Source of the DNA: a virus
IMG/VR virus record: IMGVR_UViG_3300034118_000400
Location: 1 to 43,102 of that record
Length of the DNA stretch: 43,102 nucleotides
Strand: one strand, 5' to 3'
Shown here: piece by piece, positions 1 to 43,102 of the stretch
Position numbering within the stretch: the stretch's first letter is position 1
Layout of the letters: each line of letters starts with the position of its first letter
Translations under genes and position numbers: made by a program
Notes under the pieces: model-generated
The model's database searches: none
What the model saw: the letters and a program-made list of their open reading frames with translations, nothing else
Told to the model about the DNA's origin: nothing

Positions 1-911
1 CAGAGACAGCCCATTGAGGAGGTTACTATCACATCCCCTGTAAGCGTCTTTTCAGTGTGTTCTGATGGTCTGTGACAGTCACCCTGAACGCAGGAGTGTA
101 ACGCCCGTGTAAACAATCCACGTGCAGGGTTTACGGGACTGAATACGCCTCTGCCGAACTCATGACCGTGAAGGAATGGAAGTTTGCCGATCATCACAAT
201 GCGCTTATCTTTTACAATAGTCAGTCCTTCGGGTACTCGTTTTTCAATACAGGCTTGTAGGCTAAATTCGGGGATAGTCTTTAACTGCCCCGCTTTTTCG
301 GTGATGTAGTTGTCGAAACGCTCCTCATGGTTTCCGAACTTCAACACCACAGGACAATTAAATAAATCCTGAATCATTTTAATGATGTTGCACCCGCCTT
401 CAAGTTCCTCAAACAAATCCATCCTACGAGGGTCTTTCATAAAATGGGAGGCTTTGTAGAAGTCAAACCAGTCACCGTTGATGAATACACAATCAATGGT
501 CTTCCAATTCTCGTGTGCGTACTGTAATCCGACCCGTAACGCTTCCTTGTCGTAATAGGGGTATTGCAGATCAGATAAAACTAACACGTCTTTAGCGTTG
601 ATCTGATACGGGGTGAAGTCAATCTCTTTTCGGGGACTATTCTCTGCAACGGCTTTGTCAAATTTAGCGTTAAAATCTGCTACTGCATGTCGAGCCATAC
701 GCCTTTCTTTTTCTCCTGCTTTCCCTTTAATTCTTCGTACTGTTTTTCTAACGTCTTCAACATCCTTGAATAATACTGCCATTTCAGGATCAGCCATAAT
801 CATTTTAGAGGCTGTCAGATTCTTTTCAATATTGGGTACGTGTGAATGATCTAGCAACCATTGCCTAACAATATCCGATACAACTCCTGTCTTCGTTTTT
901 CTATTTCCCAT
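1..911 (-). CDS. Metallophosphoesterase, N-terminal and central part (gene continues across the circular join)
   Basis: Reading from ATG at 911 gives an open frame to base 1 that continues in frame at 43050 and stops at 42924, a 345-residue protein on the closed circle. Calcineurin-like phosphoesterase motifs appear in order: SDLQYPYYD (about 113-121), GDWFDF (146-151), GNHEER (193-198), HGHEF (248-252) and GDCHRPSEH (277-285). These would bind two metal ions and hydrolyse a phosphate ester; the substrate is unknown. The first motif has Q where DxH usually has H, so activity may be altered. About 100 helical residues precede the catalytic fold and may bind DNA or a partner. It is the last gene of the late operon, 5 bp after the preceding ORF. 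Confidence 0.85.
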   Translation of the reverse strand, partial: MGNRKTKTGVVSDIVRQWLLDHSHVPNIEKNLTASKMIMADPEMAVLFKDVEDVRKTVRRIKGKAGEKERRMARHAVADFNAKFDKAVAENSPRKEIDFTPYQINAKDVLVLSDLQYPYYDKEALRVGLQYAHENWKTIDCVFINGDWFDFYKASHFMKDPRRMDLFEELEGGCNIIKMIQDLFNCPVVLKFGNHEERFDNYITEKAGQLKTIPEFSLQACIEKRVPEGLTIVKDKRIVMIGKLPFLHGHEFGRGVFSPVNPARGLFTRALHSCVQGDCHRPSEHTEKTLTGDVIVTSSMGCL

Positions 912-916
912 AAGTT

Positions 917-1210
917 TTAAAAATCAAAATCGTAATCATGTAGTGCCTGATATAGGTTATGTTTGATCTGAACCGAATCCAATACGCCCGTGTCGTATTT
1001 ATCAAGTTCGATGTGTACTGCTTTCCAGAAATCTTTATCGGATAGCACGGAATTATTATCCCATGCAAATGCTACACTTAAAGCAGTAGCGGAAAAATGG
1101 TATCTGTCATTGTTAACCTTTCCGTAATCATTATACGCCTTTAAAGCCATTGCACTGATTGTTGTGCATGGTATTGCTTTTAGGTGCTGTGTCAAGGTTT
1201 TGAGTTTCAT
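917..1210 (-). CDS. Hypothetical protein, 97 aa
   Basis: Not recognised. The protein is soluble-looking and mixed helical, with an aromatic, acidic C-terminus (ending YDFDF). It overlaps the upstream 76-aa gene by four bases (ATGA), indicating translational coupling, and is followed 5 bp later by the metallophosphoesterase. No motif suggests a function. Confidence 0.7.
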   Translation of the reverse strand: MKLKTLTQHLKAIPCTTISAMALKAYNDYGKVNNDRYHFSATALSVAFAWDNNSVLSDKDFWKAVHIELDKYDTGVLDSVQIKHNLYQALHDYDFDF

Positions 1211-1437
1211 TCTCTTGCGTCCCCGTCAGGTAGTTCTTTTGGTTGTGGTGTTCCTACATCAAAGTATTCACTGATTTCAAGCATGATGTGGTGACTGATC
1301 TGTTGGGAGAACTCTACCTCTGTTGGGTCAGGATTGTACTTGTATGCTTTTCGGATACCTAATGTGATACCCCGATCTACACAATCCTCTAAAATTCTCC
1401 AAGTTCTAGGATGTAACATGATTGCATTATATTTCAT
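1207..1437 (-). CDS. Hypothetical protein, 76 aa
   Basis: Not recognised. A small helical protein without membrane segments and with an acidic tail. It starts 42 bp after the holin-like gene and is coupled by an ATGA overlap to the next gene, so it is cotranscribed at the end of the lysis region. Confidence 0.65.
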   Translation of the reverse strand: MKYNAIMLHPRTWRILEDCVDRGITLGIRKAYKYNPDPTEVEFSQQISHHIMLEISEYFDVGTPQPKELPDGDARE

Positions 1438-1479
1438 TCATTAACCACTACTTTGATACATATTGAATGATAAATCAGA

Positions 1480-1986
1480 CTATTTTGTAAGTCTTCCTAT
1501 TGTCGCATCTTTCACGGCACTTGACCTCGACGATCCGAAGTAGTACCCTATAATGAGGGTGGTGATAGATGTAACCGATGACACCACGCTAAACGTGATA
1601 TTCTCTGACGCATTTAGCTGACGTGTAAGCACGAGGATATACAGTGTGCAGGTGAAGGCAACAAAGATCAGCGCAATGATGCTACCTGTGTTCTTATTGA
1701 GCCATGTAGCTTCGGGGGAAGTACTGATCTGTATTTCACGGTTACGGGCATCTTTGCGGTCATCGACTTCGATTTTAAAAGCCTCCAAGTCCTGCTCAAG
1801 ATACTTTAAGGCAATCTCTTTCTGTTCGGGGTCGAGTTTATCAGAGTTTGTAATGAGGTCTTTGATCTGACCCGCTGCATCAACCCAGTTCCCCGTAATA
1901 AGTGAACCCGCTGTATCGAGTAGGTCGCCTCCTTTGTCTTTGAGGAACTTCCCGACCTTAGTTTCTTTGAATGGTTTTTTAGCCAT
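1480..1986 (-). CDS. Holin-like membrane protein, 168 aa
   Basis: The N-terminal half is amphipathic and charged. The C-terminal half has two clear membrane segments, about residues 101-121 and 130-150, the second ending in GYYFGSS. That layout resembles the GTA/3TM holin family, whose members permeabilise the inner membrane for endolysin release. The gene overlaps the upstream membrane-anchored protein by eight bases and lies one gene from the CHAP endolysin. The holin role is inferred from topology and position; the genes at 3201-3539 and 3541-3837 are rival candidates. Confidence 0.6.
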   Translation of the reverse strand: MAKKPFKETKVGKFLKDKGGDLLDTAGSLITGNWVDAAGQIKDLITNSDKLDPEQKEIALKYLEQDLEAFKIEVDDRKDARNREIQISTSPEATWLNKNTGSIIALIFVAFTCTLYILVLTRQLNASENITFSVVSSVTSITTLIIGYYFGSSRSSAVKDATIGRLTK

Positions 1987-2722
1987 GATTGAATATCGAT
2001 TTACTGCCTTTGGTTTTACGGTAATACTGAATGAGTAAATAGGATAGAACCCCTACACTAATACCATACGCTCCGATGTATTCATCGACAATGAAGGAGA
2101 ATATTACGGTACAGATGATGCTGTGAGCAATGAGCCAAAAGATGATGTTGGGGATGTTGCGGGGTGTGGATTGTTCAGTCGGGTCAACGTCCTCAAACTC
2201 GATAGCCTTATTCACCAACGCCCTAGCAGGTACAGGCACACGGTTCATTTCAATGTACATGGTTTCAGGTGCATTGCAATCCCCTCCGAAATACGGATTC
2301 AGGTAGTAGCCTACTGATGGTGATGCGGTGTATGGAAGGGAAATATATTTGCCATTACAACCAAACCAAACTACACCCGCCTGTGTATCGTGCTGAATGC
2401 TGATTATATTAGGCATCAACTGGTCAAGATAAACCCATGCAAAACCTTTGATGGTTCGCACTCCATTCTGATAAACATACCCTGCAATACGGATTCTGTC
2501 ACCTACTGCTTTCCATCCGATACGGACAGAGTTTGTCTGGTGCAGTCCGTAGCTGAATCCGAATAGCTTATTGAAGTCTCCATCGCATTTCTGAACGCCA
2601 TTTAACTTTAAACAGGATTCATCGAAATTAACTGCGAAGGCTAATTCATTTGTTCCGAAGTGAAGTGAGCCAAGACTAAGCCCTGATGAATAATGTGAGC
2701 CTTTGGGGATGGTGACGGTCAT
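1979..2722 (-). CDS. Beta-rich protein with C-terminal membrane anchor, 247 aa
   Basis: Residues about 1-160 look like a beta-sandwich: alternating hydrophobic strands, many Gly/Tyr, and the segment PYFGGDCNAPETMYIEM at about 143-159. A linker rich in acidic residues and proline follows, then two adjacent hydrophobic helices at about 191-235 and a basic C-terminus. The fold suggests a carbohydrate- or envelope-binding domain tethered to membrane. It starts inside the endolysin stop (ATGA overlap), so a part in lysis is likely. I do not recognise the family; a virion surface role is the alternative. Confidence 0.65.
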   Translation of the reverse strand: MTVTIPKGSHYSSGLSLGSLHFGTNELAFAVNFDESCLKLNGVQKCDGDFNKLFGFSYGLHQTNSVRIGWKAVGDRIRIAGYVYQNGVRTIKGFAWVYLDQLMPNIISIQHDTQAGVVWFGCNGKYISLPYTASPSVGYYLNPYFGGDCNAPETMYIEMNRVPVPARALVNKAIEFEDVDPTEQSTPRNIPNIIFWLIAHSIICTVIFSFIVDEYIGAYGISVGVLSYLLIQYYRKTKGSKSIFNHG

Positions 2723-3204
2723 GGTTTTATAACTGATGGTTGTGGATGAACAAATATTGCGCTTGAGTATTTACGCACCCTACGCATTACCTGACCTCCG
2801 TTAGATTGATTAGTAAGCGATGTATTGCCTTCGATGGTTTCAAATGAGGATGAATCTATCTGCCGTACAAAAATGCCCGTATGGTCAAATCTGCCATCCC
2901 CGTTCCAATCAAAGAAAACAATATCACCGATCATCGGTTCATTAGCAATCGAACCCTGTTTTTTGAAGTAGGCAACTGCTGTTTGGCAACCTGCAAACCC
3001 CTTTTTAAATCCGATATTTCCTAACCGTAACCCTGCATGAGTATAAACCCATGAAACGAATATCCCGCACCATGCGACCCCATCCAGTCCAAACCATTGC
3101 CCGTACTTGGTTTTATTGGAGTTTATAGGAGTTTCACTGTATCCGATTTCATTGGTGGCTATCCTTACAATCTGCTCACCTATTACAATGCGTTCTTGGT
3201 TCAT
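2719..3204 (-). CDS. CHAP-domain endolysin
   Basis: Peptidoglycan hydrolase (amidase or endopeptidase) for host lysis. The 161-residue protein is a single CHAP/NlpC-P60-type domain. Catalytic Cys46 lies in AWCGIFVSW, His108 in FDHTGIFV, and the polar third residue region is EGNTS at about 125-129. A typical GDIVFFDW strand precedes the His. There is no signal peptide and no separate cell-wall-binding domain, so export depends on a holin. It overlaps the upstream three-helix membrane gene and the downstream beta-rich gene by four bases each. Confidence 0.88.
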   Translation of the reverse strand: MNQERIVIGEQIVRIATNEIGYSETPINSNKTKYGQWFGLDGVAWCGIFVSWVYTHAGLRLGNIGFKKGFAGCQTAVAYFKKQGSIANEPMIGDIVFFDWNGDGRFDHTGIFVRQIDSSSFETIEGNTSLTNQSNGGQVMRRVRKYSSAIFVHPQPSVIKP

Positions 3205-3539
3205 TTATCTCCGAATTTACAGCCCATGAGTAGCAGAGCAAGTATGATGCTACCTATTAGACTAAGGATTTGTAACACTATTTTCAGATTAATTGCAAAG
3301 GATGGTATTTCCCATTCAATCGGAGTACCTGCACGATGCACGATGTAGGCATCCATCATTACGTAAGTAATCCACACGAATGGAAGCACCGCCCCGACTT
3401 TCAACCGCCTGCCTTTAAGATAGGGATTCACGTAGGTTTCCCGCTTCACGTGTAAGTAGGCAACGTATCCTAAACAGCCCATCAAAGACAGGATTTCGAG
3501 TGAATAAATTATGTAAAGCACCACGACATTAACGGGCAT
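3201..3539 (-). CDS. Small three-helix membrane protein, 112 aa
   Basis: Three hydrophobic segments at about 5-28, 47-66 and 82-106, separated by short basic loops. It sits directly upstream of the CHAP endolysin with an ATGA overlap, the usual place for a holin or antiholin. There is no family-specific motif, so the lysis role is positional inference. Confidence 0.6.
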   Translation of the reverse strand: MPVNVVVLYIIYSLEILSLMGCLGYVAYLHVKRETYVNPYLKGRRLKVGAVLPFVWITYVMMDAYIVHRAGTPIEWEIPSFAINLKIVLQILSLIGSIILALLLMGCKFGDK

Positions 3540-3540
3540 A

Positions 3541-3837
3541 CTATCTATCTAATTTTTCGAGTATTAAGCGTTCTAAGTTTTGCGATGTGCGTTCTGTGCG
3601 ATCTACAATGTCACACAGGCGTTGATTAGTCAGTTTTAATTGATTGAATGCCTCTGTATTGCCTGCAACCACTGTGAGTAGTTTATCCATGTACTCCTTA
3701 CGCTCTTTGCGGTTATCTTTATACAGGAAGATGATTCCCGTAGTAAGTCCCGTCACGATAGCGCAAACAGCCCATATCATAAACTGTGTCAATTCAGGTG
3801 TCATCAGGAAGGTGACGTTAGCGGGTACTTCTGTCAT
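3541..3837 (-). CDS. Single-pass membrane protein with coiled coil, 98 aa
   Basis: One N-terminal membrane helix at about 15-40 is followed by a basic patch (KDNRKERKEY) and a long amphipathic coiled coil to the C-terminus. This topology matches BhlA-type holins and inner-membrane spanin subunits. It is coupled by ATGA overlap to the YegP-like gene upstream and abuts the three-helix membrane gene. Which lysis role it has cannot be decided from sequence. Confidence 0.6.
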   Translation of the reverse strand: MTEVPANVTFLMTPELTQFMIWAVCAIVTGLTTGIIFLYKDNRKERKEYMDKLLTVVAGNTEAFNQLKLTNQRLCDIVDRTERTSQNLERLILEKLDR

Positions 3838-4013
3838 ATCACTTCAATAGTTGCTGAATAGATATTACCCATTAACCTTTTGGTAGCACGGAGCGCATTT
3901 GCTTTATTCGCATACGGCTCACCACCATCGGCTACGATCTTTCCATTTTTGGCAACGATACGGATATACCACCCGCCCTTTTTGCCTTTGTAGATTTGGA
4001 TTTTGTGGGTCAT
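3834..4013 (-). CDS. YegP-like (DUF1508) small protein, 59 aa
   Basis: The chosen start is the ATG at 4013, two bases after the stop of the upstream spike gene; a longer frame from 4106 would overlap that gene by about 90 bp. The protein has one DUF1508 unit: IQIYKGKKGGWYIRIVAKNG followed by KIVADGGEPYANKANA. YegP family members are small beta-alpha proteins of uncertain function, often with two units; this has one. It is coupled to the next membrane protein by ATGA. Confidence 0.75.
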   Translation of the reverse strand: MTHKIQIYKGKKGGWYIRIVAKNGKIVADGGEPYANKANALRATKRLMGNIYSATIEVI

Positions 4014-4015
4014 GG

Positions 4016-5386
4016 TTATTTCACGGTTACGCCCTGAATGTATTTTTTTTGTCCGTTGGTATCGTATCCCTGAATGGAGGTAAGTGATGGAATAGAGCCT
4101 ACCCATTTAGTAGCATCGGTAATGAGGAATGTAGCAGGAGGGTTGACAAACTCCCAACGCCCCGCACCGTTCACATTCTCGAATTTAGTTCCCGATGTCA
4201 GGTAAGGTATTTCACTCACTACCATCTTAGCGTATGCACTGGATTCAAACTTTATCAGGGTCTGATCGTACTGCGAATAAACACCACCGACTTGAGCATA
4301 TCCGTCCTTTAGTCGGACATAGTATGCGGCTATTTTTGCCTGATGTTCATGGTGATTTCCGTAGCTGAAAAACTCTTTCACTACGTTGGATGAATTATCA
4401 TCGAAGTAAATATCATAATCACCACCCGCTTGTACTCCTTCAAATATGCAATGTAGTACCTGCAATCCACTTACAGCAGTTGCTTTGATAGAGGCGAAAT
4501 CACCCGCACTGTTTCTGAATTTACAATCCCGTACAATGCTGTGGTTAGACTGCGATGCGGAGTTACTGCCTCCACTGAAACGGGCATAGTCTAAGTCGAT
4601 GCTGATGTAATTCTCCCAAAAGTAGCACTGCTCTATTATAGTTCCCATAGTCCAACCGCCTTTGTATGCGGTGTGGAAGTTGGAGAATCTGCAACCTTCG
4701 ATCTTTGCACCGTAGTTCGCCTGTACTGCAATACATACGTTTGATCCGTTACCAACAAACTCTACATTACTAATGCGGAGTTGCATATCAATCCCCGCAT
4801 TAGCCTCTGAAAGAGATGCGTATGTACGGGTGAATAATGTATCGGCTGTAACTGTAACCTTTGAACTGTTGCCTTCAATCAGGAAGATACGGGAATAGTT
4901 CTTTGCAAAACTGAACTTGGTGGAGGCTGTGAAATCATTATACAGGTATATCGCACGGGTGGAGGCGGAGTTAAGTGCCGAATAAAATTCAGTAGTCGTT
5001 CCTGCCCATTTAACCCCGAAGTTGAAGATGGTTGTACTCCCACCACTCCCCGACCCCGCAGGACCTTGCGGACCTGTTTCGCCTTGTGGACCTTGTGGAC
5101 CGATCGGACCGACTGGTCCAGTTGCACCCGTATCCCCCTTATCACCCTTTTCGCCTTTAATAATGCTTACAGGCTTCCAACCATTACTGTAGTAGTATTG
5201 CTGATTGTTTACGATTAGGATATCACGATTAGCCATGAATCCCTGAATAGTACCGCTTGGCATTACCGAGCGGGTGAAGATGCGACCTTGTGATAAGTCC
5301 TGTGTTTTTCCTTTAGTGAAAATACCTGCGATGAGGCAGAGCATGAGCATGATTGCTCCGATTAATTTCAGTGTTTTGTTTGTCAT
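4016..5386 (-). CDS. Tail spike/fiber with collagen-like stalk and beta-helix domain
   Basis: A 456-residue probable receptor-binding or sugar-degrading appendage. Residues 7-22 are strongly hydrophobic (signal- or anchor-like, unusual for a virion spike). A collagen-type Gly-X-Y run covers about 78-111, then a Gly/Ser hinge. From about 160 to 370 short repeated strands with Asn/Gly/Cys turns suggest a right-handed parallel beta-helix of the pectate-lyase type, which trimerises in phage spikes. It follows a second beta-helix spike by 6 bp. The collagen stalk and beta-helix are visible; the enzymatic role is inferred. Confidence 0.75.
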
Positions 5387-5392
5387 ATAGTT

Positions 5393-6784
5393 TTAGTTCA
5401 TTGGTGGTTCAAATCTTACTCGGTTGGATGTTGGTACTGTTGCGGTCGCCCAAATATTCGGGAATCCGACTGTATCACGTACATCAGCCGCATCCGTTGG
5501 ATTTCCTTGCAGGGTTACATTTTTCATATCCCATGAGGAAGTACCGCCTGTAGTATTGATCTGCTTTAGCTTCCATGTTTGGTTAGTCAAGCAGTCACGG
5601 ATCACGATGTGGTTAGTACCGTTGGTTGATTCAGATTCAAGGAGGATTACATTGGTATCGGAACTCTGCCAAAACACCCTACGCACTTCGCAGGTGAATG
5701 GGTCTGATCCTTTCATCCCGATGATAGCGTTGGTGTACTTATTACCGTCCCCGATTTCAGCATGAACGCCATTAATGACAACATTCTTTGCAACGGTGGT
5801 CACGGAATTGTCGATGTAGATGCCGTATGCACCGTCCGACCCTTCAAGGGTGCAACGATAGAACTCACAGCTATCTGTACCGATAATTCTAGCCCCTACT
5901 TGCGTTGTGGAGGTTGTACGTAAACGGCAATTAATGAACATTACCTGATTGCCTGCAATGGAATATCCTGCACCACTCCACCAACCTTTGTCGATTAGTA
6001 TTCCATCCTGACCACAGAAATTAGTGTTTACGTTGGTGAATAAGGCGTTCAATAAGAATCCACCTACAAAGCCGTAATCATCTAAGCCCTCAAACTCTAC
6101 ATTGCGCATATCGAGCGAACGACAAGCACCTAAACGCATTCCAACGCTAACAGTCCCACCTGACCCCTGCACAACTTTGAAATTACTCAAAGCCCAAGTG
6201 TTAAAGATTGATTGTGCGCTTGCTTCCGTTTGATCTGCAATGTCCGATGTGAAGCCATAGGTTTGCGATCCTCTTAAAAAGAAGATGCACCCCTGACCGT
6301 CAAACACGAACTGATTCGGATAGCCTGATGTTCCTGTACCTTTATAGCTTGGCAGTATCACTTCATGCCCTGATAGGATAAAATCACCCGCGCCTGCTAC
6401 AAGGTATCTGTTTTTATTCCCTGCACCTGCAATAGTCAAGAACGCCTCCTGAATGACGGCTGTATCGTAGTCGACTGCTGATGCGGTGATGCCACCCCAT
6501 GCCGAAGCCGTGAGTGGAAACTGTGTAGCGGATGACCCGTCACTGTATCCCAAACTAGATAGCGTTCGGGGTGTTCCTGTTCCGACCGTGTTCACCCCAT
6601 CCTCAAAGTCAGAGAATCGTAGCGAATCACCGCCCGTGATAGTGACGTTGGTAAGGAGTGCGGAAAGGTCGCCAAGTGATAACCTACGGTCGATGTATCC
6701 ACCGCCCGATTGACGGGCAACCCGCACAAGGTCTGATCCCTGTGCGGTGATGCCGTCCGTTAATTCTGAAATTTTCTGTCCCAT
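5393..6784 (-). CDS. Beta-helix tail spike, 463 aa
   Basis: The N-terminus (MGQKISELTDG followed by SDLVRVARQSGGGYID) is the short module that attaches many phage fibers to the tail. From about residue 150 repeated strand-turn units (for example VMFINCRLRTTSTTQVGARI, CEFYRCTLEGSDGAYGIYI) indicate a parallel beta-helix such as capsule- or polysaccharide-degrading spikes have. No catalytic residues can be assigned. It begins 20 bp after the frameshifted extension of the probable major tail protein and is followed by a second spike gene. Confidence 0.75.
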   Translation of the reverse strand: MGQKISELTDGITAQGSDLVRVARQSGGGYIDRRLSLGDLSALLTNVTITGGDSLRFSDFEDGVNTVGTGTPRTLSSLGYSDGSSATQFPLTASAWGGITASAVDYDTAVIQEAFLTIAGAGNKNRYLVAGAGDFILSGHEVILPSYKGTGTSGYPNQFVFDGQGCIFFLRGSQTYGFTSDIADQTEASAQSIFNTWALSNFKVVQGSGGTVSVGMRLGACRSLDMRNVEFEGLDDYGFVGGFLLNALFTNVNTNFCGQDGILIDKGWWSGAGYSIAGNQVMFINCRLRTTSTTQVGARIIGTDSCEFYRCTLEGSDGAYGIYIDNSVTTVAKNVVINGVHAEIGDGNKYTNAIIGMKGSDPFTCEVRRVFWQSSDTNVILLESESTNGTNHIVIRDCLTNQTWKLKQINTTGGTSSWDMKNVTLQGNPTDAADVRDTVGFPNIWATATVPTSNRVRFEPPMN

Positions 6785-6804
6785 GATAGAGTTGTCGGGT
6801 GATG

Positions 6805-6900
6805 TTAAGATTCAAGTAGGGCGTTTTCTCCGTCTTCCAATAAGGCGGGAAGCCCATCCTCAAGGAGTTCTAGGTTTTCATCACCCTCTACTACAAAGGG
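6805..6900 (-). other. Candidate -1 programmed frameshift site and C-terminal extension
   Basis: The minus-strand heptamer CCCTTTG (6900-6894) reads C CCT TTG in the zero frame and is followed at once by TAG. After a one-base backward slip, decoding continues GTA GTA GAG GGT and so on to TAA at 6805, adding 29 residues that contain ELLEDGLPALLEDG and end ENALLES. This is a short leucine/acidic repeat of the kind found at C-termini of phage virion proteins. A 5-bp hairpin (CTTCC/GGAAG) lies about 50 nt downstream, farther than the usual 5-9 nt spacer. Confidence 0.6.
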
Positions 6901-7448
6901 ATGTAGCAGCGATCAAAGATTCCCGCAGGTGTCGTGTACGGACATGGTGAATCAGGATTCTGCCATTTTACAGTAACGTCCCAAACCACATTGCTCTTAA
7001 GGTCATCCGCTACTGGATTCTTTGGAGTGATGGTCACGGGTGCATTGGCAAGGTGAACGGCTGATGATGTTCTGAACGCAATGGTGTACTCTGATGAGTA
7101 TTTCAGTTGCGTGTAGAAATCGCAGTTCTCCAAGTAATTCGGGTCTTTGAAGTTCAGCACGTGGGAAGTACCACCATTGGTAAACTCGGAATCACCGAAC
7201 CCTGCTAATTCAGAGGTTGTACCCCCGTCATAACTGCCCTGTGTTTGCCAAATTACAATGATGTCACCGTTGTCGATGCCCGTAGTCCATTCCGTAGGAT
7301 TGGTGGGATCGGTGAATGAAAACGTGCTTTTAACGAATGCCACCGAACGAATACGCCCGTACTCGTAGGATGGACAAGGATTGCAGGAATAAGTAGGTAT
7401 TGCGCCTCCGCTTCCGCATCCTGAATCTGATGGATAATATACTGACAT
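6891..7448 (-). CDS. Probable major tail protein (zero-frame product, 185 aa)
   Basis: A beta-rich structural protein placed just after the gp10-like and tail-terminator-like genes, where siphoviruses normally encode the tail-tube subunit. The N-terminus has a Cys cluster (SGCGSGG, YSCNPCPS). The zero frame ends CYIPL then TAG TAG. The last two sense codons form a canonical -1 slippery heptamer, C CCT TTG, directly before the stop. The -1 frame continues for 29 codons to 6805, so a minority longer form of 214 aa is predicted. The gene at 26943-27641 is an alternative tube candidate. Confidence 0.6.
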   Translation of the reverse strand: MSVYYPSDSGCGSGGAIPTYSCNPCPSYEYGRIRSVAFVKSTFSFTDPTNPTEWTTGIDNGDIIVIWQTQGSYDGGTTSELAGFGDSEFTNGGTSHVLNFKDPNYLENCDFYTQLKYSSEYTIAFRTSSAVHLANAPVTITPKNPVADDLKSNVVWDVTVKWQNPDSPCPYTTPAGIFDRCYIPL

Positions 7449-7460
7449 AGCTATGTTGTG

Positions 7461-8060
7461 TTAACACTCAAGGCAAGAGGTTATACACTCATTATTATAA
7501 TCTGTGGTTATGTTGTAATCAATCGTGAATAGGCATTGGTGCATCCTTACGGGGTATGCGTTGGCATCAAAGGAATACTCCTGTTGCCAAATCTCAATGC
7601 CATTGTAATTATCTTCTGTGGTTTCAACCGTTACGCCCAACAATCCGTTGTAGGGTAGTAAGGTATCACCTAAGTATTGCTTATTGAGGGATGACCTGAC
7701 CATGAAGCCTAGATCATATTGATTCAGTCGTGTACGCTGTTTATCAGCAAAAACAACCATTCGCATCTGTGCTACTTCCCGACCGTTGGTTGCACCATCA
7801 CCATACGACAAGGGCGATTCTTCGTTCTGAATACCTATGATGCGGTGATAGCATTGGAAACTGTATCTATCATCAAACCCTGCAAACGTGCTGAAATCCC
7901 GTTGTGATGCGAGGATAGGCACTGTGCGCTGATCTGATTCATTGACGGGTTGAAGTTCAGAAAGCCCGTTGAGTTGGTTGGTGAACCGTTTGCCGTCAGT
8001 GAGTTTGCCCGACTGTAAATCAGAATTAAGCATCTCGACTATTTCGGCTATGTACGGCAT
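7461..8060 (-). CDS. Tail terminator-like / neck protein, 199 aa
   Basis: A mixed alpha-beta protein starting with a helix (YIAEIVEMLNSDLQ), the usual opening of tail terminator proteins that cap the tail tube and join it to the head. It overlaps the gp10-like gene by one base (8060) and precedes the probable major tail protein by 12 bp, the classic order gp10 - terminator - tube. The family is not recognised by motif; the call rests on order and general shape. Confidence 0.5.
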   Translation of the reverse strand: MPYIAEIVEMLNSDLQSGKLTDGKRFTNQLNGLSELQPVNESDQRTVPILASQRDFSTFAGFDDRYSFQCYHRIIGIQNEESPLSYGDGATNGREVAQMRMVVFADKQRTRLNQYDLGFMVRSSLNKQYLGDTLLPYNGLLGVTVETTEDNYNGIEIWQQEYSFDANAYPVRMHQCLFTIDYNITTDYNNECITSCLEC

Positions 8061-8494
8061 TAGAGTTGTTTATTTATCCAATCGTTAACGATGAGTTGCA
8101 CCATTGCAAGTTCATCTTTGGTCAGGCTGTAAATGCGCCCGTACTTTTCCTGCACCCATCCCGCTTTATCTGCATTAAACGAGTTCTTAAATCCAAGTCC
8201 ATAACTGATATTCCCTAGTGGAATCACACTCCAGTCGTTTTCCATTTGCCCTGTCAGTGCTAGTATCACTTTAGGATTAGCGGTGCGGTTGTACTTTCGC
8301 ACCCTTACTTTAATGTAGTCGGGGCTATACTGCCCGATCTGTGTATTATTAGCGTTCTTTCCTTCGATGTGAACCCTGTCACGTACTTCCCCTAACATGG
8401 TTTGTGCAATAGTTCGGCATAAGGTATCGAGGCTCTGCTGTGATACCATCTTACTTAACTTGCCTTGCAATGGATTGATTATCTCAATGCTCAT
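8060..8494 (-). CDS. HK97-gp10-like / virion morphogenesis protein, 144 aa
   Basis: Resembles small head-tail completion proteins: an N-terminal helix, a Gly/Asn loop (HIEGKNANNTQIGQYSP), then LTGQMENDWSV with a beta hairpin, a conserved WVQEKYGRIYSLT segment and a C-terminal helix. Such proteins assemble at the neck where tail meets head. Its ATG overlaps the stop of a 13-codon ORF (ATGA) and it shares one base with the next gene. Confidence 0.65.
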   Translation of the reverse strand: MSIEIINPLQGKLSKMVSQQSLDTLCRTIAQTMLGEVRDRVHIEGKNANNTQIGQYSPDYIKVRVRKYNRTANPKVILALTGQMENDWSVIPLGNISYGLGFKNSFNADKAGWVQEKYGRIYSLTKDELAMVQLIVNDWINKQL

Positions 8495-8532
8495 CGTTTG
8501 CCACCTCTACGGGGTTTCTTGCATCCACACAT
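8491..8532 (-). CDS. Putative 13-residue basic microprotein
   Basis: Between the 339-aa connector gene and the gp10-like gene is a frame encoding MCGCKKPRRGGKR. Its ATG overlaps the upstream stop (TAATG) and its TGA overlaps the downstream ATG (ATGA), so it fills the gap exactly and would pass ribosomes from one gene to the next. The product is Cys-containing and very basic. It may be a real microprotein or only a translational-coupling device. Confidence 0.35.
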   Translation of the reverse strand: MCGCKKPRRGGKR

Positions 8533-9551
8533 TAGTAGAATTGATTTGATGTCACCGCCATCACCGACCCTGAACACTCAATGCAACAATCGCAGTCAAG
8601 TTCCATGTTATCGCATATCTGTGAAAGTGACTTGTTATACTCTATAATGAACTCATCACGTAGCTTCGAAGCCGTCATTTTATCAATGGTGGTGTAGCTG
8701 TTTAGCTTAGTAGAATATATTTGCTCTGTAAGCAGTTCCACGCCTAAGCAGTACCAATAAGGTCGGGCAAAGATGTCCTTGTTCTGACATACCATACCAT
8801 CCCATGCACACTGAACGCTGAACGTAGCTGATAGTCCGTAGGTATTGCCCGTGTAGATTAGTTCATCGCTTGTAATGCCTGTGGTCTGTGTACTGTATGC
8901 ACCTCTGATCCGTGCCTGACAGCATCCCGTACCGATTAAATCAGCAGGGGTGTCCATATCATATACGGTAAGGGCGGACGAAGTAATGCCACAAAACACC
9001 CGATTAGGAAGCGAGTTAAACGACCCCGTTAGCTTGGTGTTTACCTGCACCACATTCCATCCCGTTGTTAGCGTTACAGAGGTGGTGAATAGCGTTGCAC
9101 CTGTTAAGGTATCGAATATCGCTACGGTCTTGGATTCACCTGCATCGGACGCATCTGCATAGAATTGCAGAGTTTGGATAGAGATGTACGTAAGGGCTGA
9201 TGGTATCCACTCCGTTACGGATGGGTCAACCAACTCAATGACAAAACCACTCATGTTAGATGGTGCGGAGGCTGATGTGGATTCAATACCACGCCCCATA
9301 TTCACCGCCTGATTTAGTGTGCTGATCTTATACTTCGACCCCATTGCATCACGTACATCAACAGCGAAACGGGATTCGGCACGTGTCTGAATTATGTTCC
9401 ACAACTCGGTAAACGTAGCCGATTCCTCATCTGTCAATGACGTGAGTTGACGTAGTGAAATACCTGTAAGGTCGTTCACATATAATCCTGATGGTGGGGT
9501 GGTAGTATTTCCACAGTACCGTAACCCGATATAATCTCTTAAGCAGTTCAT
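8532..9551 (-). CDS. Structural protein after capsid gene (connector/neck candidate), 339 aa
   Basis: A beta-rich central part (about 95-235: jelly-roll-like, many Thr/Ser strands) is flanked by helical ends. The C-terminus carries a Cys cluster (DCDCCIECSG) that could bind metal. Its position between the major capsid gene and the gp10-like gene suggests a head-tail connector or a head decoration protein. I do not recognise the family. The start lies just past a 7-bp hairpin in the capsid 3' spacer. Confidence 0.55.
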   Translation of the reverse strand: MNCLRDYIGLRYCGNTTTPPSGLYVNDLTGISLRQLTSLTDEESATFTELWNIIQTRAESRFAVDVRDAMGSKYKISTLNQAVNMGRGIESTSASAPSNMSGFVIELVDPSVTEWIPSALTYISIQTLQFYADASDAGESKTVAIFDTLTGATLFTTSVTLTTGWNVVQVNTKLTGSFNSLPNRVFCGITSSALTVYDMDTPADLIGTGCCQARIRGAYSTQTTGITSDELIYTGNTYGLSATFSVQCAWDGMVCQNKDIFARPYWYCLGVELLTEQIYSTKLNSYTTIDKMTASKLRDEFIIEYNKSLSQICDNMELDCDCCIECSGSVMAVTSNQFY

Positions 9552-9561
9552 AGGATGCGAA

Positions 9562-9592
9562 TAATGGAGGTGAGCATTACACCCACCTCCAC
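9562..9592 (-). other. Hairpin in capsid-connector spacer
   Basis: The minus strand reads GGAGGTG, an 11-nt loop, then CACCTCC, a perfect 7-bp stem between the capsid stop and the next start. No U-tract follows, so it is not a standard terminator; it could be a partial attenuator, an mRNA-end stabiliser, or a way to lower downstream expression relative to capsid. Confidence 0.5.
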
Positions 9593-9608
9593 GTTAAGAG
9601 TTTAAATC

Positions 9609-10754
9609 TTAGGTATTGGTCAGGGAGTAGCGCAGTGTTCCATTGCTTCCTGCAAGTACATCAGCACCATCGTAAGCATCCGTAGGAGTTACGAAGAGAT
9701 CGTAATACTTGTAGATACGTACAAGGTAACCACGTCCAGAGATCGTGTTGACGTTCTTGTAACCTGATGTGATGAAGTTTGCAACATCTTCAGGACAGTC
9801 AGCGTAACGCACCTGCATATCCCAACGGACATTGCCGAGCGTGTTACCTTCTGACCAACACTGCATACGTGGGTCGATGATGGTAGAGAATGTGGAGTTA
9901 CCACGTGTTCCCGCCCATGCACCTACGTTCTGCAAGTATTCAAGGTAGTGTGCTGAATCTTCACTGAACATACCTACGTTGGTAGAACCCCAAGTAGTAC
10001 CTGCCAAGCCTGATGCGTAGAAACGGAATGCGGCACTATCAAGTAATGCACGATTGTCAACGCCTAATCCTGCATTTAATCCACGCATACGGTACTGCAT
10101 ATCGTACGCATCCATTAAGCCTCCGAGCGCACCCACAAAACGAGGTGTACCACAGAACTCATTAGCACGAGCGTCAACTAACATCTTCAATACCCCTGCT
10201 GTGAGGTCGTTGAGGTTGCCATCTTGCTCGATGTTTACTGCTACTGCGTTTGCTGATCCTGTTGCTTTGTGCTTTCCGAATGTTGAAGCCATTGCAGTAG
10301 TCAGGACTGATTCCTGCTTCTGATAAAGGCTGTTCATTTGAAGCAGTACGAAGTCGAGCACCTGCGCCATTAACTGCGTAGGAGGTGCGCCTACTGCTAC
10401 TGTGCGGGTTGCATCTTCGCAGTATTGACGCATTTGAGAATCAGGAATCCAAATACCAACCGATACGAAGTTATCTACGGTTGCTGATGTTTCCTTGAAG
10501 AGTGGTTGTACGTCCACAGCGCAGGTGTCAGTAGTAGAAACCTGACTGATTGTACCACGTGTGGCGTATTTGATGTTAACTGCACGTGTCTGACCGCCTG
10601 TGAAACCTTCCTGAATCGGAGTGTATGCAATAGGCTGATCGAGCAGCATTTGTGTGAAACCTACTGGTGTGACTTTCTTGCCTGAGTAATTCATACCCGC
10701 AATAGTGTCTAAGTGAAGCAATATCGCTTCGCAGAATCCTTGTTGAGATGCCAT
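9609..10754 (-). CDS. Major capsid protein (probable), 381 aa
   Basis: Length, position after the scaffold-like gene and before neck genes, and its own strong promoter and long leader fit the main shell subunit. The sequence has an extended N-terminal arm, a helical stretch around 130-165 (LMAQVLDFVLLQMNSLYQKQ, the HK97 spine-helix region) and an Ala/Gly-rich beta domain, consistent with an HK97-type fold. No protease or fused scaffold domain is seen; a separate scaffold-like gene lies upstream. The HK97 fold is inferred, not proven by motif. Confidence 0.75.
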   Translation of the reverse strand: MASQQGFCEAILLHLDTIAGMNYSGKKVTPVGFTQMLLDQPIAYTPIQEGFTGGQTRAVNIKYATRGTISQVSTTDTCAVDVQPLFKETSATVDNFVSVGIWIPDSQMRQYCEDATRTVAVGAPPTQLMAQVLDFVLLQMNSLYQKQESVLTTAMASTFGKHKATGSANAVAVNIEQDGNLNDLTAGVLKMLVDARANEFCGTPRFVGALGGLMDAYDMQYRMRGLNAGLGVDNRALLDSAAFRFYASGLAGTTWGSTNVGMFSEDSAHYLEYLQNVGAWAGTRGNSTFSTIIDPRMQCWSEGNTLGNVRWDMQVRYADCPEDVANFITSGYKNVNTISGRGYLVRIYKYYDLFVTPTDAYDGADVLAGSNGTLRYSLTNT

Positions 10755-10870
10755 GATTAAGAGATGATTTAGAAATTAGATTCATCTAGTGTGGGTAAAG
10801 TACCCCTAATCTGTGGCTTTCGCCCAATGCCTGTGCTGATATTACAGCCTGTACTCTGCCTTGAGTGATG
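10755..10870 (-). promoter_or_regulatory. Structured 5' leader of the capsid gene
   Basis: About 116 nt separate the capsid promoter from its ATG. On the minus strand several hairpins can be drawn: ACTC/GAGT, GCTG/CAGC, GGC-GAAA-GCC with a GNRA tetraloop, and GGGTA/TACCC. This could stabilise an abundant mRNA or regulate translation. The rest of the 302-bp gap between 10755 and 11056 holds the capsid promoter and the divergent plus-strand promoter region; no further gene is seen. Confidence 0.45.
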
Positions 10871-10899
10871 CAAATATAATAAGATTTTGTGAAAAACAA
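10871..10899 (-). promoter_or_regulatory. Bacteroidota-type promoter for the capsid gene
   Basis: Minus-strand TTG (10899-10897), 18-nt spacer, then TATATTTG (10878-10871), matching the Bacteroidota -33/-7 consensus TTG / TAnnTTTG. It reads into the capsid leader and is needed because a terminator and oppositely oriented genes separate the capsid from the scaffold operon. Confidence 0.65.
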
Positions 10900-10997
10900 G
10901 GAAAATGTGTTAAATTTAACATTTTGAGCCACTTGTAGATTTTGCCTTTCATAATCAATAACTTACGAATATATTACACAAATATGTAACTATATAC

Positions 10998-11027
10998 TTG
11001 TATAATCATATAACTGCTGTATATTTG
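10998..11027 (+). promoter_or_regulatory. Promoter of the plus-strand cassette
   Basis: TTG (10998-11000), 19-nt spacer and TATATTTG (11020-11027), a close match to the Bacteroidota consensus. Transcription would start near 11034 in the sequence AGTCAAACAAACAAA, giving a leader of about 23 nt before the ATG at 11057. Confidence 0.75.
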
Positions 11028-11045
11028 CAGAGTCAAACAAACAAA
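11024..11045 (+). repeat. Leader repeat, copy 1
   Basis: A 22-nt element, TTTGCAGAGTCAAACAAACA plus AA, occurs exactly before both plus-strand genes (11024-11045 and 11338-11359) and on the minus strand before the 51-aa early gene (40143-40164 region). Its A-rich, unstructured character suggests a translation-enhancing leader shared by early genes. Confidence 0.75.
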
Positions 11046-11056
11046 AACATAAGGAC

Positions 11057-11302
11057 ATGAACTACAATCTTAAAGTAACAGAAACAAACAACAAGGCAGC
11101 TAAATACTTTTACGAAATCCAAGATGAAGCTGGAAACACGTTAGTAGACAGAAAAAGCAACCGCGAATATGTTGCCGCAACGATAGACGGAAGATTCTTT
11201 TTTGGTAGAATTGATCTGATAGGTAAAGGGGATCATGGTAGACAGATTAAATGGCAACAGAAAGAAAGCCGAGAAATAACACCCATAGCTTACAAAAAAT
11301 AA
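11057..11302 (+). CDS. Hypothetical plus-strand early protein, 81 aa
   Basis: One of only two plus-strand genes. A small alpha-beta protein containing NREYVAATIDGRFFFGRIDL and a basic C-terminus; not recognised. Its start is 30 nt downstream of TATATTTG and preceded by AAGGAC, exactly as in the inverted copy in front of the 51-aa minus-strand early gene. This implies early expression and perhaps host takeover, a moron-like insertion next to the capsid gene. Confidence 0.75.
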   Translation: MNYNLKVTETNNKAAKYFYEIQDEAGNTLVDRKSNREYVAATIDGRFFFGRIDLIGKGDHGRQIKWQQKESREITPIAYKK

Positions 11303-11337
11303 CCACAACGGGGCGCAGCATCCTACACTGCATTTAT

Positions 11338-11359
11338 TTTGCAGAGTCAAACAAACAAA
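11338..11359 (+). repeat. Leader repeat, copy 2
   Basis: Second exact copy of the 22-nt leader element, 11 nt before the ATG of the second plus-strand gene. Only a weak promoter-like TATTTTG is fused to it and no -33 TTG is visible, so it may act mainly as a translation leader after read-through. Confidence 0.7.
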
Positions 11360-11370
11360 GAAACAAAGAA

Positions 11371-11547
11371 ATGAAACAATACTTCAAAAACGGATACGCC
11401 TATTTTTACGATACAAATATTCGCCTATGGACGTTGTACCCTGTGGATGCTAACAAAAACCGAATTGAATGGGATGGCAATGATAATCCGATTGAAGCCG
11501 AATATTTCACCAATAAAAAAGAACTTGAAAAACGTATAGCACAATAA
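11371..11547 (+). CDS. Hypothetical plus-strand protein, 58 aa
   Basis: The start is set at the ATG following the leader repeat and an A-rich stretch; an upstream in-frame extension to 11251 would run through the repeat and the 3' end of the previous gene and is unlikely. The product is small, rich in Tyr, Asn and Trp, and not recognised. It is probably cotranscribed with the 81-aa gene. Confidence 0.7.
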   Translation: MKQYFKNGYAYFYDTNIRLWTLYPVDANKNRIEWDGNDNPIEAEYFTNKKELEKRIAQ

Positions 11548-11712
11548 TGTAATACCTTCCTATGTCCAATATTTTACATTATGATTTAATGGGGTTTTTA
11601 TTACCTTTAACCCATGATCGACATTCTATGGAATATCTGCAAGGCTTCGGTTACGGATTCACGGGCGTTGATGTGGTTACGTAGGGCGGGTATTGATTGC
11701 AGGAGGGTTGTA
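11548..11712. other. Convergent intergenic region
   Basis: Between the plus-strand cassette and the minus-strand methyltransferase. It contains an imperfect plus-strand hairpin (ATGGGGTT...AACCCAT, about 11589-11615) without a clear U-tract, and a minus-strand 41-codon frame (11607-11732) that begins inside the methyltransferase terminator and could be chance. No confident gene is seen. Confidence 0.5.
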
Positions 11713-11750
11713 CCAAAACAAAGCCCCCGCATGAATAGCTCACACGGGGG
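11713..11750 (-). terminator. Terminator after FkbM-type methyltransferase
   Basis: The minus strand reads CCCCCG, a 15-nt loop, CGGGGG, then GCTTTGTTTTGG. A stable GC stem with a U-rich tail, 25 bp past the methyltransferase stop, ends the accessory glycosyltransferase unit and insulates it from the plus-strand cassette. Confidence 0.75.
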
Positions 11751-11774
11751 TAACCAACCGTAAATACAATGCTT

Positions 11775-12356
11775 TTACTGCTTCGCCAACACCACATTCT
11801 CCCCGTTTTCATACACACACTGAAAACCGTTTGCAATGGCAAAGATTTCATCCTTTCGGTTGTCGTGTTCCACTACCCAAACTTTAACCTTCGGCATTAA
11901 CGGGAATACCTTTAGAAATAACTCCGCACTCTGTCCTTCGATGTCAAGGGATACCATATCAAAATCAGTCCCGTAATGGGATAGGATGGTATTGATATGC
12001 ACGGGCATCACCGTAAGTGCTTGGAAAGGTGTTTGTGCTTTCCATTTCTCTACGTGCGATGGGTCAGTGGTTGCAGTGGCTTGGTCGTTATCGTAGAATG
12101 TAGTCATTCCAAAAACAGGCTCATGCGTTATACAGGCAAGGCATAGATGCACATTCTTTCCTTCTAGGTTACGCTGGCAGGCGGTGAACATCTTTGGTGA
12201 TGCTTCCACGTACACGCCCTCCCATCCACGTTCTAAAAGTGCGTATGTGTTGCTGAATGTAATGCCGTCAAATGCTCCTAAGTCTAGGAACTTTCCCGTA
12301 ACGCCTTCTAGATGTTGCAGGATGTAGTGCTGTTCATCGTTTTGTGAGTATTTCAT
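11775..12356 (-). CDS. FkbM-family SAM-dependent methyltransferase
   Basis: 193 residues. The SAM-binding motif is GKFLDLGAFDGITFSNTYAL (about 21-40), followed by an acidic strand end (VYVEASP, about 49-55) and VSLDIEGQSAELF near 135-147, the typical FkbM pattern. FkbM enzymes O-methylate sugars or polyketides. It is coupled by an ATGA overlap to a 91-aa protein and follows a GT2 glycosyltransferase in the same short unit, suggesting addition and methylation of a sugar on virion proteins or host glycans. Confidence 0.85.
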   Translation of the reverse strand: MKYSQNDEQHYILQHLEGVTGKFLDLGAFDGITFSNTYALLERGWEGVYVEASPKMFTACQRNLEGKNVHLCLACITHEPVFGMTTFYDNDQATATTDPSHVEKWKAQTPFQALTVMPVHINTILSHYGTDFDMVSLDIEGQSAELFLKVFPLMPKVKVWVVEHDNRKDEIFAIANGFQCVYENGENVVLAKQ

Positions 12357-12628
12357 TGCTCCGTGCTTGGTTCTTTTTTGAAATTTACATCATATCCTAT
12401 GTGTTCTGCAATGTCACGTGACATATCTGAACTTGCCGTATATCCCAAAGAATTATACAACCATCCATTATCTGCCATATAGTACCCTGCGGGCTTACTT
12501 ACGATGGTAATTATTGTTCCGTTCTTACATCGATACTTTGCGCCAAACCCGTTATGTTCTACAAAACGGAGGTGGTCTACATTTTCACCGCTTAATAGCA
12601 GTGTAAGTGGATTCACTGGTTCTTCCAT
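12353..12628 (-). CDS. Hypothetical protein in glycosylation unit, 91 aa
   Basis: Starts at the ATG one base after the glycosyltransferase stop; a start at 12664 (103 aa) is possible but would overlap the previous gene. A beta-rich small protein (GFGAKYRCKNGTIITIVSKP) with a charged tail; not recognised. It sits between a GT2 enzyme and an FkbM methyltransferase with tight coupling, so it probably works with them. Confidence 0.6.
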   Translation of the reverse strand: MEEPVNPLTLLLSGENVDHLRFVEHNGFGAKYRCKNGTIITIVSKPAGYYMADNGWLYNSLGYTASSDMSRDIAEHIGYDVNFKKEPSTEQ

Positions 12629-12629
12629 G

Positions 12630-13220
12630 TTATTCAGGATTAGCTTCTGATACTTTTGAATCATATACGTAGGTCATCATTTCGTGATTGATATGATGTG
12701 CGTACTTTGCTTTCTTATTGGCTTGTTCAGCCCATGCCCAATCTTCACCGTAGTTGCTGTCGGGGAATGTGCAATGCTGAACTACTTCACGCCTCCAAAA
12801 GCAAACGTGCCAAGGGGGTCGGATGGTAATGCCGTCCTTTACTAATTCGTCATTAGTCGGGTGTCCGTGTTTAAATTGCAGTGCGTATTCTTCACCGTTT
12901 AGGATGACTTTTTGATTGAAGGTGAAAACATCGGATAAGTCATCATAATTACTCATGTAATGCTCTACAAAGTACCATAAATAGTTTTCATCAGGCTTGT
13001 CATCGTCATCCAAAAATGTAACATATTCACCTTGTGCAAGGTTCAGTAATGCCTGTCTTTTCGCTCCAATGCTTCGCTTTTTGTTGTCGCATAACATCAG
13101 AATTTCATAATGCTTTTTCGGATAACCGACCTCTATCTGCCTCTCTAATTCACGGATTAGCGGTATTAGATGCGATTCAAGTCGGGACGGGATTGACGGG
13201 ATAAGGATGGATAGGATCAT
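12630..13220 (-). CDS. GT2-type glycosyltransferase
   Basis: The start chosen is ATG at 13220 (196 aa), because a longer frame from 13292 would run through a terminator hairpin and promoter. MILSILIPSIPSR opens a GT-A fold; SIGAKRQALLNLAQGEYVTF precedes the metal-binding DDDD (about 71-74), and NYGEDWAWAEQA carries the catalytic ED motif. It likely transfers a sugar from a nucleotide donor. It is the first gene of an accessory unit between scaffold and capsid genes, with an FkbM methyltransferase downstream. Confidence 0.8.
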   Translation of the reverse strand: MILSILIPSIPSRLESHLIPLIRELERQIEVGYPKKHYEILMLCDNKKRSIGAKRQALLNLAQGEYVTFLDDDDKPDENYLWYFVEHYMSNYDDLSDVFTFNQKVILNGEEYALQFKHGHPTNDELVKDGITIRPPWHVCFWRREVVQHCTFPDSNYGEDWAWAEQANKKAKYAHHINHEMMTYVYDSKVSEANPE

Positions 13221-13238
13221 AATTTTGTATGTGAAGTG

Positions 13239-13269
13239 CAAACATAATAAAACCCCCTCACATAAGCAA
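13239..13269 (-). promoter_or_regulatory. Promoter of the glycosyltransferase unit
   Basis: Minus-strand TTG (13269-13267), 20-nt spacer, TATGTTTG (13246-13239), a match to TTG / TAnnTTTG. Its -33 element lies inside the 3' arm region of the scaffold terminator, so terminator and promoter overlap. The expected start leaves a leader of about 12 nt before the ATG at 13220. Confidence 0.55.
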
Positions 13270-13275
13270 GGGGGC
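13245..13275 (-). terminator. Terminator after the scaffold-like gene
   Basis: The minus strand reads CCCCCT, a 10-nt loop, AGGGGG, TTTTATTA: a 6-bp GC stem with a U-tract, about 32 bp past the scaffold-like stop. It separates the head operon from the glycosyltransferase unit. Confidence 0.8.
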
Positions 13276-13306
13276 TTCTCACATACTAACACTTCAATCC
13301 CTGTCT

Positions 13307-14173
13307 TTATTGTGAACCTGCACGTAAATCTTCGATAGCGGTCTTTACCTGATTTTTAGCCGCAGGCACTGTGATCTTTGTCGGTACCGGTGTCGGGGTT
13401 GGTGTCGGGCTTGGTGATGGCGGTGTACCTTTCACTTTAATTAGCTTATTCTCTGCCACCACTGAATCCGCAAAACTGTCAAACTCAACGGGCTTGTTGT
13501 CGATGGTGAAGGGCAGTGCGTCATCTGTGGAGGATACAAGGGTTACTTTGCCATCTACAAACTTCATCTTTCCGCCCTTTTCAGCAAGTTTGCGCTCGAA
13601 TAGTGTCCGTGCTGATGTTGCCTGTACGTCAACGGGGATGGTATCCATAGCGTAATCGTATTGGGTGAATTTGCTGTTTACAAGGTGGTCACCAAACTTG
13701 CCCCTCCATTCATTGTCGATCCGTGCTGTTTCGGCTTTTAGCTGATCTTTAGCGGAGGCGATTTCTGCATTGAGTTTATTGATCTGCTCAACAAGGGTCT
13801 TCTTTTCACCGCCCACAGCAGTAGCCGCATCTTCCTTCGCTTTGGCAAGTGCTTTAGTAAATAGCTTAATCCGCTCAAAAGAGTTGGTTTCTGTTTTCAG
13901 TACCCCCTTCACGTCATCGGGCAGAGCGTATTCATCGGTCATGTCGTTGATGATGGAATCCACAGAGCCGAGATGTACCCCTGCAAAGTGCTTTTTCAGT
14001 TCACCGTTGATCTTGGCTTCGTTAACTGTGAGTAGCGAATTAAGCACAGCGGGTTTAAAATCATCGGGCAGTGTAATCTGTGACAATGCGGGGTTAGCCA
14101 ATAAGTCCTTTAGTGGTGTCGTGTCGTATCCCGTGCGCTCGGCAAGGGCGTGAATCAATTCTCCTGCGTTCAT
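13307..14173 (-). CDS. Scaffold-like protein, 288 aa
   Basis: An acidic, helical protein with a coiled coil at about 105-155 and a Pro/Thr-rich linker (PSPSPTPTPTPVP) near 250, followed by a short basic helical tail. Coiled-coil body plus charged C-terminal tail is typical of phage scaffolding proteins that guide capsid assembly and leave before packaging. It precedes the capsid gene, but with an accessory insertion of about 2.5 kb in between. A minor virion role is possible. Confidence 0.65.
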   Translation of the reverse strand: MNAGELIHALAERTGYDTTPLKDLLANPALSQITLPDDFKPAVLNSLLTVNEAKINGELKKHFAGVHLGSVDSIINDMTDEYALPDDVKGVLKTETNSFERIKLFTKALAKAKEDAATAVGGEKKTLVEQINKLNAEIASAKDQLKAETARIDNEWRGKFGDHLVNSKFTQYDYAMDTIPVDVQATSARTLFERKLAEKGGKMKFVDGKVTLVSSTDDALPFTIDNKPVEFDSFADSVVAENKLIKVKGTPPSPSPTPTPTPVPTKITVPAAKNQVKTAIEDLRAGSQ

Positions 14174-14191
14174 GTGGTTTTGTTTTTGGTG

Positions 14192-14752
14192 TTACTCTTT
14201 AGATTTAATGACTTTTACCTTTGGTGCTTTTGGTGTTTCTCCCTGTGGAAGAATTACGCATTTAGCTGATATGCCTCTTTTAACTAGCATATCCTCAACC
14301 TCCTGTTGATTGGTTTCGGGTGAATCGAACCAGTGTTGACCTTCACGCCATACACTGATAAATTTTTGTTGTTCCATTGGTCTGTATACGTCTTTTATTT
14401 TTAACTGTCCGATTTGTTTCCTTAATTCGTTTTTAGCTATATCATTTAAATAGCTATACTTTTTATCGTTATCATCTTTTTCTCTTTTTAGTTCCCGTTG
14501 TAGCTCGTGAATAGCTCTTGATTGTATAACATTTCTTTCACGAACTTTCTCTATTTCATCTTCTAAATCAGAGATAAAATCACGTAACGATTCTTCTCGG
14601 TCATCATCTGAATCATCTTCTGGATCATCTTCTGGATCATCTTCGCAATTTGGCTTTTTTGACTTGTTTTTTAATATTACAATTATTGCATAAATCGTCA
14701 CGACTATTATTCCTATGCCAAAGCCTAGTGTCAGTTCTTGCATCCAATTCAT
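14192..14752 (-). CDS. Membrane-anchored acidic coiled-coil protein, 186 aa
   Basis: One N-terminal membrane helix (about 8-28), a short basic stop-transfer (KNKSKKP), then a repeated acidic stretch (EDDPEDDPEDDSDDD, about 37-51), a long coiled coil to about 120 and a basic C-terminus. At DNA level the acidic run is an imperfect 12-bp repeat. The codons are more AT-rich than the neighbours. It lies between MuF and scaffold genes, an odd place for a membrane protein; a spanin-like or envelope-interacting role is possible. Confidence 0.65.
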   Translation of the reverse strand: MNWMQELTLGFGIGIIVVTIYAIIVILKNKSKKPNCEDDPEDDPEDDSDDDREESLRDFISDLEDEIEKVRERNVIQSRAIHELQRELKREKDDNDKKYSYLNDIAKNELRKQIGQLKIKDVYRPMEQQKFISVWREGQHWFDSPETNQQEVEDMLVKRGISAKCVILPQGETPKAPKVKVIKSKE

Positions 14753-14789
14753 TATTTTCAGTTTTTAGTTGTATGTGCAAATATATGAA

Positions 14790-15713
14790 TTATTCTACTC
14801 CGAACTGTTGCCGTAATTCTTTAGGGACTACGGCTGTGGCTACCCCGTAAATCTGATGGTTACACTGAAAGCCTCCTGCATTCACGTAGAAGTTAGCTAC
14901 GTTTGTACCCTTCATCATTCCCGATGGTAACCCCGTTTTCTTATTTATGTGTATCTGTTCCCCGCATATTCTACCCGCTAATAGTTCAGGAATCTGTGAG
15001 GTGTGAAAATACTTCATGCACCCATTCTTAGCCTCAATCATCTTCACGCAAAATTCACGGGAAGTTTCCTTTAGCGACCCCGAATAACGCCAAAACACGA
15101 AGCCGAGATCATCGCTAATGACCTTGTTATAGTTTCGGCTGTATTGGTTCAGGGCATCGGTGGTTATCTGTTTAGCGTACTTTACTAGCCTCCCCTCCGT
15201 TTCGCCTTCATTCATTAGATAGGCTCTGATTTCTTCGGTGAACTGCGACACCTTGCCTCCTGTGGTGATGTTCTTGGTTAGAATATCCCTGACAGGGTTA
15301 ATCACATTCACTTCAATTCCTGCCCGTCCTAAACTTTCGATCGTGATATCGATGCTCTGTTTTTGCAGTTCAGCAAGTACAGCAGGAACGGTGAAATCCT
15401 TTACCGTTGTGGCAAAGTAGGAGTTTTGTAGCTTGGTGATATCATCGTAGGTGCTGACTAACTTCTTTAACTCCCGTTCGTACTTCCCGTCTATCATCAC
15501 CTCTAGTAGCCGTTGTTTGATCTTGGCTATTAGTCGGATATTGGATGCGGATACTTTAATCGTGCCGTCCTTGTATTTCTCCAGTTGGGCGGTTAATTCC
15601 AATACCTCCGCATACGCTTGTTTCTGAACAGCGGGCATAGAGGCGGTGAACCCATTGATTCGTTTCTCAATGAGTGATTCTAATTCCTCTATGATCTTAT
15701 CGCCTTGTGGCAT
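14790..15713 (-). CDS. MuF-like minor head protein
   Basis: 307 residues. The N-terminal half is helical; the C-terminal domain has the Mu gpF pattern: SREFCVKMIEAKNGCMKYFH, an intervening strand, then GGFQCNHQIYGVAT, with conserved Cys, Asn/Arg and His. These minor head proteins sit next to the portal and are needed for head morphogenesis and genome delivery. It shares one base with the portal gene, the standard portal-MuF order. Confidence 0.8.
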   Translation of the reverse strand: MPQGDKIIEELESLIEKRINGFTASMPAVQKQAYAEVLELTAQLEKYKDGTIKVSASNIRLIAKIKQRLLEVMIDGKYERELKKLVSTYDDITKLQNSYFATTVKDFTVPAVLAELQKQSIDITIESLGRAGIEVNVINPVRDILTKNITTGGKVSQFTEEIRAYLMNEGETEGRLVKYAKQITTDALNQYSRNYNKVISDDLGFVFWRYSGSLKETSREFCVKMIEAKNGCMKYFHTSQIPELLAGRICGEQIHINKKTGLPSGMMKGTNVANFYVNAGGFQCNHQIYGVATAVVPKELRQQFGVE

Positions 15714-17458
15714 TATTCAGTTGGTGGTGTTTCGATTAAATTAGCCCTCATTGCCTGTTCTTTCTCTACGGCATACTTTCGGATAATGTCCTGCTGTTCA
15801 CGGTGTGGTAATCCGCTAAAGTCCCTGACCTCGTTTAATGCTCTGTTTACAAAGTCATTGATATTGGCATGGATGACAACATCGGTTTGGGATACTGCGT
15901 TATACATCCGCATCATCGAAATATTTTCCTCTGGCATCCCCGCAAATGGGTCTAACAGCAGTTTTAATTTCACCATGTCCCGTAGTGTCGGATCATTTAC
16001 GAACCGCTTTTCTACGAGGTCAATTTGTGCAGCGTTGATGATTGCGGGGTCTACTTTTGCCTGTGACATCTTGGTAATCTCGTCAATGAGTAGGTTAGCA
16101 GATAGCAAGTCGAAGCGTTCAGGAACGGTCACAGCGGGTAGCATATCATATAATTCGGTATCGCTAAAATTAGCGGGTTTGAACCGCCACTGGTTAATAT
16201 CGTAGATAATCTCGACAAGGATTCTGCAACAATCCGCACCAACGCTATAAACAGTGGAGTATAATTCTTCCCGATCTACTTGCTTTGCAACTCCTGATTG
16301 TGTTACAGGCGTTTCAGCTAAGAACTCCATGTTAATGGAGGCAAGTGCATCATACACGTGCTGACGGATGCGCTCTTCCTGTAACCGTGCAATGTCGGTC
16401 TGTTTCTGCACGTATCCCATTGGTGGGGTTGGTACTGCATTCTCCCCTGTCTTTGGCATTGGAATAGTCAGGTGTTCAAATGGATTCAGCGGTGCAATTC
16501 CGACACCGTTGCAGTCCTTACATTGTACGGGTGCAGATTCAGCACTGGAACGCATTACGCCTCTGCCTTTACACGTTGTGCAGGCTTGTGGCTGTATAGT
16601 CCACATCGTGCTGTGAATGTGCATCACAATCTCTGCCTGCATATCCGAGTACTCTCGAAGAACCTCGTTCAGCATCGGTACTATCCCCGCAATACGGGAT
16701 TCATACAGGTTGTAGCCTTCCTTTTGATCTACGCATACTCCCCGCATGGAGCGAATTGGAATATACCCTATCTCGTTGGGGCGGTTATAGATTTCCGTGA
16801 TAGTTCCTCTACGGGGTTGATAGTCGAACTCCTGTATTGATTCAGGTGTGATGACCATGAACCTAGCACCATCGGAATAGGTGTAGTTCTGCTCATCCTC
16901 ATAGCGTTCAGTGTTGGAGGTCTGAATTACGAAATACTCCCCTTCACGATAGTCGATGATTGCCTCTGATGTAAATACCTGTGGAAGCGGACGGTAAAAC
17001 TCGTTATCTGGTGAATCAAAATTCATCGGCAAGGTCAGCACCCAAGCATTAGCATCAATCAGATAATATCTGAACCCTACATTCCAAAACCATCCATTGA
17101 GCGAACCGAAATTCGGGATACCTTCATGGATGAACCGTTGCAGGGATTCCATTTCAGGCACTCGGCTCGGCAATTCCTTATCGAATAGAATTGCAAAGTC
17201 AGGGCTACGGTTGATTTTTTGCAGGGAGTTGTATATCTTGGTAAATACGGGCTTTGTTTTTGCCACGAAAATCTTTTTCCGATAGGCTTTGATCTGATCT
17301 GATTCAGCGGGTCTTCGCTCATCAATCAGGTCATAGGCATACCGTCCCGAAGCATGGAGGTCTATTGCCTCTGCGTTTTCGGTGGTTTGCTCATAGAACT
17401 TATGGCGTAGATCAGGGTTAGTGATGTACTTCTCAATGAATGATGCTGTTACTGACAT
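15713..17458 (-). CDS. Portal protein with DnaJ-type zinc motif
   Basis: 581 residues, the usual size for a siphovirus portal, which forms the dodecameric DNA gate. The N-terminal wing has NGWFWNVGFRYYLIDANAWV (about 121-140) and the central helix region includes SRIAGIVPMLNEVLREYSDM (254-273). Between stem and crown regions is an inserted pair of CxxCxGxG motifs, CTTCKGRG (293-300) and CKDCNGVG (313-320), as in the DnaJ zinc finger, probably binding one zinc. It is followed immediately by the MuF-like gene, supporting the portal call. Confidence 0.8.
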   Translation of the reverse strand: MSVTASFIEKYITNPDLRHKFYEQTTENAEAIDLHASGRYAYDLIDERRPAESDQIKAYRKKIFVAKTKPVFTKIYNSLQKINRSPDFAILFDKELPSRVPEMESLQRFIHEGIPNFGSLNGWFWNVGFRYYLIDANAWVLTLPMNFDSPDNEFYRPLPQVFTSEAIIDYREGEYFVIQTSNTERYEDEQNYTYSDGARFMVITPESIQEFDYQPRRGTITEIYNRPNEIGYIPIRSMRGVCVDQKEGYNLYESRIAGIVPMLNEVLREYSDMQAEIVMHIHSTMWTIQPQACTTCKGRGVMRSSAESAPVQCKDCNGVGIAPLNPFEHLTIPMPKTGENAVPTPPMGYVQKQTDIARLQEERIRQHVYDALASINMEFLAETPVTQSGVAKQVDREELYSTVYSVGADCCRILVEIIYDINQWRFKPANFSDTELYDMLPAVTVPERFDLLSANLLIDEITKMSQAKVDPAIINAAQIDLVEKRFVNDPTLRDMVKLKLLLDPFAGMPEENISMMRMYNAVSQTDVVIHANINDFVNRALNEVRDFSGLPHREQQDIIRKYAVEKEQAMRANLIETPPTE

Positions 17459-17465
17459 GGCTTTG

Positions 17466-18305
17466 TTAAATTACGGCTCGCTCTGGCATTACGCTCTTTT
17501 TGTGGTTGACCGTGAAGGTCTGCAACCCTGTGATGTACTGAACATTTTTGCACAATTCATTGTAAACATTCTGCATGGGTCGGGGAATAAACTTCCCACC
17601 CATTGAGAACAGGTAATACTCCTGCTTTATCTGCATGGCATTCTTATATCCTTTCTCTGCCCATTGCCAATACGAAGGCTTGTATGGTGCTTGGTGCGGT
17701 CGGATTCCACAGTGAATCATTCCCATCATTAGGAACGGCTCGTCAGGTTTATCTCCCGCAAATATCTTGGTTTGTAGGTCACCTTCCTTGTAGAATCGTA
17801 GAGCATTCTCAAATACAGATTGCGCCTGTACGTTCTTTTCAAAGTAGATAAATTCACTGCTCAAATCATACCAATACGGCACATCTAACACGCCTGATTC
17901 AACCCATTCAGATACGCCCTTACTTGGGTCTTGTTCGCCTCTGTTGGCAATCGTGAACGGTATACCCTTCAACGCTCTGAACAGTTCCTCTGCTTTCTTC
18001 ATCGGGGTGAATATCGTATCAGCATCGACATAGATAGTATGCTCATACGGGCTGTACTTGTAAAGGTGATACTTCAATGTTAGCGGAGTACATTTAGCCC
18101 CGTTGTGATAGTCGCACAATTCAGGAGTTACGATCTTATCAAACACGGTGCGCTTATAGTCATCAAGGTGCGATAATCCAACCTCATCAGCTATTATCGT
18201 GATGGGAATAGTCGGACTGATTGCCCGTAACGACACGGCAAGATTATAGGCGTAACGTCCATACATGGCGTGTTTAGTGGCTATGGTGATAACTCCGATG
18301 CTCAT
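17466..18305 (-). CDS. GT-A glycosyltransferase (GT8-like), 279 aa
   Basis: Opens with a Rossmann-like strand (MSIGVITIATKHAMYGRYAY). The metal-binding DxD is YVDADTIF (Asp94, Asp96), and the later part has IHCGIRPHQAPYKP, typical of the acceptor/nucleotide region. It would transfer a sugar to a protein or glycan acceptor. The ATG directly follows the stop of the tail-protein gene and the portal starts 7 bp downstream, so this enzyme is made together with virion parts, pointing to modification of the particle. Confidence 0.75.
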   Translation of the reverse strand: MSIGVITIATKHAMYGRYAYNLAVSLRAISPTIPITIIADEVGLSHLDDYKRTVFDKIVTPELCDYHNGAKCTPLTLKYHLYKYSPYEHTIYVDADTIFTPMKKAEELFRALKGIPFTIANRGEQDPSKGVSEWVESGVLDVPYWYDLSSEFIYFEKNVQAQSVFENALRFYKEGDLQTKIFAGDKPDEPFLMMGMIHCGIRPHQAPYKPSYWQWAEKGYKNAMQIKQEYYLFSMGGKFIPRPMQNVYNELCKNVQYITGLQTFTVNHKKSVMPERAVI

Positions 18306-19880
18306 CTAGCAGGATCGTTTAAATATTACAGGTTCAGTTACTCGTATCAGGTCAACCTTTGATTGTGCAAGGTTATATCTATTCTCATCCCATTCAGGCT
18401 CGTAGTCCTTTACAGGCGCAAAGTACACGTCCCCGTCAATGGTCAGTACATCGCAGATTAACTGTGTGCTGATGACGTCATGCGTTGGCTCATCTACGTA
18501 GTCGAAGTGCGCTGTTCTGACCTTTCCACGTTGTGCATACGATCTGCCAAAGATACCACTGCTGAATAAATATTCCTCGCCTTGTGTTGGATATTTAGGT
18601 GCAAATTGCAGTATCCGTAAACGCTGTGTAAGTTTGAATACATTGTTAGTAGTAGCCCCGAAATAGAATCCTAAGTTATAGCCGTCACTGTAGCCCTCCA
18701 CAACAAAGGTGCATTCCCATCCATCGGGATTGTATCGCAGTACGGTTAATGAATCGTAAGTGGTTGCACCTCCTCCACAGTCTTCTGATAATCGCAGTCG
18801 ATAGTCAATGTTGCAACCTAATTCAATCGGGTTGCCTCCGTTGGTTAAGTCCGACACATCGAAACACCACGTTATACGGTCATCATTCACCACAAACTCA
18901 ATACGGTCTGTTGCACCAATTCCTGATTGGTTGATTACAATTAATCCATATACCGTTGAATCAATAAACGCTGTATCCATCAATCCGAAATCATCCACCG
19001 TTACATTATCAACGCACCCGTCAAAGTCACCTGCTTTAGTCAGAATCAGCGACCCCGATGCGTCATTCGGCACACCGTAGAACTGAAATTCACCGTTACC
19101 TGCTGTCGTGCCTAAATACGTGCCTCCTAAAGTAACCTCTAACCCTCCCTGTGTGCAATCGGTAATACGAAGATTTACACGGTGGTAGTTTCCATCTGCT
19201 GTGTATGCGGTCAGGTTGGTAAGGCTTCCGAAATCCGTGATGGAGCAGAATCTACCATCTGCTGTGATGCCATCGGTTACAAGGCTGTAACTCCATGTAG
19301 GATACCCGAAACCTAACGAATCTTCCCAACAAAGCATTGTAGAGGACAGTGCTACATTGGATATTACCATCGTGTCACCTGCTGTTGTTGCGGAGGCGTT
19401 CATGGTGAATACCATTGTATCGGCTGTGGTTTGCGCCACTAGCCAAAACACGTAAGTACCTGCTGATGTGATTTCTGTTGCGTAGGTATCCAGTCCAAGT
19501 GATACAAATATCCCTGCCGTTCCTGTTACGGAATCGACTGTTAGGTCAACCTGATACACGTTCCCCGCTACAAGTGGGGTTGATGGGGTGTATGTTGCAT
19601 TACCTACTACCCCACCCGCACCTGTATAACTTGTTAGCCCACCACCAAAACTCCAACCGCTACCAAGTGAATCGGAAAGCCCAAGTGCAGCAGCAGCATT
19701 AAACATATTCGGCTCACAGTTTATAGCGTCATCGCACGGGGTCATAATCTGCTGAACGCACACGGTATCATTCGGCTGTACGATTTGAGCATACGCCCTG
19801 TTATCGTTGTTCAGGCATGGCTGATCGGGAAGCGGTGATTGCCAGATAAACGGCTGATTAGGTATGAAACTAAGAGGCAT
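18306..19880 (-). CDS. Tail-associated structural protein, 524 aa
   Basis: Rich in Thr, Gly, Asp and paired Cys. The middle (about 60-290) looks like two consecutive beta-sandwich (CBM-like) units, each with a LTAYTADGNYHRVNLRIT-type strand pattern. The C-terminal third (RLRILQFAPKYPTQGEEYLF onward) resembles Bacteroidota phage distal-tail proteins. It overlaps the upstream tail gene by 11 bases. Probable baseplate or host-recognition role; family not identified. Confidence 0.6.
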   Translation of the reverse strand: MPLSFIPNQPFIWQSPLPDQPCLNNDNRAYAQIVQPNDTVCVQQIMTPCDDAINCEPNMFNAAAALGLSDSLGSGWSFGGGLTSYTGAGGVVGNATYTPSTPLVAGNVYQVDLTVDSVTGTAGIFVSLGLDTYATEITSAGTYVFWLVAQTTADTMVFTMNASATTAGDTMVISNVALSSTMLCWEDSLGFGYPTWSYSLVTDGITADGRFCSITDFGSLTNLTAYTADGNYHRVNLRITDCTQGGLEVTLGGTYLGTTAGNGEFQFYGVPNDASGSLILTKAGDFDGCVDNVTVDDFGLMDTAFIDSTVYGLIVINQSGIGATDRIEFVVNDDRITWCFDVSDLTNGGNPIELGCNIDYRLRLSEDCGGGATTYDSLTVLRYNPDGWECTFVVEGYSDGYNLGFYFGATTNNVFKLTQRLRILQFAPKYPTQGEEYLFSSGIFGRSYAQRGKVRTAHFDYVDEPTHDVISTQLICDVLTIDGDVYFAPVKDYEPEWDENRYNLAQSKVDLIRVTEPVIFKRSC

Positions 19881-21780
19881 TTTGCGTGGTCGTGTTTATG
19901 AGGCTGAATGTTGTTACTCCTGTCACGTGGTTACGGGTCACATTCTTAATGTAGGCAGTGCGTGGCGTTTGTCCTTCCATCGCAAAGTTAATCTTTTGCT
20001 TTGGGTCAGCAATGAGCGTCTGCCATTGTGTAGCGGTTAACGGGTATTCAAATTCAAATATATTAATCGGGTAGTCCTGATAATCGTAGTCTTTAAATAT
20101 ACCACCTCCAACGGTGTTTTCTTCGCATTCCCAATAGGTATCTACTGTAATGTCTCCCTCCGATGTTGTACCGAATTGGTCAAGTTTGGTGAAGGATAAT
20201 TGTAGGTAGTTCCCCGCATTCATTACCACCCGTGCTGAACGGTCAAATACTTGCAATCCCGTACTGAAATAACTGTATGTTGTTCCGCCTGTTGTCGCTA
20301 CGGGTACGATGGTCTGTACCAATGTTCCCGTGCTATCAAACTGACGGATACGCATGGTAATATCTGCACGGTTTCCTGCAAACACATCGCAGTTGAACTC
20401 CATGTGGATATTGATGTCGTACACTCCCGCTACTCCTGCTGTGAATTTATCCGTGCCGTCAAAGTAACTGCCCGTGTTTACTGCTACATTGGTGGTGTCA
20501 ACCGAGTTGTTGATGACCGCACCCGAACCGATTGCAATAGGACTTCCTACAAACGCCCTGAATATACCATCACCTTTCGCACCTGAAAACGCTGCCAAGC
20601 TATTTGGAATAGCCCCAACATAACGGTCGAAGATTGCCTGATTGGTCAGGGATTCATTGTAGTAGTACAGTGGTGGGTCAAGGTTTAAGAAATTACTATT
20701 CGATGTGCGTCCGTTGGATGCGTCTGTAAGCACGGAGGCAAACAGGAATATATTGTTATCATACGCCTGATCTCCAAAGTTTGTAGTTACGGATTCAATC
20801 ACATTGCTACTCACGATCCAATCACCTTGAAGGCTCAATGTGGTGTCGATGTTGCATTCACCAAGTACGGTGTACGATTCTTCGCTGAACCCTAAGAACC
20901 TAATATTTTCAGGGAAGGAAAGCGATAAGTCAGCATCCACAACACTCGATCCAATATCTACACGGCTATATAATTTATTCACCTCATATTTACGGGTGAT
21001 TTCATAGATGTCATCTATTGCAAATGCGGTGTCTGTGCCGTTGAAGTAGTCCTCTAGTTCAATACGCAATACAGGTGCGGTGTATGGGTTTTCAATGATG
21101 AACTTTATTGGTAATCGTGCTTTTAATTCACGGATGATTTTATCAAACGTGGAAGAGGTCATGTCAGCAATGGTAGCAGTACGAAGCATTGCACCATTGG
21201 TAATACACCACCCTTCATAATCCCCTCCGATGTCGAAGATAGTCGAAGCGAACCCGACACGGTTATCAGTCAGGAATGCCACTGCTGTACGTAGTACTTC
21301 AAAGATGCGATACGATGGGACGTTATTAAACAACAGTACGTTATTCAGCCCGTACACATCTAAGTTATAAAGCGTGGCGGGTGTCATTACTTCTAAGTTC
21401 TTTGTCTGATTGGTAGTTGCAACAACTTCAACGCTCTTGTTGTTGTTAATCATGGAGTAAAATGACCGATCCCTGATCTTTGCCGTTGCCGTGCATAACC
21501 GCTCATTGAAGATTATATCTGATATGAATATCTTTCCCTCAATGATGGTACTATACACATTGCCTCCGCACGTATCCTGTACGGTTACATCTATCACGGT
21601 GCAGAACCCTTCGAGTTCTTTGGTGGTGAGATAATCATAAGCAGAACCGACAAATGTGAGTGAAGTATCTTCTACCAATAAGACAGCGTTAAGCACCTCA
21701 TCGAGTTTCAATGCGGATTCTAACTCCTCAAAGTTTGAGGGGTTATCTACTTCTGTGCTATCGAATAGAAATCTTATCAT
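19870..21780 (-). CDS. Tail protein downstream of tape measure, 636 aa
   Basis: A large beta-rich protein right after the tape measure gene (ATGA overlap), the place of distal-tail or tail-hub proteins in siphoviruses. The N-terminal domain alternates strands with DDEVNLTF-like turns. A region around 190-290 (IIRELKARLPIKFIIENPYT) looks hub-like, and the C-terminal half (about 400-560) has a jelly-roll/CBM-like strand pattern. Likely part of the baseplate. No lysozyme or protease motif is seen. Confidence 0.6.
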   Translation of the reverse strand: MIRFLFDSTEVDNPSNFEELESALKLDEVLNAVLLVEDTSLTFVGSAYDYLTTKELEGFCTVIDVTVQDTCGGNVYSTIIEGKIFISDIIFNERLCTATAKIRDRSFYSMINNNKSVEVVATTNQTKNLEVMTPATLYNLDVYGLNNVLLFNNVPSYRIFEVLRTAVAFLTDNRVGFASTIFDIGGDYEGWCITNGAMLRTATIADMTSSTFDKIIRELKARLPIKFIIENPYTAPVLRIELEDYFNGTDTAFAIDDIYEITRKYEVNKLYSRVDIGSSVVDADLSLSFPENIRFLGFSEESYTVLGECNIDTTLSLQGDWIVSSNVIESVTTNFGDQAYDNNIFLFASVLTDASNGRTSNSNFLNLDPPLYYYNESLTNQAIFDRYVGAIPNSLAAFSGAKGDGIFRAFVGSPIAIGSGAVINNSVDTTNVAVNTGSYFDGTDKFTAGVAGVYDINIHMEFNCDVFAGNRADITMRIRQFDSTGTLVQTIVPVATTGGTTYSYFSTGLQVFDRSARVVMNAGNYLQLSFTKLDQFGTTSEGDITVDTYWECEENTVGGGIFKDYDYQDYPINIFEFEYPLTATQWQTLIADPKQKINFAMEGQTPRTAYIKNVTRNHVTGVTTFSLINTTTQNAS

Positions 21781-23846
21781 CTCATGCGGGGGTCGTTATT
21801 TCGTGCAATTTCCTTTCCAATCTGCCTAGCTAGAAGTGCAGAATTACGGATATTCACATTATCATTCTTTGGCATTACACCTGCCAACTCACGGGCGTTA
21901 ATCTTGGCATTTACCGTGTTGTTCATTCTGCCCTTTAGCTTCATTTCCACAAAGCTATTAATATCGGATGGCTTTATCTGACGTTTAAACAGTGCGGAAA
22001 TAGTTGGGTGGTAATCCCTGTTACGGTCAGCGGGGATAACTGCCTCGCCTCTGTGAATGATGGCGTGCATACCACCATCAGCATCTACGTTTCCACCACC
22101 TACATTGAGCGTTCCTGTCTTGAACTTCGGAATCGGTGTTGCTGCGATCTTTGCAAGGTTAGCCGCTCCTGTGATGGATGCTAACGCTACTGCGAATGGA
22201 ATAGCGGAGGATGGAGTTACATTCAGCGCATTAATAATCGCTTGAGCCGCTCCCATTGTTGCCTGAAATATCTGATACTTTTTATCTTCCTCTGCCGCCT
22301 TACGCTTGATCTTCCGTAGCTTTTCCTGATACCTTTCTTCACTAATTGCACCCTGTCGTTTTGATTCTTCAAGGGCTTGTAGTTCTTCGGTGTATTGGGC
22401 TTGAGAGAATGCTGATATTACGGATGCTGTTTCCTGTGCGACACTTAAAGCAAATGCCGCCTCTCTTAATCTTCTATCTCTCCTGTCCTGTTCTTCTTTG
22501 TCAAGTCTTGCAAATAATTCTTTATCTAAATCAGCAGATGTTTGAGCAATCTCAACTGATATTGGTGCAGTTTTTTCTAATTCTTCATTCACCTTTGCAG
22601 CCTCTAATCTGACTTCAAAGAAACTGGCTTCTAAAAGTTCTAATGCTTTATTGAGTTTTAAAATACCCTCATCGCTGATATTATTAAATTCTAAGTTTGT
22701 CCTTACGTTTTCAAGACCTAACTTTTGTATTGCCTTTGTTGTTTTATCTATTTGATCTGATGCCCCCTTGTTTCCACGCAAAGAAACTTCCTTTTCAAGT
22801 AGCTTAATCAGTCCTTCTAATTCTCTTTTCTGCCTGTTATATTCGTTTGTTAAATCCTGCTGTGTTTTTACACCATTAGGGTCAAATAATACAATATTTT
22901 CAGGCGTTAATTCATTGTATTGATCTTTTATATTAGATAGTGCATTATTTAACTCCTTTGTTGAAAATGCAAGTAAATCAGTTCCGTTTTTAATACGTAA
23001 CACTACTTGTTCTGCTGATTGTGAACCTCTCCTATTTAGGTTATCTAATGCAACAAGATTTCTGAACTGCTTTTCAAGTTCTTCGTTTGTTTCTTTGGTT
23101 GCATCTGCCAAGTCTTCCTGTGATTTGGCTGCATCATCTGTATTTTCTGAAAACAAAAACATAGCAGTAATCACTGCACCCAACGCCACCGCAACTGCTG
23201 TAAACGGGTTTGATAACATGGCTGCGTTAAGACCTCGCTGTGCCGTAGTAGTCACCCCCAACACCAACCGCAACTGTCCGTAAACGTCCTTCAACTGTAA
23301 CACAGAGTTAATCCCCTGCGTTAAGTTCAGCACACCCTGAAACTGTTGCGCTAATTTGGTGATGCGCTCATTCTCTACTCCGAATAGTTGTAATGCACCT
23401 GTGGCGGCTTGGAATCCACCTTGAATACCTTGCCCTAACTTCACAAATGCGTTTAGCTTAGCATCGGGGTTTAATGCGTCTAATGTATCATTCAAATCGC
23501 CTATTTCATCCTTAATCAAAGCGGCTTTCTTAGCAGCGTTTTGCGCCTCCTTACTGAACGCCCCGAACTGTTGGGACATTCTCACCGCTTCGTTCTTCGC
23601 CTCTGCTAATTGAGTGCGTAGGGTCTTGGTGGATTGTGCTGATTGCTCTAACGCCTTGTTAAACGTCTTGGCATCTACACCCGCCTCCTTCAATGCTTCG
23701 TCAACTCCTTCGAGTGCCGAATCCATGTATTGAGCCGATACACCCGCTTTCTTTAACTCCGCTTCGAGGGTCTTGGATGATGCAACAGCCCCGTCTAGTT
23801 GGGTCTTATCAACGGTGAATTTTATCTGAATGTTTTCTGTTGCCAT
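21777..23846 (-). CDS. Tape measure protein
   Basis: 689 residues. Long coiled coils at about 30-110 and 400-500, hydrophobic segments at about 205-230 (SNPFTAVAVALGAVITAMFL) and 545-575, then a C-terminal FKTGTLNVGGGNVDADGGMH and HRGEAVIPADRNRDYHP segment found in many tape measure proteins. It fixes tail length and enters the host envelope during DNA injection. By the usual ratio the tail would be roughly 100 nm. It lies two structural genes and one adhesin-like gene after the tail chaperone. Confidence 0.88.
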   Translation of the reverse strand: MATENIQIKFTVDKTQLDGAVASSKTLEAELKKAGVSAQYMDSALEGVDEALKEAGVDAKTFNKALEQSAQSTKTLRTQLAEAKNEAVRMSQQFGAFSKEAQNAAKKAALIKDEIGDLNDTLDALNPDAKLNAFVKLGQGIQGGFQAATGALQLFGVENERITKLAQQFQGVLNLTQGINSVLQLKDVYGQLRLVLGVTTTAQRGLNAAMLSNPFTAVAVALGAVITAMFLFSENTDDAAKSQEDLADATKETNEELEKQFRNLVALDNLNRRGSQSAEQVVLRIKNGTDLLAFSTKELNNALSNIKDQYNELTPENIVLFDPNGVKTQQDLTNEYNRQKRELEGLIKLLEKEVSLRGNKGASDQIDKTTKAIQKLGLENVRTNLEFNNISDEGILKLNKALELLEASFFEVRLEAAKVNEELEKTAPISVEIAQTSADLDKELFARLDKEEQDRRDRRLREAAFALSVAQETASVISAFSQAQYTEELQALEESKRQGAISEERYQEKLRKIKRKAAEEDKKYQIFQATMGAAQAIINALNVTPSSAIPFAVALASITGAANLAKIAATPIPKFKTGTLNVGGGNVDADGGMHAIIHRGEAVIPADRNRDYHPTISALFKRQIKPSDINSFVEMKLKGRMNNTVNAKINARELAGVMPKNDNVNIRNSALLARQIGKEIARNNDPRMR

Positions 23847-23849
23847 TGC

Positions 23850-25076
23850 TTAGTAGATTTCCATTACAACTACAAATCCATTTCCACCGTTTCCACCTGC
23901 ACCCGATGCTGTACCGTTCAACGTGCCTGATCCACCGCCACCACCTGCACCGTATCCACCGTTACCACCTGCTGTAAATGCAGGATAACCACCTGCGCCA
24001 CCAGTTCCGATACCTGTACCTGATGTGAGTGTAGTACTCATGTGGAGAAACTTGCTTTTGTTATTTGTGCCGTTTGGTGATGCACCTGCTGTCGGACCCG
24101 CTTGCAGGATACCATTTTCATAGATACCACCTCCCGCTCCTGCCGATGTTGCCGATACGTTTGTATTGCTGATTCCACCACCTCCTGCACCACCACTAGC
24201 TGCTGTGTTTCCTAGCATACCATTACCGCCTGCTGTGGATGTAGTGTTAGTTGTTCCAACTGTACCCGCTGCACCGTTCAGGGCAAATGGGCTGTATGAT
24301 GGATTGGATGCGTTGGCTGCTCCACCACCACCCGCTGCCCCTGCTGTTGTCGCTCCTGCACCGCCTGCGCTTCCACCTTTGGCAATTACTACGCCTCCAA
24401 ATGATGTATCACCGCCTACTGTGCCTGCATTACCGTTACTTGAAGTAGATGCCTGTGCTGCGCCTCCTGTTCCACCCGTTCCGATGGTTACTGATACGGT
24501 TGAAGCCAATGCGCCTGCTGCGATGGATGCAATGACTAACGCTGCACCACCGCCTCCACCACCTCCGAAACGGTTTTCACCTGCTGCACCCTGCCTTCCT
24601 GATCCTGCCCCACCACCACCACCAACGGCTGCTACTATTGCACGGGTCATGCCCTGTGGTTTAGTCCATGTTCCATCGCTTGTGAAGGTGCTGAATGTAA
24701 CAGCGGGTGAATCGGTTGAAGCCGTTATTTTCCATCCCGTTTCTCTGCTCCATTCCATGACAGAACCCGCCTGCAATGTAGTTGTGATGAGGGTGTAATC
24801 AGTTCCTGAAACGTCCTTCGTTACGGTAATACTTACAGCACTTGTATCAGCATTGTAAAACAGTAAATGCACAACCTGCCGTGTCGTGGATGCGCTTGGT
24901 GCGGATACAACATCAACGGCTGTGGTGTTATTAGTCAGTAGTTGCGATGAGGACTGTGGCAAGGTCATTCCTGCCGATGTGATGTCCTGATAGGATGCCA
25001 CACAAACGACTTGGTTTGCGGTCACAGCACCTGCAAGCACCGCCTGAATCTTATGTGATGTTGCTGATAAGTACAT
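23850..25076 (-). CDS. Glycine-rich tail adhesin/fiber, 408 aa
   Basis: Residues about 1-130 form a beta-rich attachment domain. From about 150 the sequence is a glycine-rich repeat region (AVGGGGGAGSGRQGAAGE, FGGGGGGGAALVIASIAAG and similar) ending GGNGGNGFVVVMEIY. Such polyglycine-II bundles form receptor-binding tips of tail fibers. WTKPQGMTRAIVAAVGGGGG is the typical entry into such a domain. The gene overlaps its upstream neighbour by one base and is followed 3 bp later by the tape measure gene. Confidence 0.75.
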   Translation of the reverse strand: MYLSATSHKIQAVLAGAVTANQVVCVASYQDITSAGMTLPQSSSQLLTNNTTAVDVVSAPSASTTRQVVHLLFYNADTSAVSITVTKDVSGTDYTLITTTLQAGSVMEWSRETGWKITASTDSPAVTFSTFTSDGTWTKPQGMTRAIVAAVGGGGGAGSGRQGAAGENRFGGGGGGGAALVIASIAAGALASTVSVTIGTGGTGGAAQASTSSNGNAGTVGGDTSFGGVVIAKGGSAGGAGATTAGAAGGGGAANASNPSYSPFALNGAAGTVGTTNTTSTAGGNGMLGNTAASGGAGGGGISNTNVSATSAGAGGGIYENGILQAGPTAGASPNGTNNKSKFLHMSTTLTSGTGIGTGGAGGYPAFTAGGNGGYGAGGGGGSGTLNGTASGAGGNGGNGFVVVMEIY

Positions 25077-25390
25077 TAATAGGATGCTATATGTGCCATG
25101 ATTGTATTGATGTCAACCCCTCCACCCGATCCACCACCCGCATAGCTGTTCACGATAGCGTCAACCGCTGTCTTGAGTGCCGATGCAGAGGCGGTGGAAG
25201 GTGAGGCGCAATCAGAATAGAGTAGTTTGTACTGTTGCATCATCAGCCCCGTTTCAGCGTTGTGAGTGCTGAATATAAAGTAATCACCGTCTACCGAAGT
25301 CGTGCAGTACACCTTTTTGTAGATGTACTCACGGGTATCTTCGGTGAGTTTGATCTGTGTATCCGAATAGCTGACGAAGGAGTAGGTCAT
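25076..25390 (-). CDS. Hypothetical virion-region protein, 104 aa
   Basis: Small beta-rich N-terminal part, then an Ala/Ser-rich helix and a glycine hinge (AGGGSGGGVD) near the C-terminus. Not recognised. Tightly packed between two other structural-type genes upstream of the tape measure; probably a tail accessory or fiber-attachment protein. Confidence 0.6.
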   Translation of the reverse strand: MTYSFVSYSDTQIKLTEDTREYIYKKVYCTTSVDGDYFIFSTHNAETGLMMQQYKLLYSDCASPSTASASALKTAVDAIVNSYAGGGSGGGVDINTIMAHIASY

Positions 25391-25393
25391 TTA

Positions 25394-25717
25394 TTACGGA
25401 TTTACCTGCATGATTGCGTAGGTAGAAATATCAGTAATTACAGCCGATACGAATGCCGCTGCATCTGTATATGGTGTAGCACCAATGTAGAACTCCTGAT
25501 ACAAACCGTTGTTGATTTGAATAGAGTGTTGATAGCCCAAATGCAACGTTACGCCCTGCGGTGCAAGTGAATCGTATGCGCATGATAACAGGTTAGGATT
25601 GAACGTGTAGGTAATTTGTGATTGATTCACCCCATTTTCTGCAATGATGAAATCTATCTGCACAATGTTTCCGAAGTTTAATTGTGTCGCAGGGGTGTAG
25701 CTGATTCTGTTTGCCAT
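25394..25717 (-). CDS. Hypothetical virion-region protein, 107 aa
   Basis: A small beta-rich protein (FGNIVQIDFIIAENG, YTFNPNLLSC) with no membrane segment. Not recognised. It lies between the frameshifted tail chaperone and the glycine-rich adhesin, so a tail-assembly or minor structural role is likely. Confidence 0.6.
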   Translation of the reverse strand: MANRISYTPATQLNFGNIVQIDFIIAENGVNQSQITYTFNPNLLSCAYDSLAPQGVTLHLGYQHSIQINNGLYQEFYIGATPYTDAAAFVSAVITDISTYAIMQVNP

Positions 25718-25731
25718 TTTGTTTTAGTTTT

Positions 25732-25881
25732 TTATTGGTTAGACTGTTGATCTTGTTTGTCTGTATGTTCAAGCAGGAGTAGATACTCCCATAATGTCAA
25801 TCTATCTATATCCAATCCGTATCGCTGTCGCATCATTATGCGTTGGATGAATCCACGCTCGTTGATGCCTGCGAGTTTAAC
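25732..25881 (-). CDS. Tail chaperone T-domain, reached by -1 frameshift
   Basis: This frame lies in -1 relative to the upstream chaperone gene. The overlap holds the minus-strand heptamer GTTAAAC (25881-25875), read G TTA AAC in the zero frame, a known efficient slippery sequence type. A slip there fuses about 195 residues of the first frame to LAGINERGFIQRIMMRQRYG and on to 25732. This is the G-GT arrangement of long-tailed phages, where the T part recruits the tape measure. A separate start at 25935 is possible but less likely. Confidence 0.6.
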   Translation of the reverse strand, partial: VKLAGINERGFIQRIMMRQRYGLDIDRLTLWEYLLLLEHTDKQDQQSNQ

Positions 25882-26459
25882 TGCTGGATGTACTCCAACT
25901 GCGAGGCGTTCACTTTTTCGACTGCTATCAAACATTTCCTTAAAACGTCCTCTGATAGCTGTGGCAAGGGAAGCATATCCACGTGCCGCTGCAATATAAA
26001 AAAATGATCCACCTCACTAGATGCCTCCTTCCATCGTGCGATCTTCTTAGCGATGTAATCGGGGTCTACCTTGTACGGTGATTCATTTTCATCAAAGTAC
26101 ATGATAGCCGCAAACTTGTAAGCGATGTCTTCTGTCGGGACGGGGAATTGTGTGCGTTCTTTCAGCATCTCCACAAGCCTCACCATCTCGATGATGTTTA
26201 TGCTTTTCTGATTGCGAAGGATGGTTTCAAACCCTAGTATGAAGTCCTGCAAGTCCTCTTTCTTTAACCGCATATCCCATTCCTCATACACCTGCAACGC
26301 CTGTAATCCACGTTGGGAATACGTATTCCACATATCGAGTAGCTTGTAATACTTGCGTCCTCTGTCCGTGAATGCCAATTCTACAATGTGTCCCTCCTCC
26401 AAGTTCCACTGTTTGGGCTTGGAAAACATTTCTAGTAGTTTCAATAAGATTTTCTTCAT
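25836..26459 (-). CDS. Tail assembly chaperone (G-type), 207 aa
   Basis: A helical, acidic protein (VELAFTDRGRKYYKLLDMWN near 28-47) placed upstream of the tape measure. Its 3' end overlaps a -1 frame with a slippery heptamer, the hallmark of tail assembly chaperones. They coat the tape measure during tail assembly and are absent from the mature virion. Start coupled to the upstream gene by ATGA. Three genes separate it from the tape measure instead of none. Confidence 0.65.
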   Translation of the reverse strand: MKKILLKLLEMFSKPKQWNLEEGHIVELAFTDRGRKYYKLLDMWNTYSQRGLQALQVYEEWDMRLKKEDLQDFILGFETILRNQKSINIIEMVRLVEMLKERTQFPVPTEDIAYKFAAIMYFDENESPYKVDPDYIAKKIARWKEASSEVDHFFILQRHVDMLPLPQLSEDVLRKCLIAVEKVNASQLEYIQQLNSQASTSVDSSNA

Positions 26460-26668
26460 AGATTATTTTCTGTCATGTATTGTTGTACTTCCGTTTCAAT
26501 GCTGTTTGGGTCTTTGCCGTATCGAACTAGAAAGCCTCCACGTAGTAGCTTCCACCGCCCATCTTTCCATTTCTTTACTTCCAACCTCTTAGCGTTTACC
26601 CATCTTTCAGGCTTCCCTGCACAGGCACACGTCCCTAAATAGCTGAATCCAAGTTCTTGTAGTGTCAT
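26456..26668 (-). CDS. Hypothetical protein, 70 aa
   Basis: The start chosen is the ATG at 26668, coupled by ATGA to the stop of the membrane protein upstream; a longer frame from 26737 lies inside that gene. Contains Cys-Ala-Cys (LGTCACAGKPERW) and a basic middle (KKWKDGRWKLLRGG), possibly a small metal- or nucleic-acid-binding protein. Not recognised; it is coupled to the chaperone gene. Confidence 0.65.
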   Translation of the reverse strand: MTLQELGFSYLGTCACAGKPERWVNAKRLEVKKWKDGRWKLLRGGFLVRYGKDPNSIETEVQQYMTENNL

Positions 26669-26946
26669 TCCGTTAATCGTGCTAATATGGTCGATAATCC
26701 TGCAAGGGCAAACACGTACAATACATAATATCCGCAATTAAGCAGATTCAGGTCGTGCATATACCAAAACGGTATAATACTATGCACCGATGCCATGCAG
26801 GTAGGACAGTTGAATAGTGGCTTAGTCACCCAATACGGTACTTTGGTTTCAATCCACAACGCAGGTTTGCTGAATATCATTTCATCACCCGTTGCAAGGT
26901 GAAGCCCGACAATATACAGCGCATTGATGATTAGTAGCGTTATCAT
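26665..26946 (-). CDS. DUF1360-like membrane protein, 93 aa
   Basis: Two or three membrane segments (about 1-17, 55-68 and 72-92) with the motif FNCPTCMASVHS at about 44-55, where two Cys flank the membrane entry, as in DUF1360-type small proteins common in phages. Function unknown. It overlaps both neighbours by four bases. A membrane protein inside the tail operon is unusual. Confidence 0.65.
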   Translation of the reverse strand: MITLLIINALYIVGLHLATGDEMIFSKPALWIETKVPYWVTKPLFNCPTCMASVHSIIPFWYMHDLNLLNCGYYVLYVFALAGLSTILARLTE

Positions 26947-27641
26947 GCCGAGTAGGAGTTGATAATAGTCAGGTCAATGCAGGAGTAATTCACATAGCCA
27001 TAGGTCAACACAACAGGGTTTCCATCTGTGTCCTTTATCGTAATCGTGAATGGGCTGTTGTATGGGCTGAATAGTCCAGTGGGGAAGTCCGCTGTGTTTA
27101 TATCCGCTTCACCGTTTCCATCTGTGGTAACGCTATACGTGTAGGTCTTGCCTGATTGACTGTCTAGGATGTTCAATGTGTAGTCCGTGTTATCGGACAG
27201 CCCTAAAATGGTGATAGGTGTATCGCAAAAATCCGCTTCCTGCTGATAACAGCTAAGGCAGTCGGTGGCATCTTCGGGGTTTACTGATGGGGGGCATTCG
27301 GGACAGGCAGGATAGATAGCGGCTGTAAAGTTTAATCCACCATCATCTACAAGTATCAATGCGGATAGTTCGCCTGTTGTTGGATCATCAGCGGGGTCGT
27401 CTGTAAGTCCTGTAAAGGTAATATCAATTTGGTAGTTGCTTCCTACGGTGGTTGTGACCCATGAAAAAGTACCGCCCCATTGACCTTCGAGCGTTGTACC
27501 CATTGATCCAAGTAAGGCATTTAATGTATCTGACCCTCCTGAACTACCTGCTGATAACTGATAATATATGCCTGTTAGTCCCGATGATGTAAAAGTGGAA
27601 GCGGTCGGGACTAGGAATTGACCTGTGTAAGATAACGCCAT
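26943..27641 (-). CDS. Cys-rich beta-sandwich virion protein, 232 aa
   Basis: The N-terminal half is strand-rich (GIYYQLSAGSSGGSDTLNAL). A Cys cluster in the middle (CPECPPS, DCLSCYQQ, DFC; about 111-140) could bind zinc or form disulfides. The C-terminal half looks like an Ig-like domain (ITILGLSDNTDYTLNILDSQ). It is the first gene after TerL. It may be a tail-tube or decoration protein; not assigned to a family. Confidence 0.55.
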   Translation of the reverse strand: MALSYTGQFLVPTASTFTSSGLTGIYYQLSAGSSGGSDTLNALLGSMGTTLEGQWGGTFSWVTTTVGSNYQIDITFTGLTDDPADDPTTGELSALILVDDGGLNFTAAIYPACPECPPSVNPEDATDCLSCYQQEADFCDTPITILGLSDNTDYTLNILDSQSGKTYTYSVTTDGNGEADINTADFPTGLFSPYNSPFTITIKDTDGNPVVLTYGYVNYSCIDLTIINSYSA

Positions 27642-27698
27642 TGCATAAACAAATCACGCTCATCCATCTGTGCCGTAGCCGAGTGCGAATATACTCAA

Positions 27699-28994
27699 TT
27701 AAATATTAAACCGTACAAAATCACCGTAAAAAGTTGCAAAAAGATAACGTAGGCAATCCGCCAAGTCAGCCTCACGGGTTTTATCCTTCCTGTCCTTAAG
27801 TATCACCATCTTTTCTTCCTTGTACTCAATCTGTACGTTTTTCAGGTCGTAAATCATGTGAGGACATTCATCGGACACGGCAAAGGGCATATTTTGCAGG
27901 ATGGAATTGCACAGGATATAGGAATCAGCATGGGAACTATTCACCGTCAACTGCCTCATCTGTGCGGGTGCTAAGTCTAATGTATTCTCAATCACGGTGT
28001 AGTAGTTGATATTCCCCTTTGTCAATGCTGACCTATTTGCGCCTGTTGCATCACCTGTAACTAGGAATAAGGCATGAGGCATATCCGCCTTTATTTGAGC
28101 GGTCAGGGTGTAAATATCCGATCCCATTATCCGCCACTCCTTGAATACCTTTAACCCTTCTGCATCTTCCTGCGCTCCAATACAGGTTATTGGGTCACAG
28201 TTAAAGTCAAAGGACAGCATCACCTCCAACATCGGATTGTACGTAACGGGTTTTACGTGCTTTTCTTCCTTAAACGCATAGAAAAACGGTGCTTTCACCT
28301 CAAACGCATCCCAGTCCCCTAACACATAACGCCTGTAAGTAAGCGGGTCTAATCGGGACAGGTTCTTCATGTAGTCAGGGTCAGAACTCAACTCCTGATT
28401 ATCTACGATGGTAGCGGGTAGGTAGTACCAATCATCAGGCATTGTGCCTTTGCGGTATGCTTCGAAGATTCGGGTCTTCACCCAGTTCTGCGTTGGGTTT
28501 ACCGTTGCTAGGATAATCGGTTTCGGCATCGGGTCTATCCTCCACCGTCCTGCACGGATCAGGCACACATCTAATAACCCCTCCTGTAATTCCTCAATTT
28601 GCTCTAACAGAAACCCGTTCACCTCTAATCCCTTAAACCTATCGAAGTCCTTATCATTCTGATAATCCTCTGCCATGAAGATAATCCGTGAACCGTTGGT
28701 GAAGGTAGCAGTCAGGTCGTTTTGGTTGAAGTTCTGCAAAAAGTTCATCGGGCATAACTTCTTGAACGTTTCCAATGCTGTCTTTTTCATGGTCGGCACT
28801 GAATCCCTGATGACGCACCATTTACTATTCGGGTACACCTTGCATAAAAAGATCAGGTAGGCAATGGCAACAAACGACTTGCCTCCACCCATCGCACCGC
28901 CATAAGTAAGCACCGTGTACTTCCCCGAATTACAGGCTTCTAAAAACTCATCCTGTTTTGGATAGGGTTTAAAAAGTAATTTCTTTGCCTCCAA
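27699..28994 (-). CDS. terL: Terminase large subunit
   Basis: 431 residues. ATPase: Walker A GGAMGGGKS (32-40) and a Walker B-like strand FLLEQIEEL near 136. Nuclease (RNase H fold): LSFDFNCDP near 261, VTGDATG near 310 and DLADCLRYL near the C-terminus supply acidic residues. It pumps DNA into proheads and cuts concatemers. The start overlaps the small-subunit gene by 26 bp. The Walker B has Gln where many terminases have Glu/Asp, but acidic residues follow directly. Confidence 0.93.
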   Translation of the reverse strand: MEAKKLLFKPYPKQDEFLEACNSGKYTVLTYGGAMGGGKSFVAIAYLIFLCKVYPNSKWCVIRDSVPTMKKTALETFKKLCPMNFLQNFNQNDLTATFTNGSRIIFMAEDYQNDKDFDRFKGLEVNGFLLEQIEELQEGLLDVCLIRAGRWRIDPMPKPIILATVNPTQNWVKTRIFEAYRKGTMPDDWYYLPATIVDNQELSSDPDYMKNLSRLDPLTYRRYVLGDWDAFEVKAPFFYAFKEEKHVKPVTYNPMLEVMLSFDFNCDPITCIGAQEDAEGLKVFKEWRIMGSDIYTLTAQIKADMPHALFLVTGDATGANRSALTKGNINYYTVIENTLDLAPAQMRQLTVNSSHADSYILCNSILQNMPFAVSDECPHMIYDLKNVQIEYKEEKMVILKDRKDKTREADLADCLRYLFATFYGDFVRFNI

Positions 28995-29253
28995 TGCTGA
29001 ACGTCTGAACCTCTTTGGTTTCCACAGCCGCCTGTATTTCAGTTCGGGCTAACTTCGGTTTAAAATACTCCAATACCATCAGGTAATTACGGGCAAATGT
29101 TTCATCATCCATTTGCGCTAAAACCGCATTAAACCGCTCTGTGTGAACGCTAGAAATGGCAGTACCTAACGCCTCCCATTGCACGGTGCGTTCGTTCTTG
29201 CTTCCCTTTGGGCGTCCGTTGGGGTTTCCTGTTTGTCCTTTCTTCTGTGCCAT
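28969..29253 (-). CDS. terS: Terminase small subunit (probable)
   Basis: 94 residues. The N-terminus KKGQTGNPNGRPKGSKNE is a basic, AT-hook-like DUF5681-type segment seen in small terminases and associated proteins; the rest is helical. It would recognise the packaging site and hand DNA to TerL, whose start lies inside this gene. Identity rests on motif and position. Confidence 0.75.
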   Translation of the reverse strand: MAQKKGQTGNPNGRPKGSKNERTVQWEALGTAISSVHTERFNAVLAQMDDETFARNYLMVLEYFKPKLARTEIQAAVETKEVQTFSIGGKEITF

Positions 29254-29277
29254 TGTAATTAAATGATAACTACATAT

Positions 29278-29949
29278 TTAGCTTTTAATCCAATATATCG
29301 GTGTACTGTTCGGCACTGCTTTAATTTCAGGCTTCAATCCTCTTTCTTCCCAAAACTCCATGACTGCTGTACGAACTCCTGCCAATGCCCAGTCATCAAT
29401 GATGATATACCCGCCTTTGCTGACCTTATCGTACAGTTGACGCAAGGCAAACATAGTCGGATCGTAAACGTCCATATCCAACCGTAGAATACTGATGCTG
29501 TCGGGTGCTTCGTATGGTATGGTATTCTGTACCCATCCCTTCACTAACTTCCAATTTGTATTAGGGTTGAACCACTTCACAAGGTTATGCGTTACCGATT
29601 CCTTACTATGCACGGTAATCCCCGATGATTTCAGCAGTTCCGATTCAGGCACATTTACATCATGGGTTATCTTTCCAATCCCCGCCTGTTCTTCATCTTT
29701 CCTACCCGCCAACTGGATGCCCTCAAATGAATCATATCCCCAAAACCTGCGATTAGTGTGATTCTCTGCTTTCAGGCATCCGTGAATCATCATTGCGAAG
29801 TTTGCCCCCGCTGCGATGCCACATTCCACAATATCCCCCTCAATGCCTAAAGCACCTACACTGAATCCAAGATCAAAGCTATTCTGCAAGGTTTCCCTAG
29901 TCGAATACGCTACACCTGCGATATGTGGATATAGTTCGTGTGGTTTCAT
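29278..29949 (-). CDS. TylF-family sugar O-methyltransferase
   Basis: The start is taken at ATG 29949 (MKPHELYP, 223 aa); an in-frame ATG at 30006 adds 19 unlike residues. SAM-binding GDIVECGIAAGANFAMM, then FWGYDSFEG, LRLDMDVYDPT and GGYIIIDDWA with the metal-binding acidic pair, all typical of macrocin O-methyltransferase-like enzymes. It would methylate a sugar. It follows three glycosyltransferase-like genes and precedes terS, so it finishes a glycan-building block. Confidence 0.85.
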   Translation of the reverse strand: MKPHELYPHIAGVAYSTRETLQNSFDLGFSVGALGIEGDIVECGIAAGANFAMMIHGCLKAENHTNRRFWGYDSFEGIQLAGRKDEEQAGIGKITHDVNVPESELLKSSGITVHSKESVTHNLVKWFNPNTNWKLVKGWVQNTIPYEAPDSISILRLDMDVYDPTMFALRQLYDKVSKGGYIIIDDWALAGVRTAVMEFWEERGLKPEIKAVPNSTPIYWIKS

Positions 29950-30017
29950 TACATTCCCTGCATTGCTACGATTCCATCTAACACTTCTGGAGCAAAGGTA
30001 ACCCATCCCGACTGATT

Positions 30018-30593
30018 TTACAAGTCCAAGTTATGTTTTGCCACTAATAGCGATAATACGGACTGATCGTGCCGTGAACCCCTGCAACGGTCATCATGGC
30101 TTTCTGTGTGTAGGCTATTATCCCACTTACCTTTAAACAGGTGTATGTGGTCAGCCCATTCATTAAACAGCCACCCCGTACTGATCTTGTCAAATCCTAC
30201 CATCCCACCTACTGCATGAGGTTGCGTCATAGCCTCATCACGGTTGTAACCGAACGCCTCTAACTGCCTGTCGTTGCACCACCACCCATTGAACTGTCCG
30301 TGATTGTGCAGGATAAAGTACCCGTGCTTTTCGATGTGGTCAAAAATGGGTGTTGGGTCTTTCATAAGCCATGCCGATGAATCCAACCACAGCACACGGT
30401 CGTAGGTCTTAAAGGCGTACTCCATGCAATGCAGTTTAAATGCGTAGGGAAGTTCCGAATGGGTCGGGCATCCTATGGGGTAATCCGTGAAGCCCATACA
30501 GTCGATGCCGAACTTTTCACAGGATGCTTTCAGCCGTGCCACGCCTTGCGGATACCATGCCGAGTTGCCAAATGTTACGATGCAGTTGCTCAT
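30018..30593 (-). CDS. Glycosyltransferase-like protein, 191 aa
   Basis: An alpha-beta protein with CIVTFGNSAWYPQGVARL at the N-terminus and a DxD-like RVLWLDSSAWL (Asp71) in the place of the metal-binding motif; later GSRHDQSVLSLLVAKH resembles the acceptor end of GT-A enzymes. Only the first Asp of DxD is kept, so metal use may differ. Overlaps the previous glycosyltransferase gene by four bases. Confidence 0.65.
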   Translation of the reverse strand: MSNCIVTFGNSAWYPQGVARLKASCEKFGIDCMGFTDYPIGCPTHSELPYAFKLHCMEYAFKTYDRVLWLDSSAWLMKDPTPIFDHIEKHGYFILHNHGQFNGWWCNDRQLEAFGYNRDEAMTQPHAVGGMVGFDKISTGWLFNEWADHIHLFKGKWDNSLHTESHDDRCRGSRHDQSVLSLLVAKHNLDL

Positions 30594-31156
30594 TTCCTTG
30601 ATCTATAACGGTAATAATACATCGGCTTATCTTCGATGAAGTATTCCTCATCAGGCGTAATTAACCCCGCCTTACTAAGCCGTAGTGAATAGTCGTAATC
30701 TTCCCCATGTTTCAGGTCATTGTATCCGATCTGTCGAGCAATATCTGTTTTTACGGGGTTGAGGTGGTTAATGGGACGGTAATAGAACACACGCCCTTTA
30801 ATGCGCTTATCGTGCCATGTTTTATGACGGCTCGAATGCTCAAAAGGGTGCGGGTTCATGCCGTTGGTGGTAATGATACCCTTGAATCCAATAGCCGTTG
30901 CGCCATTTTCGATGCCCTTAAACACCTCCACGAAGTACAACGGGTTCACCTCATCATCGGCATCTATAAAGCAGATATAGGGCGTATCTACGTTGTCCAA
31001 TAGCTGTTGCCGATACTGCCCGATGGATCGTGTGCCGTCATTGGGTAGCGACATAAACTGTACGGGATAGCCATCTGCGTATTTATTCAGCACCACAATC
31101 AGCCGATTGTAGAAGAGTGCGTCTTTGTTGCGATATGGGATGCAGACGGTGAGCAT
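30590..31156 (-). CDS. GT2 glycosyltransferase, 188 aa
   Basis: MLTVCIPYRNKD opens the GT-A fold; TRSIGQYRQQLLDNVDTPYI leads to the metal-binding FIDADDE (65-69); GEDYDYSLRLSKAG carries the catalytic ED motif. A compact single-domain enzyme that probably transfers a hexose to a protein- or lipid-bound acceptor. One-base overlap with the preceding gene and four bases with the next. Confidence 0.85.
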   Translation of the reverse strand: MLTVCIPYRNKDALFYNRLIVVLNKYADGYPVQFMSLPNDGTRSIGQYRQQLLDNVDTPYICFIDADDEVNPLYFVEVFKGIENGATAIGFKGIITTNGMNPHPFEHSSRHKTWHDKRIKGRVFYYRPINHLNPVKTDIARQIGYNDLKHGEDYDYSLRLSKAGLITPDEEYFIEDKPMYYYRYRSRK

Positions 31157-31806
31157 CAGCCGAGTTTAAACCCAGTCCTTTTTCTCATTTCAAAAAACTT
31201 CTTCCCTACATTCCACGCCTGTTGGCTATTCTCACGCTTGTAGGTGTCATCCATTGCAGATTTCCCGTTGACATAATGCCGATGCTCAAATACCACATCT
31301 AGCTTAATGAGTTCCCCGTGAATCTTAGCGCACTCGGTCAGGTCATTATCCGCAAACATACTGAAATAGCGGGGATGGTAGACGTATCCAAGTTTCTCAT
31401 ACATTAATCGGTTCAGGATGGGAAGTGTCACTATTTCATCCTGTATAGTATCCCGCACCTGAATGACAGCAGGACGGTCTAATGGCATCGCCTGTTTGAT
31501 GATCGTATCCCAACCTTTCGGGCATCCGAAATCATCGGACATGACCACGTAAATGTCGGCTACGATATGGCTACAAGCTACATTCACAGCATCCACTATT
31601 GAGCGGTTAGGGTTTTGAATAATCTCATCATCCCCTTCGCCAAAAAGTTGGAAATACAATGCCTGTTTGGGGTCGGATGAATCTATACTGATGACATATT
31701 CAAAATCATTATCAGCATTATTCAGCCATTCATGATACGCTACACGGGCTTTATCAGGTCTTCCACGTGAGGGGTGGATCAGGGCGATGGTGGTGTTATC
31801 TTCCAT
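31156..31806 (-). CDS. Glycosyltransferase-like protein, 216 aa
   Basis: HPSRGRPDKARVAYHEWL near the start, then FEYVISIDSSDPK, a GT2-like strand and NRSIVDAVNVACSH helix, and VVMSDDFG (90-92) as DxD equivalent. This type is frequent in Bacteroidota phages. Likely a sugar transferase in the same block as the two next genes and the TylF methyltransferase. It overlaps the VRR-NUC gene by 11 bases. Confidence 0.75.
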   Translation of the reverse strand: MEDNTTIALIHPSRGRPDKARVAYHEWLNNADNDFEYVISIDSSDPKQALYFQLFGEGDDEIIQNPNRSIVDAVNVACSHIVADIYVVMSDDFGCPKGWDTIIKQAMPLDRPAVIQVRDTIQDEIVTLPILNRLMYEKLGYVYHPRYFSMFADNDLTECAKIHGELIKLDVVFEHRHYVNGKSAMDDTYKRENSQQAWNVGKKFFEMRKRTGFKLG

Positions 31807-32131
31807 AGTTCAATTCAATTAGTTTTATCACTTCATCGAGCGTATAGCATACATGGTACGACCATCCGCAATTAATTAGTCTTACCTCCCATTCCTTTTG
31901 CGTGTCGGTTTGGGTATTCTTCCCCACTTTAAGTTCAATCGCTGTACCTGCATACTCCCCGTGTGGGTTAAAGATCAGGCAGTCAGGTACACCCGCTTTC
32001 ATGCCTTTTCGCTTGAGTTTGTTGCCTAGCTTCGGATCACGTTTCCCCTCATTCGGCACATGACACCACGACAACTTTCTAAGGTCTAAGTAGGACGCAA
32101 CCGCCTGTTGAAATTGATCTTCGAGGTTCAT
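31796..32131 (-). CDS. VRR-NUC domain nuclease
   Basis: 111 residues covering one VRR-NUC (PD-(D/E)XK) domain: KGMKAGVPDCLIF with Asp50, AIELKVGKN with Glu66 and Lys68, and Gln78 in the following helix. Stand-alone phage VRR-NUC proteins cut branched DNA and probably resolve replication or recombination intermediates. ATGA overlap with the upstream gene. Confidence 0.88.
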   Translation of the reverse strand: MNLEDQFQQAVASYLDLRKLSWCHVPNEGKRDPKLGNKLKRKGMKAGVPDCLIFNPHGEYAGTAIELKVGKNTQTDTQKEWEVRLINCGWSYHVCYTLDEVIKLIELNYGR

Positions 32132-32517
32132 TGTTTATTAATCCAATCCTGACAGCTAAGTGAGTAATGATTAGCGGGTAATGCAGTGAACTCATTGCGC
32201 CAAACCCGTAATGCGATGCTGAAATATTTGCGCCCCTGTGCTGATTCACGATTCCAAGCAGATAGGTAATACATGGTTTGGTTTACGTTCATCACGCCTA
32301 TAAAGTCGGGGTGCTTTTCGGTTTGCTTATCGGGGTTCTCAAACATTGCACCCTTATTGAGTGCAAATGCGTCCCGTGCGGTGGTTTCCCAACAGGAGAG
32401 TGAATACTTGCCTGTTTCGGTGTTAATGCTTCCTCTGTAATGCGGGTGCTTTTCGGTTGGTCGCTTGTCGTTTTGGAATAATGCGCCTGTGTTCGGTTTG
32501 TCGTTCATGGTATTCAA
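32128..32517 (-). CDS. Duplicated-domain protein, 129 aa
   Basis: Contains two similar units: GALFQNDKRPTEKHPHYRGS with KYSLSCWE (about 11-44), and GAMFENPDKQTEKHPDFIGV with MYYLSAWN (about 56-88). Single-unit versions occur in many phages next to replication genes, with unknown function. Each unit looks like a small beta-barrel with a conserved EKHP. Cotranscribed with the helicase loader. Confidence 0.7.
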   Translation of the reverse strand: MNTMNDKPNTGALFQNDKRPTEKHPHYRGSINTETGKYSLSCWETTARDAFALNKGAMFENPDKQTEKHPDFIGVMNVNQTMYYLSAWNRESAQGRKYFSIALRVWRNEFTALPANHYSLSCQDWINKQ

Positions 32518-32534
32518 TTAGGGCAAATATAATA

Positions 32535-33290
32535 TTAATTCCGCATATCCAAATCCCCCTCAAAAATAATGATATTGAACATTTCCCGCATCCTACTTGC
32601 CACCCTTTCCCCGTACATTTCCTTAATCATATCAGCCGTGAGATTGGTGGTTATATGGGTTTTATTCTGCAATACAGCCCTGCGATCATAACGGTTCAGC
32701 AGTATTTCCTCCATCACGTTCAGTTCATTGCCGTAGTTCTTTTTGCGGGTTTCAGTACCTAAGTCATCAAAACACAGTCCGAATGTTTCATGCCTGAACG
32801 GGTTATCTGATGACGGGTAGGATTCCATGCAATAGCCTCCGATGACATCACCACCCTGCTCTGCATACTCATTAGCCACTCTGCGACACGGCACAATGAT
32901 ATAGGATGAAACAGGGTTTCTACCAAACAACTGCATCAGCGTGGTTTTACCTACACCAACTGAACCCGCCAATAATAATCCTTTCTTCAAACTCCTTCCA
33001 TCCTGCTCAAATTCAGGTGATTGACTGAAATACTGTGAAAGCAGATCGGTTATTTGCTCATTTTCAGGGGTATTTATCCACTGCTTTTTATACAGTGATT
33101 CCCAACGGTTAATAGCCCATTTTTTAAAGTTTTCAGCGTTGAAGTTCGGGATGGATAGGGGACGGCTTACCTTCCTCATGTACTCCTGTTCACGTAGCTT
33201 TCTCCGCTTTTCGTTGGTGGCTTTCTCTAACAGTTCCCGCTTTTCAGCCTCGGTCAGTTCAACCGAATCAAAGTTTTCCGAATTTTCCAT
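32535..33290 (-). CDS. DnaC/IstB-like helicase loader ATPase
   Basis: 251 residues. Charged helical N-terminus, then an AAA+ core: Walker A GSVGVGKTT (109-117), Walker B LCFDDLGTE near 170, sensor region ITTNLTADMI and an arginine-rich RVASRMREMF. It would load the host replicative helicase on phage DNA together with the upstream initiator-like protein, whose gene it overlaps by 23 bp. Confidence 0.85.
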   Translation of the reverse strand: MENSENFDSVELTEAEKRELLEKATNEKRRKLREQEYMRKVSRPLSIPNFNAENFKKWAINRWESLYKKQWINTPENEQITDLLSQYFSQSPEFEQDGRSLKKGLLLAGSVGVGKTTLMQLFGRNPVSSYIIVPCRRVANEYAEQGGDVIGGYCMESYPSSDNPFRHETFGLCFDDLGTETRKKNYGNELNVMEEILLNRYDRRAVLQNKTHITTNLTADMIKEMYGERVASRMREMFNIIIFEGDLDMRN

Positions 33291-33963
33291 TTTTCATTAC
33301 AGGTTTTGAGGTGGGGGTTAATTGTGTATTATTTTTTAACGGGAAGATTCCTTGATATCCCCAAGATATTGTTTGTTGCAACATCTTTCGCGCAACATCT
33401 AAATTTTCGCCCGAATTTTCTTTTAGTGATTGCTTGGTAGCTGAGCGGCTGATTTCCTTGAGCGGTTTTTTCATTTGTTTTCGATAAGCATAAAACTCAT
33501 CAATAATTTCATCCCATTCATCCTTCTTTATTTCTTCTATTTCTTTACCTTCTTCTATTTCTTTTAATAGTGGTTGATCGCTGGTTTGTTGCTGGTTGGT
33601 TGTTGGTTGATCTTTGGTTTTTTTTGGAATAGTTTGCTGGTTATCTTGCTGGTAGTTTTTAAAGTTTATAATTGATATACAACTACCTGCGTTTGTTTTT
33701 TCGATGGTTATTTGCTGGTTAATTTCAAATAATTCTAGCCATTTTCTGATAATTTGCTCACTGATACCAGTCTCATAACTTAGCTTTTTTCTACCCGTAA
33801 TTAATTGACCCTCTTTTAGTTCAACTATTTTTCCATTAAATAATGTTTTTTTAGGGAAATAAGTTGCGTTAATTAGAAGATGCACCCACAAATGCACTGC
33901 ATAACTATCAGTCCAAAATCCTGATTCAGTAACCCTTCTATGTAGTTTAATCCAGCCTTCCAT
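33268..33963 (-). CDS. Replication initiator-like protein, 231 aa
   Basis: [20 protein letters not shown] and a winged-helix region (about 45-85: [20 protein letters not shown]) match phage replication proteins of the DnaD/O-like kind that bind the origin. A low-complexity Gln/Thr/Asn linker (about 110-135) follows, then a helical C-terminus likely contacting the helicase loader. The gene is clearly AT-richer than the structural genes. It overlaps the HNH gene by 17 bp. Confidence 0.75.
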
Positions 33964-34321
33964 ATCTGTTATTTTTTCTTGTATTACATGGAAGACATAA
34001 TGGCTGAAGATTATTTATTGAATCATCACCGCCTTTACTTACAGGAATTATGTGGTCAATGCTTAAATTATTTGTGCTACCGCAATAAACACAAGGTTTT
34101 TCTAAAAGCAATAATCTATCGCTTTTTGATGCGCATAATCCTTTTAACTTACTTATCCTTAATAATATTCTTCTTTTTAAGGATGAATAATAAAACTTAT
34201 CGACTTGCAACAAATCTCCATTTTTTAGTTTGGAGGGTAGCGACTTCTTTAAAAAGTCGATTTCTATTAAAGTATTTTGCAATTCATCTAATTCCATTTT
34301 AGATACGCTGTACTTTTTCAT
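33947..34321 (-). CDS. HNH endonuclease, 124 aa
   Basis: A helical N-terminal half, then a HNH domain: CVYC (Cys77, Cys80), Asp89-His90 in [12 protein letters not shown], Asn103/104 and CLPC (Cys109, Cys112). It may be a free-standing homing nuclease or a packaging/replication nuclease. The gene is AT-rich and is preceded by a 100-nt structured leader, so it may be regulated separately from the early operon. It overlaps the initiator-like gene by 17 bp. Confidence 0.85.
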
Positions 34322-34330
34322 AAAATAGAA

Positions 34331-34411
34331 AACCCATGTAGGGTTCAGAGTAGCCGCTCCTCCCCCAACATGGGCAATAATGTCGTTATTAATAGCAGTC
34401 GGCTACCTGCT
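34331..34411 (-). ncRNA. Candidate structured leader RNA 1 (kissing-loop fold) before HNH gene
   Basis: Minus strand, in order: hairpin AGCAG/CTGCT (34411-34407 with 34398-34394) with loop GTAGCCGA; hairpin AATAA/TTATT (34390-34376); stem CCCATGT/ACATGGG (34374-34368 with 34339-34333). The first loop sequence GTAGCCG is perfectly complementary to CGGCTAC (34356-34350) inside the third stem's loop, a 7-bp kissing or pseudoknot helix. The last arm is 11 nt before the ATG, followed by CTATTTT. A TATATTTG box (34429-34422) precedes it. Confidence 0.6.
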
Positions 34412-34421
34412 TTTAACACTA

Positions 34422-34429
34422 CAAATATA
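34422..34429 (-). promoter_or_regulatory. TATATTTG box before leader RNA 1
   Basis: A perfect Bacteroidota -7 element just past the stop of the upstream gene. No TTG is present 18-20 nt upstream, so it is either an activator-dependent promoter or a weak one. The same box without a -33 partner precedes leader RNA 2. Confidence 0.5.
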
Positions 34430-34431
34430 CT

Positions 34432-34755
34432 CTATTTCCGCAATTTTCGATTAGGTTTTTTCAACAATTTTCCCGCCCTGCCAATCCATTTATGGCTATC
34501 AATCTGAATGATTCCACCAACGGTTACCATCCCCGCACCGATGTAGCCGAGTTCAGGTAGTGGCATTTCCGAGTTTTTAGCCTCAATGGATGAGAGGATT
34601 GCCAGTAATCCGATGATAGACACCACCGTACCCGTTCGATACTCCTGATGGCTTCGATAGAGGTTGTACTGCATATCCTGAATTGTCAGGGTGTCCCGTT
34701 GTTGCGCCTGTAATGTGGAGGCGAATAGGGAAAGGATGAGGATGAGTTTTTTCAT
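34432..34755 (-). CDS. Exported membrane-associated protein, 107 aa
   Basis: A clear signal peptide (MKKLILILSLFASTLQA) followed by a soluble stretch, two hydrophobic segments at about 44-56 and 69-84, and a very basic C-terminus (KKPNRKLRK). Likely acts in the envelope, perhaps blocking superinfection. Not recognised. It starts directly after the stop of the previous gene. Confidence 0.65.
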   Translation of the reverse strand: MKKLILILSLFASTLQAQQRDTLTIQDMQYNLYRSHQEYRTGTVVSIIGLLAILSSIEAKNSEMPLPELGYIGAGMVTVGGIIQIDSHKWIGRAGKLLKKPNRKLRK

Positions 34756-35115
34756 TTAGTTTAGTTCACTTAATTGTTGATACACTGGTGGTATTTTCAG
34801 ATTCTTTCGGTTTTCAATATGCGCCATTTCTGACATATACAGCGGATGCGTTACGATGCAGTGAAGGAACACGGTCATGTTGTGCCACGTCATCTTACGG
34901 GATAGGAATGTATCATTCGCTTTGCCTGATGCGTCTATCTGCTCCTGACACTCCTGTTTGATGCGCTTATACTCCCTGAATGCGTAATTACGTAGGGCGT
35001 GTGTTGGTGGTGCTTTAATGCCGTGCTTTTCCCAATGTGTGAGCATCCAGTAGTAATCGGATTCTAGTTGCGCCTTAGTTACGGCTTCGTTGGTGATGTT
35101 TCTAGGTGTTGCCAT
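34756..35115 (-). CDS. Hypothetical helical protein, 119 aa
   Basis: Soluble, helical and Lys/Glu/His-rich (YYWMLTHWEKHGIKAPP); no catalytic motif seen. Not recognised. Overlaps the upstream gene by 14 bases in the early operon. Confidence 0.65.
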   Translation of the reverse strand: MATPRNITNEAVTKAQLESDYYWMLTHWEKHGIKAPPTHALRNYAFREYKRIKQECQEQIDASGKANDTFLSRKMTWHNMTVFLHCIVTHPLYMSEMAHIENRKNLKIPPVYQQLSELN

Positions 35116-35446
35116 GTTTCAATATTTTCTCAATGATTTCATCTGTCGTGTGATCCCATCTGTGCCACGCGTCTGACTCCCTCGCCATTTCAACCGCAGT
35201 GCGTAGATCGGCTTCGTAGGATGCTTTGAGTTCCGCAATCTCCTTGCGTAGCAGATCGGCTTCTGAGGGGAGGGGTTGTGATGAATCGACAGTATCACCA
35301 CCAATCAGAGGCTCATTTGTATTAGACATCCAAAATACAAGTACAGTGTTATCTTGATTATTTATATCAACCAACGTAGCCGTCACGCCATCCTGTGACG
35401 TAGCGAATGTTTTGCCGATATCGGCACTTGTGAAGTGGGTTTTCAT
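35102..35446 (-). CDS. Hypothetical protein, 114 aa
   Basis: The N-terminal part is a small beta domain (GKTFATSQDGVTATLVDINN); the C-terminal half is a coiled coil (about 60-105). Not recognised. ATGA overlap with the upstream gene. Confidence 0.65.
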   Translation of the reverse strand: MKTHFTSADIGKTFATSQDGVTATLVDINNQDNTVLVFWMSNTNEPLIGGDTVDSSQPLPSEADLLRKEIAELKASYEADLRTAVEMARESDAWHRWDHTTDEIIEKILKHGNT

Positions 35447-35955
35447 TTCTTCCCCCTCCTTTCATTGCGGTACTGAATGAATCTTTCAGCATTTGCAAAA
35501 CAATTTTCAAGGGTTGGATTGTCAGGTAATAACCAAAACTTCTCCGCCAACGCCTCGACTTCATCATCAATTTGCACCTTCTTCACGGGGCGACCTGTGG
35601 AGAGGATGAGGTTAAATTCACTGTTTGGTGCACTTTTATTATATACCCCTTTATGAGTGTATGAAGCAATTGATCCACTTTTAAATGGGTAATGGTCTGT
35701 TTCACGATATTCAATAATTGGCATCCACTCCCCTCTTCCGTCCTGATACTCCCACCCAACTTGCAGAGTAGGCTGTTGCAGTTCTTCTGCCTTCCTTATA
35801 GCTTCATCGGCTTGTTTTCCTAGGGAAAGTCGCTCGAAGCGGGTGATGAGTTCAGTGAGGTGATCTGCTTCTAATTGTGTCGGAATTAATTCTGCAATCT
35901 TCTTACAGGAATTTATAAGACCGTCATTGCAAAGGTTTTTTAAGTCGTGTTTCAT
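35443..35955 (-). CDS. Hypothetical protein, 170 aa
   Basis: A helical N-terminal half, a central beta region with VGWEYQDGRGEWMPIIEYRE, and a helical C-terminus ending in a basic patch (RNERRGKK). Not recognised. First gene after the attC-like segment, with a 90-bp spacer in front of it containing an 8-bp stem CATGTCGG/TCGGCATG. Confidence 0.65.
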   Translation of the reverse strand: MKHDLKNLCNDGLINSCKKIAELIPTQLEADHLTELITRFERLSLGKQADEAIRKAEELQQPTLQVGWEYQDGRGEWMPIIEYRETDHYPFKSGSIASYTHKGVYNKSAPNSEFNLILSTGRPVKKVQIDDEVEALAEKFWLLPDNPTLENCFANAERFIQYRNERRGKK

Positions 35956-36044
35956 GGTTGTGTTATCATTCTCTCTTCATGCCGACATCGCCCGACATGG
36001 TGGCGGTTATGGTTGTTACGGTAAGCGGTTAGTTAGGCGAAATA
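35956..36044 (-). other. Spacer with degenerate attC-like R box and hairpin
   Basis: Starts with GCCTAAC (36038-36032), which fits the integron R'' consensus RYYYAAC and is exactly complementary to GTTAGGC at the start of the preceding gene unit. A partner GTTRRRY downstream is not visible. The stem CATGTCGG/TCGGCATG near 35980-36000 could be a remnant of the site's folded part. Confidence 0.35.
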
Positions 36045-36284
36045 CTAATCCCACCGAAAAGGATTGAGAGTTGTAGTTTCTTTCCAAAATCCGACAAAGC
36101 CAAACATTAAAATACCTACAATTAGTATAATAATAAGTGCTATATAACTAAGTGGATTGTATGGATTAAATCGGTGTGCGTTGAAATATCCACGACCTAA
36201 TCGTTTCAAGCCTTGTTTGTGTCTTTCTTCGTTTGATACCGTTTGCACAATGCGTAGATATTTTAATGTTTTTCTAAAATCCAT
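36045..36284 (-). CDS. Small membrane protein in attC-flanked unit, 79 aa
   Basis: Start at ATG 36284; a frame from 36329 would run through the attC-like palindrome. A basic N-terminal half (MDFRKTLKYLRIVQTVSNEE) and one strong membrane helix (YIALIIILIVGILMFGFVGF, about 49-68). Not recognised. It starts 13 bp after GTTAGGC and ends seven bases before GCCTAAC, exactly the geometry of an integron gene cassette. Confidence 0.6.
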   Translation of the reverse strand: MDFRKTLKYLRIVQTVSNEERHKQGLKRLGRGYFNAHRFNPYNPLSYIALIIILIVGILMFGFVGFWKETTTLNPFRWD

Positions 36285-36296
36285 AATAAGTACTTC

Positions 36297-36391
36297 GCCT
36301 AACAGCGTATATACAAGATACGCATACAAGCATTTGTTTATAATTTAAAGTTTCGTTAAGGCGTACCTCGTATATACGCAAAACGTTAGGT
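36297..36391 (-). repeat. attC-like recombination site (95 bp)
   Basis: Minus strand: ACCTAAC (R'' type RYYYAAC), 5-nt spacer, 19-nt arm GCGTATATACGAGGTACGC, 37-nt middle, 19-nt arm GCGTATCTTGTATATACGC, one base, GTTAGGC (R' type GTTRRRY). The two arms pair over all 19 positions with two G-T wobbles. Length, R boxes and strong imperfect palindrome match integron attC sites. It sits immediately after one small gene and before another. No integron integrase is present. Confidence 0.6.
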
Positions 36392-36396
36392 GCAAT

Positions 36397-36603
36397 TTAA
36401 ACACCATACATTTTACACCAATCTTTCATTAAATCTCTACCAGTTATAATCCAATAAGGTATTCCGATTATCCATAATGGAGGAAACATCATATAAATCA
36501 TAAATATTGGTGCTAAAATAAACCACATCAAACGATAAACTGCACCTAACAAGGCATAAAAGAAATTCCGAGTTTCTACTATAATTGATGTTTTATTTTT
36601 CAT
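36397..36603 (-). CDS. Small membrane protein in attC-flanked unit, 68 aa
   Basis: Start at ATG 36603 (MKNKTSII); an in-frame extension to 36678 would overlap the preceding gene. Mostly hydrophobic with two membrane segments (about 15-35 and 38-55). Not recognised. Its stop is followed after two bases by GCACCTAACG, the 5' R box of the attC-like site, as in integron cassettes. Confidence 0.6.
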   Translation of the reverse strand: MKNKTSIIVETRNFFYALLGAVYRLMWFILAPIFMIYMMFPPLWIIGIPYWIITGRDLMKDWCKMYGV

Positions 36604-36633
36604 ATTTACTTTTGTTTTAAATTGATAATTTGT

Positions 36634-36676
36634 TCTTCTAAATTCGGCACTTCTCTTATGCCAAGCCGTTAGGTGC
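36634..36676 (-). repeat. Second, degenerate attC-like element
   Basis: The minus strand after the stop region of the 74-aa gene reads ACCTAAC, GGC, TTGGCA, 9-nt loop, TGCCGAA, then TTTAG. TTGGCA and TGCCGAA pair with one extrahelical G, like attC L boxes, but the 3' R box is mutated and the element is short (about 40 bp). It may be a decayed site. Confidence 0.35.
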
Positions 36677-36893
36677 AATGCTGTTCCGACACCTCTACAA
36701 CCTTTAACTCGTAGGTTTTGCCCCGATATTGAAACTGCAACTTTTCATCAAGTTGTAATAAGTGTTGAGCAACTGCACCAACAGCAGTATCGGTAACATC
36801 GTGTTTGACATTTCCCCAAGTTCCGTTTTTAAGAACTCTACCAGCAAAAATCTTACTCGTTAGAGGTGAGCAACCTACTTTGAAATCTGACAT
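36669..36893 (-). CDS. DUF7446-like phage protein, 74 aa
   Basis: FKVGCSPLTSKIFAGRVLKN at the N-terminus, then KHDVTDTAVGAVAQHLL and a short beta hairpin (GKTYELKVVEV). This small family is widespread in phages with no known function. The gene's last codons run into the R box of the degenerate attC-like element. Confidence 0.7.
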   Translation of the reverse strand: MSDFKVGCSPLTSKIFAGRVLKNGTWGNVKHDVTDTAVGAVAQHLLQLDEKLQFQYRGKTYELKVVEVSEQHCT

Positions 36894-36910
36894 TTAATTT
36901 AGTGTTTAGT

Positions 36911-37168
36911 TTAAATAAAATACTCTTTCACCCGCCCTTCGAGAAGGCGGTCTTTGATCTCCATCACCTCACGTAAATCCCGAATCCTTGCTCTCGGATC
37001 ACCGATGTTGAGTTCATTCATGGCTTCCTTGACCGTGATAGACTTTCCACTTCTTAGCCATTCATACAGCCTCTGACATTGCGCCCCGAAGCGGTGCTTA
37101 ATCGCATCGTACTGCATCTGATTCTCGGCAGTGTTTTGCGGTGTGTTGAAGTCGATTGGGAGTTGCAT
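36911..37168 (-). CDS. Winged-helix DNA-binding protein, 85 aa
   Basis: The central QCQRLYEWLRSGKSITVKEA and NIGDPRARIRDLREV segments form the helix-turn-helix of a small family found in phages and mobile elements, probably a regulator or replication accessory. It lies 8 bp after the exonuclease gene. Confidence 0.75.
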   Translation of the reverse strand: MQLPIDFNTPQNTAENQMQYDAIKHRFGAQCQRLYEWLRSGKSITVKEAMNELNIGDPRARIRDLREVMEIKDRLLEGRVKEYFI

Positions 37169-37176
37169 TGCTTCGA

Positions 37177-37953
37177 TTATACCCCCTCCACGTCTATGCG
37201 TTCGTGGATGGTGTTGTATAGGTGTTTATTCATCCATTCACGGCAATCTTCGATACGTTGTTTTAGCTTTTCGATGGCTTGTTCATCGTATGAAATCTCA
37301 ATTACGTGAAGGCGTTCAGATTTAGGAATATCCCATTTCCACTGTTCAGGATTATTGTGAAAGTCGAAGTATGGATTGTCGTACTTAAACAATTCAATAT
37401 CGTAGATTTTATTTCGCTCAATCTCCTGACAACGTTCTATGTATTCATCCGTTTCTTCGTCAATGCTGTTTAACTTCCATGCCAATCTTCTTTTCTCTTC
37501 GAGTACATCAGCTACGGGTGAATTACAGAGCGCATAGAATAGTTTAGCAGATTTAAGCCCCGTTAACCACATATACGCCTGACACTGCCAATAGTAGTCC
37601 TTATCGATTGCGGAATGTTTTGCGCTCATGAAAGTCCAAAGATCATAGCTAGATTTAGCCTCTCCGATGATGTCCTCAATGATGTCAGGCGTTCCAATCA
37701 CGTAATCATTTCGCAGTGTTTCCGTGTTCTTTTTGTACTTCTTATCATTGAGCGAATTAAACAAGGCAATGGATTCATTTTCGACTGCAATACCTTTTTT
37801 CAACCACTTATTGTCTAAGGTCTTTACACGTTTGTACTTTTCACGGATAAATACCTCTAACAGGTGCTTCTTACAGGTTTCGCCAATGACCTCCGATGCT
37901 TTCTTCGCATCTGTCATGATAGTGCCTAAACTCGATGGATGAAACAGGATCAT
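37177..37953 (-). CDS. YqaJ-like (PD-(D/E)XK) recombination exonuclease
   Basis: 258 residues. GTPDIIEDIIGEAKSSYDLW supplies Asp90, Glu98 and Lys100; DYYWQCQAYMWLTG supplies the glutamines of the last motif. This is the lambda-exonuclease/YqaJ fold that degrades 5' ends to start homologous recombination. It pairs with the preceding 169-aa protein (ATGA overlap), which may act as its annealing or ssDNA partner. Confidence 0.85.
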   Translation of the reverse strand: MILFHPSSLGTIMTDAKKASEVIGETCKKHLLEVFIREKYKRVKTLDNKWLKKGIAVENESIALFNSLNDKKYKKNTETLRNDYVIGTPDIIEDIIGEAKSSYDLWTFMSAKHSAIDKDYYWQCQAYMWLTGLKSAKLFYALCNSPVADVLEEKRRLAWKLNSIDEETDEYIERCQEIERNKIYDIELFKYDNPYFDFHNNPEQWKWDIPKSERLHVIEISYDEQAIEKLKQRIEDCREWMNKHLYNTIHERIDVEGV

Positions 37954-38459
37954 ACAGGCAAGGATGCTTTAAGTTCGTCTTTCATTTTAATCACGGATGG
38001 GTGATTCTTTTCCGCTGTGGATAGTGCCGTATAAACATTTCGCAGTTCTTCCTGATTAGTGCATGAAGTCAGGTTCAGGATTGCAACGGTTACATCTACC
38101 TGCTTTTGTTCCTGTGGAGGTGGTGGTGGTGTTGATCTGATACGTAGTGCGTCTGTAACCTCTCCAAATGCTTTCACGCCTTGTTCTACATAGAGTTGCA
38201 CCCGAATGTTTTTCCAATCATTAATGAAGTTAGACCCTCCTGCTAGTTTACGCACCGCTTTGCAGTTTGTAGCGTTTAGAATCATGGGTTTCATGTTCTC
38301 TACAAAATATGCCACGTTCTTCTTTTCCTTGTCCTTCGTGCCTCGTGTGTCCTCGTATCGGACTTCCTTAATAGTTAGGATAATGTCTTTGTAATCTTGC
38401 AGATCAGCCGCTCCGATATATTCAGAGTTAAATGCTTTCTTCCAGTGTATTTTTTCCAT
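37950..38459 (-). CDS. Conserved phage protein next to exonuclease, 169 aa
   Basis: Start at ATG 38459 (MEKIHWKKAFNSEY); a longer frame from 38504 would overlap the upstream gene. KAFNSEYIGAADL and MILNATNCKAVRKLAGG are conserved in a phage family of unknown function that usually lies beside recombination genes; GEVTDALRIR ends the folded part, then a proline linker (STPPPPPQ) and a helical tail. A ssDNA-binding-like role is a guess. Confidence 0.7.
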   Translation of the reverse strand: MEKIHWKKAFNSEYIGAADLQDYKDIILTIKEVRYEDTRGTKDKEKKNVAYFVENMKPMILNATNCKAVRKLAGGSNFINDWKNIRVQLYVEQGVKAFGEVTDALRIRSTPPPPPQEQKQVDVTVAILNLTSCTNQEELRNVYTALSTAEKNHPSVIKMKDELKASLPV

Positions 38460-38463
38460 TTCT

Positions 38464-38646
38464 TTACGCTTCGTTGAAATTATTATCCAGTTTAAGTTCT
38501 TCAATAAATGCGGTGTCTAGTTCCGCTTCGTATGCAAGTTCGATGACCTGCTCCCGTTCATCCTGTCGTTGCAGTTCTGACCTGAATCGGGTATCGATGG
38601 TGTCGAAGTATTCCCGAATCATGCGCTTTAGGAGGTCTTTGTTCAT
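38464..38646 (-). CDS. Small acidic helical protein, 60 aa
   Basis: Almost wholly helical and acidic (YFDTIDTRFRSELQRQDERE), possibly a coiled-coil regulator. Not recognised. Coupled by ATGA to the 35-aa membrane ORF upstream. Confidence 0.6.
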   Translation of the reverse strand: MNKDLLKRMIREYFDTIDTRFRSELQRQDEREQVIELAYEAELDTAFIEELKLDNNFNEA

Positions 38647-38750
38647 TTGCGATTCCTGTATTTAGGTGTGAGTGATCTGATTAATCCGACTATGTAGAAT
38701 ATTGCCACCAATCCGAGTACGGCTAATATTCCTTCTGTGATGGGGTTCAT
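38643..38750 (-). CDS. Small membrane protein, 35 aa
   Basis: MNPITEGILAVLGLVAIFYI then a basic end (TPKYRNRK): one membrane helix with a positive tail. Its ATG overlaps the stop of the 40-aa ORF and its stop overlaps the start of the 60-aa gene (ATGA at both ends), strong evidence that it is translated. Confidence 0.6.
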   Translation of the reverse strand: MNPITEGILAVLGLVAIFYIVGLIRSLTPKYRNRK

Positions 38751-38869
38751 TTGCCTATCCAATACATTAACTGTCCTGATTTTCCGACATAGATACCCGT
38801 GTCGGCTTTCGGGTTGCACTTCATAAACTGCATGAAGATAGTGAAGGAAGTTGTGATGAGTGTGTGCAT
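38747..38869 (-). CDS. Small hypothetical protein, 40 aa
   Basis: Begins MHTLITTSFTIFMQF and ends GQLMYWIGK. It fills the gap after the 98-aa gene and is coupled by ATGA to the 35-aa membrane ORF. Function unknown; the short frame is supported by position only. Confidence 0.5.
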   Translation of the reverse strand: MHTLITTSFTIFMQFMKCNPKADTGIYVGKSGQLMYWIGK

Positions 38870-38879
38870 GGTTACGGTG

Positions 38880-39176
38880 CTAATCTTCTGTTCTTAATTT
38901 TAGTGTTTCTGTTATGGTGGCAAAATGTTCGTTTACGTACCTTTTAGCGTCATCTAATGAAGTTGGCTTGTAAGCTAACCGTATCCACCTCCAATCACAA
39001 TTAGTGTTGCCGTCTTCATTAATTTCATCCTTGTAAACCATAAACCGTATACTCCAATCTCTATCAGAGATTGATCCACACTGTTTTTTATTTAACTTAA
39101 TGTAATGATGGTTAGGAAAAAATGAAGCATAACTCCCTGTTGGTCTTTCAGTCTTGAATGTAAACTTTTTACTCAT
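38880..39176 (-). CDS. Hypothetical protein, 98 aa
   Basis: A soluble, basic protein rich in aromatic residues (SFFPNHHYIKLNKKQCGSIS). Not recognised. ATGA overlap with the upstream gene in the early operon. Confidence 0.65.
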   Translation of the reverse strand: MSKKFTFKTERPTGSYASFFPNHHYIKLNKKQCGSISDRDWSIRFMVYKDEINEDGNTNCDWRWIRLAYKPTSLDDAKRYVNEHFATITETLKLRTED

Positions 39177-39421
39177 GGTGCTAATTGTTCCTCAATTTTT
39201 TCGTGAAGTTGTCTTTTAACCTTATCGGAATCGTACTGATAGTCATGCCGTCCATCGAATCCGTTCTCCTGCTCTGCTTCCTCTACTGTTACTTCGATGT
39301 CGAACTCTAGGGTAACTACTACCCGCTTAGTGTAGGTCGGTGGATTCATGGCTCTGTGGAGTTTGTCAACTGCGTTACCTGCTGACTTAATGATTGATTG
39401 TTGAATGCCTGTGAGGGTCAT
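39173..39421 (-). CDS. Hypothetical protein, 82 aa
   Basis: Helical start, one beta hairpin (KRVVVTLEFDIEVTVEEAEQ) and an acidic tail. Not recognised. ATGA overlaps on both sides show tight coupling. Confidence 0.65.
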   Translation of the reverse strand: MTLTGIQQSIIKSAGNAVDKLHRAMNPPTYTKRVVVTLEFDIEVTVEEAEQENGFDGRHDYQYDSDKVKRQLHEKIEEQLAP

Positions 39422-39633
39422 GCCTTTACTGCTTTAAACCGCTCCTTATGTTGCTGAATCATCATTTCAGCGTGCTCAAAGATGCGTCTGTTAGTAGGGG
39501 TTAGTGCCTTATCGTTAAAGGCTTTTTGCACTGTCAACTGTGACAGTTCCAACTCATCGGCTATGCGCTTCTTGTCACCGTGAATCAGTGACTTTTCGAT
39601 GAGTTTAATCATGCTAGGTGTGTATTGTTTCAT
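39418..39633 (-). CDS. Small HTH protein, 71 aa
   Basis: GDKKRIADELELSQLTVQKA is a convincing helix-turn-helix. It probably regulates early transcription or replication. Overlaps the upstream and downstream genes by four bases each. Confidence 0.7.
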   Translation of the reverse strand: MKQYTPSMIKLIEKSLIHGDKKRIADELELSQLTVQKAFNDKALTPTNRRIFEHAEMMIQQHKERFKAVKA

Positions 39634-39926
39634 AGTGAATTATTAATCTGTTTTACAGCCTCCATGCCACAGGCGATGAAGATGATGAGTGCGATGATTG
39701 TGAGGGGGTAGATCATGTTAGTTGACAAATCTTTAGCAATTAAATAGGCACAGTTTGGATTGTGTGGCATTTCTTCTAATGTTGGTTTACTTGATTCATT
39801 ACCACAAAACGGACACTCCCAATATTCTCCGTCTCTGTCGTTTTCATGGTATCTTGAATAGTTGTCATCTAAAATAGCCTTGCATAATTTTTGCAAATCT
39901 TTTTCTCTTTCTTCTGAATGTTCCAT
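39630..39926 (-). CDS. Zinc-ribbon membrane protein, 98 aa
   Basis: A charged helix, then CPFCGN (about 38-43) with a later His and Cys (MPHNPNCAYLI) forming a likely zinc site, then one membrane helix (IYPLTIIALIIFIACGMEAV, about 71-90). Unknown function, probably at the inner membrane. Confidence 0.65.
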   Translation of the reverse strand: MEHSEEREKDLQKLCKAILDDNYSRYHENDRDGEYWECPFCGNESSKPTLEEMPHNPNCAYLIAKDLSTNMIYPLTIIALIIFIACGMEAVKQINNSL

Positions 39927-39975
39927 ATCTTTCTTTTAATGGGCGCACCGTTTAGATGCGCCCTGTGATTGGTTG

Positions 39976-40131
39976 TTATTTTCCTGAAATCAACTGGTTG
40001 AATCTGATTCCAAAGTGTTGGCGCATTGTGTCGGTTACTTTGCGTCCACGTTGCGTGTTTGAATCTACTGATGCTTTGATAAATTCAGCACGTACGTTGA
40101 TAATTGCGTTGAGTTGGTCGATTGTTCTCAT
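39976..40131 (-). CDS. First early protein, 51 aa
   Basis: A short basic helical protein: MRTIDQLNAIINVRAEFIKA, then NTQRGRKVTDTMRQHFGIRF. It is the first gene after the early minus-strand promoter and has the same leader and AAGGAC-ATG context as the plus-strand gene at 11057. Not recognised; size and charge suggest a nucleic-acid-binding or host-targeting protein. Confidence 0.65.
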   Translation of the reverse strand: MRTIDQLNAIINVRAEFIKASVDSNTQRGRKVTDTMRQHFGIRFNQLISGK

Positions 40132-40242
40132 GTCCTTGTGTTTTTGTTTGTTTGACTCTGCAAATATACAGTAGTTATATGATTATACAAGTATATAGTT
40201 GCATATTTGTGTAATATATTTGTAACTGATTGATAATGAAAG
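40129..40242 (-). repeat. Promoter-containing inverted repeat, copy 2
   Basis: Inverted partner of 10946-11059 (about seven differences in 114). Contains the early promoter, the 22-nt leader element and the ATG of the 51-aa gene. The near identity of leader and promoter with opposite orientation implies a recent duplication, or selection for coordinated early expression. Confidence 0.85.
40161..40190 (-). promoter_or_regulatory. Early minus-strand promoter
   Basis: TTG (40190-40188), 19-nt spacer and TATATTTG (40168-40161): the best Bacteroidota-type promoter in the minus strand. It should drive the early operon of small coupled genes from 40131 downward. Confidence 0.75.
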
Positions 40243-40265
40243 TGGAAATTTTCAGTTAGGGCAAA

Positions 40266-40290
40266 GAAAAACCCCTCACATGGAGGGGTT
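40266..40290 (-). terminator. Terminator after PAPS-reductase-like gene
   Basis: The minus strand reads AACCCCT, 7-nt loop, AGGGGTT, TTTCTTT, directly after the stop at 40296. It isolates the ParB/PAPS-reductase unit from the early operon. Confidence 0.85.
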
Positions 40291-40295
40291 GGGGG

Positions 40296-41504
40296 TTACA
40301 TTTCAGAAGCTATTCGCCTTTTTTCCTTAATCGCTTTATACTTTTCGTATGCCTCTGACTTTGGCTGTGTTTGACCTAGCCCCTTGCAATAGTAGTCATT
40401 GCGCAAAATACACCTTGCCATTCGTTTCCACGAAGGAGCCCAACATTTCACCTCTAAGTCATGCGGTGCTTTGTCGGGAATTGTTTCATACCCTCGTTTC
40501 TTCCATCCTACTATGAACTTTTTAAACCTTTCTTTGTAGTGGTGTTGCATTTTAGTAGGCAATGTTTTCAGAAGATAGTTTGTATAGGATTGCCATGTGT
40601 GACCGCTTGGTAATTTCACATCGTTATACCCCGTGTAATTGCCTGTTTCCTGAATATACAATGCACCACTATTGACACCTGAAACACGATTGATTAATCT
40701 ATACCATGTATCAGGTTCAAGGATATGATACAGCCATAAACCTTTCCGCTGATCGTCACCGTATGGTTGACAAAGGCGTTGATTACTCAATTTCACCCCT
40801 GCCATCGTCATTAGATCGTAGACTTTATTATGTGGCAAATGTTTCTGTTTGGAATGAAACACCCAAATATCTTCCGTTCTCCAGTCGTAAATCGGATACA
40901 CGTTGTAGAGGGTTTGTGATAGTCGTGTAGTCCATTTCCATCCGTTATATGTCAGGTTTTTCTTTGTTGCTACTATTGCTCTGTAACGGTGCAGTGATTC
41001 ATCAGCACGAATGCCAATAAATCCAGCAGTAAGTTTGTCTTGTGAATACCATTTACCAAACAGCACCATCAATTCCTCAAATTCCATTTTAGGAACGTAA
41101 AAATCATACTGCGATAGATCGGATTGCTCATGTGGTTTTTCTCTTACCCAAATATCTTTGTTCTCTTCATCCCAACAAACCCATTTAGGCTGAAAATCAG
41201 ATACGGCATTGCGCAATAATAGTTCACCACAAAACCAGTGCAGATCAATGTAGTCTTTATACATTTCGATCATGTTTCTGATGTGGTCTATTGTTGCAGT
41301 ATATTGCGCCTCCAAATCAATAATTAGCACCCCTACTTTCACATTTCTTTTTATCGCCTCTTCCATTACTAGGTGCATCATTACAGTTGAATCCTTGCCA
41401 CCTGAAAAGCTAATATAGAAACGTTCAAATGTGTCGAAGATATTGTGTATTCTTTCTTTCGATGCTTCCAAGACTGACGCATCAATGTAGTGTTTTGTTG
41501 CCAT
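40296..41504 (-). CDS. PAPS-reductase-like (DUF3440/IbrA-type) protein
   Basis: 402 residues. The PP-loop SFSGGKDST (32-40) binds ATP or PAPS; VGVLIIDLEAQYTATIDHIR and TAGFIGIRADESLHRYRAI follow as in IbrA/DUF3440 proteins, then YPIYDWRTEDIWVF. The C-terminal domain is basic and aromatic. The family is the adenylate-activating PP-loop type; the actual reaction is unknown. In bacteria IbrA is paired with a ParB-like IbrB, and here the ParB-like gene is directly upstream (1 bp), repeating that pairing in a phage. Confidence 0.85.
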   Translation of the reverse strand: MATKHYIDASVLEASKERIHNIFDTFERFYISFSGGKDSTVMMHLVMEEAIKRNVKVGVLIIDLEAQYTATIDHIRNMIEMYKDYIDLHWFCGELLLRNAVSDFQPKWVCWDEENKDIWVREKPHEQSDLSQYDFYVPKMEFEELMVLFGKWYSQDKLTAGFIGIRADESLHRYRAIVATKKNLTYNGWKWTTRLSQTLYNVYPIYDWRTEDIWVFHSKQKHLPHNKVYDLMTMAGVKLSNQRLCQPYGDDQRKGLWLYHILEPDTWYRLINRVSGVNSGALYIQETGNYTGYNDVKLPSGHTWQSYTNYLLKTLPTKMQHHYKERFKKFIVGWKKRGYETIPDKAPHDLEVKCWAPSWKRMARCILRNDYYCKGLGQTQPKSEAYEKYKAIKEKRRIASEM

Positions 41505-41505
41505 A

Positions 41506-42648
41506 TTAATACAGTTCTGTTTGCCGTCCGATTGATAATGCCTCTTCGTATTCCACTAATGCCCGTTCGTTATTCTGCATCCAAATATTAAGGTACTCGT
41601 GTGCTATTTTATTCGCATTTATTTGCTCTTCCTCTGTGAGTAAATTAAATCCTGAACAGAATACAGCAGGAACGCCCGTTGCATAACACATAGAAGCCTG
41701 ACCGAGCCACGCAATTCTATTCATGGAGCGGTTAGTTAAATAGTGTTCACATGAATGTTTCCACTGTGTAATTACTCCTGTTAACGCTTCACGAAATTTG
41801 TTTTCATCACGTAAAAAATCAGCATACGCAACTTCGCACTGCTCCTTTGTCATTCCTTCTTTTTTAGAAGCATAAAACCCCGCCTTGTGACACTCCCATT
41901 TTTCATACGTATGGAAAATTCTGCTTTCGTCTGCTTCGTTTGGTATCCGATACACATTCATTTCATCTTCTACTTCATCGGTTAATATTTCATACTCTCC
42001 TTCAATAGTGTCGGATGATTCCCATGCTCTGCTAAAATCAGCATCAGTAAACAAATGTTCAAGCCCTGATATTTGACATAGCCTCAACACCTCTTCTTCA
42101 TCCATTCCTAACTGTTTGCTGATTCTTTGGTTAGTCCAATTCCTGTTCTTTAATTCGATAACAATTTCGGACATTGCATTTACCTGATGCTTCCCCCTTG
42201 CTCTGTTGTGTCGGATGGTGGAGGCAATACGATCATTTGCTCCGCTTTGCTCTTTACGTATATCAACTATTGGAAGAAACCCGTGTACACGCTGTCGGAC
42301 TATCTTTGATTCCTTCCCTACCCTATTCCTGTGGAATCCGTCAATAACCTCTGTTTTCCCCTTCTCGTGGTTATCCCATGTTACTATCGGTTGTGTATAT
42401 CCGTCATTAATAATTGACAGTTCCAACAACTCCATTTCAGGCGGTGCTACTTTATTTGGGTTGTAATCATTCGCCACTACATCATCACTTTTAACCCATC
42501 TAACAAAATCGACTGGATTATCTTTGAACGGGCTTAATTTGTGAATTGTTTGTCTGATTTGATTAATTGCTTCAACCTGACTATCTAAGTCAAGCGTTGG
42601 CAATAAGTCAGAAATTAGTGATTCAATGTGCTTTATTTGCTCTTGCAT
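41506..42648 (-). CDS. ParB/Srx-fold protein (IbrB-like)
   Basis: The start is set at ATG 42648 (380 aa) because a start at 42669 lies inside the leader hairpin. The ParB N-terminal fold is visible at about 51-110 (WVKSDDVVANDYNPNKV, LSIINDGYTQPIV, VIDGFHRNRVG), followed by a HTH-like stretch (TNQRISKQLGMDEEEVLRLC). The rest is an acidic helical extension. ParB/Srx proteins use nucleotides, and IbrB-type ones partner with PP-loop IbrA-type enzymes. Target and product are unknown. Confidence 0.8.
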   Translation of the reverse strand: MQEQIKHIESLISDLLPTLDLDSQVEAINQIRQTIHKLSPFKDNPVDFVRWVKSDDVVANDYNPNKVAPPEMELLELSIINDGYTQPIVTWDNHEKGKTEVIDGFHRNRVGKESKIVRQRVHGFLPIVDIRKEQSGANDRIASTIRHNRARGKHQVNAMSEIVIELKNRNWTNQRISKQLGMDEEEVLRLCQISGLEHLFTDADFSRAWESSDTIEGEYEILTDEVEDEMNVYRIPNEADESRIFHTYEKWECHKAGFYASKKEGMTKEQCEVAYADFLRDENKFREALTGVITQWKHSCEHYLTNRSMNRIAWLGQASMCYATGVPAVFCSGFNLLTEEEQINANKIAHEYLNIWMQNNERALVEYEEALSIGRQTELY

Positions 42649-42657
42649 AAAATAACG

Positions 42658-42740
42658 AAGCCCCAACATCGTAGGAGTGATGAAGGGGCTTTAATGGTTA
42701 GCCGTTTAGCCAACGTAATCGCTCCTACCCGCTTACGTTG
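42658..42740 (-). ncRNA. Candidate structured leader RNA 2 (kissing-loop fold) before ParB gene
   Basis: Minus strand: stem CAACGTAA/TTACGTTG (42740-42733 with 42718-42711), with loop containing GTAGGAG (42728-42722); a possible weaker middle hairpin; stem AAGCCCC/GGGGCTT (42691-42685 with 42664-42658) with an inner CATC/GATG stem, whose loop has CTCCTAC (42677-42671). The two loop sequences are perfectly complementary over 7 nt. The last arm ends 9 nt before ATG, with TATTTT. Same layout as leader RNA 1 but different bases in each helix. Confidence 0.65.
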
Positions 42741-42745
42741 CAGGG

Positions 42746-42753
42746 CAAATATA
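42746..42753 (-). promoter_or_regulatory. TATATTTG box before leader RNA 2
   Basis: Perfect -7 element 6 nt upstream of leader RNA 2. The expected TTG at -33 is absent; instead a perfect inverted repeat CCGACAT-CA-ATGTCGG (42771-42786) occupies that zone, suggesting regulated transcription. Confidence 0.55.
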
Positions 42754-42770
42754 CAACATTTTCGATCTCT

Positions 42771-42786
42771 CCGACATCAATGTCGG
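42771..42786. promoter_or_regulatory. Operator-like palindrome upstream of the ParB unit
   Basis: CCGACATCAATGTCGG has 7-bp perfect arms with a 2-bp centre, about 18-33 bp before the TATATTTG box, which is where an activator or repressor would sit. The gene product that binds it is not known; the ParB-like and small HTH proteins are candidates. Confidence 0.5.
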
Positions 42787-42817
42787 TCAGATAATATAAA
42801 TAATTGAATTACAGTAA

Positions 42818-42845
42818 TTAAAAAACCCGCCACTTAGGACGGGTT
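42818..42845 (-). terminator. Terminator of the late/lysis operon
   Basis: The minus strand reads AACCCG, 10-nt loop, CGGGTT, TTTTAATT. It lies about 80 bp after the metallophosphoesterase stop (42924). The intervening bases show no gene. Confidence 0.85.
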
Positions 42846-42923
42846 CACGGTAAACTGCTGTCTGATACTTATAAGAACGCTACTATTATCTATTTCCCGT
42901 TACGGGGTTTACATTTATTCAGA

Positions 42924-43102
42924 TTAGTAAACCTTATGGTTGACAATCTTTTTATTAGTGAATAGGTATTCACCATCCTTATTCAACACCTGCACCCTTC
43001 CAAACCCGTGCATCCATCGGTTATACGGTGCAAAATCTGCCTGTAATTGACAGAGACAGCCCATTGAGTAGGTTACTATCAAATCCCCTGTAAGCGTCTT
43101 TT
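42924..43102 (-). CDS. Metallophosphoesterase, C-terminal part (continues from 1-911 on the circle)
   Basis: The frame enters from the duplicated 52 bases (43051-43102) and continues to TAA at 42924, giving the end FGRVQVLNKDGEYLFTNKKI and a short tail. Joined at 43050/1 the gene has 346 codons including the stop. The two copies of the overlap differ at two places, changing Val to Leu and Ser to Tyr; both keep the frame open. Confidence 0.8.
   Translation of the reverse strand, partial: KTLTGDLIVTYSMGCLCQLQADFAPYNRWMHGFGRVQVLNKDGEYLFTNKKIVNHKVY
43051..43102. repeat. Terminal duplication of bases 1-52 (circular closure)
   Basis: Fifty of 52 bases match positions 1-52; differences are g/t at 19 and c/a at 32 of the repeat. 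A gene runs through the join without interruption, so this is the overlap of a circularly closed assembly rather than a true long terminal repeat. The mismatches may be strain variants or end-of-contig errors. Confidence 0.9.

Follow-up and report, generated by a model that had tools for sequence, protein, structure and literature searches.

A predicted kissing-hairpin leader RNA, usually at the head of replication operons, in phages of Bacteroidota

The window analysed here is the whole of a 43,102-nt stretch of the IMG/VR virus record IMGVR_UViG_3300034118_000400. On its minus strand we read two leaders, leader A (34322-34418) and leader B (42649-42741), which share a common plan: a TATATTTG box, which is a Bacteroidota promoter -7 box of the TAnnTTTG type, is followed by hairpin 1, a linker, hairpin 3, a U-rich run and the ATG of a gene (Table 1). 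Leader A stands before an HNH endonuclease gene and two helicase loader genes, and leader B heads a second operon in the window, which starts with a ParB/IbrB-like gene. Behind the window's other TATATTTG promoters the leaders are short and unstructured, which makes the kissing leader a property of particular operons.

Table 1. Positions in the window of the two leaders' elements and of the genes behind them
Feature	Position	Strand	Basis and remarks
Leader A promoter -7 box TATATTTG	34422..34429	-	direct reading; box and leader 100% identical in sister contig L025
Leader A hairpin 1 (5'-terminal)	34387..34418	-	folding; loop GUAGCCG at 34406-34400
Leader A hairpin 3 (terminator-like)	34332..34375	-	folding; loop CGGCUAC at 34356-34350
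Leader A U-rich run	34322..34332	-	adjoins hairpin 3, reaches the ATG at 34321
HNH endonuclease gene	33947..34321	-	Pfam HNH 1.1e-15; between leader A and the replication genes
DnaD-like helicase loader gene	33268..33963	-	phrog_2514 2.8e-33; first replication gene behind leader A
DnaC-like helicase loader gene	32535..33290	-	phrog_50 3.8e-22
Leader B promoter -7 box TATATTTG	42746..42753	-	direct reading
Leader B hairpin 1	42711..42740	-	folding; loop GUAGGAG at 42728-42722
Leader B hairpin 3	42658..42691	-	folding; loop CUCCUAC at 42677-42671
Leader B U-rich run	42649..42657	-	between hairpin 3 and the ATG at 42648
ParB/IbrB-like gene	41506..42648	-	phrog_2159 4.7e-66; behind leader B
PAPS reductase/DUF3440 (IbrA-like) gene	40296..41504	-	partner of the ParB gene

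Loop 1 and loop 3 can form seven Watson-Crick pairs in leader A (GUAGCCG/CGGCUAC) and again in leader B (GUAGGAG/CUCCUAC); the stem sequences of the two leaders are unlike. An earlier note on this DNA had pointed out the complementarity in A and the same architecture, with other helix sequences and preserved pairing, in front of the ParB gene. Both are real and lie on the minus strand; the extent that the note gave for the second element, 42658-42740, is right to within ~10 nt. Its description of three stems does not hold, as only two are conserved: the minimum-free-energy fold of A does not contain the middle one, and most relatives lack it. Folded with the kissing helix left out, A and B reach z-scores of -4.30 and -2.92, respectively, against dinucleotide shuffles. 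A kissing 6/7-mer with short flanking stems occurs 25 times in the window, compared with ~12.7 times per strand in shuffled sequence. Such an architecture is common by chance and was dropped as evidence by itself; the case for A and B, weak when they are taken alone, therefore rests on homologues.

Homologues were sought with a pattern comprising only the promoter, GCCC and TATTTTATG, with no demand for complementarity, and at least 119 stretches were found in viral contigs. Among the matches listed, 27 of 34 non-redundant ones had a complement of at least 6 nt between their two halves (17.7% when halves were swapped), and 24 of 34 had one of at least 7 nt (8.4% when swapped); the few non-redundant matches without a complement look like chance matches to the pattern. 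Twenty-two compact leaders were aligned with MAFFT, with no use of structure. In this alignment each of the seven kissing pairs and of the five stem-1 pairs varies on both sides, as do five of the seven inner pairs of hairpin 3, while the outer GCCC/GGGC is invariant. Paired cells amounted to 91.9%, compared with 34-47% for slid partners, and the covariation score was 0.592, compared with 0.05-0.14. G-U pairs, present in 12 of the 22 rows, are consistent with the transcribed strand. Three of 105 nt distinguish leader L134 from L186, and two of them constitute a compensatory kissing pair, so that nature provides a near-double mutant of the kissing helix (GUCGUUU/AAACGAC versus GUCGUAU/AUACGAC). 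Hairpin 3 of leader A is homologous to the covarying helix 4 of the A4 alignment.

A covariance-model search, as the earlier note had envisaged, recovers divergent leaders on which the model was not trained. Model R2, built from the 22 compact leaders and not including the kissing helix, finds G005 (7.6e-6), G009 (7.7e-5) and G007 (2.7e-4), and in the window it finds leader A (34319-34429) at E=0.0023; model R1, from a loose MAFFT alignment, held only seven pairs and was set aside. With no Rfam family, many homologues and covarying helices, the suggestion of a cis-acting structured RNA class is borne out, and we are very nearly certain that the kissing-hairpin leader is a real one. The note had named a lack of further homologues with covarying helices as grounds for refutation, and such homologues were found. 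Its members are ~95-110 nt long, with a loop 1 of ~7-8 nt, an A/U-rich linker and usually seven kissing pairs (range 6-9); hairpin 1 begins ~5-10 nt past the promoter box, near the predicted 5' end of the RNA. Invariant columns are confined to the promoter box, the GCCC/GGGC stem base, the U-run, the ATG and isolated single columns. This lack of a conserved unpaired core makes a metabolite riboswitch or other ligand-binding RNA, or a self-cleaving ribozyme, among the functions considered earlier, unlikely.

The compact leaders fall into two subtypes of hairpin 3, typified by L101 and L147: one has a CCCCC/GGGGG frame with UUGAUA on both sides, the other a GUUGGUA/UACCAGC frame. The kissing sequence GTTGCAG is found with both. 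A divergent leader in IMGVR_UViG_2595699002_000001 (L070:4423-4562), whose identifier suggests that it comes from an isolate genome, has a 9-bp loop complementarity, CATCTCACA/TGTGAGATG, and is followed by a gene of 134 aa with no function assigned.

Using the covariance model and a kissing scan, we found the leader in 6 of 18 Bacteroidota phage isolates: Flavobacterium phage FCV-1, with two copies, Flavobacterium phages FCL-2 and 11b, Croceibacter phage P2559S, Polaribacter phage P12002L and Cellulophaga phage phi10:1. In FCL-2, 11b, P12002L and phi10:1 it takes up the space from one annotated gene to the next, and in P2559S the annotated start of gp48 falls within it; the phi10:1 leader, which has a non-canonical promoter box, was found by the R2 model (4.4e-6). 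Among the same 18 isolates it was not found in crAss001, phi38:1, B124-14, B40-8, 6H, 1/32, Porphyromonas phage005a, phiST, P12024S, P2559Y or Fpv3, nor, by the covariance model only, in phi14:2. Accepted leaders had scan scores of -24 to -41, and the best scores in reversed sequence were -14.1 (637 kb) and -25.3 (297 kb); given this small false-positive rate, each accepted case also rests on position and the U-run. Two further signals were treated as false: a weak minus-strand match of R2 in FCV-1 and a scanner match in phage 1/32 lying antisense inside genes.

Because of the variability of stems and loops, BLAST searches of INPHARED with the leaders gave no matches, whereas the covariance model and the kissing scan worked. 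In 84,980 genomes the pattern gave nine matches, all without the fold, and an origin as a host gene or in a prophage was rejected on this ground; the covariance model found none in 400 Bacteroidota genomes, a weak negative from an insensitive search. Judged by these sequence searches, the class is phage-specific and widespread in viruses of Bacteroidota. Phages that are among the most abundant and least understood would thus have a regulatory RNA in common, placed in front of their replication genes, and its members in cultured phages make direct testing possible.

The gene following the leader belongs, in 79 of 117 cases among the matches listed, to one replication-type protein family with a Lin1244/Lin1753-like N-terminus. 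It is of HNH type in 13 (by motif; a representative had no Pfam match) and GIY-YIG-like in 5 (by motif only, with no Pfam match), others being DUF6291, CHC2-primase or VapE/PriCT proteins. When the leader is followed directly by an HNH-type or methyltransferase-like gene, inspection shows genes for an initiator-like protein and DnaB behind it. The leader thus usually opens a replication operon (DnaD/initiator-like, primase, DnaB) rather than belonging, as had been proposed, to the HNH gene. The order behind leader A (HNH, DnaD-like, DnaC-like), taken together with the neighbours across the class, indicates that other genes have been inserted between leader and initiator. A ParB-specific function was likewise rejected: the leader was directly upstream of the ParB gene in none of 20 ParB relatives, and the gene is replaced in a sister phage. 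The ParB/IbrB and PAPS-reductase-like/DUF3440 (IbrA) genes (40296-42648) occur as a pair in ~20 other viral contigs, and a kissing leader lies near the pair in several (L007/L009, L010/L022, L013, L017).

The sister phage contig, IMGVR_UViG_3300044641_002097, has both leaders and shares 97% identity with the window in parts of the structural genes. There, the stretch of ~120 nt that holds leader A and its promoter is unchanged and the upstream gene is 94% identical, but the identity ends at the start codon, which opens the HNH gene in the window and an unrelated 67-aa gene in the sister; the same leader without HNH behind it severs the supposed tie to that gene and disposes of an HNH-specific function. 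At leader B the two phages are ~96% identical over the leader's last 105 nt and 97.6% over the surrounding 245-nt block, up to the ATG, where ParB/IbrB in the window is matched by a DEAD/SNF2-type helicase gene in the sister. L158 and L192 share 105 of 105 leader nt in front of an HNH and a DnaD-like gene, respectively, and L150/L156 and L113/L145 are further such cases. Genes (HNH, GIY-YIG, methyltransferase or ParB) are thus often exchanged exactly at the ATG with the leader unchanged, and the leader marks sites where these phages exchange genes.

Hairpin 3, with its invariant GCCC/GGGC stem base, is followed by U-rich sequence. In the 10 nt behind it the T fraction is 0.76, compared with 0.32 for the genome; leaders that had not been selected for T have 5-9 T in these ten positions. 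The distance from hairpin 3 to the ATG ranges from 8 to 44 nt across members (8-14 nt in most), and this variability indicates that it is the U-run, not the spacing to the ribosome, that is kept. We tentatively propose, giving it a little under an even chance, that the leader is a promoter-proximal intrinsic terminator, or attenuator, that doses the operon, the kissing helix serving to couple its hairpin to the one at the 5' end. To judge by their shape, hairpin 3 and the U-run would form an intrinsic terminator between promoter and operon, and some transcripts would end as a ~95-nt RNA. Loop 3 would be transcribed before the 3' arm of hairpin 3 and could be captured co-transcriptionally by the already formed hairpin 1; the kissing helix might in this way tune the efficiency or speed of terminator formation, and with it how much replication protein is made or when; a protein of phage or host recognising the kissing complex may take part. 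A unit self-contained up to the ATG would allow different genes to be exchanged behind it.

Several observations count against an attenuator: the U-run is weak in leader B (6/10) and in leader 1 of FCV-1 (5/10), the compact leaders show no mutually exclusive antiterminator helix, and in a generic terminator scan such sites are no more frequent than in shuffled sequence. It is possible, if short of probable, that a helix of ~7 pairs, formed within one RNA by the loops of the 5' hairpin and the terminator hairpin, acts during transcription to switch the timing or dose of the replication operon; each element's kissing sequence would be its own and free to evolve, so that one genome could run several copies in parallel. 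If true, such an attenuator, built by linking an intramolecular kissing helix to a terminator and without ligand or antisense RNA, would be of an uncommon design and could offer a tool for controllable expression in Bacteroidota.

The short distance between hairpin 3 and the ATG in most members would also allow a block to ribosomes, and replication genes, which usually come first behind the leader, are often controlled at the level of translation. A kissing-locked hairpin 3 by the start codon might thus block or position the ribosome until a replication protein or unfolding of the RNA lifts the block, in a manner like that of the IncI repZ pseudoknot. We consider this unlikely, as the U-run after the stem is kept even where the ATG is 44 nt away (phi10:1), and as the genes behind the leader are swapped, so that no sequence of the start region can belong to the switch. 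A leader peptide was rejected as well: leader A has a short ORF starting from an ATG within hairpin 3, and this ORF is not conserved, since the second-subtype compact leaders have no such ATG.

Rather less probable is a role as an mRNA stabiliser, in which the 5'-terminal hairpin and the kissing fold shield the early mRNA from 5'-end-dependent decay. The position of hairpin 1 so near the predicted 5' end fits such a role, which leaves unexplained the invariant GC stem base, the U-run and the restriction of the leader to only some phage promoters. Improbable, too, is antitermination in cis, by analogy with HK022 put RNA, which consists of two cis-acting hairpins right after phage early promoters: acting on RNA polymerase, the leader would promote readthrough of downstream terminators. 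Its location immediately behind the promoter of a long operon, its phage specificity and its independence of the following gene would suit this, whereas the freely varying kissing sequence and stems give a polymerase little to recognise, and the element itself ends like a terminator. The leaders differ from put in that their loops pair and a U-run ends the element, and we know of no sequence shared between the two.

The repeated, exact exchange of genes behind identical leaders could also mean that the leader is mainly a recombination junction, a composite promoter-hairpin cassette boundary resembling T4 PeSL, with an RNA structure that has no further regulatory role; we hold this to be highly improbable, because a pure homology junction has no need of compensatory changes in a 7-bp kissing helix. 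That two hairpins have coincidentally complementary loops, as the chance frequency of the loose architecture in the window and one strong scanner match (-25.3) in the reversed sequence of five phages might suggest, is practically out of the question in view of the homologues, the syntenic position and the covariation, of which the covariation alignment already refutes it.

Rfam 15 has no family at gathering score in the window and no match in eight member loci, five cultured phages included; permissive scans of A and B gave only sub-threshold chance matches (E 0.15 or worse). In the literature covered, we found no description of the leader class. The class therefore appears to be undescribed. 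Among RNAs with comparable contacts, the ColE1 RNA I/RNA II kissing complex has fully complementary loops of ~7 nt like those of the leaders and is intermolecular, whereas the leaders, as far as can be read from them, are intramolecular. The pseudoknot of IncI-type repZ leaders, a translational activator working with an antisense RNA, resembles them in architecture, by placing a long-range tertiary pairing before a replication gene.

In the attenuators of plasmids pT181 (repC) and pIP501 (repR), a terminator-like hairpin likewise lies in the leader of a replication gene, and loop-loop contact with a separate antisense RNA has been proposed as the switch (PMC5703833). A hairpin and U-run precede replication genes in the phages too, by sequence, while the contact lies within one RNA; no TAnnTTTG-type box is present on the opposite strand near A or B. 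The PeSLs of T4 are composite promoter-terminator motifs (Arbiol et al. 2010; Comeau et al. 2014, via PMC4503421). They share with the leaders a promoter joined to a hairpin at gene-exchange boundaries of related phages, a feature found here as well. The leaders differ in having a Bacteroidota TAnnTTTG promoter instead of a T4 early promoter, in occurring in unrelated phages, in their two hairpins with an intramolecular kissing helix, and in lying at the replication operon, as a rule once or twice in a phage. Nor was a T4-like genome indicated: megablast of window positions 20000-43102, which include both leaders, against 50,697 phage records found no match. A palindromic motif of Bacteroidetes phages, a structured RNA near replication-type domains and without a terminator (Fremin and Bhatt 2021, PMC8040213), is set apart by that description. 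The leader most resembles the plasmid replication attenuators in function and T4 PeSL in its role at cassette borders, but does not match the definition of either completely.

A promoter region with TATATTTGCAGAGTCAAACAA occurs twice in the window, near 11020 on the plus strand and 40168 on the minus strand (10946-11380 and 39956-40300). In the sister phage, the 10946-11336 block is situated at the other location and in the opposite orientation.
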